A stretch of DNA of 64,000 nucleotides from positions 1 through 64,000 of the forward strand of contig DXGQ01000010.1 of the NCBI GenBank assembly GCA_019113845.1, written 5' to 3'. This document shows positions 1-64,000 of the stretch, one piece after another (position 1 is the first letter of the stretch; every line of letters starts with the position of its first letter). The notes beneath the pieces were generated by a model. That model was not told the origin of the DNA, did not search any database, and saw only the letters and a list, made by a program, of their open reading frames with translations. A program made the translations under genes and the position numbers. Source of the DNA: Candidatus Anaerobutyricum avicola (GTDB lineage: Bacteria > Bacillota > Clostridia > Lachnospirales > Lachnospiraceae).

Positions 1-142
1 GCTATGTAACTATTGACTGTATAGAAGGGAATGGGATGAGGGGAGATCCCTCCTTGAACTCCTTACCTCTATACCATAAAAAGAATAAGTCTGTAACCTG
101 AATTCTCTTGGCTACAAACTTATTATACGAGGTGAGAACAAC

Positions 143-604
143 ATGAAAAGAACAGAGATTGTTGCAAGAACAGAAGAACTGGCGGCTCCGATCATTGATG
201 AGAATGATTTTGAACTTGTCGATGTAGAATATGTAAAGGAAGGGGCCAACTGGTATCTGCGCGTCTACGCCGACAAAGAAGGCGGCATTACCATTGACGA
301 CTGCGTCCTCATCAGCCGGGCGCTTGAGGAAAAGCTGGATGAGGAAGACTTCATAAAGGATCCGTACATTCTGGAGGTCAGCTCCCCGGGACTGGGAAGA
401 CAGTTAAAAAAAGAGAAAGATTTTCAGCGCAGCCTGGGTGAAAAAGTGGAATGCCGACTCTATAAGGCTGTGGATGGACAGAAGGAGTTTGAAGGAATCC
501 TGAAGGATTTTACAGAAGAGACTGTGACCCTCGCCTCAGACAGCGGGGATATGGTGATAAACAGAAGTGATATTGCGGCCATTCGCCTGGCCATTGATTT
601 CTGA
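143..604 (+). CDS. rimP: Ribosome maturation factor RimP
   Basis: RimP is needed for late assembly of the 30S subunit in the cytoplasm. The 153-residue product has the usual family length. It shows the N-terminal RimP pattern (a DVEYV strand followed by the WYLRVYAD strand), the central EVSSPGLGR signature and the C-terminal SH3-like half with the EGILKDF segment. The ATG is preceded by GAGGTGAG at a normal distance. It is the first gene of the rimP-nusA-rnpM-ylxQ-infB-rbfA block, an order conserved through the Firmicutes. The 142 bases in front hold no gene; they include a GGGGAGATCCC motif that could form a small hairpin, and no convincing -35/-10 pair was found. Confidence 0.97.
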   Translation: MKRTEIVARTEELAAPIIDENDFELVDVEYVKEGANWYLRVYADKEGGITIDDCVLISRALEEKLDEEDFIKDPYILEVSSPGLGRQLKKEKDFQRSLGEKVECRLYKAVDGQKEFEGILKDFTEETVTLASDSGDMVINRSDIAAIRLAIDF

Positions 605-633
605 CGATACGTATAGCAGGAGGATACGACAAA

Positions 634-1986
634 ATGAGTGAATTAATCGATGCTCTCAATCAGTTACAGAAAGAGAAAAATATCGAAAAAGAAGTGATTA
701 TGCAGGCGATTGAAGATTCGCTGGTGGCAGCCTGTAACAGAGATTTCGGAAAGAATGCCATCGTGAAGGTAAATATGGACAGAGAGACCGGAGATATCTC
801 TGTCTTTGTGGAAAAGACAGTAGTGGAAGAGGTGGAAGACTCCGCCACGGAGATCAGTCTGGAAGACGCGAAGATGCGGGATATCCATTACGAGCTGGGA
901 GACATTGTCAACATCGAGGTGACACCGAAGAATTTTGGCCGGATCGCCGCTCAGCATGCGAGAAGCGTCATTGTGCAGAAGATCAAGGAAGAGGAGCGCC
1001 GTGTCCTTTTTGAACATTTCTCCCACAAGGAAAAGGATATCGTGACCGGTGTGGTACAGCGGTACAACGGCAAGAATATCTGCATCAGTCTCGACGACAA
1101 GACTGACGCCGTTCTCACGGAAAAAGAGCAGGTAAAAGGAGAGGTCTTCCACCCGACAGACAGGATCAAGCTGTATATCATTGAGGTGAAGGATACCAAC
1201 AAGGGACCGAAGATCCTTGTGTCAAGAACGCATCCGGAGCTGGTAAAACGTCTCTTTGAAAAAGAGGTCGCGGAAGTATATGACGGCACCGTGGAGATCA
1301 AGAGTATCGCCAGAGAAGCCGGTTCCCGGACAAAGATCGCCGTGGCATCCAACGACCCGAACGTGGATCCGGTGGGCGCCTGTGTCGGTATCAACGGTTC
1401 CCGTGTCAACGCCATCGTCAACGATTTAAAGGGTGAAAAGATCGATATCATCACCTGGAGTGACGATCCGGCTGTTCTGATCGAGAATGCCTTAAGCCCG
1501 TCCAACGTCATTTCCGTGGATGTGGATACAGAGGAAAAGAGTGCCAGAGTGGTGGTTCCGGATTATCAGCTTTCTCTTGCCATCGGTAAGGAAGGACAGA
1601 ACGCCCGTCTCGCGGCGAAGCTGACCGGATATAAGATTGATATCAAGAGCGAGAGCCAGGCGGCAGAGCTTCAGGAAGAACTGGACTTCGACGATTCCTT
1701 TGAGGATATGGATGATTCCTACGAGGATTCTTATGAAGAGTATGAGGAAGAGGCAGGCAGCGATATGGACGCGGCATCTTATGAAGAAGAGGGCGAAGCG
1801 GACGATATGGATACCGAAGCTGCGGATGCCGGTGAAGCAAATGCAGAAGAAGACAGCGAAGACGCCAGTGAAGCAGATGTAGAAGAAGACAGCGAAGACG
1901 CCGGTGATGCAGAGGCAGAAGAAGACAGTGCAGATGCGCCGGATGCGGATGACGCTGATACAGAAGAGAAGAAAACGGAAGAGTAG
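634..1986 (+). CDS. nusA: Transcription termination/antitermination factor NusA
   Basis: NusA binds RNA polymerase and nascent RNA and modulates pausing, termination and antitermination. The 450-residue protein has the N-terminal polymerase-binding domain (about 1-130), an S1 domain (about 135-200, [10 protein letters not shown]) and two KH domains (about 200-345; [11 protein letters not shown] and [14 protein letters not shown]). The last 100 residues are a very acidic low-complexity tail with repeated EEDSEDA units instead of the C-terminal repeats of proteobacterial NusA. An AGGAGG site lies just upstream of the ATG. It is co-transcribed with rimP and rnpM. Confidence 0.97.
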
Positions 1987-2007
1987 ACACGGACTGGTGA
2001 TGCGAGG

Positions 2008-2322
2008 ATGGGAAAAAAGATACCGTTAAGACAGTGTGTGGGCTGTCGTGAAATGAAGCCGAAAAAAGAATTGATCCGCGTCATCAAGACGCCGGAAAAT
2101 GAAGTTCTCCTCGATGTGAGTGGCAGAACGAACGGACGGGGAGCATACCTCTGCTTTTGTGCAGAGTGTCTGCAGAAGGCAAAACGTTCCAGAGGACTGG
2201 AGCGTTCCCTGAAAACCGCTATTCCGGAAGAAGTCTATCATCGTTTAGAGGAGGAGTTGAAGCAGTTTGACACAGAAAGACAGAGTGCTATCCATGCTGG
2301 GGATGGCCGCGAAGGCAGGTAA
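2008..2322 (+). CDS. rnpM: RNase P modulator RnpM (YlxR family)
   Basis: This YlxR-family protein of 104 residues carries the diagnostic RQCVGCREMKPKKEL start and the GRGAYLC motif with a CxxC further on. In Bacillus the family member binds the RNase P RNA and modulates its activity, which is why the family has been renamed RnpM. It lies between nusA and ylxQ as in most Firmicutes. Its last 56 bases overlap the start of the next gene, and the C-terminal tail after residue 85 reads through that gene's ribosome-binding site, so the two are probably translationally coupled. Confidence 0.93.
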   Translation: MGKKIPLRQCVGCREMKPKKELIRVIKTPENEVLLDVSGRTNGRGAYLCFCAECLQKAKRSRGLERSLKTAIPEEVYHRLEEELKQFDTERQSAIHAGDGREGR

Positions 2323-2587
2323 GATCGAGAGTGGTGAATTTTCTACAGAGAAAGCCGTGAAAGGCGGCCGCGGCCGTCTGGTGATTGTGGCGGAAGATGC
2401 CTCCGACAATACAAAAAAAATGTTTACGAACATGTGTAAATATTATAAAGTCCCGTTTGTTGTATTTGGCACAAAAGAAGAATTAGGGCATTGGATAGGA
2501 AAAGCATACAGGGCTTCCATCTGTATCTTAGATGAAGGTTTTGCAAAAGCAGTCTTGAAAAAAATTAATCTAAATATGGAGGTGTAG
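2267..2587 (+). CDS. ylxQ: Ribosomal L7Ae-like K-turn-binding protein YlxQ
   Basis: This 106-residue L7Ae/L30e/S12e-fold protein is the YlxQ type found between rnpM and infB. Members of the family bind kink-turns in RNA. The sequence shows MLGMAAKAGKIESGE and LVIVAEDASDNTKK, the typical RNA-binding face. No ATG is available: the start is TTG at 2267, with a GAGGAGG ribosome-binding site at 2248-2254 inside rnpM. The 3' end is followed three bases later by infB. Confidence 0.9.
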   Translation: MTQKDRVLSMLGMAAKAGKIESGEFSTEKAVKGGRGRLVIVAEDASDNTKKMFTNMCKYYKVPFVVFGTKEELGHWIGKAYRASICILDEGFAKAVLKKINLNMEV

Positions 2588-2590
2588 CGG

Positions 2591-5188
2591 ATGCCAAAAA
2601 TGAGAGTACATGAAGTAGCAAAGTTATATAATAAAAGCAGTAAAGAGATCATTGCAGCATTAAAGCAGCAGGGAGTAGAAGTACAGAGCCATATGAGCAC
2701 AGTTACAGAGGAAAATGTTTCGAAGTTAAAAGGCGTGTTCCAGCCGGCAGGAGGAGAGAAAAAGGCCGCTCCTGCAAAAGAGAAGGCAGAACAGCCGAAG
2801 AAAAAAGATGATACAAGAGAGAAGCAGCAGCCAAACCGCGGCGGCCGTGGCAACGATGGCAACCGTGGAGAGGGCAGAAATGAAAACCGTGGCGACCGGA
2901 ATAATCGCGGCGACAGAAATAACCGCGGTGACCGGAACAACCGTGGCGACAGGAATAACGACGGAAACCGGAACCAGGGCGGCCGCGGCGAAGGCGGAAG
3001 AAACGGTGGTCGTGGAGACGGAAGGAATGAGAACCGCAGCGGTCGCGATGGAAACAGAAACCATGGCGACAGAAACAACCGTGGTGACAGAAATAACGAC
3101 GGAAACCGGAATCAGGGCGGCCGTGGTAATGATAATAATCGCCGAAATGACAGAAGAAACCGGAATAAATCTTCCATGGGCGGGGATACTCCTATAAACG
3201 CAAAGGAGACCCGCAACGGTAAAGAGAACCGGCATGATATCAACCGGGAACACAGCCGGGAGAATCAGAATCGCAATGAGGATTCCAGAGATTCCCGCGG
3301 CGGACGGAATAACCGCCGGAACAACAACCGGAATAACAACTACAATAATAACAACAATCAGAAGCGCGGTAAAAACAAAGGCAAACAGCCGGTAATGCAG
3401 CAGCCGGTCAAACATGAGGAGCCGAAGGAAGAAGTGATCCGCAATATCACTCTGCCGAACCCGGTTTCCTTAAAGGATCTGGCGGATGCATGTAAGGTGA
3501 CACCGGCGACCATCATCAAAAAGCTGTTCCTGGCCGGCCAGATGGTGACGATCAACACAGAGTTTACCTTTGATGAGGCGGCGGAGATCGCTCTGGAATA
3601 CAACTGTATTGCCGAGGAAGAGGTAAAAGTGGATGTCATTGAGGAACTTCTGAAAGAGGAAGAGGACGATGAGAGCACCCTGGTGGGACGTCCGCCGGTT
3701 GTCTGTGTCATGGGTCATGTTGACCACGGTAAGACTTCTCTTCTGGATGCCATTCGTTCCACGCATGTCACAGAGGGAGAAGCCGGTGGTATCACACAGC
3801 ATATCGGCGCTTATGTGGTAAATATCAACGACGAGAAGATCACGTTCCTTGATACACCGGGTCATGAAGCCTTTACTTCCATGCGTCTTCGTGGCGCGCA
3901 GGCGACAGATATCGCTGTTCTGGTAGTCGCTGCCGATGACGGTGTCATGCCGCAGACGGTTGAGGCGATCAACCATGCCAAAGCGGCGGAAGTGGAAGTC
4001 ATTGTCGCAATCAATAAAATTGATAAAGAGGGAGCCAATGTGGACCGGGTAAAACAGGAGCTGACCGAGTACGGACTCATCGCAGAAGACTGGGGCGGCA
4101 GTACCGTGTTTGTGCCGGTATCCGCCAAGACCGGAGAGGGTATTCAGGACCTTCTGGAGATGATCTCCCTCACAGCTGAGGTGCTGGAACTCAAGGCAAA
4201 TCCAAACCGGAAGGCAAGAGGTCTTGTCATTGAGGCAAAACTTGACAAGGGCCGCGGTCCGGTGGCGACCATTCTGATCCAGAAAGGTACGCTTCACGTG
4301 GGAGACTGCATCAATATCGGTCACGCCTACGGTCGTGTCCGCGCGATGCTTGACGATAAGGGAAATCGGGTAAAAACAGCCGGTCCGTCCATGCCGGTGG
4401 AAATCCTTGGTTTAAATGACGTTCCATTTTCCGGTGAAGTTATGATGGCGCACGATAATGAGAAGGAAGCCCGTACTACGGCGGAAGCGTTTGTGGCTTA
4501 CAGCAGAGAAAAGATGCTGGAAGAGACAAAGAGCAAGCTGTCTCTGGATGATCTGTTTGACCAGATCCAGGCCGGTAATGTAAAAGAGCTGAACCTGGTT
4601 GTGAAGGCAGACGTGCAGGGCTCTGTGGAAGCGGTAAAACAGAGTCTGACAAAGCTTTCCAACGAGGAAGTCATGATCAAAGTGATCCACGGTGGTGTCG
4701 GCGCGATCAACGAGTCCGACGTTACTCTGGCTTCCGCATCCAATGCCATCATCATCGGATTCAATGTCCGTCCGGATGCCATGGCCAAGTCAGTGGCAGA
4801 GAGGGAAAAAGTTGACATGCGTCTGTACCGTGTCATCTATAACGCCATCGAGGACATTGAGGCTGCCATGAAAGGTATGCTCGATCCGGTATTCCAGGAG
4901 AAAGTGACCGGACATCTGGAAGTTCGTCAGATTTACAAGGCTTCCGGTGTGGGTACCATTGCCGGCTGCTATGTGACAGACGGTGAGATCACGAGAACCT
5001 CTCAGGTACGGATTGTCCGTGACGGTATCGTTATCTATGAGGGAACCCTTGCCTCCTTAAAACGTTTCAAGGATGATGTGAAGGAAGTAAAGGCCGGTTT
5101 CGAGTGCGGACTTGTCTTTGAAAAATATAATGATGTAAAAGAAGGAGATCAGGTAGAATCCTTCGTGATGGAAGAAGTTCCAAGATAA
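2591..5188 (+). CDS. infB: Translation initiation factor IF-2
   Basis: IF-2 is the GTPase that places fMet-tRNA on the 30S subunit. The 865-residue product begins with the IF2_N fold ([18 protein letters not shown]), continues with a very long disordered Arg/Asn/Gly/Asp-rich region (about 80-280), a second IF2_N motif (about 285-340, [14 protein letters not shown]-like) and the GTPase domain with G1 [13 protein letters not shown]3 DTPGHEAF and G4 NKID. Domains II, III and IV follow. It sits three bases after ylxQ. The only unusual feature is the repetitive N-terminal region. Confidence 0.97.
2830..3365 (+). repeat. RGDRNN/GNRNQGG low-complexity repeats inside infB
   Basis: About 180 codons consist almost only of Arg, Gly, Asn and Asp. 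They include four consecutive NRGDRN hexapeptide units near 2885-2960, a second block near 3055-3120, and repeats of GNRNQGGRG. Synonymous differences between the units show they are not a recent duplication. The composition resembles RGG-type disordered RNA-binding tails. Confidence 0.85.
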
Positions 5189-5204
5189 CAGAAAGTGATG
5201 AGAG

Positions 5205-5238
5205 GTACCGGTACATTTTCTTTATAATGTGCCGGCAC
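5205..5238 (+). other. Imperfect hairpin between infB and rbfA
   Basis: The arms 5205-5217 and 5226-5238 pair at 12 of 13 positions, including one G-U, around an 8-base loop. No U-run follows, so it is not a standard terminator. It may be an mRNA processing or stability element inside the operon. Confidence 0.45.
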
Positions 5239-5270
5239 ATTTACAGAAAGATCGCAGGAGATATTGAAAT

Positions 5271-5696
5271 ATGAGAAAAAACAGTGTAAAGAATACCCGG
5301 ATCAATTCCGAGGTATTACGGGAACTGAGCCGCATTATTTCAAGAGAGATCAAAGATCCGAGAATCTCCCCCATGACGACAGTGGTCGCTGTGGAGGTGG
5401 CTCCCGATCTGAAGACCTGTAAGGCATATATCAGCGTACTCGGCCCGGAGGAAGAGCTGCAGGATACGCTGGAAGGACTGAGAAGTGCCCACGGTTATAT
5501 CAAGCGGGAGCTGGCACACAGCGTCAACCTTCGCAATACGCCGGATATCCGGTTTATTCCGGATCAGTCTATTGCCTACGGCGTAAACATGTCGAAAAAG
5601 ATCGATATCATCAACGCAGAGATGCATGAGCGGGAAAAAGCGGCGCAGGAAAACAGCGATTCCAATACATTTGAAAATGAGGAAGGAGGCCAGTAA
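5271..5696 (+). CDS. rbfA: 30S ribosome-binding factor RbfA
   Basis: RbfA is a cold-shock-related 30S maturation factor with a KH-like fold. The 141-residue protein shows the family pattern: REISRIISREIKDPR, TCKAYISVLG and NTPDIRFIPDQS. It has a longer than usual acidic tail (EKAAQENSDSNTFENEEGGQ). The ATG follows a GCAGGAGATATTGAAAT site. Its stop codon directly abuts the ATG of nrnA. Confidence 0.96.
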   Translation: MRKNSVKNTRINSEVLRELSRIISREIKDPRISPMTTVVAVEVAPDLKTCKAYISVLGPEEELQDTLEGLRSAHGYIKRELAHSVNLRNTPDIRFIPDQSIAYGVNMSKKIDIINAEMHEREKAAQENSDSNTFENEEGGQ

Positions 5697-6695
5697 ATGA
5701 CTTCCAGTAAAAAAATAACCAGACAGACAGTGAGCCTGTTTCATAAGAAAATAAAAGAAGCAAAACGCATCGCCATCTCCGGGCATATGAACCCGGACGG
5801 CGACTGTGTCGGCGCCTGTCTGGGACTTTACACCTACATCCTTGATCTGGATGGGGAAAAACAGGTGGACCTTCTCCTGGAACCGATCAGCGAGAAGTTC
5901 CTGTTCCTGAAATATGCGGAGAAGATCACGCAGGAAAAAACCGGGGAGGAGCCGTACGATCTCTATATTGCTCTGGACTGTTCCGATACGGGACGACTGG
6001 GAGACTTCCGGCAATATTTTGAGGAGGCGGCTTCCACGATCTGCGTGGATCACCACATCAGCAACCAGGGCTTTGGCGATCTGACCTTCGTGATTCCGGA
6101 TGCTTCCTCTACCTGTGAGATTCTCTATGATATTTTTGAGGAGAAGAAAATGTCCTTTGACACGGCGCAGTGCCTGTACCTGGGTATCGTTCATGATACC
6201 GGCGTTTTCAAGCACAGCAACACGACGCGGCGAGTGATGGAGATTGCGGGGGCGCTGATCGAGAAAGGTGTCCGTCCGGACTTTATCATCGATGAGACAT
6301 TTTATAAGAAGACGTATATTCAGAACCAGATTCTCGGCCGCGCGCTGATGGAGAGCATTCTTCTTCTGGATGGTAAGATCATTTTCTCTGCCATCAAGAA
6401 GAAAGATATGGATTTTTACGGAGTGGACAGCCAGGATCTGGATGGTATCATTGACCAGCTTCGTGTGACGGCCGGTGTGGAATGCGCTCTCTTCCTCTAT
6501 GAGAAAGCGGAAGGGCAGTTTAAGGTGAGCCTTCGCTCCAATGACAAAGTGGATGTCCGGAAAGTGGCGGAGAATTTCGGAGGCGGCGGTCATGTGCGGG
6601 CAGCCGGCTGTACCGTGGAGGGCAATGTCCGGGATATCGTCAACAATATCACCCCGTTTATCGAACAGCAGCTCATTCAGGAAGAAAATGTATGA
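5697..6695 (+). CDS. nrnA: Bifunctional oligoribonuclease/PAP phosphatase NrnA (DHH family)
   Basis: The 332-residue protein belongs to the DHH/DHHA1 phosphoesterases of the NrnA type, which degrade short oligoribonucleotides and pAp. The metal motifs are visible: GHMNPDGDCVGA (about 29-40), DCSDTGRLGD (about 99), VDHHISN (about 118), and the C-terminal substrate-binding GGGHVRAAG (about 300). The ATG directly follows the rbfA stop and the end overlaps truB by four bases (ATGA). Position between rbfA and truB is typical for Firmicutes. Confidence 0.94.
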   Translation: MTSSKKITRQTVSLFHKKIKEAKRIAISGHMNPDGDCVGACLGLYTYILDLDGEKQVDLLLEPISEKFLFLKYAEKITQEKTGEEPYDLYIALDCSDTGRLGDFRQYFEEAASTICVDHHISNQGFGDLTFVIPDASSTCEILYDIFEEKKMSFDTAQCLYLGIVHDTGVFKHSNTTRRVMEIAGALIEKGVRPDFIIDETFYKKTYIQNQILGRALMESILLLDGKIIFSAIKKKDMDFYGVDSQDLDGIIDQLRVTAGVECALFLYEKAEGQFKVSLRSNDKVDVRKVAENFGGGGHVRAAGCTVEGNVRDIVNNITPFIEQQLIQEENV

Positions 6696-7642
6696 TCAAC
6701 GGTATTTTGAACATAAAAAAAGAAAAGGGATTTACCTCCCATGATGTGGTGGCAAAGTTACGAGGTATCCTTCGCCAGAAGAAAATCGGCCATACAGGTA
6801 CGCTGGATCCGGATGCGGAAGGCGTGCTGCCGGTCTGCCTCGGGAAGGCGACCAGACTCTGCGACCAGATTGGAGACTGGGATAAAACCTATGCGGCGAC
6901 GCTGCTGCTCGGCAGAACGACAGACACAGAAGATATCTCCGGAAATGTGCTTACGGAAAAACCGGTGGAGGTCGATGCGGACACGATCCGGCAGATCATC
7001 GCTTCCTTTGTGGGGGAATACGCGCAGATCCCGCCGATGTATTCCGCCAAAAAGGTAAAGGGGCGAAAGCTTTATGAGCTGGCAAGAGAGGGAGTGGTCA
7101 TTGAGAGAAAACCCTGTGCGGTCGTCATTCATGATATCACTGTACAGGAGATCTCTCTTCCTCTTGTCACATTTACGGTGCGCTGTTCCAAAGGAACTTA
7201 TATCCGCAGTCTCTGCCGGGATATCGGAGAGAAGGCCGGCTGCGGCGGCTGCATGGCCGCTCTGACCCGGACGAATGTCGCTTTCTTTTCGATCGAAGAC
7301 GCGCTGACGCTTTCGCAGGTGGAAACGCTGCGGGACGAAGAGCGTCTTGCAGAATACATCCGTCCGATCGATTCTGTCTTTGCCGGCTGCCCGGCTGTCA
7401 CGGCAGCGCCGGAGATAGAAAAAAAGTTATACAACGGAAATCCCATCCCGTGGGATGCCTGCTGTATGTCGCAGGAAGAATGGTCCGGGGACAGAACCGG
7501 AGAAGATATGCCCGCAGAAGAGACAGAGGACTCCGGGAGATACCGGGTGTACGATGCGGAGGGACATTTTATCGGTATTTATAAAAAACGGGGAAGTTCG
7601 GCGCTCTTAAAGCCCGAGAAATTATTTTTTGATTTACCATAG
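6692..7642 (+). CDS. truB: tRNA pseudouridine(55) synthase TruB
   Basis: TruB makes pseudouridine 55 in the T-loop of tRNAs. The 316-residue protein shows the N-terminal GILNIKKEKGFTSHDVV, the catalytic-Asp motif GHTGTLDPDAEGVLP, the YSAKKVKGRKLYELAREG segment and KGTYIRSLCRDIG. A C-terminal TruB/PUA-like domain follows. The start overlaps nrnA by four bases, indicating coupled translation. Confidence 0.96.
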   Translation: MINGILNIKKEKGFTSHDVVAKLRGILRQKKIGHTGTLDPDAEGVLPVCLGKATRLCDQIGDWDKTYAATLLLGRTTDTEDISGNVLTEKPVEVDADTIRQIIASFVGEYAQIPPMYSAKKVKGRKLYELAREGVVIERKPCAVVIHDITVQEISLPLVTFTVRCSKGTYIRSLCRDIGEKAGCGGCMAALTRTNVAFFSIEDALTLSQVETLRDEERLAEYIRPIDSVFAGCPAVTAAPEIEKKLYNGNPIPWDACCMSQEEWSGDRTGEDMPAEETEDSGRYRVYDAEGHFIGIYKKRGSSALLKPEKLFFDLP

Positions 7643-7645
7643 TGC

Positions 7646-7740
7646 GGCGCACTCTGCCGGACAGCATCTCCGGGAGAAGGGTCGTCTTTTTCCTGTAAGA
7701 AGGGAAGACGGCAGGCGCACACGGGACAGCATCAGGAGAA
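7646..7740 (+). repeat. Imperfect direct duplication in the truB-ribF gap
   Basis: GGCGCAC, GGACAGCATC and GGAGAA elements occur in the same order at 7646-7679 and again at 7714-7740. The exact 10-base core is at 7659-7668 and 7724-7733. A small palindrome (AGTGCG G CGCACT) lies at 7641-7653. The second copy carries the ribosome-binding site of ribF. The function is unknown. Confidence 0.4.
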
Positions 7741-7746
7741 TAAGAT

Positions 7747-8676
7747 ATGGAATACATCAAAGACCCGGATTTCAGACTGGAGAATACGGCGGTGGCCCTG
7801 GGAAAGTTTGAGGGACTGCACCGGGGACATCAGCTTTTATTTGATGAGATAAAAAAACAAAAAGAATATGGACTGAAGAGCGTGGTATTTACCTTTGACA
7901 TGCCGCCGCGCTCGGCGCTGAGCGGGGACCGGTCCTATCAACAGATATATACGAAAGAAGAGCGGAGACTTCTTCTGGAAGAGATGCAGATCGATATTCT
8001 GATCGAGCATCCTTTCACAAAAGAGTTCGCCGCCCAGACACCGGAAGAGTTCATCCGGGATGTGCTGGTCGGAAAGGCCGGCGCGAAAAAAGTGGTTGTG
8101 GGGAGAGACTTCCGTTTCGGAAAAAAACGTTCCGGCGATGTGGCTCTTCTTCAGGAGCTGGCGCCGAAATATGGTTATGAGCTTATTGTCATCGAGAAGC
8201 TCCAGATGGACCATCAGGATGTCAGCAGCACGAGGATCCGCGCTTATCTGGAAAAAGGAGAGATGGAGGAGGCAGCGCTCCTTTTAGGAAGACCGTATGC
8301 GGTGCTCGGAGAAGTTGTGCACGGGAAAGCGCTGGGAAGGACGATTCAGATTCCGACAGCCAATCAGTGTGCCGATCAGAATAAGCTGCTGCCTCCGAAC
8401 GGCGTATACATTTCCCGCATTCATATCCGGGGAGAGGAAGGTTCCTACTATGGGATCACCAATGTGGGTGTCAAACCGACGGTGGAGGAACACGCCGCCA
8501 AGGATGTGGAGACGAACATCGTGGATTTTCACCGGGATATTTATGGCAGTATCATCAAGGTGGAGCTTCTGCATTATCGGCGCCCGGAAATGCAGTTTTC
8601 CTCGCTGGAGGCATTGCGGGAACAGATGGAAAAAGATGTGAACGCCGCTGTTCAATATGCTCAAAAAAACAGATAA
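7747..8676 (+). CDS. ribF: Bifunctional riboflavin kinase/FAD synthetase
   Basis: RibF converts riboflavin to FMN and FMN to FAD. The 309-residue protein has the N-terminal nucleotidyltransferase domain (GKFEGLHRGHQLLFDE; VGRDFRFGKKRSGD; SSTRIRAYLEKGEM) and the C-terminal flavokinase domain (GKALGRTIQIPTAN; PPNGVY; ETNIVDF). Its ATG has the AGGAGAATAAGAT site upstream. It is the last gene of the ribosome-maturation block; the 104-base gap to truB holds short repeats. Confidence 0.95.
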   Translation: MEYIKDPDFRLENTAVALGKFEGLHRGHQLLFDEIKKQKEYGLKSVVFTFDMPPRSALSGDRSYQQIYTKEERRLLLEEMQIDILIEHPFTKEFAAQTPEEFIRDVLVGKAGAKKVVVGRDFRFGKKRSGDVALLQELAPKYGYELIVIEKLQMDHQDVSSTRIRAYLEKGEMEEAALLLGRPYAVLGEVVHGKALGRTIQIPTANQCADQNKLLPPNGVYISRIHIRGEEGSYYGITNVGVKPTVEEHAAKDVETNIVDFHRDIYGSIIKVELLHYRRPEMQFSSLEALREQMEKDVNAAVQYAQKNR

Positions 8677-8770
8677 AAATCTGTCCAAACTGGTAAAATT
8701 GTGGTATACTATTTTAAAATCATCAACTGCATTTCCGGAATAGACCGGGCGACATAAAAGGAGTGATGTT

Positions 8771-9388
8771 ATGAATACCATTATCACAATTGGCAGACAG
8801 TACGGAAGCGGAGGAAGAGAGATCGGTCAGAAACTGGCGGCCTTTTATGACATTCCTTTTTATGATAAGGAACTGTTGAAGGTGGCTGCGAAGGAGAGCG
8901 GTATCTGCGAGGAGATGTTTGAGAATTACGATGAGAAACCAACCACAAGTTTTCTCTACTCTCTCGTTATGGACCCGTATGCACTCGGGTATAATGCGAC
9001 CTCTTTCGATATGCCGCTGAACCAGAAGGTTTTCCTGGCAGCTTTTGACGCGATCAAGAAGGTGGCGGACAAGGGACCGTGTGTCATTGTCGGACGCTGT
9101 GCCGACTATGCGCTCAAAGACTACAAGAATAAGCTGAATGTCTTTATCCACGCCCCGATGTCCTTTAAGAAGCACCGCATTAACGAGCAGTATCATGTTC
9201 CGCTGGAGAAGGCGAAAGACGAGGCGGTGAAGACGGATAAGCAGCGGGCCAGCTATTATAACTATTACACCTCCCAGAAGTGGGGCGATCTGAAGAGTTA
9301 TGATCTGACCATTGACAGCAGTATCCTCGGTATCGACGGCACGGTGGAACTCATCAAGACAGCGGTAGCCATCAAAGAAGGAAAATAG
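8771..9388 (+). CDS. Cytidylate kinase-like family protein
   Basis: The 205-residue protein starts with ITIGRQYGSGGREIGQKLA, the modified P-loop of the cytidylate kinase-like family (PF13189 type), and contains the VIVGRCADYALKD and NVFIHAP segments. These proteins are nucleoside-phosphate-kinase-like; the substrate of this clade is not established, so the family name is used and not cmk. The ATG follows AAAGGAGTGATGTT. A possible -10 (TATACT, about 8706) lies upstream without a good -35. Two hairpins follow the gene. Confidence 0.88.
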   Translation: MNTIITIGRQYGSGGREIGQKLAAFYDIPFYDKELLKVAAKESGICEEMFENYDEKPTTSFLYSLVMDPYALGYNATSFDMPLNQKVFLAAFDAIKKVADKGPCVIVGRCADYALKDYKNKLNVFIHAPMSFKKHRINEQYHVPLEKAKDEAVKTDKQRASYYNYYTSQKWGDLKSYDLTIDSSILGIDGTVELIKTAVAIKEGK

Positions 9389-9407
9389 GATAACGGCGGA
9401 TGACAGC

Positions 9408-9435
9408 GGATGACAGAGTCTGTTTTTTGTCATCC
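9408..9435 (+). terminator. Hairpin after the cytidylate-kinase-like gene
   Basis: GGATGACA (9408-9415) pairs with TGTCATCC (9428-9435); a run of T lies inside the loop instead of after the stem. It is a weak terminator by itself and is followed by a stronger one. Confidence 0.4.
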
Positions 9436-9457
9436 TGATTTGAAAAAACATCCCCCA

Positions 9458-9490
9458 CCCCGGCTTGTGTAAACAGCCGGGGTTCTTTAT
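9458..9490 (+). terminator. Rho-independent terminator before the nik operon
   Basis: CCCCGGCT (9458-9465) and AGCCGGGG (9475-9482) form a perfect 8-bp stem with a 9-base loop, followed by TTCTTTATT. It separates the upstream operon from the ABC-transporter operon. Confidence 0.75.
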
Positions 9491-9536
9491 TATTATACTG
9501 GGTTTATATGATAACAGAAGAAAAGAGGATAAGAAA

Positions 9537-10481
9537 TTGGGAAAGTATATTCTGAAAAGGGTTCTGATGCTGCTGCCAATCCTGTTTGGGATCACTTTTT
9601 TATCTTTTGCCATGATGCGGCTGGCCGGAAGCGATGTGGTGATGCAGCAGATGGATACCACCGGTATGGCATTTTCTCAGGAGGTTCTGGATGCAAGGAG
9701 AGCGGAGCTCGGACTGGACCAGCCGTTTCTCGTGCAGTACATAAGCTGGCTTGGCGATTTTCTGACGGGACATCTGGGCGTCAGTTATGTTTCGGGAGAA
9801 GATGTGTTTGCCAGTTTTATCTCCAAACTGCCGGCGACTCTGTTGCTGACGGTCGTTTCCATCGTGCTGACAGTGCTGATCTCTGTTCCACTGGGGATTC
9901 TCGCGGCAGTGAGAAAAAACCGGTGGAGTGACCGCCTGATCCGGGTGTGCAGTTTTGCAGGAAACAGTCTCCCGAATTTTTTTGTGGCATTACTGTTCAT
10001 GTATCTGTTCTCCATACGTTTTCCCATTTTTCCGGTGATCGCGGGGGGAACAGATCTGAAAAGTGTGGCGCTTCCCGCTCTGACACTGTCTGTCGCCATG
10101 TCGTCCCGGTATGTCAGACAGGTGCGGGCGGCGGTTCTCGATGAGTTAAATAAAGAATATGTGCAGGCGGCGCGGGCAAGGGGAATCCGGTTTTCGGTGA
10201 CACTGTGGAAGAGTGTGTTTCGCTCCTGTTTGATGACAATCCTTACCCTGCTGGCTCTCTCCATCGGCAGCCTTCTGGGTGGGACTGCCATTGTGGAGTC
10301 CGTGTTTATGTGGGACGGCGTCGGAAAAATGGCGGTGGATGCCATCAATATGCGGGATTATCCGGTCATACAGGCCTATGTGGTCTGGATGGCGATCATC
10401 TATGTACTGGTTAATCTGCTTACCGATATCATCTATCGTCTGCTGGATCCGCGGATCCGTCTGGGAGGTAAGGAAGCATGA
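9537..10481 (+). CDS. nikB: ABC transporter permease, NikB/OppB type
   Basis: This is an inner-membrane permease of the dipeptide/nickel (PepT) importer family, 314 residues from the chosen start. It opens with GKYILKRVLMLLPILFGITFLSF, has about six membrane segments and carries the EAA-type cytoplasmic loop YVQAARARGIRF. The TTG at 9537 is chosen because AAGAGGAT lies seven bases upstream and the protein then begins as family members do; a GTG at 9465 would run through the terminator stem. It overlaps the next gene by four bases. Specificity for nickel is inferred from the Hyp/Ech genes elsewhere in the window; peptides remain possible. Confidence 0.85.
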   Translation: MGKYILKRVLMLLPILFGITFLSFAMMRLAGSDVVMQQMDTTGMAFSQEVLDARRAELGLDQPFLVQYISWLGDFLTGHLGVSYVSGEDVFASFISKLPATLLLTVVSIVLTVLISVPLGILAAVRKNRWSDRLIRVCSFAGNSLPNFFVALLFMYLFSIRFPIFPVIAGGTDLKSVALPALTLSVAMSSRYVRQVRAAVLDELNKEYVQAARARGIRFSVTLWKSVFRSCLMTILTLLALSIGSLLGGTAIVESVFMWDGVGKMAVDAINMRDYPVIQAYVVWMAIIYVLVNLLTDIIYRLLDPRIRLGGKEA

Positions 10482-11350
10482 AAATGGCGGGAAAAACAGG
10501 GGACGGAAGATATCAGAAGAGGAAGATCTCTGCAAAACAGAAGCTGTGGATTTTGCTCATCCTGACGCTGCTGCTTCTTCTTGCGGCAATCTTTGCGGAA
10601 TCCATCTGTCCGTACGACCCGAATATGCAAAACTATGATATGGCGCTGAAGCCGCCGGACGCGGCGCATCCCTTCGGCACAGACCGGTACGGGAGAGATA
10701 TGCTTTCCAGAGTGATCATCGGCGCGCGGACAAGTATTTTTTCCGCATTGCTGCTGGTGCTGATCATCGCTGTGATTGGAACGACTGTGGGAGTGCTCTG
10801 CGGATACGCGGGCGGCGCGGTCGATATGGTGCTCATGCGGGTCTCGGATGTCTGTCTGGCGTTTCCGGGCCTTGTCTTTGCGCTTGCGATCGCGGCGGTG
10901 TTAAATGGCGGCGTGGGAAATGCGATCCTCGCGCTGGCAGCGATCAGTTGGCCCAAATATGCGCGCCTGGCAAGAAGTCAGACGCTTGCGGTAAAAAAGG
11001 CGGCATATATTTCGGCGGCCCGGCTCGCCGGGGACTCTCCGTTTCAGATCATTGTGCGTCATATTCTGCCCAATATCCGGGGACAGATTCTCGTGACAGC
11101 GATGCTCGATGTCGGGACGATGATGATGGAGATGGCAGCGCTCTCCTTTCTCGGGCTGGGAGCCAAACCCCCGACCGCAGAATGGGGCAGCATGATGAGC
11201 GAGGGAAGAAGTATGTTTCAGACCTATCCCTGGGTTGTGCTGACGCCGGGGATCGGTATCTTTGTCACGGTCGTCCTGTTTAATCTGCTGGGGGACGCCG
11301 TGAGAGACTGCATGGATCCTGCGACAAGAAAAGAAAGAGGAATACTATGA
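10478..11350 (+). CDS. nikC: ABC transporter permease, NikC/OppC type
   Basis: The second permease of the importer has 290 residues. It shows the N-terminal OppC-like segment, the motif HPFGTDRYGRDMLSRVIIGARTS and the EAA loop AYISAARLAGDSPFQIIVRHILPN that contacts the ATPases. Five to six hydrophobic segments are visible. GGAGG lies 9 bases before the ATG. It overlaps its neighbours by ATGA on both sides, so nikB, nikC and nikA are tightly coupled. Confidence 0.87.
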   Translation: MKMAGKTGDGRYQKRKISAKQKLWILLILTLLLLLAAIFAESICPYDPNMQNYDMALKPPDAAHPFGTDRYGRDMLSRVIIGARTSIFSALLLVLIIAVIGTTVGVLCGYAGGAVDMVLMRVSDVCLAFPGLVFALAIAAVLNGGVGNAILALAAISWPKYARLARSQTLAVKKAAYISAARLAGDSPFQIIVRHILPNIRGQILVTAMLDVGTMMMEMAALSFLGLGAKPPTAEWGSMMSEGRSMFQTYPWVVLTPGIGIFVTVVLFNLLGDAVRDCMDPATRKERGIL

Positions 11351-12921
11351 TAAAACGATGGATGATACTGTTAATGACAGCTGTGCTGCTGACGGTTTCC
11401 GGCTGCGGAAGCCGTTCTCCGGAAACCGGGACAGATGCGGTTTCAGAACATGCAGACGGGCAGAAAACCTTTGTTTTCGGAGATACGACCTTCAATGCGG
11501 AAAACGGGGAACCGGATATAAATCCGCATAACGAAAACGGCGGATGGGCCTGCATCCGTTACGGAGTCGGAGAGACGCTGTTCCGCTTCAACGACGCGAT
11601 GGAGATTAAGCCGTGGCTGGCGGAAAGTTATGAAAATGTGGATGAGCGCACATGGGTGATCCGTCTGCGTGACGGCGTCACATTTACCAGCGGACGGAAG
11701 ATGGATGCCGCGGCGGTAAAAGAATGCCTGGATGCGCTGGTCAGTACGCATGTCCGCGCGGCCGGAGATCTTCATATCGAAGAGATCACGGCGGAGGGGC
11801 AGACCCTCACGATCCGCACAGAGATTCCGGTTCCGGCGCTTCTGCATTATCTTGCCGATCCGTATGGATGCATCTGCGATGTGCAGGCGGGAGTGTCAGA
11901 GGAGGGGATCGTGCAGGGAACCGGTCCTTACAGGGCGGTCTCTCTCACGACGGATACCGGAATGGAACTGGAAAAAAATGAAAATTACTGGAACGGGAAA
12001 CCGAAAATCGACCATATCACCATCCGGACGATATCGGATGGCGACACGTTGACCATGGCGCTTCAGTCGGGAGAAATCGATGCCGCATACGGGCTGCCGT
12101 ATGTCAGCTATCCTCTTTTTGAGACCGGGGATTATACATTTACCGGCTGTGCCACCAGCCGCGTGTTTTTTGGAGCGATGAATTACGAAAGTGAGATTAC
12201 GTCGGATCCGGCGGTCCGGAAAGCAATCGCCATGGGAATCGACAAGGAAGGATTTGTGGAGACTCTTTTAGGTGGGAACGGTTATCCTGCCGTCGGCGTC
12301 TATCCGGATACTTTCTCCTTTGGAGGGGACCGCGTCACTGCAGAGACGTATGATCCGGAAGGAGCTGCGCAGGTGCTGGAGGAGGCCGGATGGACGGATA
12401 CCGACGGGGATGGCGTCCGGGAAAAGGATGGCAGACCGCTGGTCCTTCGGTGGCTGACGTATCCAAGCCGGCAGGAACAGCCGCTGCTTGCGGAGTTCGC
12501 GCAGGCCACGCTGGGAGCCATCGGATTTCAGGTGGAGATCAATAACACGGCGGATCACAACCGGATCCGGGCGGACAGAAGTGCCTGGGATATTTATGTG
12601 AGCGCCATGGTGACGGCTCCGACCGGCGACCCGGAATATTTTTTTACCTACCATTGTCTGGATGACTCGCCGCAAAATGACGGGCGGTATCACAATGACC
12701 ATCTGGAACAACTGGCGGATGAGATGTCCCGGACCTTTGATGAGGGACGCAGAGAACAGCTGGCGGTGGAGATGCAGCAGACGATCCTCAATGATAATGC
12801 CTACGTGTTCTGTTCGCATCTGCAGATGAACATGGTCGCAAAGGCGACGGTGACCGGTCTCACGGCACACCCGTGTGACTATTATGAGATCACGGTGGAT
12901 CTGGATATCAATGAAACATAA
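11347..12921 (+). CDS. nikA: Extracellular solute-binding lipoprotein, NikA/OppA family
   Basis: The 524-residue protein is the solute receptor of the importer. A lipoprotein signal is evident (MIKRWMILLMTAVLL then the lipobox VSGC, Cys near residue 20), so the mature protein is anchored outside the membrane. The SBP_bac_5 fold is shown by ETLFRFND, the PWLAESYENVDERTWVIRLRDG region and the C-terminal MQQTILNDNAYVF. The tandem DTDGDGVREKDGRP element is common in this family. Whether it binds nickel (free or chelated) or peptides cannot be decided from the sequence; the name reflects the closest-looking subfamily and the nickel enzymes in this window. Confidence 0.75.
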   Translation: MIKRWMILLMTAVLLTVSGCGSRSPETGTDAVSEHADGQKTFVFGDTTFNAENGEPDINPHNENGGWACIRYGVGETLFRFNDAMEIKPWLAESYENVDERTWVIRLRDGVTFTSGRKMDAAAVKECLDALVSTHVRAAGDLHIEEITAEGQTLTIRTEIPVPALLHYLADPYGCICDVQAGVSEEGIVQGTGPYRAVSLTTDTGMELEKNENYWNGKPKIDHITIRTISDGDTLTMALQSGEIDAAYGLPYVSYPLFETGDYTFTGCATSRVFFGAMNYESEITSDPAVRKAIAMGIDKEGFVETLLGGNGYPAVGVYPDTFSFGGDRVTAETYDPEGAAQVLEEAGWTDTDGDGVREKDGRPLVLRWLTYPSRQEQPLLAEFAQATLGAIGFQVEINNTADHNRIRADRSAWDIYVSAMVTAPTGDPEYFFTYHCLDDSPQNDGRYHNDHLEQLADEMSRTFDEGRREQLAVEMQQTILNDNAYVFCSHLQMNMVAKATVTGLTAHPCDYYEITVDLDINET

Positions 12922-12950
12922 CATTACAAAAGAAAGCGAGGAATGTGTGG

Positions 12951-13793
12951 ATGGATACCGACCTTCTGCGCTGTGAAAATATGACCGTCTGTTATGGGGA
13001 GAAACGGATTGTCTCCGATATTCACTTTTCGTTAAATCCGGGTGAGATCCTTGGAGTCGTGGGAGAGTCCGGAAGCGGAAAGAGCACGATCCTTCGGGCG
13101 TTGCTTGGAATATTAAAACCGGGCGGCAGGATCACCGACGGTACGATCGTCTTTCGGCAGAGGAACCTCCCGGAGCTGTCCGAAAAGGAAATGCGAAAGA
13201 TCCGTGGAAGGGAGATCGGAATGATCTTTCAGGATTCCGGAGCATCCCTGTGTCCAATACGGACGATCGGTGCACAGATGTATGAAAATATGTCAGCCCA
13301 CAGAAAAATTACAAAGAAGGAGACGGCGCGCTCTGCGCTGGAGATATTTGAGAGGCTGGGACTGGAGGACGGAGAAAGAATTCTCCGCAGTTATCCGTTT
13401 ATGTTGTCCGGGGGGATGAATCAACGGGTGGGCATTGCCATGGCAATGCTCCACAGACCGCCGCTTCTTCTGGCAGATGAGCCGACCAGCGCGCTGGATA
13501 CGGTCACACAGAAACAGACGGTGGAGGAGATGCTCGCGCTGCGGGAGATTTATGATACAGCGATCATTCTTGTCACGCACAACATCGGTGTGGTAGAAGC
13601 TATGGCAGATAAAGTGCTTGTTCTGCATGAGGGAAGGCAGGAAGAATACGGACCGGCCGCACAGGTGCTGCGCTGCCCGCAGGCAGAGTATACCAAAGAA
13701 CTGCTGGTCGCCGTACCGCGGCTGCGAAGGAAAGGATCAGGAAAACACGATGAAACCGATACTGGAAGTAAAAAATCTGACAGTACAATTTAA
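12951..13793 (+). CDS. nikD: ABC transporter ATPase, NikD/OppD type
   Basis: This is the first ATPase of the importer. It has Walker A GESGSGKST, a Q-loop IFQDSG, the signature LSGGMNQRVGIAMAM, Walker B LLLADEPTSALD and the H-loop VTHN. The ATG at 12951 is used because the GAGGA site at 12938 is nine bases away; a GTG at 12945 would lie too close. The product is 280 residues. Its end overlaps nikE by 44 bases. Confidence 0.87.
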   Translation: MDTDLLRCENMTVCYGEKRIVSDIHFSLNPGEILGVVGESGSGKSTILRALLGILKPGGRITDGTIVFRQRNLPELSEKEMRKIRGREIGMIFQDSGASLCPIRTIGAQMYENMSAHRKITKKETARSALEIFERLGLEDGERILRSYPFMLSGGMNQRVGIAMAMLHRPPLLLADEPTSALDTVTQKQTVEEMLALREIYDTAIILVTHNIGVVEAMADKVLVLHEGRQEEYGPAAQVLRCPQAEYTKELLVAVPRLRRKGSGKHDETDTGSKKSDSTI

Positions 13794-14544
13794 AGATGAG
13801 TCCGACCGCCGGGATCTGAGAAGGAAACCTGGGACAAAAGAAAATCTGGCGGCTGTACATGCCGTGAGCTTTTCCCTGTATCCCAATGAGGTACTTGGGA
13901 TCGTAGGAGAATCCGGATCCGGCAAAAGTACGGTCGCCCGGGCAATCACCCGGCTGATCCCGGCAAAAGAAGGTTCCATCTGTCTTGACGGAAAAGATAT
14001 CACCGCGGTGCGGGGAAAAGAACGCAGACAGATATATGAAAAGATACAGATGGTCTTTCAGTCTCCGGCCGGTTCGTTTGATCCGGGGAGAACGCTGGGA
14101 TATTCAGTCGGAGAAAGCCTGCAAAACAGCGGACTGTCAAAACAGCAGGTGGGAGAACGAGTGAAAGAACTGCTGGTGCGCTGCGGTCTGCCGGAAGAGT
14201 TTGCGGACAGATATCCGCATACCGTAAGCGGTGGTCAGTGTCAGAGAGCGGCGATCGCCCGCGCGCTCGCCGTACAGCCGGAGGTTCTGATCTGTGACGA
14301 GGCGACCAGCGCGCTGGATGTCACGGTGCAAAAGCAGATCCTTCATTTGCTCGCGGAGCTGAAAGAAAGAGAAAAAATGTCTTATCTTTTTATCTGTCAT
14401 GATCTGGCGCTGGTACAGGATTTCTGTGACCGTGTGCTTGTCATGCGCGGAGGGAGGATCGTGGAAGAGGGGACGCCGGAGGACATTCTGCAGCATCCGC
14501 GCAGTTCCTATACAGAAGATCTGATCCGCGCCGCGTTGTTATAA
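13750..14544 (+). CDS. nikE: ABC transporter ATPase, NikE/OppF type
   Basis: This is the second ATPase. Walker A is GESGSGKSTVARAI, the signature is VSGGQCQRAAIARAL and Walker B is LICDEATSALDV. The start ATG at 13750 (MKPILEVKNLTVQF) gives 264 residues; an upstream in-frame ATG at 13618 would add 44 residues that are only an out-of-frame copy of nikD. It is the last gene of the five-gene operon and is followed by a promoter for the next gene. Confidence 0.87.
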   Translation: MKPILEVKNLTVQFKDESDRRDLRRKPGTKENLAAVHAVSFSLYPNEVLGIVGESGSGKSTVARAITRLIPAKEGSICLDGKDITAVRGKERRQIYEKIQMVFQSPAGSFDPGRTLGYSVGESLQNSGLSKQQVGERVKELLVRCGLPEEFADRYPHTVSGGQCQRAAIARALAVQPEVLICDEATSALDVTVQKQILHLLAELKEREKMSYLFICHDLALVQDFCDRVLVMRGGRIVEEGTPEDILQHPRSSYTEDLIRAALL

Positions 14545-14552
14545 AAAATATA

Positions 14553-14581
14553 TTGAACTTCTGTTTTTTTTGTGTTATAAT
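14553..14581 (+). promoter_or_regulatory. Sigma-A promoter of the HTH-aminotransferase gene
   Basis: TTGAAC (14553-14558), a 17-base spacer and TATAAT (14576-14581). A TG one base before the -10 makes it an extended -10 promoter. The expected transcription start is near 14588, giving a 130-base leader. Confidence 0.8.
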
Positions 14582-14644
14582 CCACTTCGAGCAAAATTGA
14601 ACTATTGAACTTAAATTTAAAATCCGACGAAACTTTTTTGAACT
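14553..14644 (+). repeat. Four TTGAACT direct repeats in promoter and leader
   Basis: Exact copies begin at 14553, 14597, 14605 and 14638. The offsets 44 and 33 are multiples of 11 bp; the middle pair is spaced by 8. The first copy is the -35 element. They could be operator sites for the HTH domain encoded just downstream; this is inference. Confidence 0.55.
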
Positions 14645-14717
14645 GACCGGGACGGCTGTGAGAGAACAGCGAGAAAAAAACGATAGAAGAATTCGGCGAT
14701 ATACAGGAGGAAAGGCG

Positions 14718-16208
14718 ATGGCAAAGGATACATTTGCAGACAGACTGAAACAGGCCATGGAGCAGCGGGGGAAGAAGCAGATCGATCTGATCCACGCTGC
14801 TGCCGGACAGGGAGTGAAGATTGGGAAAAGTCATATCAGCCAGTATGTCAACGGTAAAAATATTCCGCGGGCGGATATTCTTCACTGTCTGGCGACGATC
14901 CTTAACGTGGATGAGGAGTGGCTGAAAAGCGGACAGACGGCGGAAGTTTCGTTTCAGGAACAAGAACATATGGAGAGCACAGGAGGAAGACCAATGCGGG
15001 AGTTCAGAAAATCTTCAAAATTGAACAATGTATTATATGATGTGAGAGGACCGGTCGTCGATGAGGCGGCAAGGATGGAAGAAGCGGGCACGCAGATACT
15101 GAAATTGAACATCGGCAATCCGGCGCCTTTTGGTTTCCGGACACCGGATGAAGTGATCTATGATATGCGCCGACAGCTGACCGAGTGCGAGGGGTATTCC
15201 CCTGCCAACGGCCTGTTTTCTGCCAGAAAGGCGATCATGCAGTACGCGCAGCTCAAACAGATTCCCAACGTGAGTATGGAAGACATTTACACGGGAAACG
15301 GTGTCAGCGAACTCATCAATATCTGTATGTCGGCGCTTCTGGATGACGGGGACGAGATTCTGATCCCGTCCCCGGATTATCCTCTCTGGACGGCCTGTGC
15401 CACACTGGCGGGAGGAACCGCAGTCCATTATATCTGCGATGAACAGTCGGACTGGTATCCGGATATGGAAGATATCCGGAAAAAGATCACGGACCGCACC
15501 AAGGCGATCGTGATCATCAATCCGAATAATCCGACAGGCGCTCTGTATCCGAGGGAAGTGCTGGAACAGATCGTGGAGATCGCAAGAGAGCATCAGCTGA
15601 TCATCTTCTCCGATGAGATTTATGACCGGCTGGTGATGGACGGGGAGGAGCATATCTCCATTGCCTCCCTGGCGCCGGATTTATTCTGCGTCACCTACAG
15701 CGGACTGTCCAAGTCACACATGATCGCAGGATTCCGGATCGGCTGGATGATATTGAGCGGAAATAAATCGGTGGCAAAAGATTATGTGGAAGGGATCAAG
15801 ATGCTTTCCAACATGCGGCTCTGTTCCAATGTACCGGCGCAGTCCATCGTGCAGACGGCGCTCGGCGGACACCAGAGTGTGAAAAGCTATGTGGTTCAGG
15901 GAGGACGGATCCGGGAACAGCGTGATTTTATTTATAAGGCGCTGACGGATATTCCGGGGATCAGCGCAGTGAAACCGAAAGCCGCCTTTTATATCTTTCC
16001 GAAGATTGATGTGAAAAAGTTCAATATTGTGGATGATGAGAAATTTGCGCTGGATCTACTGCGGGATAAAAAAATCCTGCTCATCCACGGCGGCGGCTTT
16101 AACTGGCACCAGCCGGATCATTTCCGGGTTGTATATCTGCCGCGGATCGAGGTGTTAAAAGAATCGGTGGAGAAGATGGCGGACTTTTTCAGCTATTACC
16201 GGCAGTAA
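14718..16208 (+). CDS. XRE-type HTH fused to AlaA-like aminotransferase
   Basis: The 496-residue product joins a helix-turn-helix DNA-binding domain (about 1-70; FADRLKQAMEQRGKKQ, SHISQYVNGKNIPRADIL) to a fold-type I PLP aminotransferase (about 93-496). The enzyme part reads very like E. coli AlaA, an alanine/valine transaminase: SSKLNNVLYDVRGPV, KLNIGNPAPFGF, NPNNPTGALY and the PLP-lysine motif YSGLSKSHMIAGFRIGW. The ATG at 14718 has AGGAGG seven bases upstream. A second in-frame ATG at 14994, also with AGGAGG seven bases upstream, would give the enzyme alone (404 residues). The HTH is not the GntR type of MocR regulators. It may sense amino acid supply and control its own gene. Confidence 0.9.
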   Translation: MAKDTFADRLKQAMEQRGKKQIDLIHAAAGQGVKIGKSHISQYVNGKNIPRADILHCLATILNVDEEWLKSGQTAEVSFQEQEHMESTGGRPMREFRKSSKLNNVLYDVRGPVVDEAARMEEAGTQILKLNIGNPAPFGFRTPDEVIYDMRRQLTECEGYSPANGLFSARKAIMQYAQLKQIPNVSMEDIYTGNGVSELINICMSALLDDGDEILIPSPDYPLWTACATLAGGTAVHYICDEQSDWYPDMEDIRKKITDRTKAIVIINPNNPTGALYPREVLEQIVEIAREHQLIIFSDEIYDRLVMDGEEHISIASLAPDLFCVTYSGLSKSHMIAGFRIGWMILSGNKSVAKDYVEGIKMLSNMRLCSNVPAQSIVQTALGGHQSVKSYVVQGGRIREQRDFIYKALTDIPGISAVKPKAAFYIFPKIDVKKFNIVDDEKFALDLLRDKKILLIHGGGFNWHQPDHFRVVYLPRIEVLKESVEKMADFFSYYRQ

Positions 16209-16220
16209 ACGATCCGGCCG

Positions 16221-16580
16221 CTATTTGATGAACTGATCGACCGCTTTTTTGAACTGTTCCAGTGATTTTGGATCATTCTGTTCGATCGCGTCGACGATAC
16301 AGTGGTCCAGATGATCTTTGAGAATGATCTTTCCGGTGTTGGTGAGGGCGGAACGGACGGCGGCAAGCTGGATCAGGACATCCGAACAGTCCTGGCCGTT
16401 TTCGACCATCCGTTTTACGGCCTCCAGATGACCGATGGCACGGGAAAGCCGGTTGATGACCGCCCGGGTCTGGGTATGTGTATGCCCGTGGGTGTGGCTG
16501 TGAGAGACTTCGGCATGCGTGTGCGGATGTGCCGGGCTCTGTTTTATTGTTTCTGTGTTGGACGGAAAGCAGTCGCTCAT
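16221..16580 (-). CDS. CsoR/RcnR-family metal-sensing repressor with His-rich N-terminus
   Basis: The 119-residue protein belongs to the DUF156 family of all-alpha repressors. The metal fingerprint is Cys (QDCSD), His 25 residues later (KDHLD) and Cys four residues after that, which is the X-Cys-His-Cys pattern of copper-type CsoR. The N-terminal 40 residues carry a run of alternating histidines (HPHTHAEVSHSHTHGHTHT), more usual for nickel or cobalt handling. The ATG at 16580 has GGAGGT seven bases upstream; a longer reading to 16679 lacks a site. No transporter is next to it. An inverted repeat lies about 65-85 bases upstream. Confidence 0.85.
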   Translation of the reverse strand: MSDCFPSNTETIKQSPAHPHTHAEVSHSHTHGHTHTQTRAVINRLSRAIGHLEAVKRMVENGQDCSDVLIQLAAVRSALTNTGKIILKDHLDHCIVDAIEQNDPKSLEQFKKAVDQFIK

Positions 16581-16642
16581 ATTGGTACCTCCAGGTGAAT
16601 CAATGTTGTATACAGGACGTTTTCTACTCTGTTTTTTTATAT

Positions 16643-16665
16643 GTATGTAAGTCTGTTTTACATAC
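16643..16665 (-). promoter_or_regulatory. Inverted repeat upstream of the CsoR-family gene
   Basis: GTATGTAA and TTACATAC form a perfect 8-bp inverted repeat with a 7-base spacer. Its place upstream of the repressor start would suit an operator, but it lacks the G-rich centre typical of CsoR sites. Confidence 0.4.
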
Positions 16666-16744
16666 TGACCTGCCCACATTTCGCAGGATTCTTATGAGAT
16701 TGTATTGTATGAAAAACAGAATAAAATGTCAAGAAAAGTGGAAA

Positions 16745-16786
16745 AACCCCGGCAGAAGCTGCGGTATCGCAGCTTCTGCCGGGGTT
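16745..16786 (-). terminator. Strong terminator of the flavoprotein gene
   Basis: A perfect 19-bp stem (16745-16763 with 16768-16786) and a 4-base loop, followed by TTTTTC on the minus strand. On the plus strand it is followed by CTTTTG, so it may act in both directions. Confidence 0.9.
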
Positions 16787-16809
16787 CTTTTGCCCGATGC
16801 GGGATTCTT

Positions 16810-17517
16810 TCAGTCTTCGTCCTGATATGCCTTATTTACTTTGTTGTAGGAAGTAAAATACGGCGCGAAATCTTTCTTCTCCGGTTCCGGCTTCCGGATA
16901 AAGTTAGTCCGGACCTTCTTCTCCGGCTGCGGTGTCGTGAGACCGGCCTGCCGTCCGGCTTCCAGAGACTTGAGCATCCAGGCCATGTTCCGTCCGAGGG
17001 TGCGCATGACCATCATGCCTTCTCTGTCCTGCTCGACTTCCTGCGGTGTGTTGCCAAAGACGATATTCCAGTAAGCGGAAGGGATGAGAGGCATATTGCT
17101 GATGGTAAAATATTTGTTGAGCTGGTCGAGGGCGGCGATGGAACCTCCCCGGCGGCAGCTGGCCACAGCGGCGCCCGGCTTGTAAGGAAATCCGCCGCTG
17201 GAATAAAACATCCGGTCGAGGAAAGAGGTGATACCGCCGGCGGCAGCGGCATAATGAACCGGAGAGCCGACGATCATGGCGTCGCAGTGTTCCATTTTGG
17301 CGATGGCGACATTGACGGCGTCCTCGCCGAAGATACATTTGCCGAGCTTGTTTTTGCGGCACATACCGCAGCCCATACAGCCGCGGATCGGCTCAAGGCC
17401 GATATGGAGCCATTCGGTCTCTATCTCTTCCATATGTAAGGTTTTCTCTACTTCCAAAAGCGCCCGCCAGGTGCATCCCTTTGGATGCGGGCTTCCGTTG
17501 AGCAGTAATACTTTCAT
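16810..17517 (-). CDS. Flavodoxin-fold NAD(P)H/FMN oxidoreductase with Cys cluster
   Basis: The 235-residue protein opens with MKVLLLNGSPHPKGCTW, the FMN-binding loop of NADPH-dependent FMN reductases and iron-sulfur flavoproteins. A GCMGCGMC motif with a further Cys (GKCIF) near residues 45-62 suggests an Fe-S cluster site. GSPVHYAAAAGGITSFLDR is the second flavin loop. The C-terminal 60 residues are Lys/Pro-rich. The ATG at 17517 is favoured because AAAGGA lies nine bases upstream. Its substrate is unknown; such proteins often serve as electron-transfer or quinone/nitro reductases in anaerobes. Confidence 0.85.
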   Translation of the reverse strand: MKVLLLNGSPHPKGCTWRALLEVEKTLHMEEIETEWLHIGLEPIRGCMGCGMCRKNKLGKCIFGEDAVNVAIAKMEHCDAMIVGSPVHYAAAAGGITSFLDRMFYSSGGFPYKPGAAVASCRRGGSIAALDQLNKYFTISNMPLIPSAYWNIVFGNTPQEVEQDREGMMVMRTLGRNMAWMLKSLEAGRQAGLTTPQPEKKVRTNFIRKPEPEKKDFAPYFTSYNKVNKAYQDED

Positions 17518-17680
17518 GTTTTTCATCCTTTCTGGCTGTGAAAACAAATAGATCCGACAAATCTGTCGAATACAACAAAACACAGGTGATTATTCGTCTT
17601 AATATTCGTGAAACTCATCATTTAAATGAAATTATATCATGAATTGATGGAAATGTATATGAAATTTATAGGAATCTCCC

Positions 17681-17709
17681 TTGTTTTCTTGTGGAAACTT
17701 CTATATACT
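17681..17709 (+). promoter_or_regulatory. Promoter of pyruvate carboxylase gene
   Basis: TTGTTT (17681-17686), a 17-base spacer and TATACT (17704-17709), giving a leader of about 70 bases. Confidence 0.7.
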
Positions 17710-17784
17710 AGTAAAACATAGGGGATACTTTTTTGTCATGATACAGGGCAACAGAGAAGGTAAAGTGAGGGAGGAACATCATAA

Positions 17785-20700
17785 ATGCATGTAATGGTAC
17801 ACAAATTTAAGAAAGTGCTGGTGGCAAACCGCGGAGAGATCGCGATCCGTGCCTTCCGGGCACTGGAGGAGCTGAACATCGGTTCCATCGCCGTCTACTC
17901 GAAGGAGGACCGGTATGCTCTGTTTCGCACCAAGGCGGACGAGGCGTATCCGCTTGACCCGGATAAGGGACCGGTGGACGCCTATCTGGATATCCAGACG
18001 ATCATCCGCATCGCAAAAGAAAAGAAGGCGGATGCCATTCATCCGGGGTATGGATTTTTGTCGGAGTCTCCGGATTTCGCGGAGGCCTGCCGGAAAAACG
18101 GTATCGTTTTTATCGGACCGACGGTGGAATCCATGAATATCATGGGAGATAAGCTTTCTGCCAAACAGGCAGCCCATGACAGCAATGTGCCGATCATCAG
18201 CGGGAGCGATTTTATCCTGCCGGACGCGGAGACAGCCATGGCGGAGGCAGACCGCATCGGATATCCGGTCATGTTAAAGGCATCAAACGGCGGGGGCGGC
18301 CGCGGCATGCGGATCGTCGAGCGAAGAGAGGACATGGCGGAGGCTTTTGCAAAGTCAGAAAATGAATCCAAGAGAGCGTTCGGTGAATCCAAACTGTTTC
18401 TGGAAAAATATCTCATCCGCCCGAAACATATTGAAGTGCAGATCCTCGGGGACAATTACGGCAATATCGTACATTTATACGACAGAGACTGTTCTGTGCA
18501 GAAAAACAATCAGAAGGTGGTGGAGTTTGCCCCGGCGTGGACCATCTCCGATGAGATAAGAAAGAAGATCATGGACAGCGCCAAGCGGCTGGCAAGGCGT
18601 GTGGGCTACACAAACGCGGGAACGATGGAGTTTCTGGTGGATGAGGAACAACATCCATTTTTCATCGAAATGAATCCGAGGATCCAGGTGGAGCACACGG
18701 TCACGGAGATGATCACCGGTATTGATATCGTCATCTGCCAGATCCTTGTGGCGGAAGGATATCCGTTAAACAGCCCGGATATTCACATTTACTCGCAAAA
18801 TGAGGTGAAGTGTGTCGGACATTCCATCCAGGTGCGCATCACGACAGAAGACCCGTCCAATCATTTTCTGCCGGATCACGGAAAGATCGATCTGTATCGT
18901 TCCAGCGCCGGAAACGGTATCCGGCTGGACGGTGGCGTCGCCTACGCGGGCGCGGTCATCAATTCGCATTATAACAGTCTCCTGGTGAAGCTCGTCTCCC
19001 ACGACCGGACTTTTGCGGGAGCGATCCGTAAGTCCGTCCGGGCACTCAAGGAGTTCCGGATCCACGGGGTGCAGACGAACATGACTTTTCTGATCAATCT
19101 GCTGAACCATGAGGTGTTCCGGCAGGGAAAATGTTATACGACGTTTATCAGCGAGACGCCGGAGCTCATTGAGATGCACAATAAGCTGGACAGAACGACA
19201 AAGATTCTTGAGTTCCTTGCCAACAAGATGGTCAATGTCAATCCGGGACCAAAACCGTATCTGGAAGACCGCAAGGTGCCGGTCATTGATCCGGATGTGG
19301 AGATCCGGGGGACGAGGGATGAATTCCTCCGTCTGGGGGCCAGAGAGTTTACCCAGAAGGTTTACCGCAGCAAAAAGCTGTATGTGACGGACACGACCAT
19401 GCGCGACGCGCAGCAGTCTCTGCTGGCAACCCGCATGCGGACCAAGGAAGTGGCCGGGGCGGCGAGAGCGACCAATCTGTATTTGAAAGACGCCTTTTCC
19501 ATTGAGGCCTGGGGAGGGGCGACTTATGATACGGCGTACCGGTTTTTAAAGGAATCTCCGTGGAAGCGGCTCGATATCCTGCGGGAGCGGATGCCGAACG
19601 TGCTCATTCAGATGCTGCTCAGGGCCTCCAACGTGGTGGGATACAGCCCGTATCCGGATAATGTGATCCGCAAGTTTATCAAAGTGTCCAGTGAGCATGG
19701 TGTGGATGTATACCGGATTTTTGACAGCATGAACTGGCTGGAAAATATGAAGCTGCCGGTGGAAGAGGCGCTGAAGACCGGAAAAATCGTGGAGGGCGCG
19801 ATCTGCTATACGGGAGATGTGATGAACCCAAAAGAAACGACATACACGATCGACTATTATTGCCGAAAAGCTGCAGAGCTGGAGAAGATGGGATGTCATT
19901 GCATTGCCATCAAGGATATGTCTTCCCTGCTCAAGCCTTACGCCGCAAAGAAGCTGGTGGAAGCGCTCAAGCAGGAAGTCCGTGTACCGATCCATCTGCA
20001 CACCCATGACACGGCGGGCAACGGGATCGGCACCTATCTGATGGCTGCCGAGGCAGGTGTGGATATCGTGGATTGTGCCATCGGTTCCATGAGTTCCATG
20101 ACCAGCCAGCCGTCCTTAAACTCCCTGGTGGAGGCGCTTCGGGGAACGGAGCGGGATACGCAGATCGACCCGGAGGGGCTTCTGGTGCTGGATGAGTATT
20201 ATGCCCACGAGCGGGAGGTCTATAAGGTCTTTGAGAGCGGAATGAATGCGCCGGATACCGCCATTTACCAATACGGTATGCCGGGCGGACAGTATTCGAA
20301 TTTTACGGCGCAGCTGAAAGAGATGGGGGTCGTTAATAATTTCAGGGAGATCCGCAAACGATATAAGGAGGCGGACGAACTTCTCGGAAATATCATCAAG
20401 GTGACGCCGACTTCCAAGGTGGTTGGAGACCTGGCTATTTTCATGCAGCGGAATAATCTGACGAAGGAAAATATTTTTACGGAAGGAAGAGAGCTCTCCT
20501 ATCCGGACTCCGTGGTCGAATACTTCCAGGGGATGCTCGGACAGCCGGAAGGCGGCTTTCCGGAAGAATTCCGGAAGATCGTTCTGAAAGGAAGAAAGCC
20601 GATCGAGGGGCGGCCGGGAGCATTGCTGCCGGATGTGGATTTTGACAAGATCGCGGAATTTCTGCGGGAAAATTACTATATGGATACGATGGAAAAACCG

Positions 20701-21360
20701 GAGGTTATGGAGCAGAAGGTGTTAAGTTATGCCCTGTACCCGCGGGTATATGAGGATTACTGTGAGCATTTCCAGGCCTACAACGATGTGTCCAAACTGG
20801 AAAGCCATGTCTATTTCTACGGACTGCGTCCCGGAGAGGAGACGGTCATCCAGATCGAGGAGGGAAATGATATCCTCATCAAGTTTGTGCAGATGTCCGA
20901 GCCGGATGAGAAAGGGTACCGGACGCTGCAGTTTGAGGTCAACGGTTTCTATCGGGAAATCCGCGTCCTTGACAAACATTTTGAGGTCAAGGCGGACCGT
21001 CGTCTGAAGATGGATCCGAAGAATCCGGGACATCTGGGCGCTTCCATGCCTGGAACTGTCTGTGACATCCGGATTCGGGAAGGCGATGTCGTGAAGAAGA
21101 ATATGCCGCTGATGACCATCGAGGCCATGAAGATGGAGACGACGGTGACGTCCCGCGTTTCCGGTCTTGTGGATAAGATCTATGTGTCCGAGGGCGATGA
21201 GGTAAATCAGGACGCCCTGCTGGTGTCCTTCATCCTGGATGAGGAGAAAATGAAGAATGTCACACATCCGGAACTGCCGGAGATGGATCTGTCCACACTC
21301 TATGAGGATGACCTCAAACCGGTTTCTTTCGATGTGGAAGAAGAAATAAAGGAAAAATAA
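17785..21360 (+). CDS. pyc: Pyruvate carboxylase
   Basis: The enzyme carboxylates pyruvate to oxaloacetate and refills the TCA intermediates. The 1191-residue single-chain form has the biotin carboxylase domain (about 10-460; ASNGGGGRGMRIV, FIEMNPRIQVEHTVTE), the carboxyltransferase domain (from about 532, TDTTMRDAQQSLLATRMRT), the conserved PYC/OADA region and a C-terminal biotinyl domain with the attachment site EAMKMET (Lys 1116). The length matches the alpha-4 type of Gram-positive bacteria. GGGAGGAAC precedes the ATG; a second ATG lies three codons in. It appears monocistronic, with its own promoter and a hairpin after it. Confidence 0.97.
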   Translation: MHVMVHKFKKVLVANRGEIAIRAFRALEELNIGSIAVYSKEDRYALFRTKADEAYPLDPDKGPVDAYLDIQTIIRIAKEKKADAIHPGYGFLSESPDFAEACRKNGIVFIGPTVESMNIMGDKLSAKQAAHDSNVPIISGSDFILPDAETAMAEADRIGYPVMLKASNGGGGRGMRIVERREDMAEAFAKSENESKRAFGESKLFLEKYLIRPKHIEVQILGDNYGNIVHLYDRDCSVQKNNQKVVEFAPAWTISDEIRKKIMDSAKRLARRVGYTNAGTMEFLVDEEQHPFFIEMNPRIQVEHTVTEMITGIDIVICQILVAEGYPLNSPDIHIYSQNEVKCVGHSIQVRITTEDPSNHFLPDHGKIDLYRSSAGNGIRLDGGVAYAGAVINSHYNSLLVKLVSHDRTFAGAIRKSVRALKEFRIHGVQTNMTFLINLLNHEVFRQGKCYTTFISETPELIEMHNKLDRTTKILEFLANKMVNVNPGPKPYLEDRKVPVIDPDVEIRGTRDEFLRLGAREFTQKVYRSKKLYVTDTTMRDAQQSLLATRMRTKEVAGAARATNLYLKDAFSIEAWGGATYDTAYRFLKESPWKRLDILRERMPNVLIQMLLRASNVVGYSPYPDNVIRKFIKVSSEHGVDVYRIFDSMNWLENMKLPVEEALKTGKIVEGAICYTGDVMNPKETTYTIDYYCRKAAELEKMGCHCIAIKDMSSLLKPYAAKKLVEALKQEVRVPIHLHTHDTAGNGIGTYLMAAEAGVDIVDCAIGSMSSMTSQPSLNSLVEALRGTERDTQIDPEGLLVLDEYYAHEREVYKVFESGMNAPDTAIYQYGMPGGQYSNFTAQLKEMGVVNNFREIRKRYKEADELLGNIIKVTPTSKVVGDLAIFMQRNNLTKENIFTEGRELSYPDSVVEYFQGMLGQPEGGFPEEFRKIVLKGRKPIEGRPGALLPDVDFDKIAEFLRENYYMDTMEKPEVMEQKVLSYALYPRVYEDYCEHFQAYNDVSKLESHVYFYGLRPGEETVIQIEEGNDILIKFVQMSEPDEKGYRTLQFEVNGFYREIRVLDKHFEVKADRRLKMDPKNPGHLGASMPGTVCDIRIREGDVVKKNMPLMTIEAMKMETTVTSRVSGLVDKIYVSEGDEVNQDALLVSFILDEEKMKNVTHPELPEMDLSTLYEDDLKPVSFDVEEEIKEK

Positions 21361-21376
21361 ATAACAAATTGACTGC

Positions 21377-21410
21377 CAGCCCGGACGAAACCCTGCTTTT
21401 GTCCGGGCTG
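21377..21410 (+). terminator. Terminator-like hairpin after pyc
   Basis: CAGCCCGGAC and GTCCGGGCTG form a perfect 10-bp stem with a 14-base loop. The tail TTCTC is only weakly U-rich. Confidence 0.6.
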
Positions 21411-21422
21411 TTCTCGAAACGT

Positions 21423-21454
21423 TTTAGCGGATCATCTGTTTAGCGGATTATCTG
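21423..21454 (+). repeat. Two tandem 16-bp repeats upstream of the M18 peptidase promoter
   Basis: TTTAGCGGATCATCTG is followed directly by TTTAGCGGATTATCTG, one mismatch in 16. It lies 16 bp before the -35 element, a place where an activator could bind; a simple slippage duplication is equally possible. Confidence 0.5.
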
Positions 21455-21469
21455 TTTTCTTTTCTCGTT

Positions 21470-21498
21470 TTGACGGGAGACTTCAGTTGTGGTATGAT
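21470..21498 (+). promoter_or_regulatory. Promoter of the M18 aminopeptidase gene
   Basis: TTGACG (21470-21475), a 17-base spacer and TATGAT (21493-21498), close to the sigma-A consensus. Confidence 0.75.
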
Positions 21499-21538
21499 GA
21501 GGAACAGACGAAAAATAATCAGACAGGAGGATACACAG

Positions 21539-22915
21539 ATGAAAGAAAATGTCTGGCTGACATATGATGAAAAGAGCAGAGAAGAGCTTCACACGCTCTC
21601 CGAAGAATACAAAACATTTTTGAGCCGGTGCAAGACTGAACGGGAATGCACGGCATTTTTTCAGGCAGAAGCGGAAAAAGCAGGATACAGGAATTTAAGC
21701 AGCCTGATCGCAGAGGGCGCAGCGGTGAAAAGCGGCGACAAGGTATATGCTGTCGGTATGGGAAAGACCATCGCCTTATTTCAGATAGGAAAGCAGCCGC
21801 TGACAGACGGGATGAATATCCTCTGTGCTCATATTGATTCTCCACGGCTGGATCTGAAACAGGTGCCTCTTTACGAGGATTCGGAACTGGCTTTCCTGGA
21901 TACCCACTATTATGGCGGGATAAAGAAGTATCAGTGGGTGACGATCCCTCTGGCGATCCACGGTGTGGTGGCAAAGAAGGATGGTTCCGTTGTCACGGTA
22001 AATGTCGGCGAAGATGCAGCGGATCCGGTTGTGTATGTGACAGATCTTCTGGTGCATCTGGCCGGCAAACAGCTTGCCAAAAAGGGAAGCGAGGTCGTGA
22101 CCGGAGAGAATCTGGATATTCTGGTGGGCAGCTGTCCGCTGGAGGGAGAGGAGAAAGATGCGGTCAAGGCAAATGTGCTGCGCCTCTTAAAAGAAAAGTA
22201 TGACATGGAAGAAGACGATTTCCTCTCTGCGGAGCTTGAGGTTGTTCCGGCAGGACCGGCCAGAGACTGCGGTCTCGATAGGAGCATGATCGCCGGTTAC
22301 GGTCATGACGACCGTGTCTGCGCATTTCCTTCCTTCGTGGCGATGATGGAGACAGAGGCTCCGGAGCGGACAGCCTGCTGTATCCTTGTGGACAAGGAGG
22401 AGATCGGCAGCGTGGGCGCTACCGGAATGCAGTCCATGTTTTTTGAAAATGCAGTGGCAGAGCTGCTGGCACTGACGGGAACGGATTCCAATCTGGCAGT
22501 ACGCCGGACACTCGCGCGCTCCAAAATGCTCTCCTCGGATGTGAGCGCCGCTTTTGACCCGGCTTACAGCGAGGCCTTTGAGAAAAAGAACTGTGCGTTT
22601 TTTGGAAAAGGTCTGGTGTTAAATAAATATACGGGAGCCCGGGGCAAGTCCGGCTCCAATGACGCAAACGCGGAGTACCTGGCACAGCTTCGCCGGATCT
22701 TTGATGATAATCAGGTGGCATTCCAGACTGCGGAGCTTGGAAAGGTGGATTTCGGCGGAGGCGGAACCATCGCGTATATTGCCGCTCTGTACGGTATGGA
22801 AGTCGTGGACAGCGGCGTGGCGGTCTTAAGCATGCATGCGCCGTGTGAGATCATCAGTAAGGCGGATCTTTACGAGGCGAAAAAGGGATATGCGGCATTT
22901 TTGAAGGACGCGTGA
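21539..22915 (+). CDS. M18 family aminopeptidase
   Basis: The 458-residue protein is a cytoplasmic zinc-dependent aspartyl-type aminopeptidase. Metal and catalytic motifs are visible: AHIDSPRLDLKQ, THYYGGIKKYQW, DKEEIGSVGATGM and the C-terminal LSMHAPCEI. The first ATG with a site (AGGAGG at 21525-21530, eight bases away) is at 21539; the open frame upstream of it would run through the promoter. It is followed 24 bases later by a small zinc-finger membrane protein gene that may be in the same transcript. Confidence 0.93.
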   Translation: MKENVWLTYDEKSREELHTLSEEYKTFLSRCKTERECTAFFQAEAEKAGYRNLSSLIAEGAAVKSGDKVYAVGMGKTIALFQIGKQPLTDGMNILCAHIDSPRLDLKQVPLYEDSELAFLDTHYYGGIKKYQWVTIPLAIHGVVAKKDGSVVTVNVGEDAADPVVYVTDLLVHLAGKQLAKKGSEVVTGENLDILVGSCPLEGEEKDAVKANVLRLLKEKYDMEEDDFLSAELEVVPAGPARDCGLDRSMIAGYGHDDRVCAFPSFVAMMETEAPERTACCILVDKEEIGSVGATGMQSMFFENAVAELLALTGTDSNLAVRRTLARSKMLSSDVSAAFDPAYSEAFEKKNCAFFGKGLVLNKYTGARGKSGSNDANAEYLAQLRRIFDDNQVAFQTAELGKVDFGGGGTIAYIAALYGMEVVDSGVAVLSMHAPCEIISKADLYEAKKGYAAFLKDA

Positions 22916-22939
22916 TCCGGCACAGGGAGGATGGCGGAA

Positions 22940-23284
22940 ATGAACATGAATTGTCAGGAAGTACAGTCCAATATCATGAATTATATCAATCATCACCTGA
23001 ATCATGAGCAGACAAAGGCGTTTATTGAGCATATCCGCACCTGTCCCGACTGCCAGGATGAACTGGAGATCAACTATATCGTTATGATCGGTCTGCAGCA
23101 GCTGGATGAAGGTGAGATCTTGTCTGTGGATTTCAGAAAAAAGCTGAAAGAGGACATTGACAGACGATATGAGGAAGCCAGGAAGGAGGAAGAGAGGAAT
23201 CACTCGGTGCGTGTCATGGTGATCGCCTTTCTTCTGTCTCTGTTTTTGTGGCTTCTCGGAAAAGGAATCGCATTTATCATGTAA
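22940..23284 (+). CDS. Putative zinc-finger (anti-sigma-like) membrane protein
   Basis: The 114-residue product has an N-terminal HxxxCxxC element (HIRTCPDCQDE, about residues 34-42) of the zf-HC2 type seen in anti-sigma factors, a charged middle part and one C-terminal membrane segment (VMVIAFLLSLFLWLLGKGIAF). No sigma factor gene is adjacent. The start at 22940 has GGGAGG nine bases upstream; the ATG at 22931 directly touches that site. It sits between the peptidase and polA. The function is not known. Confidence 0.7.
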   Translation: MNMNCQEVQSNIMNYINHHLNHEQTKAFIEHIRTCPDCQDELEINYIVMIGLQQLDEGEILSVDFRKKLKEDIDRRYEEARKEEERNHSVRVMVIAFLLSLFLWLLGKGIAFIM

Positions 23285-23314
23285 AAAAATATGAGGTAGA
23301 AAGGACACGGCATC

Positions 23315-25978
23315 ATGGCGGAAAATAAAATCATGCTTCTGGATGGTCACAGCCTGTTAAACCGCGCCTATTACGGCCTGCCGGTGCTGACCAACGCGGA
23401 AGGAAAGCATACCAACGCAGTGCTTGGTTTTTTAAATATCATGCTCCGCTACATGGAGGAAGAGCGACCGACGCATCTTCTGGCGGCATTTGACAGAAAG
23501 GAACCGACGTTCCGGCATCAGCGGTTCAAAGAGTATAAAGGTACGAGAAAACCGATGCCGGCGGAGCTGCGCGAGCAGGTGCCTCTCATGAAAGAGGTGC
23601 TGGCGTCCATGGGGATCCCGGTTGTCACACAGGCGGGGATCGAGGCGGATGATATCCTCGGCACGATCGGCCGGGAGGCCGAACGGGAAGACTTCGAGGT
23701 AGTCATCGTTTCCGGTGACCGGGATCTTCTGCAGCTCGCCACAGAGCATACGAAGATCAAGATCCCAAAAACAAAAGCAGGGAGTACCGTGACGGAAGAT
23801 TATTATGCCTCTGACGTGAAGAATCTCTACGGAGTGACTCCAACGGAATTTATCGATATGAAAGGGCTGATGGGCGATGCCTCCGATAATATCCCGGGAG
23901 TGCCGGGCATCGGGGAGAAGACTGCGGCTAAGCTGATCCGGAGTTACCATTCCATTGAAAATACCTATGCGCATATCGAGGAGGTAAAGCCGGCGAAAGC
24001 AAAGAACAATCTCAGAGAGTATTACGAGCAGGCGCTTTTAAGCAAAGAGCTGGCGACGATCAAGACGGACTGTGCGTTGGAGTATAAGTTTCGGGACGCG
24101 GTGGTGGAAGACATTTTCACAAAGGATGCCTATCATCTGTTTAAGAAGCTGGAGCTGAAGAGCCTGTTTAAATATTTTGAAGACGGGCAGAAAGAGAAAA
24201 ATGACCTGCAGATCACTGTGACGAAAGATCTGGCGGAGGTGGACGCGGTATTTGCGGCGGTCCTTTCGGAGACAGAAGGGGAGAGCGGAGAAAACCGGAT
24301 GGCCGGCATCGGTGTTCTCGGCGCCTCCGGAGCCTGCCGGGGGATCTCGGTAAGCTGGAAAGGTAAGACGGCTCTTCTTTTCACCGGCGGTCTGTGCACG
24401 GAGGCACAGCTGAAGGATTCGGTTTTGGGACTCCTGGAAAAAGGTGTGACGGTCGCTGTTCTCGATTATAAAGCGCTGCTGCACTTTGATGAACGGCTGC
24501 GGGCGTATGAGGAACAGATTGAAGACGCGGGAATCCTTGCCTATCTTCTCAATCCTCTGCAGTCGGCCTATGATTACGACGACATTGCGAGAGATTATCT
24601 GGATATGGTCACCCCGTCAAGGAAAGAAGTCTGTGGCAAAAAGGATCTGGCGGATGTATTTTCTGCGGAAGACGAAAAAACAGTCAGCATGGCCGGTCTG
24701 CTCTCCTATGTTCCATGGAAGGCTGTTCCGGTCTTGAGAGCCGCTGTGCGGGAGAAGGGGATGAAAGACCTTTACCTTCATATTGAGCGACCGACGACAG
24801 CTACCTTATTTGACATGGAAAAGTACGGGATCTCTGTGGAAAAAGAGGCGCTTCGGGAGTACGGGGAGCAGCTTATCGGACGGATCTCCTATCTGGAATC
24901 CGCGATTCATTTTCAGGCGGGCAAAGAGTTCAATATCAACTCGCCGAAACAGCTCGGCGTGGTTTTATTTGAGGATCTTAAGATGCCATATGCCAAAAAG
25001 ACAAAGACCGGTTATTCTACCAGCGCGGATATCCTGGAAAAGCTGGCCCCGGAGTATCCGATCGTATCGGATATCCTGGAATACCGGCAGCTCACCAAGC
25101 TGAAGTCCACATATGCGGACGGATTGGCGGCCTTCATCGGGGAGGACGGAAAGATTCACAGCATTTTCCATCAGAAGGTGACGGCGACGGGAAGACTCTC
25201 GAGCTCCGACCCGAATCTGCAGAACATTCCGATCCGGATGCCGCTGGGACGAGCAATCCGCAAGGTGTTTGTGCCGGAACCGGGATATTTATTTGTCAGC
25301 GCGGATTATTCCCAGATCGAGCTTCGGGTCCTTGCACATATGGCGGACGACAAAAATCTTATCGATGCCTACCGGCATAATGCGGATATCCACACGGCCA
25401 CAGCCTCGCAGGTATTTGGCGTGCCGGTGGAGGAAGTAACACCGCTTCTCAGGCGAAATGCGAAGGCGGTAAATTTCGGCATCGTCTATGGCATCAGTGC
25501 TTTCGGGCTCAGTCAGGACTTAAATATCACAAGGCAGGAAGCCAATGAATATATTGAGCGCTATTTTAAAACGTATCCGGGTATCAAGGCATACCTGGAC
25601 GGCAATGTGGCCTTTGCGAAGGAGCATGGTTATGTCAAAACTCTCTACGGGCGGATCCGGCCAATCCCGGAGCTGTCCTCCAGCAACTTTATGCAGAGAA
25701 GCTTCGGAGAGCGGGCGGCGATGAATTCCTCCATTCAGGGAACTGCGGCAGATATCATTAAGCTGGCAATGATCCGGGTGAGCCGTCGTCTGCGGGAAGA
25801 AAACCTGTCCTCCCGTCTCATTTTGCAGATTCATGATGAGCTGCTCATTGAGACAAAGGAGGAAGAAAAGGAAGAGGTCTGCCGGATCTTAAAAGAAGAA
25901 ATGATGGGAGCTGCGGATCTGCGCGTGCCGCTTCTTGTAGATATTGAGGAAGGAAAGAACTGGTATGAGGCAAAATAA
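23315..25978 (+). CDS. polA: DNA polymerase I
   Basis: The 887-residue enzyme fills gaps and removes RNA primers. The 5'-3' exonuclease domain covers about 1-290 (LLDGHSLLNRAYYG, VSGDRDLLQL, GLMGDASDNIPGVPGIGEKTA). The middle domain (about 300-480) lacks the DxE catalytic residues of the 3'-5' exonuclease, as is common in Gram-positive PolI. The polymerase domain holds motif A DYSQIELRVLAH (about 664), motif B RRNAKAVNFGIVYG and motif C QIHDELL. The stop overlaps the coaE start. Confidence 0.97.
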   Translation: MAENKIMLLDGHSLLNRAYYGLPVLTNAEGKHTNAVLGFLNIMLRYMEEERPTHLLAAFDRKEPTFRHQRFKEYKGTRKPMPAELREQVPLMKEVLASMGIPVVTQAGIEADDILGTIGREAEREDFEVVIVSGDRDLLQLATEHTKIKIPKTKAGSTVTEDYYASDVKNLYGVTPTEFIDMKGLMGDASDNIPGVPGIGEKTAAKLIRSYHSIENTYAHIEEVKPAKAKNNLREYYEQALLSKELATIKTDCALEYKFRDAVVEDIFTKDAYHLFKKLELKSLFKYFEDGQKEKNDLQITVTKDLAEVDAVFAAVLSETEGESGENRMAGIGVLGASGACRGISVSWKGKTALLFTGGLCTEAQLKDSVLGLLEKGVTVAVLDYKALLHFDERLRAYEEQIEDAGILAYLLNPLQSAYDYDDIARDYLDMVTPSRKEVCGKKDLADVFSAEDEKTVSMAGLLSYVPWKAVPVLRAAVREKGMKDLYLHIERPTTATLFDMEKYGISVEKEALREYGEQLIGRISYLESAIHFQAGKEFNINSPKQLGVVLFEDLKMPYAKKTKTGYSTSADILEKLAPEYPIVSDILEYRQLTKLKSTYADGLAAFIGEDGKIHSIFHQKVTATGRLSSSDPNLQNIPIRMPLGRAIRKVFVPEPGYLFVSADYSQIELRVLAHMADDKNLIDAYRHNADIHTATASQVFGVPVEEVTPLLRRNAKAVNFGIVYGISAFGLSQDLNITRQEANEYIERYFKTYPGIKAYLDGNVAFAKEHGYVKTLYGRIRPIPELSSSNFMQRSFGERAAMNSSIQGTAADIIKLAMIRVSRRLREENLSSRLILQIHDELLIETKEEEKEEVCRILKEEMMGAADLRVPLLVDIEEGKNWYEAK

Positions 25979-26597
25979 GGGAGAGACGGAAAAAAGGATT
26001 CCGGCCATCGGCATCACCGGAGGCGTGGGTTCCGGAAAAAGTGTCGTGATGGAACTGCTGGAGAAGAAGTTTGGCGCGGCAGTCATCCTGGCGGATCTGG
26101 TTGCCCATGATCTGATGGAGCCGGGCGCTGAAAGTTATCAGCAGATCGTGAAGGAGTTTGGCGAAGAGATTCTGGATGCGGAGGGGCGGATCGACCGGCC
26201 GGCTCTGTCCCGGATCGTATTCGGCCATCCGGACCAACTGCAGAAGCTCAACGCCATCACCCATCCGAATGTGAAGGAGGAGATTTTAAGACGGATCGCC
26301 TGTTTCCGGGAGGAGGGCAGAGTTCCCCTCATCGCCGTGGAGGCGGCTCTTCTGATCGAGGAAGGATATGAGGAACTGCTGGATGAACTGTGGTATGTGT
26401 ATGTGAATGAGGAGACCCGTATCCGGCGTCTCATGGAAGGCCGGGGATACAGCGAGGAAAAGAGCCGTTCCATCATGAAGCAGCAGCTGGGAGAGGAGAT
26501 CTTCCGCAGCCATTGCAGCCAGGTCATTGATAATAACGGGGATGTGGACAGCCTGGAACAGCAGCTCACAGAGCTGCTGCAGCCGTCTGCACGATAA
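25965..26597 (+). CDS. coaE: Dephospho-CoA kinase
   Basis: CoaE carries out the last step of coenzyme A synthesis. The 210-residue protein has the P-loop GITGGVGSGKSVV, the DADLVAHDLM-like segment (ILADLVAHDLMEPG) and the LIEEGYEELLDELWYVYV strand followed by a lid. ATG 25965 has an AAGGAA site inside the end of polA; the 14-base overlap suggests coupling. The polA-coaE order is frequent in clostridia. Confidence 0.94.
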   Translation: MRQNKGETEKRIPAIGITGGVGSGKSVVMELLEKKFGAAVILADLVAHDLMEPGAESYQQIVKEFGEEILDAEGRIDRPALSRIVFGHPDQLQKLNAITHPNVKEEILRRIACFREEGRVPLIAVEAALLIEEGYEELLDELWYVYVNEETRIRRLMEGRGYSEEKSRSIMKQQLGEEIFRSHCSQVIDNNGDVDSLEQQLTELLQPSAR

Positions 26598-26636
26598 ATG
26601 ATAGCATATTCTGCTGAATTTTTTTGGAAATGCAGG

Positions 26637-26665
26637 TTTACGAAGGATACGTTTTGTTGTATAAT
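26637..26665 (+). promoter_or_regulatory. Promoter of the WalJ-like gene
   Basis: TTTACG (26637-26642), a 17-base spacer and TATAAT (26660-26665). Confidence 0.7.
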
Positions 26666-26781
26666 GAACGTCTCTGTGAAAGGTGCCTTTTTAGAGAAAA
26701 GGATAGCAAACCGGCTTCCTTTTCGGATGACGGGCATGGCAGAGGAAAAATGTGACAGATGATATAAGAGGATGAGTGAAC

Positions 26782-27573
26782 ATGGAATTAGCGAGTATTG
26801 CCAGCGGAAGCAGCGGCAATTGCATATACATAGGTAATCAGAACTCCCATTTTCTGGTGGATGCGGGCATCAGCCGGAAAAGGATCGTGGAGGGATTGGC
26901 GGACATGGAGATACAGCCGGAAGAGATTGACGGGATATTTATCACCCATGAACATATGGATCACATCAGCGGTCTTGGTGTCTTTTTGCGGAAATATCCG
27001 GTTCCGGTCTACGCGACGGGAAAGACGATCGACAGGATTCTTTCGACAAAGGCGCTTGGCAGTCTGGATCAGGAGCTGTTCACATCGGTGTCTCCGGATC
27101 ATCCAATCGAGGTGGACGGCATCCGGGTGGAGGCTTCGAGTACCTGGCATGATGCGGCAGATCCGGTCTGTTATACTTTTGAGGACGAGGATTCCAAGGT
27201 GGGGATTGCCACAGACTTTGGCACCTACGATGATTATCTCGTGGAAAAAATGCAGGGCTGCGAATCTTTGCTCGTGGAGGCCAATCACGATCTGAATATG
27301 CTCATGGTAGGACCGTATCCGTATCCGCTAAAGCGGAGGATCATGGGGAATACCGGACATTTATCTAATGAGAGAGCCGGACAGTTTCTCTCCCGCGTCA
27401 TCGGGAAGAACTGCCGCAATGTCTTTCTCGGACATCTGAGCAAGGAAAATAATTATGGGGAACTGGCATATGAGACCGTTCGGGTGGAACTGCTGGCCCA
27501 TAATATAGATATGGATAAAGCAAACTTTACGATGCGGGTGGCGGACAGATATGCCCCTACTTTTGTATTGTAA
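26782..27573 (+). CDS. MBL-fold metallohydrolase, YycJ/WalJ type
   Basis: The 263-residue protein is a metallo-beta-lactamase-fold hydrolase. The metal site is shown by FITHEHMDHISGL (about 57-69), the conserved HDAADPVCYTF segment and NTGHLSNERAG with FLGHLSKENN near the C-terminus. This is the pattern of WalJ (YycJ), a DNA-repair-linked exonuclease-like protein of Firmicutes that usually lies by walRK; those genes are not here. The ATG at 26782 has AGAGGA nine bases upstream. Confidence 0.85.
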   Translation: MELASIASGSSGNCIYIGNQNSHFLVDAGISRKRIVEGLADMEIQPEEIDGIFITHEHMDHISGLGVFLRKYPVPVYATGKTIDRILSTKALGSLDQELFTSVSPDHPIEVDGIRVEASSTWHDAADPVCYTFEDEDSKVGIATDFGTYDDYLVEKMQGCESLLVEANHDLNMLMVGPYPYPLKRRIMGNTGHLSNERAGQFLSRVIGKNCRNVFLGHLSKENNYGELAYETVRVELLAHNIDMDKANFTMRVADRYAPTFVL

Positions 27574-27588
27574 CATGGAGAAAAGAGT

Positions 27589-27635
27589 TTGAAGGTGAAC
27601 TTTCAATCTACCATTATGGACGCAGGAAATGTGTC
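27589..27635 (+). promoter_or_regulatory. Two-hairpin leader motif, copy 1
   Basis: Hairpin 1 pairs 27589-27595 with 27600-27606 around a TGAA loop. After a 12-base linker (TCTACCATTATG), hairpin 2 pairs GACGCA (27619-27624) with TGTGTC (27630-27635) around GGAAA. The ribosome-binding site and ATG of the ACT gene follow 12 bases later. A near-identical element with compensatory G-U/A-U and G-U/G-C changes stands in front of the PTS gene at 37075-37123. Confidence 0.65.
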
Positions 27636-27647
27636 AGGAAAGGAAAT

Positions 27648-27923
27648 ATGATGAAAAAGACGATTATCACTGTACTGGGCAAAGATTCCGTGGGAATCAT
27701 CGCAAAGGTATGTACGTATCTGGCAAATAATAAGATCAATATCCTGGATATCAATCAGACGATCACCGGAGGATATTTTAACATGATGATGATAGTGGAG
27801 TCCGATGAGATTCACAAGACATTTCCGGATATGGCCATGGAACTGGAACAGATCGGGGAAGAGATCGGCGTGCGGATTCAGGCACAGCACGCAGAGATCT
27901 TTGAGATGATGCACCGCATCTGA
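27648..27923 (+). CDS. ACT domain-containing protein (UPF0237)
   Basis: The 91-residue protein is a single ACT domain ([27 protein letters not shown], with NILDINQTI). Such domains bind amino acids or other small ligands. It is the UPF0237 type, related to GcvR, that nearly always precedes a UPF0210 gene, as here. Two ATGs lie side by side (27648 and 27651) after AGGAAAGGA. The conserved two-hairpin element lies directly in front of the ribosome-binding site. Confidence 0.92.
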
Positions 27924-28012
27924 TACAGATTGGGCCGGAATGGCTGTGCGGACGGCAGGCAGAAGAACGTCTGCCGCAGGCGGCTGTGACCGGAGGTCAA
28001 AGGGAGGATATT

Positions 28013-29377
28013 ATGCTGAATATAAATGAGGTTATCGAAACCAATAAGATGATTCACGAGATGAATCTGGATGTCCGCACGATCACCATGGGTATCAGCC
28101 TGCTGGACTGCGTGGGCGATGATGTGGAGCAGGTCTGTGATAATATCCACAGAAAGATCATCTCCAAGGCAGAAAACCTGGTGCAGGTAGGAAATGAGAT
28201 CGAGAGAGAGTTCGGGATCCCGGTCGTCAACAAACGGATCTCTGTGACGCCGATCGCTCTGGTTGGCGGACGATGCTGCAGAGGACCGGAGGATTTTGTC
28301 CGCATTGCCAGGGAGTTGGACCGCTGCGCCCGCGAGGTGGGCGTGAACTTTATCGGAGGATATTCCGCTCTGGTCAATAAGGGCATGACGCAGGCGGACG
28401 AGTATCTGCTTTCCTCCATACCGGAGGCGCTGGCGGTGACAGAGCGGGTGTGCAGTTCTGTCAATGTGGGTTCCACGAAGACCGGCATCAATATGGATGC
28501 GGTAAAACGGCTGGGAGAGATCATCCTGGAGACGGCAGAGCGCACAAAGAACCAGGATGGCATCGGCAACGCGAAGTTTGTCGTATTTACCAACGCGCCG
28601 GATGATAATCCGTTTATGGCAGGAGCTTTTCACGGTGTGACCGAGGCAGACTGCATCATCAATGTCGGCGTCAGCGGTCCGGGTGTGGTAAAACGGGCGA
28701 TCGAGCAGGTGCGCGGAGAGAACTTCGAGGTGCTCTGCGAGACGATCAAAAAGACCGCTTTCAAGGTAACCCGTGTAGGACAGCTGGTAGCCAAGGAGGC
28801 ATCCCGCCGTCTCAACGTACCGTTTGGCATTATCGACCTTTCGCTGGCTCCGACGCCGGCCATCGGGGACAGTGTCGGTGAGATTCTGGAGGAGATCGGT
28901 CTGGAGTATGCGGGAGCGCCGGGAACGACAGCGGCGCTGGCACTTCTCAACGATCAGGTAAAAAAGGGAGGCGTCATGGCATCTTCCTATGTGGGAGGTT
29001 TGAGCGGCGCATTTATCCCGGTCAGTGAAGACCAGAGAATGATCGATGCGGTGGAGGCCGGTGCGCTTACTCTGGAAAAACTGGAGGCCATGACCTGTGT
29101 CTGCTCCGTGGGTCTTGATATGATCGCAATCCCGGGAGACACCAGCGCTTCTACTATTTCCGGCATCATCGCCGATGAGATGGCTCTCGGTATGGTGAAT
29201 CAGAAAACAACAGCGGTCCGTATTATTCCGGTGATCGGCAAGAAGGTGGGAGACACGGTGGAGTTCGGCGGTCTTCTCGGTTATGCGCCGATCATGCCGG
29301 TCAATCCGTTCAGCTGTGAGGCGTTTATCAGCCGCGGCGGAAGAATCCCGGCGCCGATCCACAGTTTTAAAAATTAG
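28013..29377 (+). CDS. UPF0210/DUF711 family protein
   Basis: The 454-residue protein is of the DUF711 (UPF0210) family, whose structure resembles pyruvate formate-lyase and ribonucleotide reductase barrels; its reaction is unknown. Typical segments are [42 protein letters not shown] and [14 protein letters not shown]. The ATG at 28013 has GGGAGG six bases upstream. It forms the usual pair with the ACT protein before it and ends at a clear terminator. Confidence 0.93.
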
Positions 29378-29423
29378 TGTGAGACATTTGCTGTTATATA
29401 AAGAATTGGTTTACATAAGGGTG

Positions 29424-29458
29424 ATGAGACTGCTGTTTCGGCAGTCTCATATTTTTTT
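29424..29458 (+). terminator. Rho-independent terminator after UPF0210
   Basis: ATGAGACTGC (29424-29433) pairs with GCAGTCTCAT (29441-29450) around TGTTTCG, followed by a run of seven T. Confidence 0.9.
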
Positions 29459-29506
29459 GCCGTATTTCATAGATATAAGTGAAAAGGATAAAAGGAGAAA
29501 GCGGCG

Positions 29507-29740
29507 ATGGAGGAAAGAGAATATCTGCCTTACGGAGCTTTTTTTCGTGTGCGGCTTTTGCTGTGCTGTCTTCTGTTTCTGTGCTTCGTGTTTGCGGAAA
29601 ATCGATTGCTCACACCGGAGAGAACAGAGAAAATCTATACCGTTATGGAACAGAATGTACCGCCGGAAGAATGGATGCAATATACAAAAGATATGTTTGG
29701 CTGGCTGGAAGAGGGAAAAAGAGGGGAAAATGAAAAATAA
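29507..29740 (+). CDS. Small membrane or secreted protein of unknown function
   Basis: The 77-residue product is not recognised. It has one strongly hydrophobic segment near the N-terminus (VRLLLCCLLFLCFVFA), which could be a signal peptide or anchor, followed by a polar tail (EKIYTVMEQNVPPEEW, MFGWLEEG). AAAGGAG lies nine bases before the ATG. It stands alone after the terminator. The site and hydrophobic start argue that it is real; no homologue is named. Confidence 0.55.
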   Translation: MEEREYLPYGAFFRVRLLLCCLLFLCFVFAENRLLTPERTEKIYTVMEQNVPPEEWMQYTKDMFGWLEEGKRGENEK

Positions 29741-29919
29741 AAGTGCAAAAAAGCAAAACTTTTGCAAGAAGTTATTGCCATAATAGAAAAAAAGATATAA
29801 AATACTAATAAAACTTATTAAGTATTTTGCCGGTATGTGATATTTTATAAAATATTACATGATTCCTTTTCTTTACTACAATCCCTGCCAATGATAATCA
29901 TATTTCAGGAGGTGTGCTG

Positions 29920-30279
29920 ATGTACGCATTTTTTAAGAAAAAAATAAAACCGGGATGGTGGAAGAATCCCGATTTCTATATTACGTTGTCTTTTTTATCG
30001 TATTTTCTGTTTTTATTATTGTTTTTGTTTGCTCCTCAGATCGTATCCTTTTTCCGAATGAAAGTGATTGTGATACAGATTTTTGCCATAGTCTTTCTGC
30101 TGGGAGGCGCCCTCTGCTCCGGCGCTGCGAACTGGCTGACTCTGGGGTGTGAATTATATCCCGGATGGTACATGGAGGAGCCGACAGAGGAAGTACTCGC
30201 CGAGCTGGATGCGATGCTGGAGAAGCGCAGAAATGAGCTCATGGAGGCAAAGCAGAAGAACGAGGATAATGCGGTTTAA
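29920..30279 (+). CDS. Hypothetical protein with two membrane segments
   Basis: The 119-residue product has a basic N-terminus (FFKKKIKPGWWKNPDF), two membrane segments (about 23-42 and 50-72), and a charged helical tail. AGGAGG lies seven bases before ATG 29920. The 180 bases in front are AT-rich and hold no gene. The consensus promoter of the esterase starts eight bases after its stop. The function is unknown. Confidence 0.6.
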   Translation: MYAFFKKKIKPGWWKNPDFYITLSFLSYFLFLLLFLFAPQIVSFFRMKVIVIQIFAIVFLLGGALCSGAANWLTLGCELYPGWYMEEPTEEVLAELDAMLEKRRNELMEAKQKNEDNAV

Positions 30280-30287
30280 AATCAAAA

Positions 30288-30316
30288 TTGACATAGAAAA
30301 AAATGATACGTATAAT
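30288..30316 (+). promoter_or_regulatory. Perfect-consensus sigma-A promoter of the esterase gene
   Basis: TTGACA (30288-30293), a 17-base spacer, and TATAAT (30311-30316). Every hexamer position matches the consensus. Confidence 0.9.
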
Positions 30317-30330
30317 AGAATCCGTATACG

Positions 30331-30372
30331 GAAGATCTGCCGGAGGATGCCTGGCGAGGCCGGCAGATCTTC
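30331..30372 (+). other. Long hairpin at the 5' end of the esterase mRNA
   Basis: GAAGATCTGCCGG (30331-30343) and CCGGCAGATCTTC (30360-30372) form a perfect 13-bp stem with a 16-base loop. It starts about 8 bases after the expected transcription start and has no U-run, so it may stabilise or regulate the message. Confidence 0.7.
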
Positions 30373-30416
30373 TGCGTTTCTATGGTTTATACAGGAAGCA
30401 GAAAGGGGAAAGGGAT

Positions 30417-31973
30417 ATGTTTATCTGCAGAGAAGATTATCCGGTGGCTGATACAAAATACGGAAAAGTGAGAGGGTTTTATCTGGACGGCTGTTTTATA
30501 TTTCAGGGCATCAAGTATGCCGACGCAAAGCGATTTCATATGCCACAGGAGCCGGAATCCTGGGAGGGAGTGAAGGACGCGCTTTCCTACGGTTATGTGG
30601 CACAGATCATGAAAAAGCCGGTGCCGAACAATGAGATCATGGTGCCGCACCGGTACTGGCCGTCCAGCGAGGACTGTCAATATCTGAATATCTGGTCGCC
30701 GTCCATGGAAAAAGACGCAAAAAAACCGGTGATGGTCTGGCTGCACGGGGGAGCGTTCGATGACGGTTCCTCCATCGAGCAGGTGGCCTATGAGGGAAAG
30801 AATCTGAGCATGGCAGAGGATGTGGTCGTGGTTTCCGTCAATCACCGTCTGAACATTCTTGGCTACTGGGATTTGTCCGAAGTCGATGAAGACTACTGGA
30901 ATACCGGCAACCTCGGCAACGCCGATCTGACGGCGGCGCTTCGCTGGATTCACGACAACATCGCCGTTTTTGGCGGCGACCCGGATAATGTCACCCTGTT
31001 CGGACAGTCCGGTGGCGGCATGAAAGTTCTGACGCTCATGCAGACGCCGGAAGCAAACACGCTCTTCCAGAAAGGCATCGTGCAAAGCGGTGTGATCGCA
31101 AACATGTTCAATCAGGATAAAAAGGTCAATCACGCCTTTGTCGAAAAGCTCCGGGAAAGGGGCATTGCGGACAAAGAGACACTGGAGACGATGCCGTATC
31201 GCCGTCTGGTGGAAGAATATCAGAAGATTGAGGAGGAGCTTACCTCGGAAGGCTACGAGGTCACCCGCTGTCCGATAGAAAATGCATACTATCTCGGCAA
31301 TCCGCTGGAACATGGATTCTGTGAGAGAGCAAAAGAGATCCCTTTGCTCGTCGGCAGCGTCTTTGGCGAGTTTGACTTTGATCACGGTATTAACGGCAAA
31401 GAAGATTATTCCGAAGAGGCGATCCGCCAGATGCTGGAGGCGCAGCTTGGCGACGGGGCAGAAGCCTTGTCAGAGCTCTTTAAAGAAACGTACCCGGACA
31501 AGCATATCCTTGACCTGTTGTCTCTGGATAACTTCATCCGTTCCACGGAGATCGATCTGATCAAAGAGCGGTGTAAGTCTGACAAGAGCGATACGTATTC
31601 TTTCCTGTTTACATACAATTTTGCTCTGGACGGGGGCAAGACAGCATGGCATTGCTGCGAGATTCCGTTTGTCTTCCACAACATAGAAAAAGTTCCGGTC
31701 TGCAACGATTCGGAGGAAACAAAGATATTGGAAAAACAGATGAGCTTTGCCTGGGCGCAGTTTGCCCGTACCGGAAAGCCGGAACTTGGCGTTCCCTCTC
31801 CGGGAGAGACGAAGGTGCCGCAGTGGACGGCGTGCGCACCGGGCAAAGAGAATGTTATGGTCTTTGACCGGACATGTCAGGTGCGGACGAATTTTGACCA
31901 TGAACTGATCGCGCTTCACGAGCAGTACTTCGATGGTTCTTCCCGGCTGAAAGCAGACAATGTACAGCATTAA
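30417..31973 (+). CDS. Type B carboxylesterase
   Basis: The 518-residue protein is an alpha/beta hydrolase of the carboxylesterase type B family. It shows the oxyanion-hole motif MVWLHGGAFDDGSS, the serine elbow GQSGGGMK, the family-typical FAEVDF-like GEFDFDHG and the His region WHCCEIPFVFHN. No signal peptide is present, so it should be cytoplasmic. The ATG at 30417 follows GAAAGGGGAAAGGG. It is probably monocistronic. The natural ester is unknown. Confidence 0.9.
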   Translation: MFICREDYPVADTKYGKVRGFYLDGCFIFQGIKYADAKRFHMPQEPESWEGVKDALSYGYVAQIMKKPVPNNEIMVPHRYWPSSEDCQYLNIWSPSMEKDAKKPVMVWLHGGAFDDGSSIEQVAYEGKNLSMAEDVVVVSVNHRLNILGYWDLSEVDEDYWNTGNLGNADLTAALRWIHDNIAVFGGDPDNVTLFGQSGGGMKVLTLMQTPEANTLFQKGIVQSGVIANMFNQDKKVNHAFVEKLRERGIADKETLETMPYRRLVEEYQKIEEELTSEGYEVTRCPIENAYYLGNPLEHGFCERAKEIPLLVGSVFGEFDFDHGINGKEDYSEEAIRQMLEAQLGDGAEALSELFKETYPDKHILDLLSLDNFIRSTEIDLIKERCKSDKSDTYSFLFTYNFALDGGKTAWHCCEIPFVFHNIEKVPVCNDSEETKILEKQMSFAWAQFARTGKPELGVPSPGETKVPQWTACAPGKENVMVFDRTCQVRTNFDHELIALHEQYFDGSSRLKADNVQH

Positions 31974-32027
31974 GCGGCAGGCAATACAAGGCTTCTAAGT
32001 CTTTTTCAGGGAAACAGAGACGGATTT

Positions 32028-32075
32028 GCCGCGCTACCTGCGGTTGCAACCCCAGGTAGCGCGGCTGCAACCGCA
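32028..32075 (+). repeat. Interlocked inverted repeats after the esterase gene
   Basis: A 13-bp perfect inverted repeat (32028-32040 with 32053-32065) has in its loop an element, CGGTTGCA (32041-32048), that is complementary to the bases just after the repeat (TGCAACCG, 32066-32073). The order is A-B-A'-B', so the two helices exclude each other or form a knot. No U-run follows. Confidence 0.7.
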
Positions 32076-32129
32076 AAGTGGTGGTCAAACATGATGAAAA
32101 ACGGTAAGGTATAAGGGAAAGGAGAAGCC

Positions 32130-33035
32130 ATGACATTTGGTGAAAAATTACAGAGACTTCGGAAGGAGGCGGGACTTTCCCAGGAGGAACTGGCAGGACA
32201 GCTGCATGTCTCCCGGCAGGCGGTGAGCAAGTGGGAGAGAAATGAGAGCTATCCGGAGACAGAAAAATTGATACGGATGGGAACGCTTTTCGGCGTTACG
32301 CTGGATGAACTTCTGCAGGAGACAAGAGAACTGGGAAAAAATGCCGGGTCGACAGAGGTGACAGAAGAAAGAGAAGAGGAGCTCTCGATGGTGAACCGGC
32401 AAGTGGAAGGGGAGTCTTCGATGGTGAACGGACAAGTGGAAGAGAAGCCTCCGACGGTGAATCGACAAGAAAACGAGTCGTCTCAGACCGAGTGTCGGGA
32501 ATCCGGAAAGATCTGTCTGACGGTCAGCCTGGCATCCGCCGAGGACTTTCTTACTCTGCAAAAGAAGAAGACAGAGAGGACGGCGGTCGCCGCCGGGGTG
32601 ATGTTGGGCAGTCTGGCGTTTTCATTTCTTGATGCTGATCTTGGCGTGATACTATTTCTTCTCTGCTTCATTGCCGGAATGGTGCTCGTCTTTTCGGTCC
32701 GGTTTATGGATGATCCCTACCAGAGATTGTGGAATGTGCCGCTTCGCTTGGAGTCTGAGACCCGGGAGAAGATCAGAAAAGAGTACGAGGAGAGAAAGGG
32801 AAGAAATACTTTCTGGAATCTGATCGGCATTATCCTGATCGCGGCAGGACTTTTGATCTGTCCTTTGCTTATCCCGGCAGAGCAGGAGCCTTTTGATACG
32901 ATTGTCATGGGAGCCGGCATGATCCTGGCCGGTGCGGGCGTATATTTCTGTGCCTGCATGAGCGGATGGCGGCGGGCGTACCAGCTTCTTCTTTTCAATG
33001 AAAATTTTCACAATCGGAAAGGAAAGAGAAGATGA
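32130..33035 (+). CDS. XRE-family regulator with membrane-embedded C-terminus
   Basis: The 301-residue protein has a classical HTH_3 domain (1-62; LRKEAGLSQEELAGQLHVSRQAVSKWERN), a linker containing three 11-residue repeats (VNRQVEGESS-like) and a C-terminal half with about four membrane segments in two hairpins (about 150-190 and 228-280). Such membrane-tied XRE proteins are common in Firmicutes and may sense envelope conditions. AAGGAGAAGCC precedes the ATG. Its end overlaps the lipoprotein gene by four bases, so the two are a functional pair. Confidence 0.82.
   Translation: MTFGEKLQRLRKEAGLSQEELAGQLHVSRQAVSKWERNESYPETEKLIRMGTLFGVTLDELLQETRELGKNAGSTEVTEEREEELSMVNRQVEGESSMVNGQVEEKPPTVNRQENESSQTECRESGKICLTVSLASAEDFLTLQKKKTERTAVAAGVMLGSLAFSFLDADLGVILFLLCFIAGMVLVFSVRFMDDPYQRLWNVPLRLESETREKIRKEYEERKGRNTFWNLIGIILIAAGLLICPLLIPAEQEPFDTIVMGAGMILAGAGVYFCACMSGWRRAYQLLLFNENFHNRKGKRR
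32385..32483 (+). repeat. Three tandem 33-bp repeats in the XRE gene
   Basis: Units start at 32385, 32418 and 32451. Units 1 and 2 differ at few positions; unit 3 is more diverged. They encode the linker repeats between the HTH and the membrane part. Confidence 0.75.
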
Positions 33036-33574
33036 AAAAGAAGATCGTATTTTTATTGACCATCAGTATGCTGGTGACCGGCAGTATCGCAAGCGGATGC
33101 GCCAGACAGGAAATGCATCCGGAACAGGCAACAGAAAGTCAGAGCGGCGAAGAAAATATCTCCGAATATCTGGGAGATATTTCTAAAACCCAGAAAATTG
33201 TGGTGATTCCGGGGGAAGCAGAAGATGCGGCGTCACAAGACGCTAAAAAGGAAACGGAGATCACGGACGAAAACGAAGTGTGGGAATTTACCGACAAAAT
33301 CACGGAGCAGGTGTCAGAGTGGAAACCGGGCAGCCTGCCGGAAAATGCAGTTCCGGCGGGAACCTTTGTCTTTTATTCGCAGGAGACATTAAAACTGGGG
33401 CAAAAGCCAGAAGATCGCCGGTATGTAGAGCAAGCTGCGCTGACGGTCTATGAGGGAATCCCTTATGTGACCATAAAAATAGACTCTAAGGCAGACTTTG
33501 TGCCCGATCTCTCCCTCGATATGGAATTGCCGCAGGAAACGGCAGATTATTTGGCCGGATATTTTGCCGGGTGA
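33032..33574 (+). CDS. Putative lipoprotein of unknown function
   Basis: The 180-residue product begins with a lipoprotein signal (MKKKIVFLLTISMLVTGS and lipobox IASGC, Cys 23), so it should be anchored on the outer face of the membrane. An acidic, poorly ordered stretch follows (about 30-90), then a compact C-terminal part (WKPGSLPENAVPAGTF, AALTVYEGIPYVTI). No family is recognised. It overlaps the membrane-bound XRE regulator by ATGA, so it may be a surface partner for that sensor. Confidence 0.65.
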   Translation: MKKKIVFLLTISMLVTGSIASGCARQEMHPEQATESQSGEENISEYLGDISKTQKIVVIPGEAEDAASQDAKKETEITDENEVWEFTDKITEQVSEWKPGSLPENAVPAGTFVFYSQETLKLGQKPEDRRYVEQAALTVYEGIPYVTIKIDSKADFVPDLSLDMELPQETADYLAGYFAG

Positions 33575-33643
33575 GGATATAAATTCTGATGCGAACGAAA
33601 ATGACATGACTGGAAAACTTACGGAAACCACACGGCAGCAAAG

Positions 33644-33677
33644 AAGGGTTCTGCTCTATACGGAGTGGAACCCTTTT
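33644..33677 (+). terminator. Terminator of the XRE-lipoprotein operon
   Basis: AAGGGTTC (33644-33651) pairs with GAACCCTT (33668-33675), followed by TTTTCC. The hairpin reaches into the 3' end of the convergent yitT gene. Confidence 0.65.
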
Positions 33678-34498
33678 CCGATGATCTCGCTTGTGTTGGA
33701 TATGAGAAGAAATGCATCCGGGGCATTTCTTTTTATGTAGTTTCTGAGCTTGACCGCTTCCACGCGGTTCAGCGCGGTCATGATGATGAATTTATCCTGT
33801 CCCGTAAAAGCGCCTTTGGCGTTTACGATGGTCGCGCCGCGATGCAGGGTCTGTTCGATGAAATCGCAGATCGGCTCCGGGTCGGAGCAGACGATATTAA
33901 AATACTTGGACAGGTTCAGACTCTCGATAAAACCGTCGATCATAAAGGAGCGGACGGCAAGTCCCACGAAAGAATATAACCCGGTCTTGATATCGAAGAT
34001 GAAGCATCCGGCGAGGGTGATCAAAAAGTCTGACGCCATCAACGCGCTGCCGATATCGAAGCTCGTGTATTTCTTTACGATCATGGCGATGACATCCGTC
34101 CCGCCGCTGGAAGCGCCCACGTTAAAAAGGATGGCGGAACCAACGGACGGCAGAGCGATGGCAAACACCAGCTCCAGCATCGGCTCATCGGTGAGCGGCG
34201 CTGACAGGGGATAAATCCGCTCCAATGCGGATAGGGCGACGGATAAAAGAATGGTACAGTATGCCGTCTTGGCGGCAAATCCTTTCCCCAGCACAACGAG
34301 TCCCAGAATTAAGAGCAGGATATTGGCAAGGAAAGAAAAGTCACTGGCGGAGATCAGACCGGTTTTGGCGACCAGAACGGCCAGACCGGTGATACCGCCG
34401 AAAGTGAAATTGTTCGGAAACTTGAAAAAATAAATACCTGCAGCCATCACGATGGTGCTTACGGTCAGCAGCATAAAATATTTGATCTTCAGTTTCAT
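33656..34498 (-). CDS. YitT family membrane protein
   Basis: The 280-residue protein has the YitT membrane domain with about five to six segments (1-190; GGITGLAVL, NVGASSGGTDVIAMIVKKYT) and a C-terminal cytoplasmic DUF2179 domain (about 205-280; TIVNAKGAFTGQDKFIIMTAL). These proteins are thought to be transporters of unknown substrate. The ATG at 34498 has GAGGAG just upstream. It is preceded by a promoter, a roughly 127-base leader and a terminator, so expression is probably controlled by premature termination. Confidence 0.9.
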   Translation of the reverse strand: MKLKIKYFMLLTVSTIVMAAGIYFFKFPNNFTFGGITGLAVLVAKTGLISASDFSFLANILLLILGLVVLGKGFAAKTAYCTILLSVALSALERIYPLSAPLTDEPMLELVFAIALPSVGSAILFNVGASSGGTDVIAMIVKKYTSFDIGSALMASDFLITLAGCFIFDIKTGLYSFVGLAVRSFMIDGFIESLNLSKYFNIVCSDPEPICDFIEQTLHRGATIVNAKGAFTGQDKFIIMTALNRVEAVKLRNYIKRNAPDAFLLISNTSEIIGKGFHSV

Positions 34499-34513
34499 GA
34501 CGTTCTCCTCTGT

Positions 34514-34541
34514 AAAAAAATAGACCAGTCAGCGACTGGTC
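34514..34541 (-). terminator. Terminator inside the yitT leader
   Basis: An 8-bp perfect stem with a 3-base loop followed on the minus strand by UA and a run of seven U, only 16 bases before the yitT start codon. Confidence 0.8.
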
Positions 34542-34606
34542 ATACTCTTTCATCAATTGCCTGGGAGCGATGCCAACACATGACATTTACCTAGATGACG
34601 GCGCTG
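34514..34606 (-). promoter_or_regulatory. Candidate riboswitch/attenuator leader of yitT
   Basis: Reading on the minus strand, a terminator hairpin (GACCAGTC/GACTGGTC, 34523-34541, then seven U) ends just before the yitT ribosome-binding site. The 5' arm of this terminator with its flanks (34530-34543) can instead pair with 34595-34606 (5 bp, a 2x4 internal loop, 5 bp), enclosing about 50 bases that could be a ligand-binding domain. The two states exclude each other. It does not match any riboswitch consensus I can recall. Confidence 0.6.
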
Positions 34607-34632
34607 GAACAGGACTTACTGTTGTTATAATC

Positions 34633-34661
34633 ATAATAGCACTGTAAAGTGGGAATGTCAA
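34633..34661 (-). promoter_or_regulatory. Promoter of yitT
   Basis: On the minus strand TTGACA (34656-34661), a 17-base spacer and TATTAT (34633-34638). Transcription should begin near 34626. Confidence 0.8.
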
Positions 34662-34721
34662 CGCATTTTTGAAAACTTTAAAAAAATATTTTTCAGCCAT
34701 ACTTTGCGGTTTTTTGTATAT

Positions 34722-35450
34722 TTACAGCCGCGGCACAGTGAGCGGAAAATCAAAAATATATTTTAAGATGCCGGCTTTTCGCAGCATCCCGAGTTCTTTT
34801 GCGTACTGCCCGGTCTGCTCCTGAGAGTAGAGCAGGTTGGCAAAGATATCCGCCACCTGGATGAGCCGGTTGTCCGCGGAGTCAAAGTAAGTCACGCTGA
34901 AATGTCCGCGGGCGGTGCCGCCCACGACCAGCTCCGTATTCAGATAATTCTCCAGGAAATGTCTTGCTTCTTTCTTCTCATTGCGCTCGTCGAGCTGCAG
35001 ATGGCAGTCTTCGTCCGGCAGCAGCCCCGTCCGGATAAAATGTTCCAGCGCCAGCCGGACAGAATAGTTAAAAATGCGGGCGCTGTTTTCAAATAAATGG
35101 GACTTAAGCTCATGGTTGGCCACCCGTATATAGTAGATTTCAAAATATTTGCTGCGGGTAAAATAGTCCACAAACCGAAGCTTCATATCCCGGTCAAACT
35201 GCACCCCTTTCAGCTCCCGGAACTTGCCGTTTCGGAACATCTTGCCGCCGGTCTTTAAAACCTTTCCCGTATGCGGTTCTGTCTTATCTTCATCCAGTTC
35301 CAGAAGGCGGGCATAATTGGCGGACACAAATCGTTTGAATGACTTGGACAGTCTGTCAATATCCAGCACATGAATCATGGCGATGATGAAATGGTGATTC
35401 GGTGCGGCGTGCCTGTCGATGGAGCCGGACTCGTCAATGTATATATTCAT
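34722..35450 (-). CDS. DUF3800 domain-containing protein
   Basis: The 242-residue protein starts with MNIYIDESGSI and contains NRLIQVADIFANLLY near the C-terminus, the acidic motifs of the DUF3800 family, which has an RNase H-like fold. Its biochemical role is not established; family members often lie in mobile or defence regions. The ATG at 35450 is favoured because the family begins there; in-frame starts at 35489 and 35492 have no site. It stands alone; a pair of nested inverted repeats lies 56-108 bases upstream of the start. Confidence 0.82.
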   Translation of the reverse strand: MNIYIDESGSIDRHAAPNHHFIIAMIHVLDIDRLSKSFKRFVSANYARLLELDEDKTEPHTGKVLKTGGKMFRNGKFRELKGVQFDRDMKLRFVDYFTRSKYFEIYYIRVANHELKSHLFENSARIFNYSVRLALEHFIRTGLLPDEDCHLQLDERNEKKEARHFLENYLNTELVVGGTARGHFSVTYFDSADNRLIQVADIFANLLYSQEQTGQYAKELGMLRKAGILKYIFDFPLTVPRL

Positions 35451-35505
35451 ATAGCTCTCTTTATCCTGTCTTTTATGTAAATATTTCATCAAAATGCTTT
35501 GTATG

Positions 35506-35558
35506 TCGGTACGACCACCTGCGCATAGTTTTTGCGCCTGCCTTTCTGATCGTACCGA
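35506..35558 (-). other. Nested inverted repeats upstream of the DUF3800 gene
   Basis: An outer 9-bp perfect repeat (TCGGTACGA 35506-35514 and TCGTACCGA 35550-35558) encloses an inner hairpin (GCGCA 35521-35525 and TGCGC 35533-35537). It looks like a structured RNA or DNA-binding element. Confidence 0.5.
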
Positions 35559-35676
35559 TTCCGTACATTTCTATGTTTACAGTATATAGCAATTGCCGCC
35601 GGCTGTCCATGTATTCTCTCCGATTTTCTCTGAAGCTGTGATCACTCATTACTGGCCATCATATGGAAAGTAACGA

Positions 35677-36702
35677 TCACTCGGTGATCTTCGGCGCCGC
35701 GCAGCTTTGCCGCTCGATCATAAAATGCGGTACGATAATCTTGGTGGCCAGCAGTCCCGGATTTTCGATATGATTGATCATCTGGGAGGCGGCCTCGATG
35801 CCAAGCTGCCGGGAGTTGATATCAATGGACGTCAGCTGCGGGGAAGAGAGCTTGGAAAACAGGGAATTATTGAAGGATATGATCGATAAATCCTCCGGAA
35901 TCCGCAGATGAAGTTCCAGAGCGGTCTTTTCCAGCGCCATGGCGAGGATATCATCGCTGACAAGTACGGCGGTCGGTCTGTCTTTGCCGGAAAGAAAACG
36001 GCGCAGATCGTCCGTTTGTTCCCGCGGGACCTGCGGCATTTCCAGATAATAATTTTCCTCGAAAGGAACGTTGTTTTCGGCGAGGGCGAGCATGTAGCCG
36101 GCCTTTCGGTCAGCGGAGAAAATGCGCTTCAGATCGGTACCTACATAGCCGATCTTCCGGTGGCCCAGCGCATACAGATAGTTGACGGCCTCTCTGGCGG
36201 CGAGGATATTGTCGTTGTCGATGCAGATCGTTTCCCCGGGATACTGGGACGCCTTTCCAATCTGAACAAAGAGAATCCCGTTTTCATAGAGATAGTCGAG
36301 GATCGGGTCGTGTTCGTTGGAGTAAAGAAGGATGATGCCGTCCAGATGATTCTCTTTGACCATGGTGCGGATGGCAGAAAGCAGTTCCTCATTGGTGGCT
36401 CCGGTGATCAGCGTGGTAAAATATTGCTTTTGGTTGCAGAACAGGCTGATCCCCCGCATGGTTTCCAGAAAAAATGAATTCTCATAGGTATCGTCCTCGG
36501 AAACAGGGAGAACGATGCCGATGGTTTTGTTGTTTGGCATGGAAACGCTGCTGTTGCCCGGCTCATAGCCCAGTTCCTGCATGGCTTTGCGCACCCGCTC
36601 TTTTGTCTGGGCGCTGATAGACGGGTGATCGGAACAGGTTCTCGATACGGTGGAGGGAGAGACTCCCGCAAGTTTTGCAACTTCTTTTATGGTAACGTTC
36701 AT
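35677..36702 (-). CDS. LacI family regulator of the maltose locus
   Basis: The 341-residue protein has the LacI HTH (TIKEVAKLAGVSPSTVSR) and hinge, and a periplasmic-binding-protein-like effector domain (KTIGIVLPVSEDD; SDDILAMALEKTA; SIISFNNSLFS). It is divergent from the PTS-mapP-malQ-glgP genes and is the obvious candidate to control them, as MalR does in other Firmicutes. AGGAGGCATTTTT precedes the ATG. A perfect-consensus promoter lies upstream. Confidence 0.92.
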   Translation of the reverse strand: MNVTIKEVAKLAGVSPSTVSRTCSDHPSISAQTKERVRKAMQELGYEPGNSSVSMPNNKTIGIVLPVSEDDTYENSFFLETMRGISLFCNQKQYFTTLITGATNEELLSAIRTMVKENHLDGIILLYSNEHDPILDYLYENGILFVQIGKASQYPGETICIDNDNILAAREAVNYLYALGHRKIGYVGTDLKRIFSADRKAGYMLALAENNVPFEENYYLEMPQVPREQTDDLRRFLSGKDRPTAVLVSDDILAMALEKTALELHLRIPEDLSIISFNNSLFSKLSSPQLTSIDINSRQLGIEAASQMINHIENPGLLATKIIVPHFMIERQSCAAPKITE

Positions 36703-36805
36703 AAAAATGCCTCCTGTGTTGTGCGATTGATTTTTTCAGAGCATAATGGCGCCGCATGAAACAGAGTGATATGCAGACTTTTTTGTTCCTTATCTTCTGT
36801 AAAAG

Positions 36806-36834
36806 ATTATAAAAAAATCAAAAGAAAATGTCAA
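36806..36834 (-). promoter_or_regulatory. Consensus promoter of the LacI-family gene
   Basis: On the minus strand TTGACA (36829-36834), a 17-base spacer and TATAAT (36806-36811). The 36835-37138 intergenic stretch also holds two repeat arrays, the PTS promoter and a leader motif. Confidence 0.85.
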
Positions 36835-36843
36835 TAAATGAAG

Positions 36844-36876
36844 TTGCGTAATAATTGCATTAAATTTGCGTAAATA
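36844..36876 (+). repeat. Three TTGCRT repeats at 11-bp period (array 1)
   Basis: TTGCGTAATAA, TTGCATTAAAT and TTGCGTAAATA start at 36844, 36855 and 36866. The array lies 9 bp upstream of the -35 element of the divergent regulator gene. Confidence 0.75.
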
Positions 36877-36969
36877 AATATACCGGAAAATGTCTTGGGT
36901 ATTATGTATAAAATCGACAGTTCTTTTTTGTGAAAAACACAGAATCTGTAAGAATATTGAAAATTATAA

Positions 36970-36998
36970 TTGAAAAATGAAAGATCATGGGGTATATT
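36970..36998 (+). promoter_or_regulatory. Promoter of the PTS gene
   Basis: TTGAAA (36970-36975), a 17-base spacer and TATATT (36993-36998). The start of transcription would fall near 37005, inside the second repeat array. Confidence 0.65.
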
Positions 36999-37001
36999 TA
37001 A

Positions 37002-37040
37002 TGCAAACATAGCGCAAATATAGCGCAAACAATACGCAAC
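37002..37040 (-). repeat. Four opposed TTGCGY repeats at 11-bp period (array 2)
   Basis: GCAA cores start at 37003, 37014, 37025 and 37036. Read on the minus strand the units are TTGCGTATTGT, TTGCGCTATAT, TTGCGCTATGT and a final TTGCAT, the same consensus as array 1 but facing it. The array covers the first bases of the PTS transcript, a repressing position. Confidence 0.75.
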
Positions 37041-37074
37041 ACAATAACACAGATAACTCAAGCAGAGGAGAAAG

Positions 37075-37123
37075 TTTGAAAGTAAACTTTCAAATCTGCC
37101 AGGATTGACGCAGGAAATGCGTC
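37075..37123 (+). promoter_or_regulatory. Two-hairpin leader motif, copy 2
   Basis: Hairpin 1 is 8 bp (37075-37082 with 37087-37094) with a TAAA loop, followed by a 12-base linker (TCTGCCAGGATT) and hairpin 2 GACGCA/TGCGTC (37107-37112 with 37118-37123) with loop GGAAA. It ends 15 bases before the PTS start. See the copy at 27589-27635. Confidence 0.65.
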
Positions 37124-37138
37124 GGGGAAGGAGAGAAA

Positions 37139-39352
37139 ATGAAGAACACAAAGATTTTGGCTCCGGTAAAAGGAAAAGTCATCCCTCTGGAGCAGGTCCC
37201 GGATGAGGTCTTTGCAGAGAAAGTCCTCGGAGACGGCGTTGCCATTATTCCGGAGGACGGAAAGATTTACAGTCCGGTGGACGGAACCATCACAACGATC
37301 ACCGATTCTCTGCATGCCTATGGATTTGAGACAGAGGACGGCATCCAGATGATCGTGCATTTTGGACTGGAGACGGTGAATCTCAAAGGAAAAGGTTTTA
37401 CTTCCAGGGTGAAAGTGGGAGATAAGGTGAAGGCCGGCGATCTGGTGGCAGAGGTGGATCTGGATTATCTGAAAGAGAACCATGTGGAGACGATCACACC
37501 GGTGATCGTCTGCGGCGGCATCCCGTATGATGAGCTGATGTTCCAGTACGGGGAGACGGAGGCAAGAGAAGTGCTGATCCGGACAAAAGAAGCGCCGCAG
37601 GCGGCAGAACCGGCAGCCGGAGCCACTCAGACAAAGAGCACAAAGACGGTAAAAGAAAATAAAGAGGTTGCAAAAGAGACGAAAAAGAGAGAAGATAAGG
37701 GAGAACAGAAAGCAAAGAAAAAGTTACCGATCAATTTTGACTTTTTGCAGAAGCTTGGAAAGGTATTGATGACCGTCATCGCCGTGATGCCGGCGGCCGG
37801 GCTGATGATCAGTATCGGAAATCTGATCGTGATCGTGGGCGGCGATGTATCCGCCGTGACGACCTTCGGTACGACGGTGGCGGAGATCGGCTGGGGAATC
37901 ATCAACAACCTGCACATCCTGTTTGCGGCGGCCATCGGCGGTTCCTGGGCGAAGGAACGGGCTGGCGGAGCTTTCGCGGCAGTGATTGCCTTTTGTCTTA
38001 TCAATGTCATCACCGGAGCGGTGCTCGGCGTGAGCAGCGATATGCTGGCTGACCCGAACGCTGTCACCCACACACTTTTTGGTCAGGAAATCCTGGTCGC
38101 TGACTACTTTGTAGATATCCTGGGCAAACCGGCACTGAACATGGGTGTGTTTGTCGGTATCATCTCCGGTTTTGTGGGAGCCAACGCCTACAATAAATAT
38201 TATAACTTCCGGAAGCTGCCGGACGCGTTATCCTTCTTTAATGGAAAACGTTTCGTGCCGCTGGTCGTTATTTTCTATTCCGCTGTCACCGCTGTGATCC
38301 TGAGTGTGATCTGGCCGGTGGTACAGACGGGAATCAACAACTTCGGTATCTGGATCGCCAATTCTTCCGATATCTCGCCAATCCTGGCGCCGTTTGTATA
38401 CGGAACGCTGGAACGTCTGCTGCTGCCGTTCGGTCTGCATCATATGCTGACGATTCCAATGAACTACACCTCTTTCGGAGGAACTTACACGATTCTCACA
38501 GGCGCCAATGCCGGAACGCAGGTGTTCGGACAGGACCCGCTCTGGCTCGCCTGGGTAACGGATCTGATCAACTTAAAGGACGCCGGAGATATGGCGGCAT
38601 ACCAGCACTTACTGACAACCGTGACTCCTGCCCGCTTCAAAGTCGGACAGATGATCGGCGCGACCGGACTGCTTCTCGGTATCGCCCTGGCCATGTTCCG
38701 GAGAGTAGAGCCTGCAAGAAAGAAACAGTACAAATCCATCTTTTTCTCTACGGTGGCTGCTGTCTTCTTAACAGGTGTTACGGAGCCGTTGGAGTTTATG
38801 TTCATGTTCGCGGCACTGCCATTATACGTGATCTACGCCGTGTTACAGGGATGCGCCTTTGCCATGGCGGGTATCATCGACCTGCGGTTACATTCCTTCG
38901 GTAATCTGGAGTTTATCACGAGAATCCCGATGTCCATCAAGGCCGGACTTGGCGGCGACATCATCAACTTCCTGATCTGCGTGGTCGTGTTCTTTGTCAT
39001 CGGCTACTTTGTCGCCTACTTTATGATCGGCAAGTTTAAATATGCGACGCCGGGACGCCTCGGAAACTACATGGAAGAAGAGGAAGAAGGCGGCGGCAAT
39101 GCCGCGACCGGACAGGGCAGTGAGAAGGCGGAACGCATCATCGCCCTCCTTGGAGGAAGAGAAAATATCACGCTGGTCGACGCCTGCATGACGAGACTCC
39201 GTGTGACCGTCAAAGATGTGGATAAGGTGGCTGACCTTCCGGCATGGAAGGCAGAAGGAGCCATGGGTCTGATCAAAAAGGATAACGGCATCCAGGCCGT
39301 GTACGGGCCAAAAGCCGATGTGCTGAAATCGGATATCAACGATATCTTATGA
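37139..39352 (+). CDS. PTS glucose/maltose-type transporter, EIIA-EIIC-EIIB
   Basis: The 737-residue protein imports and phosphorylates sugar. The N-terminal EIIA domain (1-150) carries the phospho-His motif MIVHFGLETV (His 74). A charged Lys/Glu linker (150-195) leads to the EIIC membrane domain (about 200-630, around ten segments; GLHHMLTIPMNY, EPLEFMFMF). The C-terminal EIIB domain has the phospho-Cys in VDACMTRLRV (Cys 683). The A-C-B order and its neighbours (EEP phosphatase, MalQ, phosphorylase) suggest a maltose-type MalT transporter; glucose cannot be excluded. GGAAGGAG precedes the ATG. Confidence 0.9.
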   Translation: MKNTKILAPVKGKVIPLEQVPDEVFAEKVLGDGVAIIPEDGKIYSPVDGTITTITDSLHAYGFETEDGIQMIVHFGLETVNLKGKGFTSRVKVGDKVKAGDLVAEVDLDYLKENHVETITPVIVCGGIPYDELMFQYGETEAREVLIRTKEAPQAAEPAAGATQTKSTKTVKENKEVAKETKKREDKGEQKAKKKLPINFDFLQKLGKVLMTVIAVMPAAGLMISIGNLIVIVGGDVSAVTTFGTTVAEIGWGIINNLHILFAAAIGGSWAKERAGGAFAAVIAFCLINVITGAVLGVSSDMLADPNAVTHTLFGQEILVADYFVDILGKPALNMGVFVGIISGFVGANAYNKYYNFRKLPDALSFFNGKRFVPLVVIFYSAVTAVILSVIWPVVQTGINNFGIWIANSSDISPILAPFVYGTLERLLLPFGLHHMLTIPMNYTSFGGTYTILTGANAGTQVFGQDPLWLAWVTDLINLKDAGDMAAYQHLLTTVTPARFKVGQMIGATGLLLGIALAMFRRVEPARKKQYKSIFFSTVAAVFLTGVTEPLEFMFMFAALPLYVIYAVLQGCAFAMAGIIDLRLHSFGNLEFITRIPMSIKAGLGGDIINFLICVVVFFVIGYFVAYFMIGKFKYATPGRLGNYMEEEEEGGGNAATGQGSEKAERIIALLGGRENITLVDACMTRLRVTVKDVDKVADLPAWKAEGAMGLIKKDNGIQAVYGPKADVLKSDINDIL

Positions 39353-39424
39353 AAATATGCGCCATAACCTTGATGGAATCCGACATTTAGATAAAGAAGA
39401 AAACGGATAGAGGGAGTATGCATA

Positions 39425-40384
39425 ATGAAAATGCTGACCTTAAATATGAACAGCCATGCCCGCGATTTTAAGCGGGAGGAGCTGGAAAAAACGATACATT
39501 TCCTGGCAGAGTATATGAGGAAGGAGCAGGTGGATATCGCGGCTCTGCAGGAGTGCGGGCAAACCTCCGGGGTAGCGTGCTGGGAGGGGGAGATCCCTCC
39601 CGGATTTCACTCCGGTGGCAGCGGTATCGCGCTCAAAGAAGACAATGCGGCGGCGCTCCTTGCCGCCGTCCTCTCAGAAGCCGGGGAGAACTATGACTGG
39701 ACCTGGGGAGGCGTCAAACAGGGGTACGGGAAGTATGACGAGGGGCTGGCGATTTTCAGCCGCCGTCCCATCCGGGAAACGGATTTTTTCACCGTCTCCC
39801 GGCAGGACGCCTTTGATAACTGGAAGACCCGGAAGATCCTTGGCGCCTCTGTCTTGCTTGACGGGCAGACCGGCTGGTTTTACGACGTGCATCTTGGCTG
39901 GTGGGAAGATGAGGAAGAACCGTCGGGAGAGCAGATAAAACGGCTGCAGGGACATATTTTCTGTGAACCGTCAGCCAGGAAACCGGTATTTCCACCGGGA
40001 CTGTGTTCCTGTAAGATCGATTATCGGACTTCGGACAGTGACGACGCGCTTCCGGTCAGAAAACCGGCAATATTTTTGCTGGGAGATTTCAACAGTCCGG
40101 CGGATGTGCCGGGGGAAGGATATGCTATGATGAAAGCCCTTGGGTGGCAGGATACCTGGGAGCTGGCAGAGCAAAAGGACGACGGCATCACTGTCCCGGG
40201 CGCCATCGACGGCTGGCGGGACGGCGGGAGTAAGGGGATGCGGATCGATTATATCTGGACGAGAGAGCCTTTTGCCGTGCGCTCTTCCCGGGTGATCTTT
40301 TCCGGCGGCAGCGAGCCGGTCATCTCCGACCACTTTGGCGTTATGGCAGAGATAGAGACAGAGAACAGGAGGGAACAGGCATGA
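39425..40384 (+). CDS. mapP: EEP-family hydrolase, probable maltose-6'-phosphate phosphatase
   Basis: The 319-residue protein is of the endonuclease/exonuclease/phosphatase family. Catalytic motifs are LQECG (about 41), HLGWW (about 156), GDFNSP (about 221) and SDHFG near the end. MapP of Enterococcus faecalis, which removes the phosphate from maltose-6'-phosphate made by the MalT PTS, belongs to this family and is encoded beside the transporter. The same context here, between a PTS and malQ, supports the assignment, which stays inference. It overlaps malQ by four bases. Confidence 0.75.
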   Translation: MKMLTLNMNSHARDFKREELEKTIHFLAEYMRKEQVDIAALQECGQTSGVACWEGEIPPGFHSGGSGIALKEDNAAALLAAVLSEAGENYDWTWGGVKQGYGKYDEGLAIFSRRPIRETDFFTVSRQDAFDNWKTRKILGASVLLDGQTGWFYDVHLGWWEDEEEPSGEQIKRLQGHIFCEPSARKPVFPPGLCSCKIDYRTSDSDDALPVRKPAIFLLGDFNSPADVPGEGYAMMKALGWQDTWELAEQKDDGITVPGAIDGWRDGGSKGMRIDYIWTREPFAVRSSRVIFSGGSEPVISDHFGVMAEIETENRREQA

Positions 40385-41877
40385 GAGAGAGCGGGATTTT
40401 ACTCCCGGTGAGCAGTCTTCCGTCGAAATACGGCATCGGCTGCTTTTCCGCGGAGGCGTATGAATTTGTAGATCAGCTGAGAGAGGCGGGACAATCCTGC
40501 TGGCAGATCCTGCCGCTGGGACCGACGGGATACGGGGATTCCCCGTATCAGTCTTTCTCTACCTTTGCGGGGAATCCATATTTCATCGACCTTGACCGGC
40601 TGGTCTCCTGTGGATGGCTTCGGGCAGAAGACTGTGCGGCGGTTTCCTTCGGGGAGAATCCCCGTTTCGTCGATTATGAAAAAATGTATGCGGAACGTTT
40701 TTGGCTTCTTCGACAGGCTTTTCGCAATAGTCAAATCGAGGAGAGTGAGGATTTCCGGCGTTTCGTGAGAGAAAACGAGCGCTGGCTTCCGGACTATGCG
40801 CTCTACATGGCGCTCAAGAAAGAAAATGATGAAAAGCCGTGGACAGAGTGGGAGGAGGGACTTCGTTTCCGGGACGCCGGTCTTCTCAGCGCAAAAAAAG
40901 AAGAGCTCCGGGAGGACATCTGTTTCCACGAATTCTTACAATACGAATTCCAGCGGCAGTGGCAGGAGCTTAAGACTTACGCCAACAGCCGGGGGATCAA
41001 GATCATCGGCGATATCCCGATCTATGTGTCGCTGGACAGCGCGGACGCCTGGGCGGGTCGGGAACTGTTCCAGTTTGATGAAAACGGGTACCCGACCGCA
41101 GTGGCCGGCTGCCCGCCGGACGGCTTCTCCGCCACAGGACAGCTTTGGGGAAATCCACTCTACGACTGGAACTATCACGAGAAGACAGGATTTCGCTGGT
41201 GGATGGAACGCCTGTCGTTTTGCTACTCCATGTATGATGTACTGCGAATCGACCATTTCCGCGGATTTGACGAATACTATTCCATTCCTTACGGGGAGAC
41301 GACGGCGATCAAAGGTCACTGGGAAAAGGGACCGGGCCTCGCGCTCTTTCTCCGGGCAAAAGAGGAGCTGCCGGGCAAGGAGATTATCGCGGAAGACTTG
41401 GGCTATGTGACGGATTCCGTGCGGAAACTGGTGAGGGATACCGGGTTTCCGGGCATGAAGGTGTTGGAGTTTGCCTTTGATTCCAGAGATACCGGCAGCG
41501 CCTCCGACTACCTTCCGCACAATTACAGTCCAAACTGCGTGGTATACACCGGCACCCACGACAATGAGACGGCGACGGGGTGGTTCTGCCACGGACTGAA
41601 AGAAGAAGAAAAGCAGATGGTCCGGGATTATTTCTGTGCGGACAATGTCGCCGACGAAAACATGTACCTGCCGCTCATCTGCGGAGCGATGCGCAGCGTG
41701 GCAAAGCTCTGTGTCATCCCGATGCAGGACATCTTCGGATATGACAACACAGCGAGGATGAATACCCCGTCCACAACGGGAGGAAACTGGAAATGGCGGC
41801 TTTTGCCGGGAGAATTTTCTCCGGAAGTCCGCGAGAAGTTTGCGGCCATCACAAGACGGTACGGCAGGGCGAGGTAA
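40381..41877 (+). CDS. malQ: 4-alpha-glucanotransferase (amylomaltase)
   Basis: MalQ moves glucan chains between maltodextrins and releases glucose. The 498-residue GH77 protein has the expected length and motifs: SSLPSKYGIGCF, GNPYFIDLDRL, the nucleophile region LRIDHFRGFDEYY, the acid/base region IIAEDLGYVT and TGTHDNETATGWF. Its ATG overlaps the mapP stop (ATGA), so the two are coupled. Confidence 0.95.
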   Translation: MRESGILLPVSSLPSKYGIGCFSAEAYEFVDQLREAGQSCWQILPLGPTGYGDSPYQSFSTFAGNPYFIDLDRLVSCGWLRAEDCAAVSFGENPRFVDYEKMYAERFWLLRQAFRNSQIEESEDFRRFVRENERWLPDYALYMALKKENDEKPWTEWEEGLRFRDAGLLSAKKEELREDICFHEFLQYEFQRQWQELKTYANSRGIKIIGDIPIYVSLDSADAWAGRELFQFDENGYPTAVAGCPPDGFSATGQLWGNPLYDWNYHEKTGFRWWMERLSFCYSMYDVLRIDHFRGFDEYYSIPYGETTAIKGHWEKGPGLALFLRAKEELPGKEIIAEDLGYVTDSVRKLVRDTGFPGMKVLEFAFDSRDTGSASDYLPHNYSPNCVVYTGTHDNETATGWFCHGLKEEEKQMVRDYFCADNVADENMYLPLICGAMRSVAKLCVIPMQDIFGYDNTARMNTPSTTGGNWKWRLLPGEFSPEVREKFAAITRRYGRAR

Positions 41878-41993
41878 AGAGTTCCTACCTTCCCGCAATC
41901 TCCGAATTCCATGTAAAATGCGTAATAGAAAGCAACAGAGAACCATAACATAAAATCAGAAGATAGATATCGAAGGTGAAGGAGGAAATGACG

Positions 41994-44261
41994 ATGAACA
42001 AAACAGTGAATCTGCAGGAGACATTGACCGGACTTCTCGGGAAAGAGATCAGACAGGCGTCCAATGAGGAAATCTATGGGGCGCTTCTGACCATGGTACA
42101 AACGATGGCGGAGGGGAGGGAAAGAGCAGACGCCAAAAAGAAACTGTATTACATTTCCGCTGAGTTTTTAATCGGAAAACTTCTCTCCAACAACATGATC
42201 AATCTGGGGATTTACCAGGAAGTCAAAGAGATTCTGGAGGAGAACGGAAAGAATCTGGCAGAGATTGAGGAGATTGAGCCGGAACCGTCTCTCGGAAACG
42301 GGGGTCTTGGACGGCTGGCAGCCTGCTTCCTTGATTCCATCGCGACGCTGGGGCTTGCCGGCGACGGTATCGGTCTTAATTATCATCTGGGACTGTTTAA
42401 ACAGGAGTTTGAGAACCGGCTGCAAAAGGAAACGCCAAATCCATGGATCACAGACAAATCCTGGCTGAAAAAGACGGACGTCACCTATCCGGTGTATTTT
42501 AACGGCCTGAAGGTCCGGGCGAGGATGTACGATATCGAGGTGACCGGCTATGATAATCAGAGCAACAAGCTGCATCTTTTCGACATCGATTCGGTGGACG
42601 AGAGCCTGGTGGGAGAGGGCATCGCATTTAACAAAGAGGATATTGAAAAAAATCTTACGCTGTTTCTGTACCCGGACGACGCGGACGAGAGCGGCCGTTT
42701 GCTGCGGATCTACCAGCAGTATTTTATGGTCAGCAGCGGCGCACAGCTCATTCTGGATGAATGTGTGGCAAAGGGCTGTAATCTCTATGATCTGCCGGAC
42801 TACGCGGTCATCCAGATCAATGATACCCACCCGACCATGGTAATCCCGGAGCTGATCCGTCTGCTCGTCCGCAGAGGACTGGACATGGACGACGCCATCG
42901 ACGTGGTAAGCAGAACCTGCGCTTACACAAACCACACCATTCTGGCAGAAGCGCTGGAAAAATGGCCGGTGCATTATCTGAAAAAAGTGGTGCCGCAGCT
43001 GGTCCCGATCATCGAAGTGCTGGACGATAAGGTAAGGAGACGTTTTGATGATGAGAGAGTCGCCATCATTGACCGGTACGACACCGTGCACATGGCCCAC
43101 ATCGACATTCACTACGGTTTCAGCGTCAACGGTGTGGCAGCGCTCCACACGGAAATCCTGAAAAATACGGAGCTGCATCCTTTTTATCAGATTTATCCGG
43201 AGAAATTTAATAACAAGACAAACGGCATCACCTTCCGCCGCTGGCTTCTGCACTGCAACCCGATGCTGGCCGGTTACATTGAGAGCCTCATCGGAAACGG
43301 ATTTAAGAAGGACGCCTCCGAGCTTTCGAAATTGCTGGCATATAAGGACGATGACGCCGTGCTCACGAAACTGATGGAAATCAAACATAAAAATAAAGAG
43401 GCGCTCTGCGCGTATCTGAAAGACACCCAGGGCCTGTCCATCAGCCCGGACACCATCTTTGATATTCAGGTGAAACGTCTCCATGAATACAAACGCCAGC
43501 AGTTAAATGCTCTGTACATCATTGATAAATATCTGGAAATCAAGACCGGCAGGATTCCGGCAGCGCCGGTGACTGCCATCTTTGGCGCAAAAGCGGCTCC
43601 TGCCTACACCATTGCCAAAGATATCATTCACCTGATTCTCTGCCTGCAGGAGATCATCAATAACGATCCGGAGGTCAACAACTATTTGCGGGTGGTCATG
43701 GTAGAAAACTATAACGTGACAAAGGCGGAAAAACTGATCCCTGCCTGCGATATCTCCGAGCAGATCTCGCTGGCGTCCAAGGAAGCCAGCGGCACCGGAA
43801 ACATGAAGTTCATGTTAAACGGCGCGGTGACCCTCGGTACCGAGGATGGCGCCAACGTGGAGATTCATGAAGCTGTGGGCGATGATAACATTTTCGTCTT
43901 TGGCGCTTCCAGCGAGGAAGTGATCAGACACTACGCAAAAGGAGACTATGTGGCAAGAGATTACTACGAAAACAATCCGGCCATCCACGCAGCCATTGAC
44001 TTTATCACAGGCGATGCCATGCTGAAAGTGGGACAGAAAGAGAATCTCGAGCGGCTGAAAAATGAACTGATCAATAAGGACTGGTTTATGACACTCCTTG
44101 ACTTTGATTCCTACAAGGAGACGAAAGAGAGAGCGCTGCAGGCTTATACCGATGAAAAAGAGTGGGCGAAAAAGACGCTTGTGAACATTGCCAAAGCAGG
44201 TTTCTTCTCTTCCGACCGGACGATTGAAGAATATAACAGGGATATCTGGCATTTAGCGTAG
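41994..44261 (+). CDS. glgP: Glycogen/maltodextrin phosphorylase
   Basis: The 755-residue GT35 enzyme splits alpha-1,4-glucans with phosphate to give glucose-1-phosphate. It shows [46 protein letters not shown] and the PLP-lysine motif [17 protein letters not shown] 41994 is chosen because AGGAGG at 41980-41985 lies eight bases away; two other in-frame starts (41976, 41988) are too close to or upstream of it. A strong terminator follows. Confidence 0.96.
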
Positions 44262-44280
44262 TTTATTGATGCCTGAGGAG

Positions 44281-44316
44281 AAAAACTGCCTGCAATAATC
44301 TGCAGGCAGTTTTTTT
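44281..44316 (+). terminator. Bidirectional terminator after glgP
   Basis: AAAAACTGCCTGCA (44281-44294) pairs with its complement (44301-44314) around ATAATC, with seven T on the plus strand and five A on the other flank. It ends glgP and also suits the convergent ABC operon. Confidence 0.92.
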
Positions 44317-44329
44317 CGGCAAAACCGGA

Positions 44330-45067
44330 TCACGCCCGCACATCTCTTGTACGAAGCTGCCAGATGGCGATGCCTAGAAAGAGGACAAAGAAAACTCCGA
44401 CGGAGACAAAGAAGGATGCCGTGGCGGAAAAAGAGGCGAGTACGTCTTCGTTTTGATTGGAGTTCATGCCAAGCAGCATGAGAGAGTAAGGCCAGAAATT
44501 ACCGAGATCCGCGTTGTTCATCAACATGCCCGCGATGCTTCCGAACAGAGCGATGCCGATCGGGATGGCAAAGTTCCGTATCAGCATGGATAGGAGAAGC
44601 TGCAGGGAGGCGATGGCGATGGCTGCCAGCGTTCCGCGGATCAGCCAGAAAATGATCTCCGGAGAAAAGATGCCGGGAAGTCCCGCCAGTTTGCCGCTGA
44701 TAAAGAAGAGGATGCTGACCCAGATCTGTGTGAAAACGGTCACTTTCATGATGCACACAAGTTTTGCCAGATAGCTGTCAAAGATGGAGACCGGCATGCT
44801 CATGAAGTGGTTCCAGTTGTTGTGCGTGTGCTCCAGCCGCCAGGTGTAGGAACAGTAAATGCCGATGAGCGGCGCGTAGAAAAAGGAGGCGTAAAAAAGC
44901 GTGATCTGCGTCCAGAGAGAGTACCAGCCGCTTTTTAAAAGCTCCAGATTCTGAAGATAATTGAAGGTTCCCATGATGGCGGGAATGATCGGGATGGCGA
45001 TAAACGCCAGATAGATGACGGAATGTTTGAATTTCATGTTTTCCGCCTGTATACAACGTAACAGCAT
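44330..45067 (-). CDS. Lantibiotic-immunity-type ABC permease (LanG/MutG-like)
   Basis: The 245-residue protein has six predicted membrane segments of the ABC-2 type and the small size and residue pattern (MLLRCIQAENMKFKHS, WRLEHTHNNWNHFM) of LanE/LanG permeases. These pump lantibiotics out of the membrane. The ATG at 45067 has AGGAAG eight bases upstream; a GTG at 45073 is an alternative. It is the last gene of an ATPase-permease-permease operon, divergent from a two-component system. Confidence 0.82.
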   Translation of the reverse strand: MLLRCIQAENMKFKHSVIYLAFIAIPIIPAIMGTFNYLQNLELLKSGWYSLWTQITLFYASFFYAPLIGIYCSYTWRLEHTHNNWNHFMSMPVSIFDSYLAKLVCIMKVTVFTQIWVSILFFISGKLAGLPGIFSPEIIFWLIRGTLAAIAIASLQLLLSMLIRNFAIPIGIALFGSIAGMLMNNADLGNFWPYSLMLLGMNSNQNEDVLASFSATASFFVSVGVFFVLFLGIAIWQLRTRDVRA

Positions 45068-45069
45068 AG

Positions 45070-45828
45070 TCACACTTCCTTTCTGAGAACGATGGTCCGG
45101 CAGATAAAGTAAAGTACGATGGAGAAAGCGGCAAATAAAAGAAGTCCTGTCCAGTTAAAATCGACTTCATAATAGGTGCTGATCCTCGTAGCGCGGTCCC
45201 AGTTCATTCCTATAAATCCAAAAAGCCCGTAATATCCCCAGAGGATCAGTCTGGCGGCTGCCGGTGGAAAAAACATGGAAAACAGGGATAAAAACGACCC
45301 GGCCAGTCCGACGACCAAAGGCAGGATCTGGTTGGATGACAGCAGAGATAAAAGCTGCTGGATGCTTAATAGCGCTGCGCTTACCACAAAGGTGGCAAGA
45401 GAAAGCTGCACAAACATGTGCGGCTGCACAGGATCGGTAAATCCGTAAAACTTTCCGGCAATCCACGGAAGCAGGCTGGTGCCAACGGAGGCCAGTGCGA
45501 TATATTTTAGCGCCATCAGATATTTACAGTTATAAAATGTCTTCTTTTCTTCCAGTGTGTAGAGGAGTTTTAGCGTATCTCCTTTTATCTCCATATCACA
45601 GACCCGGTTGGTCAGTACTGCCAGAAAAGTAGGATAGATCAGCGCGTTCACAATAGGAAGCATATAGAAAGCGCTCATATATCCCTGCGTCAGATCCGAC
45701 GGCTTTTTCGGGTCAAGGCTCCACATGGCCCAGATCAATTCAAAAAACAGCAGGGCGACAGGCAAAAACAGTAAAAATCTGTGCCGGTGCTTCATTTGTT
45801 CTGCTCTAAGAGCGGTAAACATTTTCAT
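45070..45828 (-). CDS. Lantibiotic-immunity-type ABC permease (LanE/MutE-like)
   Basis: The 252-residue permease resembles its neighbour: a short N-terminal RAEQMKHRHR element and six membrane segments, with VCDMEIKGDTLKLLYTLEEKKTFYNCKYL as the cytoplasmic helix between segments 2 and 3. Its start overlaps the ATPase stop by four bases and its stop overlaps the next gene. Confidence 0.82.
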   Translation of the reverse strand: MKMFTALRAEQMKHRHRFLLFLPVALLFFELIWAMWSLDPKKPSDLTQGYMSAFYMLPIVNALIYPTFLAVLTNRVCDMEIKGDTLKLLYTLEEKKTFYNCKYLMALKYIALASVGTSLLPWIAGKFYGFTDPVQPHMFVQLSLATFVVSAALLSIQQLLSLLSSNQILPLVVGLAGSFLSLFSMFFPPAAARLILWGYYGLFGFIGMNWDRATRISTYYEVDFNWTGLLLFAAFSIVLYFICRTIVLRKEV

Positions 45829-46736
45829 AAACTCACCTGCTTTCCGGTAAGGGAGAGGAAGATATCTTCCAGACTCTTTTGCTGTTCGGTGACGCGGAAG
45901 ACCCCAATCTGGTTTTCAACGCAGCGCCGGACGGCTTCCATGATCTTATCATCCGATACATTATCCATGTAGAAGGAGTCATTGTCCCACTTGACAGCCA
46001 TGCCGCTACTGTTTAACAGCCGAAACGCTGCCGCGTTATCCGATGTCCGGAAAAGAATCCGGGAGCGGCTGTGTTCGTGTAAGATCATGAGACTGTCCTG
46101 AAAAATGAGCTGTCCTTTGTCAATGATTCCTACATCCGTTGCCATCTGATCGATCTCCGACAGAAGATGGCTGGACACGAGTACGGTGATCCCATGCTCT
46201 GGCAGACCGCAGATCAACTCCCGAATCTCCTGGATCCCCGCCGGGTCCAGCCCGTTGGTCGGCTCATCCAACAAGAGCAGCCGGGGATTTCCCAACAGGG
46301 CGGCGGCGATGGCGAGCCGCTGTTTCATACCAAGGGAATAATTTTTCACCTTTTTCTCCATCTGCTTTTCCATCCGGACCAGATGCATGACGCGGAGAAT
46401 CTCTTTTTCCGGTACATTTTTCAGTTTGCAGATAATCTGCAGATTTTCCTTTCCGCTCAGATGACCGTAGTAGGCGGGCGCTTCGATGAGTGAGCCGGTC
46501 TGCTGCAGAATATCCAGCCGATTGGCCGGCGACAGCGTTTTTCCCAAAATGTGAATCTGACCTCCGGTGGGCTTGACCAGGCCGAGAAGCATTTTCAGTG
46601 TCGTGGATTTTCCCGCTCCGTTCGGCCCGAGAAAGCCATACACACTTCCTTCCGGTACACGAAGATCAAGAGCGTTTACAACTTTTTTATGGTCATATTC
46701 CTTCGTCAGTGCATTTGTTGTGATCATGTGATTCAT
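45825..46736 (-). CDS. ABC transporter ATPase (LanF/BcrA-like)
   Basis: The 303-residue ATPase has Walker A GPNGAGKST, the signature YSLGMKQRLAIAAAL, Walker B LLLLDEPTNGLDPAG and a C-terminal regulatory part, as in LanF and BcrA proteins. ATG 46736 has AAAGGAG nine bases upstream; ATG 46727 is possible. With the two permeases and the divergent response regulator/kinase the set resembles Cpr/Nsr-type lantibiotic resistance loci. No lantibiotic precursor or synthetase gene is seen nearby, so resistance is more likely than self-immunity. Confidence 0.85.
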   Translation of the reverse strand: MNHMITTNALTKEYDHKKVVNALDLRVPEGSVYGFLGPNGAGKSTTLKMLLGLVKPTGGQIHILGKTLSPANRLDILQQTGSLIEAPAYYGHLSGKENLQIICKLKNVPEKEILRVMHLVRMEKQMEKKVKNYSLGMKQRLAIAAALLGNPRLLLLDEPTNGLDPAGIQEIRELICGLPEHGITVLVSSHLLSEIDQMATDVGIIDKGQLIFQDSLMILHEHSRSRILFRTSDNAAAFRLLNSSGMAVKWDNDSFYMDNVSDDKIMEAVRRCVENQIGVFRVTEQQKSLEDIFLSLTGKQVSL

Positions 46737-46803
46737 ATCCTTCAACTCCTTTCGGAGAGTATCATACAACAGCGACCTTAGAAGGGGCTGAAAGGAAGAT
46801 GAA

Positions 46804-46844
46804 GTTTACCTTAATTTTTGATTCTTCCAAAATTTAAGGTAAAC
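46804..46844 (+). promoter_or_regulatory. Large operator between the ABC operon and the two-component genes
   Basis: GTTTACCTTAA (46804-46814) and TTAAGGTAAAC (46834-46844) form a perfect 11-bp inverted repeat, extended inward by a nearly complementary TTTTG. Flanking AGGAAGATGAAG and CTTCTTCTTCCT elements are also nearly complementary. It is likely the binding site of the adjacent OmpR-type regulator. Confidence 0.65.
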
Positions 46845-46871
46845 ATAAGCTTCTTCTTCCTTCAAAAATGA

Positions 46872-46877
46872 TATAAT
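46872..46877 (+). promoter_or_regulatory. -10 element of the response regulator operon
   Basis: TATAAT lies 28 bases after the inverted repeat; no good -35 is found, as expected for an activator-dependent promoter. Confidence 0.5.
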
Positions 46878-46949
46878 ACAAAGAGCCTTTATTCCGGCTG
46901 TTTCGATGGTTTCAGACCGGAAAAGAAAAATGGGAGGAAGAGACGTTTT

Positions 46950-47660
46950 ATGAATATTTATGATAAAAAGATCCTTCTGGTGGATGATAACCGGGAGCTT
47001 CTCGTGATGATAGAGGATACCCTGCGAAGGAATGGGTATATCGACATTGTGACCGCGGAAAATGTGAAGGAAGCGACGGAGTGTTTTGAAAAGGAGAAAC
47101 CGGAGATGGCGATTCTTGATATTATGCTGCCGGACGGGGACGGTTTTACACTGTTTCGGAAGTTCAGAGAGTCATCTAATCTCCCGATTCTTTTTCTGTC
47201 GGCGAAGGATGAGGATAATGACCGGCTGTTCGGGCTGGGACTTGGCGCCGATGACTATATCACAAAGCCGTTTTTGTCTCAGGAGCTTGTGCTCCGGGTT
47301 GGCGCGATTTTGCGGAGAACGTATGCCAGGCAGGAAGAGGAGAAGAAAGAAGAAAGTTTTTGCCTGGGAAGCCGGGTGATTTCTTTTGCGGAGGGAACGG
47401 TGAGAACAGGCGGACAGGAGGTGGCTTTGACGGCAAAAGAGCTGATCTTGTTAAAGAAACTCTATGAAAACCGGGGAAGGATCGTGACGTTTGACGCGCT
47501 GTGCAACGCGGCGTGGCAGGATTCTTATTATGGATATGAGAATACGCTGATGGTGCATATCCGGCATCTCAGGGAGAAGATCGAGGAGGACCCTTCCCAT
47601 CCGCAATGGCTGCTCACGGCCAGAGGGCTTGGGTATCGGCTGGTAAAGGGGAGAGAGTGA
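46950..47660 (+). CDS. OmpR-family response regulator
   Basis: The 236-residue protein has a receiver domain (5-118; ILLVDDN, phosphoacceptor Asp 57 in AILDIMLPDGDG, LFLSAKD, YITKPF) and an OmpR/PhoB winged helix (about 140-235; VALTAKELILLKKLYENRGRIVTFDALC; MVHIRHLREKIEED). The stop overlaps the ATG of the kinase gene. Divergence from the LanFEG-like operon indicates that it activates those genes in response to a peptide antibiotic. Confidence 0.93.
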   Translation: MNIYDKKILLVDDNRELLVMIEDTLRRNGYIDIVTAENVKEATECFEKEKPEMAILDIMLPDGDGFTLFRKFRESSNLPILFLSAKDEDNDRLFGLGLGADDYITKPFLSQELVLRVGAILRRTYARQEEEKKEESFCLGSRVISFAEGTVRTGGQEVALTAKELILLKKLYENRGRIVTFDALCNAAWQDSYYGYENTLMVHIRHLREKIEEDPSHPQWLLTARGLGYRLVKGRE

Positions 47661-49123
47661 TGAAAACATTTTTTCGTGGCATACGGCGTTATCTGGTGTC
47701 GGCCTTCTTCATCATCGTTTTGATCCTTTTTTGCAATTTTACGGTGTTGTTTTATATGATGTATTCCACAACCGGGGGAGACGGCTCCAGTGGAATCGTG
47801 CTTCGGGAGACGTTGGAGCAGGCGGGAAATGAAATCACCGTCACGGAACGTGGCTATGAAATGACGAAAAAAGGAAGAAAAGCGTTAAAAGAGTATGGAT
47901 TTGTCTGGGCTATGGCGTTAAATGAAGAGGGAACCGTAGTCTGGGAGTGGCGGCTGCCGGAAGATTTTTCCAGGCAGTATTCCGTGTTTGATGTGGCGTC
48001 TTTTTCCAGGTGGTATCTCAATGATTATCCGGTTCGCGTCTGGAATGTGAACGGTCTTCTGTTAGTCTGCGCGCAGTCGCCGGAAGAGATCGCCATAATG
48101 AATGTGCCGGTCTCCGTGCAGCAGATCGTGGATTTTCCGCGTTATGTACAGCTTTTTGTCATAGTAAATCTGGCTGCGGTCCTTTTGTTTGTGGTGATGT
48201 TTGGCTGGCGGTTTTATGCTTCGGTGAAGCCAATCTCCGAAGGGATTGAGGGACTGTCCGGGAAAACGCCGGTACATTTAAAAGAAAAAGGGTCCGTGCG
48301 GGAGCTGGCAGAGAAATTGAATGCGACGTCGCGCATTTTGATGGAACAGGAAGAAAAGCTCTCTAGGAGGGATCAGGCAAGGGCTGATTGGATCGCCGGC
48401 GTGTCGCATGATATCCGCACGCCGCTCACATTGATCGTCGGTTATTCTGAGCGTCTGATGGACGATCCGTCTCTCGGTGAAAAGGGAAAGAAGATGGCGG
48501 AGACGATTCAGAGGCAGAGTGGACTTATTAAACAGCTGATTGAGGATTTGAATCTCACCTCAAAGCTCAGTTATGATACCTTTCCTCTTCATCTGACGAT
48601 CTGCGCCCCGGCGCAGACTCTCCGGGAATGTATTGCAGATATTTATAACGATGGATTACAGCCGGAATATGATATTGCAGTGACAGTGACTGAGGCGGCG
48701 GAAAAGTTCCGCCTTCCAGCGGATGAACCGCTCATGAAACGTGCCATTCATAACGTGCTTGGAAACAGCATCCGCCATAATCCGGGTGGTTGTCAGGTCA
48801 ATGTCCGGCTGTCTTCCGATGGCAGGAATCTCCATTATCTTTTCACTGACAGCGGTCCGGGGATTCCTGATGAGATTGTTTCCTGTCTGGAAGCAGAAAA
48901 GGAGGATAAGAGTCAGATGCAAAAAGACAGTCTCCGCCGTGACGCTGTCAGTCAGCCGCATATCATGGGCATGCGCCTGACCAGACAGATTGTGGCGCTG
49001 CACGGAGGAGAGGTCTATTATTATAAGAGAAAAAACGGAAATTATGACTGTGGCTTTGTGGTGCCGGGAGACTATTTTAAGTCGGATAAGCCGGACAGCA
49101 CACAGAAAAATGGAAAGTCATGA
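47660..49123 (+). CDS. Sensor histidine kinase
   Basis: The 487-residue protein has two membrane segments (about 10-35 and 165-190) flanking an extracellular domain of about 130 residues, a short HAMP-like linker, the HisKA box GVSHDIRTPLTLIVGY (His about 251) and a HATPase domain (NVLGNSIRHNPGG, DSGPGIPDEI, GMRLTRQIVALHGGEVYY). The sizeable external domain differs from intramembrane-sensing BceS kinases and fits peptide-sensing kinases of the Cpr/Nsr type. The ATG shares its A with the regulator stop. Confidence 0.92.
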   Translation: MKTFFRGIRRYLVSAFFIIVLILFCNFTVLFYMMYSTTGGDGSSGIVLRETLEQAGNEITVTERGYEMTKKGRKALKEYGFVWAMALNEEGTVVWEWRLPEDFSRQYSVFDVASFSRWYLNDYPVRVWNVNGLLLVCAQSPEEIAIMNVPVSVQQIVDFPRYVQLFVIVNLAAVLLFVVMFGWRFYASVKPISEGIEGLSGKTPVHLKEKGSVRELAEKLNATSRILMEQEEKLSRRDQARADWIAGVSHDIRTPLTLIVGYSERLMDDPSLGEKGKKMAETIQRQSGLIKQLIEDLNLTSKLSYDTFPLHLTICAPAQTLRECIADIYNDGLQPEYDIAVTVTEAAEKFRLPADEPLMKRAIHNVLGNSIRHNPGGCQVNVRLSSDGRNLHYLFTDSGPGIPDEIVSCLEAEKEDKSQMQKDSLRRDAVSQPHIMGMRLTRQIVALHGGEVYYYKRKNGNYDCGFVVPGDYFKSDKPDSTQKNGKS

Positions 49124-49128
49124 CGGTC

Positions 49129-50163
49129 TCAGCAGATTCTCGGAAGCTGGATTCCGGTCAGGCGGGGTAAAATGCGCTGGCCGCCGATGGAAGTCTTTAA
49201 GAGAACTTTGCCGGGCATATCTTCGGTGACCGTGCCGATACGTGCGGCTTGTTCACCTCCGGGTACCTGGCGTATGGCGGCAAGGATCTTGCCGGAAGCC
49301 GCCGGGTCGCAGACGACAAGCATCCGCCCTTCGCAGGCACAGTAGAGCGGGTCGAGTCCCAGCATGTGACACGCCGCTTCCACCGGGGCGTCCAGAGGAA
49401 GAGCGGCTTCGTCCAGTTCGATGGAGAAAGGCATCTGCTCTGTAAATTCATTTAAGGTGGTGGCGACGCCGCCCCGGGTGGGGTCGCGCAGGATGCGGAC
49501 GGCGTCTTTGGCGGTGAGCGCCGCTTTGCTGATCTCGTGCAGGAGGCGGCAGTCAGAAACCAGCGGGCTGTCGTCAGAGAGAAGGCCGGAGCGCGCCATC
49601 ATGACGGCGGCGCCATGGCAGCCGATGGTCCCGCTTATGAGCACGGCATCGCCGGGGCGGATGCCTGTCTTCCCGGGCAGGGAGACTCTCTGGAAACCGA
49701 TTCCCGCTGTGTTGATGTAGATGCCATCACATTTGCCGGCTTCCACTACTTTGGTATCGCCGGTGACGATGGAGACGCCGGCTTTTTTCGCTTCCCGGGC
49801 AATGGAAGCGACGATATCTCTGAAATCAGAGAACAGGAACCCTTCTTCTAAAATGAAGGAGAGGCTTAAATACTTTGGTTCGCCTCCGGCCATGCAGACG
49901 TCGTTGACGGTGCCGCAGACGGAGAGTTTGCCGATGTCGCCGCCGGGAAAACGCCAGGGAGTGACCACAAAACTGTCGGTGGAAAAGACAAGCTGCCGGT
50001 TTCCGGTTAAAAGCGCGCCGTCTCCCAGGGAGGAGAGTGCCGGATTGTCAAAAGCGGGGAGAAGAATCCGTTCGATCAATTCTGAAGTTTTCAGTCCGCC
50101 GCTCCCATAGTCGAGAGTGATACGGTCGTCAGGATGTCCTGTCTTGTTGTTTTCTTTCTTCAT
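49129..50163 (-). CDS. hypE: Hydrogenase maturation factor HypE
   Basis: HypE dehydrates the thiocarboxamide on its C-terminal cysteine to give the cyanide ligands of the [NiFe] site. The 344-residue protein starts with the usual ITLDYGSGGLKTSELI, has the AIRS-type ATP-binding motifs (FSTDSFVVTPWRFPGGDIGKLSVCGTVND-like region, DPTRGGVATTLNEF) and ends in the required PRIC motif. It is the last gene of hypABCDE and stops five bases from the convergent kinase gene. Confidence 0.96.
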   Translation of the reverse strand: MKKENNKTGHPDDRITLDYGSGGLKTSELIERILLPAFDNPALSSLGDGALLTGNRQLVFSTDSFVVTPWRFPGGDIGKLSVCGTVNDVCMAGGEPKYLSLSFILEEGFLFSDFRDIVASIAREAKKAGVSIVTGDTKVVEAGKCDGIYINTAGIGFQRVSLPGKTGIRPGDAVLISGTIGCHGAAVMMARSGLLSDDSPLVSDCRLLHEISKAALTAKDAVRILRDPTRGGVATTLNEFTEQMPFSIELDEAALPLDAPVEAACHMLGLDPLYCACEGRMLVVCDPAASGKILAAIRQVPGGEQAARIGTVTEDMPGKVLLKTSIGGQRILPRLTGIQLPRIC

Positions 50164-50216
50164 ATATTATCCCTTCTATTATTATCCCTTTTATGCGAAG
50201 ATACGCAGCAATGTAT

Positions 50217-51308
50217 TTATTCATATTGATAGGCTGCGGCGCAGGCTCCCTCTCCCGATACCATGCAGGGACCGACCGGACCGGATGGCGAGCAGACATT
50301 CCGAAACAGAGGACAGTCTGCGGGCCGGGTGACGCCGCGGATGACCTGCGCGCACTGACAGCCCGGGATCTCTACCGCTGCCGGAGGGCTTAAGGAGAAT
50401 TTTTTTACAGCGTCCCATGGGGCGTATTCTTCCCGGATGGCGTAACCGCTGCCCTCGATGTATCCAAGTCCCCTCCAGTGGGACGGGGCAGAGCAGAATA
50501 CTTTGTCCATGAGGGAGAGAGCGGCCGGATTGCCGTCAGGGCGGACGAGCCGGGTGTATTCGTTTTTCAATGCCGGACGTTTTTCGGCAAGCATCCGGGT
50601 CAGTTCCAGAATGGAGCAGAGCAGGTCGGCGGCCTCAAAACCCGCCACAACACCGGGCAGCCCGTAATCGTCGGGGAGAAAAGAAAACCGGTCCGCCCCG
50701 ATGATGGCTGCCACATGTCCCGGACATAAGAATCCGTCGATAGCGAAGTCGGGGGCTTCGATCAGAGAGCGCAGCGCCGGTTCAGTCTTTTTCAACAGAC
50801 AGAGGACGGAAAAGTTTGTGAGGCGGCGGGAAGCCGCTTCCAGAATGCAGGCGGCGGTTCCGGGAGCGGTCGTCTCAAAACCGACGCCCAGAAAAACCAC
50901 TTCCTTATCCAGATGTTCGCCGGCAAGCCGGAGGGCGTCCACAGGGGAATACACGGATTCCACATTTCCTCCTTCCGCGCGCCGTTTTAAAAGACTGTCT
51001 CCCCGCGCGGAGCCGGGAACCCGCAGAAGATCTCCGTAGCTGGCGATCAGAATCTCCGACTGCCTTGACAGAGCGAGGATCATATCGATCATATTGGCGG
51101 GGGTGACGCAGACCGGACAGCCGGGACCGGAGAGAAGCTGTACATTTTCCGGCAGAATACTTTTGATCCCGCTGCGGGCGATGGACATGGTGTGTGTCCC
51201 GCACACTTCCATCAGGCGGATGGGGCCCGTCTTATCGCTGTATTCTCTGATCTTTTGCAGGATGAGGTCGACGTCCCCCGGATTTTTGAACCAGTTTTCA
51301 TAAAGCAT
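50217..51308 (-). CDS. hypD: Hydrogenase maturation factor HypD
   Basis: HypD holds the Fe(CN)2CO unit with HypC. The 363-residue protein has the conserved EVCGTHTMSI, GPGCPVCVTP, GFETTAPGTA and CPGHVAAIIG motifs and the C-terminal [4Fe-4S] cysteines (CAQVIRGV, DCPLFRNVC). The ATG at 51308 is preceded by GAGGAAATC and gives the standard N-terminus; a longer open frame to 51470 is antisense-like to hypC coding. It overlaps hypC by 11 bases. Confidence 0.96.
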   Translation of the reverse strand: MLYENWFKNPGDVDLILQKIREYSDKTGPIRLMEVCGTHTMSIARSGIKSILPENVQLLSGPGCPVCVTPANMIDMILALSRQSEILIASYGDLLRVPGSARGDSLLKRRAEGGNVESVYSPVDALRLAGEHLDKEVVFLGVGFETTAPGTAACILEAASRRLTNFSVLCLLKKTEPALRSLIEAPDFAIDGFLCPGHVAAIIGADRFSFLPDDYGLPGVVAGFEAADLLCSILELTRMLAEKRPALKNEYTRLVRPDGNPAALSLMDKVFCSAPSHWRGLGYIEGSGYAIREEYAPWDAVKKFSLSPPAAVEIPGCQCAQVIRGVTRPADCPLFRNVCSPSGPVGPCMVSGEGACAAAYQYE

Positions 51309-51516
51309 TTTTGATTTCCTCAAGAAGCGCGATATTTTCAAGCGCTTCCTTTTCTGACATTTTTTCGATGGCAAACCCCGCGTGGACCATGACGTAGTCG
51401 CCGGGTCTCGGATCCGTGATGAAGTCAACGCGGATATCCTGAGAAAGTCCCCCGGCCTCACACCGGGCATAAGCGCCGTCTATCGTATTGATTTTCATTG
51501 GCATGGCAAGACACAT
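51298..51516 (-). CDS. hypC: Hydrogenase maturation chaperone HypC
   Basis: HypC is the small chaperone that carries the iron ligand unit from HypD to the large subunit. The 72-residue protein begins with the invariant MCLAMPMKI (active Cys 2) and has the GDYVMVHAGFAIEKM segment. It starts two bases after hypB and overlaps hypD. Confidence 0.95.
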   Translation of the reverse strand: MCLAMPMKINTIDGAYARCEAGGLSQDIRVDFITDPRPGDYVMVHAGFAIEKMSEKEALENIALLEEIKNAL

Positions 51517-51518
51517 GA

Positions 51519-52238
51519 CTACCGCATCTCCTTTCCTGTCGCGTCGGTATCGTCGCCGGCAGATTCCTCTTTCGCAGGGTTCCCTTCTTTTGCCCGGCGG
51601 ATCTGTCCGGCAAGATAATCGCTCAAAGCGTCCATTTCGTCCCCGGTCCGGCTGCTGACGCGAAAGAGGGGAGCGTCCGGATTGACTGTCTCGTAATTGG
51701 CGCGCACCTTTGCTTCATCAAAATCAAAATAAGGCAACATATCGTATTTGTTGAGGACAAGGCAGTCGGTGTCCGTGAACATGAGAGGATATTTCTCCAC
51801 TTTATCATCCCCCTCCGGGATGCTCAGCAAGGTGATGCGCAGGGATTCACCGATCAGGAACTCTGCGGGACAGACCAGATTGCCGATGTTTTCCACAAAA
51901 ATGACATCCAGGTCATCAAGGGGAAATTCCGGGAGAATGTGCCGGATGCTCATAGCCTCGATATGGCAGGCGCCGTCGGTGTTGAGCTGGACGGTGGGAA
52001 TGCCCAGTCCGGCGATGCGTTCCGCGTCCACCTGCCCCGCGATATCTCCCTCGATGACTCCGATGCGAAAGTCTTTTTTTAATCTGCCGATCAGAGCGGA
52101 GATCAGGCTGGTCTTTCCGGCGCCGGGGCTTCCCATGAGGTTGATCATGCAGATTTGGTGAGCGGCAAGGATCTCTTTTACCTGTTCGCTGACGTCTTCA
52201 TTCCATTCCATGACCTGATGTAGTACTTTTATTTCCAT
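51519..52238 (-). CDS. hypB: Hydrogenase nickel incorporation GTPase HypB
   Basis: The 239-residue GTPase delivers nickel to the hydrogenase large subunit with HypA. It has the P-loop MGSPGAGKTSL, the DIAGQVDAERI switch, the CHIEA metal site region and NKYD. The N-terminal CxxCGC motif and the His stretch of some HypB proteins are missing, so it should not store nickel. GGAGG lies nine bases before the ATG; the start overlaps hypA by 41 bases. Confidence 0.96.
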   Translation of the reverse strand: MEIKVLHQVMEWNEDVSEQVKEILAAHQICMINLMGSPGAGKTSLISALIGRLKKDFRIGVIEGDIAGQVDAERIAGLGIPTVQLNTDGACHIEAMSIRHILPEFPLDDLDVIFVENIGNLVCPAEFLIGESLRITLLSIPEGDDKVEKYPLMFTDTDCLVLNKYDMLPYFDFDEAKVRANYETVNPDAPLFRVSSRTGDEMDALSDYLAGQIRRAKEGNPAKEESAGDDTDATGKEMR

Positions 52239-52620
52239 AAATATTTGCCTCCTGTGTTCTTTCCGTTTCCTTTTCTTTTATATCAATGTCCAGGCTCTTT
52301 ATATAGAATTCTTTGCCGGACAGGAGCTTTAGCCGCAGACTTTTGCAGTGGGGACACTCCAGATGGTGAGGAGTGATCTCACCCTCTCTACCGCAATTCA
52401 GGCAGCGCACTTTGACGGGGAGCGTCTCGGATTCGATCCGCGCGCCCTCGGCGATGGTCCCTTCCGCCAGCATATCAAGATAGATCTGGATGCAGTCGGG
52501 CACGATCCCGCGAAGCGCTCCGATGCACAGCCGGATGACGCGGATTTTTGACGCGTTTTTTGCTTCTGCCTCGCGGATACAGTCTTTTAAAAGATGCTCG
52601 GTTATACTAAGTTCATGCAT
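52198..52620 (-). CDS. hypA: Hydrogenase maturation nickel metallochaperone HypA
   Basis: The 140-residue protein starts with the nickel-binding MHELSITEHLL (His 2) and has the zinc site CLNCGREG and CPHC with two CxxC pairs. It is the first gene of the hyp operon. AGGAG lies seven bases upstream of the ATG. Only 44 bases separate its start codon from the insertion sequence, which therefore sits in or right at its promoter. Confidence 0.95.
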   Translation of the reverse strand: MHELSITEHLLKDCIREAEAKNASKIRVIRLCIGALRGIVPDCIQIYLDMLAEGTIAEGARIESETLPVKVRCLNCGREGEITPHHLECPHCKSLRLKLLSGKEFYIKSLDIDIKEKETERTQEANIYGNKSTTSGHGME

Positions 52621-52657
52621 AATGATTCTCCTGTGGCGTTATTGTTATCCAAAAGAC

Positions 52658-52664
52658 ATTCTAA
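52658..52664 (+). repeat. Target-site duplication of the IS, hyp side
   Basis: ATTCTAA (ATTCTAAC if the shared C is counted) recurs at 53991-53997. Read on the minus strand it is TTAGAAT, which forms the best -10 candidate for hypA. Confidence 0.8.
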
Positions 52665-52695
52665 CTATAAATGAGCAAATATCGAATTTTGCACA
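52665..52695 (+). repeat. Left terminal inverted repeat of the IS
   Basis: Begins CTATAAATGAGCAAAT and ends GCACA; complementary to 53960-53990. Confidence 0.88.
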
Positions 52696-52698
52696 AAC

Positions 52699-53886
52699 TT
52701 ACCCCACAAACTTCAACGCTTCCTCAATGGACCTACTTTTTTTCATGAGGTGATACAGGTTTGCAAATTGCTCCTGCTTTAGCTGCTGCTTCAAGAATGC
52801 ATATCCCTCTTCGAATGTGCAGCAGTTTCCAGAATGCATACAGCACAAATAGTGGACCAACGACATGATCAGCCAATACCTTTGGATTCCCTGACGGGAT
52901 CGGATTTGATAGCTGTCCAGAGCAAGTTTACTTTTGCTCTGCCGGAAAAATAATTCGATCGGCCACCGTTTCGTGTAGGTTTCCAGGATCTCCTGCGTGG
53001 ATAACTCTGCATTTGTAGAGAGAAATACGCGCAATGCTTTCGGATTCCCAAATCCTTCCTCCGGATAGCTGAGGATCACCGCTGCATTTGGAATGCCATT
53101 CAGCTCCCCTTCGTAGCGGTATACATAGAATTCACGGCTGCCAACGGTCACGAGGCTGACATCCGGGTCTGTTTTCCGCAAATGAAGGGCAAATGCACTG
53201 GCTTTTTGACGGATCCCGCATGGATAAAGGACCCGGTTGGTCTTTAATGCCCCAACCGTATAGAATCCTTTCCGAATAAAACGGTCCATCACTTTTGCAG
53301 TGGTATACCAGCTGTCACAAAGAAAATAGGAAATGACCGGCGCAGCGGGAAGTTCTTCCGCGATCTCCTGTACGATCTGGATCTTTGATCTTGATTTATC
53401 GTACAGGATGACTGCATAATTCAGGGTAATCCCGTTGCAGGAAAGCATAACAGCGACAACCTGATGCCCATAATCCTGACAGCCTTTTAAATGCGATTGA
53501 TGAAAATACGCAGCTTCGATTGGATGAACCGCCTGTGACGAAGGCTGGGTATGTGAAGCAATCGTATCATCCACAATACAGTAAATCGGTTGTCCGGAAC
53601 ACTGTGCTTCCCTGTAAATGACTTGGAGGATGCTGCTTTTTAAAACATCCTGCAACGCATAGTCCTTCCATTTTCCGTGATTCAGGAAATAAGCGGTCGT
53701 TGTTCTGTGGCAATGGCTGACCTCCTGGAAATCAACTGTTTTTCCCCTGTATCCCCGGAGAAAAACAGACAGGATGATAGTCAATAAGTGGTTCAGATAC
53801 ACATCGGATAAAAATAATCCGAGATTTAATGCTTTCAGGTAATTGTAAATATGGTTGGAATGATGTATACTGTTTGCAACGGACAC
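52699..53886 (-). CDS. IS4-family DDE transposase
   Basis: The 395-residue protein carries the DDE catalytic motifs: first Asp in YCIVDDTIAS (about 108), second in FLCDSWYTT (about 190), and the glutamate in YTKRWPIELFFRQSK, which matches the Y-(2)-R-(3)-E-(6)-K signature of the IS4 family. The frame is uninterrupted. The only start in frame is GTG 53886, with an AAGGGG run directly before it, so the exact start is less sure. It fills almost the whole element. Confidence 0.92.
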   Translation of the reverse strand: MSVANSIHHSNHIYNYLKALNLGLFLSDVYLNHLLTIILSVFLRGYRGKTVDFQEVSHCHRTTTAYFLNHGKWKDYALQDVLKSSILQVIYREAQCSGQPIYCIVDDTIASHTQPSSQAVHPIEAAYFHQSHLKGCQDYGHQVVAVMLSCNGITLNYAVILYDKSRSKIQIVQEIAEELPAAPVISYFLCDSWYTTAKVMDRFIRKGFYTVGALKTNRVLYPCGIRQKASAFALHLRKTDPDVSLVTVGSREFYVYRYEGELNGIPNAAVILSYPEEGFGNPKALRVFLSTNAELSTQEILETYTKRWPIELFFRQSKSKLALDSYQIRSRQGIQRYWLIMSLVHYLCCMHSGNCCTFEEGYAFLKQQLKQEQFANLYHLMKKSRSIEEALKFVG

Positions 53887-53959
53887 CCCCTTGTTTGAGT
53901 GAGTATGTTGTTAATTGGTACTTCAATTATACATCATTCTACAGAGGGTGTCTTTCTTT

Positions 53960-53990
53960 TGTGCAATATTTTGGATTTGCTCATTTATAG
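53960..53990 (-). repeat. Right terminal inverted repeat of the IS
   Basis: Ends ATTTGCTCATTTATAG, the complement of the left end; the target duplication follows at 53991-53997. Confidence 0.88.
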
Positions 53991-54081
53991 ATTCTAACAC
54001 ATTTTTTGTGAAAATAAATATAAAATAAGCAGAGAAATCCGTGAAAATATTATGTATTCCATAAACGTTGTTCGGGATTTT

Positions 54082-54099
54082 TGGTTAAAATATTTACAA
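54082..54099 (+). promoter_or_regulatory. Rex-like operator upstream of ech
   Basis: The 18-base site TGGTTAA-AATA-TTTACAA matches the clostridial Rex consensus TTGTTAA-N4-TTAACAA at 12 of 14 defined positions. It overlaps the -35 of the ech promoter, so NADH-sensing Rex would repress ech when NADH is low. Confidence 0.5.
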
Positions 54100-54123
54100 A
54101 ATCGAGCAGAAGTCTTGTAAAAT
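54094..54123 (+). promoter_or_regulatory. Promoter of the ech operon
   Basis: TTACAA (54094-54099), an 18-base spacer and TAAAAT (54118-54123), giving a leader of about 90 bases. Confidence 0.55.
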
Positions 54124-54166
54124 TGGTAAATGAGGATTAAAATCAGAATGATATCAAAAGCAAAAA

Positions 54167-54179
54167 GTCAATTTTTGAC
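54167..54179 (+). promoter_or_regulatory. Small palindrome in the ech leader
   Basis: GTCAA-TTT-TTGAC, located 42 bases before the echA start. It could be a weak hairpin or a second operator. Confidence 0.3.
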
Positions 54180-54220
54180 CGATGTTCAAAAGAAGAGAAA
54201 ATGAAAGGAGGACAACATCA

Positions 54221-56110
54221 ATGATACCATTCCTGATTGGAATACCGGCAGTACTTGCGGTGGTCTTTCAGATCGTCCGGAATGAAAAAATCCGGGGATA
54301 CATCGTCTACGCAGGCGCCGGTGTGATTATGGCAATGACCGTCTTGTTCATTGTCGACTGGATTGGCGGCGGGGCGCAGACCTGGACATTTTATCCACGG
54401 ACAGAGATCATCGATCACCTCATGACAGTGGGGGATATTTTTCTCATGTGTCTGATCATCTGGATGAGTGTTCGGTACAGAAGGATCGTGCCCGCTGTTT
54501 TGTCTGTGCTGCAGACAGCATTGGTGCTTTATGTGGAATTTACCGCTGAAGTGACGGAGGGACCACATATGATGGTGGACTGGCTCACGATCCTGATGTG
54601 CATCATCATTGCGTTTATCGGAGAGTTTATCTGTATCTACACCGTTGGTTATATGAAAGGGTATCATAAACATCATAAGGAGGTGGAGGACAGACAGCCG
54701 TTCTTCTTCTCCATGTTGTTTTTGTTCCTTGCCGCCATGTTCGGGCTGGTACTTTCCCAGAACCTGATCTGGATTTATTTCTTCTGGGAGATCACCAGTG
54801 TGATCTCTTTCCTGATGATCGGTTATACCCGCACGGAGGAGGCGGTCGGCAACAGCTTCTGTGCCCTGTGGATGAACCTGCTTGGAGGCCTGGGCTTTGC
54901 GGTCGCCATTGTGCTGATGGCGCAGATGGAAGGTTCCCTGCAGCTTCTCGATGTGGTGAGCACCGGAGCGCTGCTGCCGCTGATGTGCCTGTCGCTGGCG
55001 GGCCTGACCAAATCGGCGCAGCTTCCGTTTTCCACCTGGCTTCTGGGAGCGATGGTGGCTCCGACGCCGTCAAGCGCGCTCCTTCACAGCGCGACCATGG
55101 TAAAGGCGGGCGTCTATCTGCTCATTCGTATCTCTCCGGCGCTGTCCGGTAATCTTGTGGGGCTGATCGTATCCAGTATCGGCGGTCTTACGTTTATTAT
55201 GGCCAGTATGATGGCCATCGCGCAAAATGACGCGAAAAAGGTGCTGGCTTTTTCGACGATCTCCAATCTGGGGCTGATCGTGGCGTGCTCGGGAATCGGA
55301 GTGGAGGAGACGGTGTGGGCGGCCATCTTCCTTATGATGTTCCATGCGGTCAGCAAGTCCATGCTGTTTCAGTCCGTGGGCGCCACGGAGAATACGTTAG
55401 GTTCCAGAGATATTGAAGATATGCACGGCCTGATCATCCGGGTGCCGCGGCTTGCCTATATCATGGGAATCGGTATCGCGGGCATGTATCTGGCTCCTTT
55501 TGGTATGCTGATCTCCAAATGGGTGGCGTTAAAGGCCTTTGTGGATTCAGGCAACGTGATCTTGGTACTGTGCATCGCTTACGGCAGTGCGACAACGATG
55601 TTTTACTGGACAAAATGGCTTTCCAAGCTGCTGTGCCGGCATATCCCGCGGGATACGGTAAAAGATGTGACAAGAAAGGATGAGTATCTGTCCATGCTGT
55701 TCCATGCCTGCGTGATGCTTCTCATGTGTCTGCTGCTGCCGCTGGTGGCCAGATGGCTTGTCAATCCGATCGTGCGGCAGCTTTTCGGAAACTCCACGGA
55801 CGTGCTCTCCATGAGCGTGCTGACGACCATGGCGGTGATGCTCGTCTCGATCTTTGTGGTTCCGGCCGCCATGTTCTTCATCAGCCGGCGGTCCCACACA
55901 GAACTGGTGCCGATCTACATGAACGGAATCAACGAGGGGGATAACCGATTCTTTACGAACAGTTACGGGGAGAAAGAGCATCTGTATCTGAGCAACTGGT
56001 ATCTGCGGTTTGAATTCGGGCGGAGACATCTGAGGATTCCGTCACTCATCATCGCGTCGGCGGTGCTTGTCATCGGGTTCTGTCTTGTCATAGGAGGTGT
56101 GTCATGGTGA
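54221..56110 (+). CDS. echA: Ech hydrogenase subunit A (NuoL/Mrp-type proton/sodium pump)
   Basis: The 629-residue membrane subunit is of the NuoL/MrpA antiporter family and forms the ion-pumping part of the energy-converting hydrogenase. About sixteen membrane segments are visible, with the core LTKSAQLPFSTWLLGAMVAPTPSSALLHSATMVKAGVYL, which holds the key Lys and His residues. AGGAGG lies nine bases before ATG 54221; an earlier in-frame ATG at 54182 has no site. It overlaps echB by seven bases. Confidence 0.93.
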   Translation: MIPFLIGIPAVLAVVFQIVRNEKIRGYIVYAGAGVIMAMTVLFIVDWIGGGAQTWTFYPRTEIIDHLMTVGDIFLMCLIIWMSVRYRRIVPAVLSVLQTALVLYVEFTAEVTEGPHMMVDWLTILMCIIIAFIGEFICIYTVGYMKGYHKHHKEVEDRQPFFFSMLFLFLAAMFGLVLSQNLIWIYFFWEITSVISFLMIGYTRTEEAVGNSFCALWMNLLGGLGFAVAIVLMAQMEGSLQLLDVVSTGALLPLMCLSLAGLTKSAQLPFSTWLLGAMVAPTPSSALLHSATMVKAGVYLLIRISPALSGNLVGLIVSSIGGLTFIMASMMAIAQNDAKKVLAFSTISNLGLIVACSGIGVEETVWAAIFLMMFHAVSKSMLFQSVGATENTLGSRDIEDMHGLIIRVPRLAYIMGIGIAGMYLAPFGMLISKWVALKAFVDSGNVILVLCIAYGSATTMFYWTKWLSKLLCRHIPRDTVKDVTRKDEYLSMLFHACVMLLMCLLLPLVARWLVNPIVRQLFGNSTDVLSMSVLTTMAVMLVSIFVVPAAMFFISRRSHTELVPIYMNGINEGDNRFFTNSYGEKEHLYLSNWYLRFEFGRRHLRIPSLIIASAVLVIGFCLVIGGVSW

Positions 56111-56967
56111 AAGTAATCTTTGTTCTGGCGTATCTGATCTTAGCTCCTTTCCTGGGCGCGCTTCTCGACGGCGTGGACCGCATTATCAGCGCGAGGATGC
56201 AGCGAAGGAAAGGACCGAAACTTTTGCAGCCGTTTTATGATCTGGGAAAGCTTTTTGCCAAGGAAAGGATCGGAGTCAACAATGTCCAGCTCTTCCTTAA
56301 CATGAGTTATCTGGTGATCCTGATGATCGCCGGAAGTATGCTGTTTGCCGGGGCGGACCTTCTTATGGTCCTCTTTATCTTGAGTACGGCGGATATGTTC
56401 CTGATCATGGCGGCGTCCAGCGACTCTTCCCCATACTCCAACATGGGCTCCAGCAGAGAGATGCTGCAGATGATGGCCTATGAGCCGCTGACCCTTCTGG
56501 TGGCGGTAGGATTTTATCTGACGACAGGTTCGTTTTTAGTGTCAGATATCATCCGGGAAGATGTGAGCGCGGTACTGTGGATGCCGGGGCTTTTGTTTGG
56601 TTTTATGTTTACGACGGCGATCAAGTTCAGAAAGTCTCCGTTTGACCTTTCCACCAGTCACCACGCCCATCAGGAGATGGTCAAGGGGCTGACGACGGAG
56701 ATGTCCGGAACGACGCTTGCCATCATGAATATCGCGGAATATTATGAGATGGTCCTGCTTCTCGGAATCTTCTGCCTGTTCTTTGTGAACAGCACCTGGT
56801 GGAGCTGGATCGTGGCGCTGTTTTTCTGTGCGGTGATCTTCTTCTTGGAGACACTGTGGGATAACGTCAGCGCCCGTGTCAAGTGGAAAACACTGCTCTA
56901 CAGTTGCTGGGTGGTTACCCTGGTAGCCGGAGGCGTAAATATTTTGATCTTAATGTTGGATAAGTAA
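56104..56967 (+). CDS. echB: Ech hydrogenase subunit B (NuoH-like)
   Basis: The 287-residue protein is the NuoH/HycD-like membrane anchor. It shows the short first segment, RMQRRKGPKLLQPFYDLGKLFAKE, the conserved acidic segment MAYEPLTLLVAVGFYL, and FRKSPFDLSTSHHAHQEMVKG, with about eight membrane segments. It lies between echA and echC, as in other Ech operons. Confidence 0.94.
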   Translation: MVKVIFVLAYLILAPFLGALLDGVDRIISARMQRRKGPKLLQPFYDLGKLFAKERIGVNNVQLFLNMSYLVILMIAGSMLFAGADLLMVLFILSTADMFLIMAASSDSSPYSNMGSSREMLQMMAYEPLTLLVAVGFYLTTGSFLVSDIIREDVSAVLWMPGLLFGFMFTTAIKFRKSPFDLSTSHHAHQEMVKGLTTEMSGTTLAIMNIAEYYEMVLLLGIFCLFFVNSTWWSWIVALFFCAVIFFLETLWDNVSARVKWKTLLYSCWVVTLVAGGVNILILMLDK

Positions 56968-56985
56968 GAGGCAGGAGGAAAAAGA

Positions 56986-57423
56986 ATGGGGAAAGTATCA
57001 AAATCACCGTGGCTGCTTCATTATGATGCCAGCAGCTGCAACGGATGTGACATAGAAGTGCTCGATTGTCTGACGCCGAAATATGATATTGAGCGGTTCG
57101 GTATCATCAATACGGGAGATCCGTTTCAGGCGGATATCCTGCTCATTACCGGCGGGGTCAACAGCCAGACTGAGAGCGTGGTAAAACAGATCTACAGCCA
57201 GATGCCGGAGCCGAAAGTCGTGGTGGCAGTGGGAATCTGCGCCTGCACCGGCGGCGTATTTAAAGAATGTTATAATATCCGGGGCGGGATAGACACCGTC
57301 ATCCCGGTGGACGTGTATGTGCCGGGATGCGCCGCGCGTCCGGAGGCCATCATCGACGGTGTGGTGAAGGCTTTAAAGATACTCGATGAAAAGCAGGCGG
57401 CGAGAAGTAAAAAGGAGGGATGA
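56986..57423 (+). CDS. echC: Ech hydrogenase small subunit (NuoB-like)
   Basis: The 145-residue small subunit carries the single proximal [4Fe-4S] cluster next to the [NiFe] site. Probable ligands are Cys 18 and Cys 21 (SSCNGCD), Cys 85 (GICACTGG) and Cys 115 (VPGCAARPE). It passes electrons between EchF and the active site in EchE. The stop overlaps the region used as the start of echD. Confidence 0.95.
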   Translation: MGKVSKSPWLLHYDASSCNGCDIEVLDCLTPKYDIERFGIINTGDPFQADILLITGGVNSQTESVVKQIYSQMPEPKVVVAVGICACTGGVFKECYNIRGGIDTVIPVDVYVPGCAARPEAIIDGVVKALKILDEKQAARSKKEG

Positions 57424-57428
57424 CAGGG

Positions 57429-57776
57429 ATGGAGTACGAAAATGATATCAGAGAGATCAACGCCAGGCAGTTTTTTCCGGCAATCGTAAAAATGAGAACG
57501 GAGAAATGGCGGCTGGTCCAGATCTGTGCCACGACGGTGGAAGGCGGATTCGAGATGAGCTACTCTTTCTGCAAAGGATATGATATGCGTACCTATCGCT
57601 TCGTGGCGTATGGAGATGAGGAGGTGGCCAGCATCACCCAGATTTATCCCTGTGCCTTTCTTCAGGAAAATGAGGCGAAAGAGCTTTTTGGGGTCAATAT
57701 CACTCATATCAAGCCGGATTATAAAGATAAATTGTACCGGATCGACGTAGAGACACCGTTTAAGGAAAAGGAATAG
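57429..57776 (+). CDS. echD: Ech hydrogenase subunit D (NuoC-like)
   Basis: The 115-residue protein is the short NuoC/30-kDa-like subunit (GFEMSYSFCKGYDMRTYR; ASITQIYPCAFLQENEAKELFGV). The ATG at 57429 has AGGAGG ten bases upstream; the ATG at 57420, which overlaps the echC stop, is only one base from that site and is less likely. Confidence 0.92.
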   Translation: MEYENDIREINARQFFPAIVKMRTEKWRLVQICATTVEGGFEMSYSFCKGYDMRTYRFVAYGDEEVASITQIYPCAFLQENEAKELFGVNITHIKPDYKDKLYRIDVETPFKEKE

Positions 57777-57782
57777 GGAGAG

Positions 57783-58862
57783 ATGGCAAAGAGAAGTATC
57801 GTACCTTTTGGTCCCCAGCATCCCGTGCTGCCGGAACCGGTCCATCTGGATCTGGTGCTGGAGGATGAGACTGTGGTGGGCGCGGTTCCGAGCATCGGAT
57901 ATGTGCACCGGGGGCTGGAATCACTGGTAAAAAAGAGAGATTTTAAACAATATGTATACATTGCAGAGCGAATCTGCGGTATCTGCAGCTGCGGGCACGG
58001 CCTGGGGTACTGCATGGCCGTGGAAAATGTCATGGGGATCGAAGTGCCGGATCGCGCCCGGTATCTGCGGGTCATCTGGGTGGAAATGAGCCGGATCCAC
58101 AGCCATCTTCTCTGGCTGGGACTTCTGGCGGACGCCCTTGGATTTGAGAGCCTTTTTATGGAGAGCTGGCGGATCAGGGAAAAGATTCTTGATATGTTTG
58201 ACGAGACGACGGGCGGAAGGATCATCCACTCCGTCAACAAGGTGGGCGGCGTCCAGAAAGATATGGACAGCAGTATGTTAAGACATCTGCTGGAGACCAT
58301 CAAAGATATCGAGAGGGAGATGAAGCCCCTCGTAGACACCTTCCTGCAGGATTACACGGTGCAGAGCCGTCTGAAAGGGACGGGGATTCTGAAAAAAGAC
58401 GACGCCATCTTGCTGGGAGCGGTGGGACCGATGCTCCGGGCCAGCGGTGTGGAATATGACACCAGACTGCTCGGATACGGCGCCTATAAAGACCTGTCTG
58501 TGGAGCCGATCGTATCTGGCGACGGAGACAGCTACGGGCGATGCGAGGTGCGCCTTAAAGAGCTGTTCCAGTCCTTTGATCTGATCCGGGAGGCGATCGG
58601 CAAGATTCCGGAGGGCGATATCCAGACGCCGGTAAAAGGCAATCCTTCCGGAGAATACTTCATGCGGATCGAGCAGCCCCGCGGGGAGGCGATCTATTAT
58701 GTCAAGGGAAACGGAACGAAGTTCCTTGACCGTTTCCGTCTGCGGACGCCGACCACCAGCAACATTCCACCGCTGGTGGAGACATTAAAAGGGTGCCAGC
58801 TGGCAGATGTGCCGGTGCTGATCCTGACCATTGACCCGTGCATAAGCTGTACGGAACGGTAA
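57783..58862 (+). CDS. echE: Ech hydrogenase large subunit with [NiFe] site
   Basis: The 359-residue large subunit holds the hydrogen-activating centre. The N-terminal motif is RICGICSCGH (Cys 65, Cys 68) and the C-terminal motif is DPCISCTER (Cys 353, Cys 356), so all four nickel ligands are present. The protein stops at the Arg of that motif and has no C-terminal extension for a maturation endopeptidase. It groups with the energy-converting group 4 hydrogenases by neighbours and by its NuoD-like length. The start is four bases after a GGGAG site at the echD end. Confidence 0.95.
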   Translation: MAKRSIVPFGPQHPVLPEPVHLDLVLEDETVVGAVPSIGYVHRGLESLVKKRDFKQYVYIAERICGICSCGHGLGYCMAVENVMGIEVPDRARYLRVIWVEMSRIHSHLLWLGLLADALGFESLFMESWRIREKILDMFDETTGGRIIHSVNKVGGVQKDMDSSMLRHLLETIKDIEREMKPLVDTFLQDYTVQSRLKGTGILKKDDAILLGAVGPMLRASGVEYDTRLLGYGAYKDLSVEPIVSGDGDSYGRCEVRLKELFQSFDLIREAIGKIPEGDIQTPVKGNPSGEYFMRIEQPRGEAIYYVKGNGTKFLDRFRLRTPTTSNIPPLVETLKGCQLADVPVLILTIDPCISCTER

Positions 58863-58889
58863 AACAGTCTGCGGAAAGGAGAAAGTCAT

Positions 58890-59246
58890 ATGGAAAAAGC
58901 AAGAGCGTTTACCCTGGCGGGAAGAATGTTAAAAAATCTGTTCCGGGAGCCGGCGACGACGCAGTATCCTTTTGCGCTGGCGGATTATCCGGAGAGAATG
59001 CGCGGACATGTGCGGATTGAGATAAACGACTGCATTTCCTGCGGTCTTTGTATGCGTTCCTGCCCGTCTGATGCCATTGCTGTGGACAGGAAGGCGGGTA
59101 CCTGGACCATAGAGCGGTTTGACTGTGTCCAGTGTGGGAGCTGCGTGTCTGTCTGCCCGAAAAAATGTCTTTTTATGGAAAAAGGTTATACGGAGCCGGA
59201 CAGCGTAAAAAAGAGCGAGACATTTACGAAGCTGCAGACGGAATAG
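58890..59246 (+). CDS. echF: Ech hydrogenase ferredoxin subunit F
   Basis: The 118-residue protein has two [4Fe-4S] ferredoxin motifs (CISCGLCMRSCP and CVQCGSCVSVCP) and accepts electrons from soluble ferredoxin. GAAAGGAGAAAGTCAT precedes the ATG. It is the last gene of echABCDEF and is followed by a terminator. A short tail after the second cluster is highly charged. Confidence 0.94.
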   Translation: MEKARAFTLAGRMLKNLFREPATTQYPFALADYPERMRGHVRIEINDCISCGLCMRSCPSDAIAVDRKAGTWTIERFDCVQCGSCVSVCPKKCLFMEKGYTEPDSVKKSETFTKLQTE

Positions 59247-59266
59247 AAAAATTTGAAATACATTTT

Positions 59267-59303
59267 ATACGGCAGGGACAGAAGGTATCCCTGTCGTATT
59301 TTT
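59267..59303 (+). terminator. Terminator of the ech operon
   Basis: A 12-bp stem with one G-U (59267-59278 with 59288-59299), a 9-base loop, and five T. Confidence 0.85.
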
Positions 59304-59403
59304 GTTGCAGGGGAAATTGTGTTCCTGTGGAAGAAAAAAATTATATATAGTAGTGACATTTTTATAAAATTTCAGTTGGGACAGTTGAGTTAGTAATGTT
59401 TAC

Positions 59404-60318
59404 ATGATATACTTAAAATATTTACAGGGTAAACTTCCCGTCTTCTGGATTGTCATAGCCTCCTCTGCCGGGCGGATCATTCACACCATACTGGTATATG
59501 GATGCATGCAGCTGTTTTTTCCGGAAGCCGGTTTTGGGCTGAATAATATTGCGGATGACATTGCCCGATGGGATTTTATTCCGTTTACGATCATTGCAGA
59601 TATCATCGTGGTGCTTTGCTACTTTACAAATCGTATCGAGACAGTGATGCGCCAGTATCACCTGACGCTCTCCGACGAGATTTCCTATGATCTGATGCAT
59701 TTACAGGTGCAGTTCCTCATGGGGATGATCTCGCTGGCTGTTCTGGTGATCCTGGGTATTATGTTGTATCAGAAAAATATCGATTATCTGTATTATGAGG
59801 CGAGGCTTGATGGCCTGACGGGTCTGCTCGGCCGCCAGCAGTTTTTTCATGTGGGGCAGGAGCGCCTGGAAAGTTATCACAAGGAAGACACTTTGCCGGA
59901 AAAGACCGGATATTTTATCATCCTTGATGTAGATTCTTTTAAAGATATCAATGACACATACGGGCATCCCGTGGGTGATCAGTTGTTAAAGGAAGTGGCG
60001 GATGATTTAAGGGGATCGTTTGGCCCTGATAATCTGTTCGAGCGTCTGGGAGGAGATGAGTTTGTGGCATTGATATCAGAACGCATGTCCAGGGAAGAAA
60101 TAGAGCGGGCCCTCAATCAGATGAAGGACCGGCTGAAACAGTCTGAAATAGGAAATGCACAGATCACCTGCAGTATTGGCGTTATTCCCATTGAGGAAAT
60201 ATACTCTCTGGAGAGAATGTACCGACACGCGGACCGGCTTCTCTATGAGGCAAAAAAGAATGGAAAAGACCAGTTTGTCTTCGGATATTGCTGCCGGGAT
60301 ACTGTGAAGCAGGCATAA
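59404..60318 (+). CDS. Membrane-bound GGDEF diguanylate cyclase
   Basis: The 304-residue protein has an N-terminal membrane part with about three segments (16-40, 57-75, 107-128) and a GGDEF domain (about 140-300) with the substrate motif LDVDSFKDINDTYGH and an intact RLGGDEFVAL signature, so it should make cyclic di-GMP. The inhibitory RxxD site is not evident. No strong ribosome-binding site precedes the ATG, and the first residues are less certain. No EAL gene is near. Confidence 0.88.
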   Translation: MIYLKYLQGKLPVFWIVIASSAGRIIHTILVYGCMQLFFPEAGFGLNNIADDIARWDFIPFTIIADIIVVLCYFTNRIETVMRQYHLTLSDEISYDLMHLQVQFLMGMISLAVLVILGIMLYQKNIDYLYYEARLDGLTGLLGRQQFFHVGQERLESYHKEDTLPEKTGYFIILDVDSFKDINDTYGHPVGDQLLKEVADDLRGSFGPDNLFERLGGDEFVALISERMSREEIERALNQMKDRLKQSEIGNAQITCSIGVIPIEEIYSLERMYRHADRLLYEAKKNGKDQFVFGYCCRDTVKQA

Positions 60319-60331
60319 GAGGAGAAGATCA

Positions 60332-60610
60332 ATGAAAATATTAGTATTCTATCTGATCATCATCAATATTTTTACATTTCTGTTGTACGGATTGGATAAA
60401 TGGAAAGCAAAACATCACCGGTGGCGGATATCGGAGAGCGCGCTTCTGCTGGCGGCGCTCGTTGGCGGGAGTGTCGGAGCACTGGCAGGAATGTATGGCT
60501 TTCATCACAAGACGCTGCACAAAAAGTTTACCATCGGCGTGCCAATTTTTCTGATTTTGCAGGTTATGCTGTTTGTATGGTTTCTGAGCCGTTATTTTGC
60601 GCAGGGGTGA
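60332..60610 (+). CDS. DUF1294 family membrane protein
   Basis: The 92-residue protein has the DUF1294 pattern: a first membrane segment, YGLDKWKAKHHRWRISE, GGSVGALAGMYGFHHKT and a last hydrophobic segment. Its function is unknown. It starts 14 bases after the GGDEF gene with an AGGAGAAG site, so the two may be co-transcribed. Confidence 0.88.
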   Translation: MKILVFYLIIINIFTFLLYGLDKWKAKHHRWRISESALLLAALVGGSVGALAGMYGFHHKTLHKKFTIGVPIFLILQVMLFVWFLSRYFAQG

Positions 60611-60705
60611 CGGGCTGACGCAGTCAATACTTTGGACTGGATTGGCGATGGATGCGGTTGCCATTTTTCTGAAAAAGATACTATGTGACAGGAGGAAAAC
60701 AATCG

Positions 60706-60956
60706 ATGCTTCGGGAATATATATTGCATTATAGGTGAAAAAGGCGGAGCAAAAAGCTGTTGTGCAGAAAACAACGGGAGCCGTTCCCGTTCAGGAGCTG
60801 ACGAAAGAAGAAATTGAGGAGATAAAAAAGAAATTTGTCCGGCGGGTTGAGTATTACAGCCAAAAAATGGGAGTGACTGTCGGACGAATCACCATCCGCA
60901 ATCAGAGAACCCGATGGGGAAGCTGCAGCGCAAAAGGAAATGTAAACTATTCCTGA
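60706..60956 (+). pseudogene. Remnant of a YgjP/SprT-like zinc metallopeptidase gene
   Basis: An ATG with AGGAGG ten bases upstream (60690-60695) starts MLREYILHYR, a plausible family N-terminus, but meets a stop after ten codons. From 60735 another frame gives a middle part ending RITIRNQRTRWGSCSAKGNVNYS, the conserved motif that in intact YgjP-like proteins comes before the HELCH zinc site; a stop follows directly. The N-terminal 80 or so residues and the whole zinc site are missing. This is a gene broken by deletion. Confidence 0.75.
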
Positions 60957-61067
60957 TTATATCTCAAAGGCAGGCAACAAAAGTGAACAGGAAGGTTGCG
61001 ACGGGATTTTGCCGGTGGTATACTGAGGGAAATGGGGGTAACTCATACATGAAGAGAGGAAAATCAT

Positions 61068-61607
61068 ATGGGACATGTATATTTTGTTCGCCACGGTCAG
61101 ACCGTGTGGAACGTGGAAAATAAAATCTGCGGGGCAACGGATATTCCGCTGACGGAACTGGGCCATCAGCAGGCTATTGCGACAGGAAAAAAGATCGTGG
61201 AGGAGGGCATACAAGCCGATGAAATCCTCTACTCGCCACTCAGCCGTGCGGCGGAGACTGCCCGGCATATCTCTGAGATCACCGGCATTCCGGCCAGAAT
61301 GGAACCGCGTCTTATCGAGCAAAACTTCGGAAAGTGGGAGTCCACGGCCAGAGACGGGCTGGAATTTAAGAAGGCGAAGGAAGATTTCTGCTGCCGCTAT
61401 GACGGTGGAGAATCCATGCTTCACCTGGCGCAGCGGATTTACAATCTGCTGGACGATGTGAAAGCAGAATCCGATGAGAAAACATACATACTGGTAGCCC
61501 ACAACGGCATTGCCAGAGTGGTACAGTCGTATTTTTATGAGATGACCAATGAAGAATATGCCGCATTCGGCGTAAAGAACTGCGCTGTGCTGCGGTATGA
61601 TTTTTGA
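61068..61607 (+). CDS. Histidine phosphatase family protein
   Basis: The 179-residue protein is of the phosphoglycerate-mutase-like branch: phospho-His motif YFVRHGQTVWN, YSPLSRAAETA, a proton-donor Glu in LIEQNFGKWES and the second His in LVAHNGIARVV. The substrate is unknown. AAGAGAGGAAAATCAT precedes the ATG. It stands between two decayed genes and appears intact. Confidence 0.9.
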   Translation: MGHVYFVRHGQTVWNVENKICGATDIPLTELGHQQAIATGKKIVEEGIQADEILYSPLSRAAETARHISEITGIPARMEPRLIEQNFGKWESTARDGLEFKKAKEDFCCRYDGGESMLHLAQRIYNLLDDVKAESDEKTYILVAHNGIARVVQSYFYEMTNEEYAAFGVKNCAVLRYDF

Positions 61608-61673
61608 CCGTAAATGTAAGACTTATCAAAGGAAGATATATCTGAAAATCTTGTTTAGAAGAGGAGGGTTATC

Positions 61674-62385
61674 ATGGCAGTAAAAGGTGCAGTGATGGTT
61701 CCCCCTGCGCCGCTTCCATCCGGGCAGCCAGATTTTGTCGGTAGGCAGTTTTGGCTGTAATCTGTCCTGCCCATTCTGCCAGAATCATGAGATTTCCATG
61801 ATCGGAGAATCTGATGCGGCATATCGGGAAATGCAGCCGGAGGAACTGGCAGACATGGCAGAGCAATGCAAAATCTACGGAAATATCGGCGTGGCTTTCA
61901 CCTACAACGAGTCATTGATCGGCTGGGAATATGTCCGGGACACCGCCCGTCTGATACACGCCCGCGGCATGAAAAATGTTCTGGTCACCAATGGCACGGC
62001 GGAGTTGTCCGTTCTGGAAGAGATACTCCCTTACATGGACGCCATGAACATTGACCTGAAAGGATTCAGCGAAGACTATTATCAAAAATTGGGCGGAAAC
62101 CTGGGTACGGTGAAACGTTTTATCGAGCGGACGGCCGGCAGGGACGCAAACTGCCACATCGAACTGACTACTCTCATCGTACCGGGCGAGAACGATTCCG
62201 AAGAGGAGATGGAACAGGAAGCGCGGTGGATTGCCGACATGAATCCCGATATTCCTCTCCATGTGACCCGCTTCTTTCCGCGATACAAGATGACGGACCG
62301 GTCAGCGATGGATGTGGAGAAAATATACCGGCTGAAAGCAGTAGCCGGGAAATATTTAAAGTGGGTGTATGCGGGGAATTGTTGA
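61674..62385 (+). pseudogene. Deletion fusion of AmmeMemoRadiSam genes (5'-truncated radical SAM gene)
   Basis: ATG 61674, with GAGGAGGG upstream, encodes MAVKGAVMVP, the start of an AmmeMemoRadiSam protein A/B-type gene. The frame then becomes meaningless and stops at 61761. From about 61699 another frame reads PLRRFHPGSQILSVGSFG and continues through CNLSCPFCQN to 62385, the bulk of the AmmeMemoRadiSam radical SAM enzyme (CX3CX2C intact, 216 residues from TTG 61735), but without its first 60-70 residues. A deletion seems to have joined the first nine or ten codons of one gene to the inside of the other. Confidence 0.7.
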
Positions 62386-62513
62386 GGGGAGGAAAATATT
62401 TTAACAAGATTTTGTATCACAGCAGTAAATGGATTGTTGAATCGCCGGAAATCAGCGCGTGCTTTAGTGACGCTGTTATTTGTGAAAAGAAAGTGAAACA
62501 AAGGGAGGTTCAT

Positions 62514-63653
62514 ATGTCATCAAAGAATAACTGGCAAATGGATTTGAGCGAATATATTCGACAGGGGGAACCTTCACAAAAGGAAAAAAGTGAAGCATGG
62601 ATGACGGCCATTGGTCTTCAGGATGTGGATGGGTTACAGACGTCGCCTTATTTATTGGATACTGCGAAAAATCATATCGAAGGTAAAATATCGATTGATG
62701 AAGCAGAACAAAGACTTTTCAGTTATTATGAGGAGCGGAAGGAACGAAATCAGGTAGAAGAAAAAACCCGGGAGGCGGATATTGTTTCATCCAGAATCAC
62801 CAAATTGCTTGGAGAGAGATCATTTAATTTTTCCAGTGTGGAATGGATAGGTATTCACAGGAGATTATTTGAGGGGATTTTCAAGGAGGCAGGAAAGATT
62901 CGTGATTACAATATTTCCAAACGGGAATGGGTTTTAAAAGGGGAATCGGTGGTATATTCTTCTTATACAAATATCCGGGAGACGATGGAATATGATTTTA
63001 GTACGGAAAAGGAATTCTCTTATGGCGGGCTTTCCATGGAAAATATTATACGTCACTTGTCTAAATTTACCTGTGATATTTGGCAGATCCATCCTTTTTG
63101 TGAGGGAAATACGCGGGCAACAGCGGTATTTATAATTAAGTATTTGAATACTCTGGGTTTTCAGATTAATAATGATATGTTTGAAAGACATTCCTGGTAT
63201 TTCAGAAATGCACTGGTAAGAGCGAATTACAGTAATCTGCGGAAGGGAATTTATGCTACAACAAAGTATTTGGAGTTGTTTTTCAGTAATTTACTTTTGG
63301 GAACAAATTTTGAATTAAAGAACAGATATTTGCATTTGGATTATGTTCCGGACGAGGATTATACTGTTGAAGGTCAAACCGCCAAAAAGGAATTTTCAAA
63401 CCGCCAAAATGGCGGTTTAAATGGCGGTTTGGATGATGCTTTAGAACTTACATCAGATGAAAAGATGATTTTAGGTTTTATTGAAGACAATCCTGATGTC
63501 ACACAAAAAATACTTTCCGAGAGAACAGGAAAATCAATACGGACCATTCAAAGGATTATAAGCAGATTAAAAAAGAAAAATATTTTGCATCGTGTCAATG
63601 GGAGATGCCATGGCAAATGGATGATAACCAGGGAGAGAGGACAAAAACAATGA
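62514..63653 (+). CDS. Fic family protein with C-terminal winged HTH
   Basis: The 379-residue protein has an N-terminal antitoxin-like helical part (about 1-85; SEAWMTAIGLQDVDGL, NHIEGKISIDEAEQRL), a Fic domain with the catalytic motif HPFCEGNTRA (about 195-205) and a C-terminal HTH (VTQKILSERTGKSIRTIQRIISRLKKK). Fic proteins transfer AMP or related groups to target proteins. The motif has Thr where the usual HPFxxGNGR has Gly, which could alter activity. ATG 62514 has GGGAGG upstream; the open frame before it is not family-like. The gene is richer in A and T than its neighbours, a sign of transfer. It overlaps the next gene by ATGA. Confidence 0.87.
   Translation: MSSKNNWQMDLSEYIRQGEPSQKEKSEAWMTAIGLQDVDGLQTSPYLLDTAKNHIEGKISIDEAEQRLFSYYEERKERNQVEEKTREADIVSSRITKLLGERSFNFSSVEWIGIHRRLFEGIFKEAGKIRDYNISKREWVLKGESVVYSSYTNIRETMEYDFSTEKEFSYGGLSMENIIRHLSKFTCDIWQIHPFCEGNTRATAVFIIKYLNTLGFQINNDMFERHSWYFRNALVRANYSNLRKGIYATTKYLELFFSNLLLGTNFELKNRYLHLDYVPDEDYTVEGQTAKKEFSNRQNGGLNGGLDDALELTSDEKMILGFIEDNPDVTQKILSERTGKSIRTIQRIISRLKKKNILHRVNGRCHGKWMITRERGQKQ
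63375..63431 (+). repeat. Two direct plus two inverted copies of AAACCGCCA in the fic gene
   Basis: CAAACCGCCA at 63375-63384 and 63397-63406 is followed by TGGCGGTTT at 63410-63418 and 63422-63430. The last two encode NGGLNGGL in the linker between the Fic and HTH domains. Confidence 0.8.
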
Positions 63654-64000
63654 TAGTTGGAGTGTTAGTAATTATCGCAGCAGCTGTAGTTCTATTTTTG
63701 TACTGTGTGAAACCAAACACCACAAGACGGCAGGAGATGGCTGTGTTTGAGAAGCAGTATATTGCCCATAGAGGATTGTTTGATAATAAAAAAGGCATAC
63801 CGGAAAATTCAATTCCGGCGTTTCGGTGGGCGGTGGAGAATGGATATGGCATTGAACTTGACGTGCAGCTGACAGCAGATCATCAGATGGTCGTATTCCA
63901 TGATGAGTCGCTGAAACGGATGTGCGGAGTGGATCATATTTTACATAAATGTACATTGGCTCAGTTACAGCATTTCACATTGGGGGAGACCGCAGAGCGA
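63650..64000 (+). CDS. Glycerophosphodiester phosphodiesterase, 3' end beyond window
   Basis: The visible 117 residues begin with one membrane segment (MIVGVLVIIAAAVVLFLYCV), then the GDPD catalytic start: IAHRGLFDNKKG, PENSIPAF, IELDVQLTADHQMVVFHDE. This gives the conserved HR pair, the Glu and Asp metal ligands and the second His. It cleaves glycerophosphodiesters to glycerol-3-phosphate. The ATG overlaps the fic stop; the frame is open to the end of the window. Confidence 0.9.
   Translation, partial: MIVGVLVIIAAAVVLFLYCVKPNTTRRQEMAVFEKQYIAHRGLFDNKKGIPENSIPAFRWAVENGYGIELDVQLTADHQMVVFHDESLKRMCGVDHILHKCTLAQLQHFTLGETAER

Follow-up and report, generated by a model that had tools for sequence, protein, structure and literature searches.

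A two-hairpin repeat with its own Shine-Dalgarno sequence before start codons of Candidatus Anaerobutyricum avicola: a probable mobile element

Two short leaders of the same layout, each made of two hairpins followed by a Shine-Dalgarno (SD) sequence and an ATG, stand in front of an ACT-domain gene and a PTS gene in a 64,000-nucleotide stretch of DNA from Candidatus Anaerobutyricum avicola (contig DXGQ01000010.1, positions 1 to 64,000; hereafter the window). Why should two unrelated genes share such a leader? The original prediction, which had described both copies, offered a structured RNA or protein-binding leader that controls translation or, as its alternative, a small mobile element delivering one. 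From the comparison of copies, relatives and insertion sites given below, we consider it probable (roughly 80%) that the leader is a non-autonomous mobile DNA repeat that targets start codons and whose own SD replaces the old one on insertion.

The two leaders and their family in the genome

Both leaders lie on the forward strand, and sequence and folding bear out their description as a matching pair. In copy 1, hairpin 1 (27589-27606, TTGAAGG/TGAA/CTTTCAA; one base fewer than in most copies) and hairpin 2 (27619-27635, GACGCA/GGAAA/TGTGTC) are recognised from sequence, folding and covariation, and are separated by a linker (27607-27618) whose TCTRCC motif is conserved in the alignments described below. 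In copy 2, hairpin 1 (37075-37094, TTTGAAAG/TAAA/CTTTCAAA) and hairpin 2 (37107-37123, GACGCA/GGAAA/TGCGTC) are recognised from sequence and from folding as RNA and as single-stranded DNA. Downstream of copy 1 follow an SD at 27637-27645, placed from the sequence and from profile columns 58-69, and the ATG at 27651-27653 that opens the ACT-domain gene, a start codon conserved in close sister species (Pfam ACT_6). Downstream of copy 2, the sequence has an SD at 37126-37133 and an ATG at 37139-37141, the start codon of a PTS EIIABC gene. RNA folding z-scores were -2.42 for copy 1 and -4.67 for copy 2; as single-stranded DNA, the family consensus scored -6.45, copy 2 -4.41 and copy 1, which does not fold well, -0.75.

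To see how far this pair extends, a covariance model (R1) was built from the two window copies only and searched against the 2.87 Mb genome. It found 46 places at E<1e-4 and a 47th at 0.0036, giving 47 copies at E<0.01, with E-values that are rough and two source copies that match by construction. The best other place in the window scored 16 bits with the covariance model, against 98-102 for the two copies, and the likeness of the two is more than chance. All 47 places are listed as spanning the R1 model, some with most of hairpin 1 lost. No two are identical, and a recent jump is therefore not evident in this species.

Copies were compared in three alignments: A2 (the 47 copies of this genome), A3 (73 copies: these 47, 25 from four sister species and one from a metagenome contig) and A4 (76 matches, the majority of them from 14 other genera). 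The consensus unit, GTTTGAAAGTGAACTTTCAAATCTACCATTATTGACGCAGTAAATGCGTCAGGAAAGGAGAAA, is about 61-63 nt long and runs from GTTTG to GGAGAAA, two ends that are not inverted repeats of each other. Its left flank is free except for AA (82-85%); on the right, ATG comes after two bases that are fairly free, and it occupies fixed columns in 45 of the 47 own copies, 71/73 of A3 and 72/76 of A4. It is replaced or displaced in L031 (TTG) and L030 (three bases nearer) of this genome and, within A4, in L233 (ATA), L227 (AGG), L228 (two bases nearer) and the inner tandem junction of L229 (CTG). Applied to the window, these boundaries retain the hairpin coordinates of the original prediction and replace its ends, which had missed the functional limits of the element: the unit begins at GTTTG and stops two bases short of the ATG, at 27587-27648 in copy 1 (GTTTG...AAATA; R1/R2 model matches 27581-27654) and at 37074-37136 in copy 2 (63 nt, GTTTG...AGA; R1/R2 match 37068-37142).

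The prediction had also held that the differences between the two stems keep pairing, and the larger alignments agree. Changes on both sides that preserve pairing were found for 9/13 pairs in A2, 10/13 in A3 and all 13 in A4. Paired cells made up 94.5%, 95.0% and 95.8%, respectively, a level reached by none of 500 shuffles and falling to 20-54% in slid controls; the alignments were fitted to the model, which biases them toward the structure, and related copies were counted separately. RNAalifold applied to A4 returned the same two hairpins with 11 pairs. Judged by eye, hairpin 1 is kept with its sequence replaced in three own copies (L043, L047, L037), and one copy from another genome (G438) has a hairpin 2 of entirely different sequence. 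The TCTRCC motif (27607-27612 and 37095-37101 in the window) is kept in divergent versions of the unit while the adjoining stems change, and no partner was found for it.

Filled and empty sites at gene starts

If the unit is mobile, relatives should show the same gene starts with and without it. Copy 1 lies among a metallo-beta-lactamase gene, the ACT gene and a DUF711 gene, whose order is kept across much of the genus. The displayed sister species lack the unit at this site: G014, G009, G021 and G008 have ATGGAGG 7-9 bases upstream of the ACT start codon, and the corresponding ATGGAG stands at 27575-27580 in the window, stranded upstream of copy 1. The sequence ATGGAGGAAATATTATA-ATGAAAAAG of G014 appears in this genome as ATGGAGAAAAGA-[unit]-TG-ATGAAAAAG. 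The copy 2 site is likewise empty in G021 and G009, which have ATGGAGGAAAGAAA-ATG and ATGGAGGAGAGCAA-ATG; the old SD (GAGGAG) stands at 37065-37070, upstream of the unit.

Sites of 46 of the 47 copies (all but L020) were queried in sister species, and 36 of them found a match while 10 did not. Thirty-three of the matched sites are empty in all displayed relatives; two (L023, L028) hold a unit in G009 but none in G021, and the match at one (L030) is partial and uninformative. The sites of L038 and L044 are empty in G021 and G009 and filled in G014, where the L020 site is filled as well. With well-conserved flanks, filled and empty sites differ by the unit alone, which sits two bases upstream of the ATG with neither duplication nor loss, as in the exact insertions L004 (GGAGGCAGAA^CTATG), L023 (GGATAA^AAATG) and L028 (GAGTGAGAG^AAATG); at several sites scored as empty, among them L015, L016, L031 and L032, the flanks are too changed for an exact junction. 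A typical empty site has the old SD next to the ATG, and in this genome the unit lies between the two. Because the spacing between cut and ATG is almost constant and that between the old SD and the ATG varies among sites, it is the ATG that sets the position.

By our own reading of the open reading frames, which is not an annotation, 39 of the 47 copies stand before a start codon, seven do not (L015, L016, L026, L029, L030, L032, L034) and one (L031) is unclear. Because this minority precedes an ATG that is not a start, the ATG itself seems to be part of the target. Two of the seven are intergenic (L015, L016). L029 lies between a stop codon and a terminator-like repeat behind it, and G021 and G009, in which this site is empty, have an ATGATAA there too; L032 is flanked by an HPr-like gene (by eye) and a terminator-like stem that contains the ATG; and the ATG of L026 falls within the apparent SD of the downstream gene. 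L032 and L034 (both around 1501-1575 of their loci) directly follow the stop codons of an HPr-like and a deoC-like gene (by eye), and their ATG opens no long frame.

With greedy gene calls, AANNATG occurs in the window at 5 starts, at 23 other noncoding places and at 148 coding ones. Since AANNATG alone would give more non-start sites than are found, either purine-rich SD sequence is also read or other insertions have been purged. An SD-like motif occurs among the 17 bases that precede the unit in 46/57 start-codon copies, 2/10 non-start copies and 4/6 unclear ones, against a background of 28.5% in random windows upstream of own copies.

The genes hit are unrelated, as had been claimed for the ACT-domain and PTS genes of the window. 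The ten target proteins scanned match thymidylate synthase, TsaD, GreA, RsmI, threonine ammonia-lyase, D-aminoacyl-tRNA deacylase, the biotin carboxyl carrier protein (AccB), MscS, the NAD(P)H-hydrate repair enzyme and an RluA-type synthase.

Distribution among relatives, and two host-centred alternatives

Among 24 genomes of the genus, the R2 model found copies in five, this one included (47, 10, 9, 5 and 1), and none in the other 19; no copy was found in the 37 genomes of other genera in the same draw. Of 397 genomes drawn from the family (334 genera), 15 gave matches, namely this genome and 14 in 14 other genera, with copy counts that are lower bounds since at most 12 places were scored per genome, and a class-wide draw with the R3 model gave matches in 2/391 (this genome and G074), both of the same family. 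Elsewhere in the family the occurrences are sporadic and the copies divergent. No match to the repeat was found in phages, in plasmids or, by pattern search, in viral contigs.

Only 5 of the 25 sister copies occupy sites that are also filled in this genome (L049/L020, L057/L023, L061/L044, L064/L038 and L068/L028), three of them among the five copies of G014; G009 and G021 have three sites in common. These shared sites indicate that the distribution is inherited in part, while most sites are not shared, and copies do not stand consistently before orthologous or functionally related genes. At one position (L050 and L051, around 1501-1980), the sequences of G009 and G021 agree at every base through the copy and for at least 403 bases downstream, far above the likeness of genes between this species and its sisters, which suggests a recent transfer between the two. 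A consensus copy was also met in a pattern scan of named genomes at L071:3118-3192, on a 3.5 kb contig (CALXJA010000027.1) binned as Emergencia; the contig may be mis-binned, or the copy may be a sign of transfer.

This distribution bears on the first alternative, a cis-regulatory RNA leader whose two hairpins and TCTRCC motif would bind a protein or ligand and jointly control the translation of a set of genes, its spread having built a regulon. Such a reading would account for the compensatory changes, for the retention of hairpin 1 where its sequence is replaced, for the constancy of TCTRCC across divergent versions and for the SD at the end of nearly all copies. Compensatory change is also seen, by eye, at a site shared between this species and G014 (L038 and L064), where such upkeep of structure may hint at a role for the host. 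However, the target genes are unrelated, few sister copies sit at sites shared with this genome, some copies do not precede a gene start and several have lost hairpin 1.

Two specific regulatory mechanisms were rejected. Sequestration of the SD by the linker rested on a TCTRCC-GGAGA pairing that appears in single minimum-energy folds (copy 2 and the consensus), and shuffled linker/tail combinations do no worse: across 120 of 125 parsed copies (five badly parsed ones dropped), the mean linker/tail duplex energy was -3.12 kcal/mol for real and -3.19 for shuffled pairs, with 266/300 shuffles as good or better, and for 44 of the 47 own copies the values were -2.90 and -2.96. Control by CsrA through the GGA of the hairpin 2 loop was likewise discarded: the second base of this loop varies freely, its neighbours much less, and 63 of the 73 copies have T or C there; in addition, the genome has no CsrA family match, which speaks against CsrA alone. 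In Rfam 15, no family matched the window at gathering score, and permissive scans of the two leaders (E<=10) returned only chance-level matches, in keeping with the earlier statement that no named motif fits. Overall, we regard a regulatory leader as an unlikely explanation of the family.

Complete units occur in other genera too, and the copies within G173, G242 and G287 are near-identical. A left-end pattern marks 31 places in G173 and 14 in G242; all 30 of these 45 that were inspected are complete units, most of them before an ATG that opens a frame (L263 and L268 have ATA or GTG instead, and in L258 the ATG lies three bases further). In G173 and G287, some units follow one another head to tail at a spacing of 63 nt, and the left end of the second unit (GT-TTG, GT-ATG or GT-CTG) then falls exactly at the NN-ATG position. 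Some units in G287 (L205, L213) and G438 (L208) start with GT-ATG and can be read without a stop, in frame, as far as the following ATG. Such units could lengthen the protein by about 21 residues or undergo tandem translation.

That the unit itself begins like a start codon raises a second alternative, in which the stranded SD would start translation at the GT-TTG (or GT-ATG) of the unit, a short peptide would be made and the gene would be reached by re-initiation. The old SD does keep start-codon spacing to the NN-TTG/ATG at the start of the unit, the frame ends in many own copies at a TGA just before hairpin 2, and in the G287 and G438 units it is open into the gene. Yet the peptide shows no conservation: its second codon goes from AAA to GAA in the most frequent covarying change, further codons differ among copies, those with TATGGAC lose the stop, and the length from TTG to ATG is 61 or 63 by subfamily and thus differs modulo 3. 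We therefore rejected the leader peptide, which we hold to be very improbable.

Taken together, the many copies, the mostly empty orthologous sites, the precise insertion, the patchy occurrence in sister species and the tandems in two other genera favour the mobile element that had been put forward as the alternative. The search for further copies with a covariance model, which the original prediction had proposed, brought out 47 in the genome, most of them before start codons and with both hairpins covarying, rather than two solitary copies or scattered ones without covariation.

How the repeat may move, and what it would mean

The sequences show repeated, precise insertion in a single orientation, two bases upstream of an ATG (consensus AA^NNATG), mostly in the spacer between SD and start codon; the unit brings two covarying hairpins, the TCTRCC linker and an SD at the 3' end (GGAGAA or GAGGAA). 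The old SD is left stranded upstream and the gene is presumably read from the new one, and insertions at gene starts would for this reason be tolerated. We infer further that the two ends are joined at some stage, in a circle or at a tandem junction (GGAGAAA-GTTTG), and that this joint resembles an SD, a spacer and a start. A trans-acting enzyme working on folded DNA would then recombine the joint with sites that resemble it, chiefly gene starts; the hairpins would be needed for recombination and, together with TCTRCC, would be the features the enzyme recognises, as folded DNA or RNA.

A search of this genome, with comparison of candidate Y1 and IS110-type genes, found no mobilising enzyme. 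Nor was a longer, autonomous copy met among the 18 left ends found by pattern in this genome, all of them complete units, or in the 30 inspected places of G173 and G242; G287 had no match to the left-end pattern.

As a special case of the mobile repeat rather than its opposite, the unit could be a MITE- or PATE-like offshoot of an IS200/IS605 (Y1 HUH) transposon that moves in single-stranded form. IS200/IS605 elements and PATEs have hairpins at their ends, make no target duplication and insert precisely and in a fixed orientation beside a short target, and in the IS200/IS605 family the two cleavage sites resemble each other. The present unit likewise inserts in a fixed orientation and duplicates no target sequence; it has a hairpin close to either end, and its empty sites are precise. 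The bottom-strand target, CATNN, and the 3' end of the element itself, CAWAC, would resemble each other as the cleavage sites of that family do. The target, in contrast, is gene starts, two bases before the ATG. Moreover, the occurrence of Y1 genes does not follow that of the repeat: G014 (89% complete) gave no Y1 match despite its five copies, and G003, G005 and G018 lack the repeat but have 6-7 Y1 matches. Hairpin 1 directly adjoins the cut, which leaves no room for a guide at its foot; CATTATT, tried as a guide against AANNATG, suits units of the own type and fails in G242-type units, where the complementarity is missing. The one PF01797 match in this genome is an IS605-type TnpA adjoining a TnpB-like frame, and it was dismissed as the driver since the ends of its element are unlike those of the unit (by eye). 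We consider such a derivation rather unlikely, but likelier than a regulatory leader.

Other known systems share single features with the mobile repeat proposed here. Integron attC sites are folded, single-stranded recombination sites with a GTTRRRY core, found in tandem cassettes arrayed at one attI; the present unit is similar in its tandems and folding, but it is dispersed, carries no gene and has no GTTRRRY core that we could see. REPs and REPINs with RAYT are small dispersed hairpin pairs, thought to be moved as single-stranded DNA by an enzyme acting in trans, and REP sequences are extragenic and do not target start codons. The present unit is likewise a dispersed hairpin pair (for REPINs and RAYT see PMC3116915), and the sole Y1-family match in the genome is the IS605-type TnpA. 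BOX, RUP and SPRITE of Streptococcus pneumoniae are described as short, multi-copy and structure-forming repeats with MITE-like features, thin in or absent from related species and over-represented between convergent genes, and BOX and RUP have terminal inverted repeats and target duplications (PMC3049150). The present unit resembles them in being short, multi-copy, structured and thin in relatives; it differs from BOX and RUP in having neither terminal inverted repeats nor target duplication, and from all three in standing mostly at start codons with an SD. IS110/IS1111 elements, guided by a seekRNA, are described as carrying a DEDD transposase and a non-coding region of significant length (PMC11187229). 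Specific target sites are a common trait, whereas the IS110-type gene adjoining L031 is unlike the ends of the unit. This transposase gene (by eye) lies at L162:420-1680, directly downstream of L031 and behind a 16-codon frame; it was rejected as the driver, and GTTTGAAA at the junction is ascribed to the TTG start.

Searches of an open-licence library found no description of such a repeat. It is about an even chance, in our judgement, that the family represents an undescribed class of bacterial mobile element that targets the translation start region, with joined ends that mimic SD, spacer and start and an undescribed enzyme acting on the folded hairpins; its insertion would exchange the ribosome-binding site and leave the gene readable.

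Insertion before essential genes is usually harmful, and a start-codon repeat that brings a new ribosome-binding site with it would clearly exemplify an element that neutralises its own insertion. If the proposed reading is true, the translation signals of thymidylate synthase, GreA, TsaD, AccB and others have been swapped in one species, a difference that is measurable. The precise target (AA^NNATG) and the hairpins would make a new recombination enzyme searchable, and possibly provide a tool for short insertions at gene starts. For this species, the repeat would amount to a natural rewriting of the translation signals of dozens of housekeeping genes.
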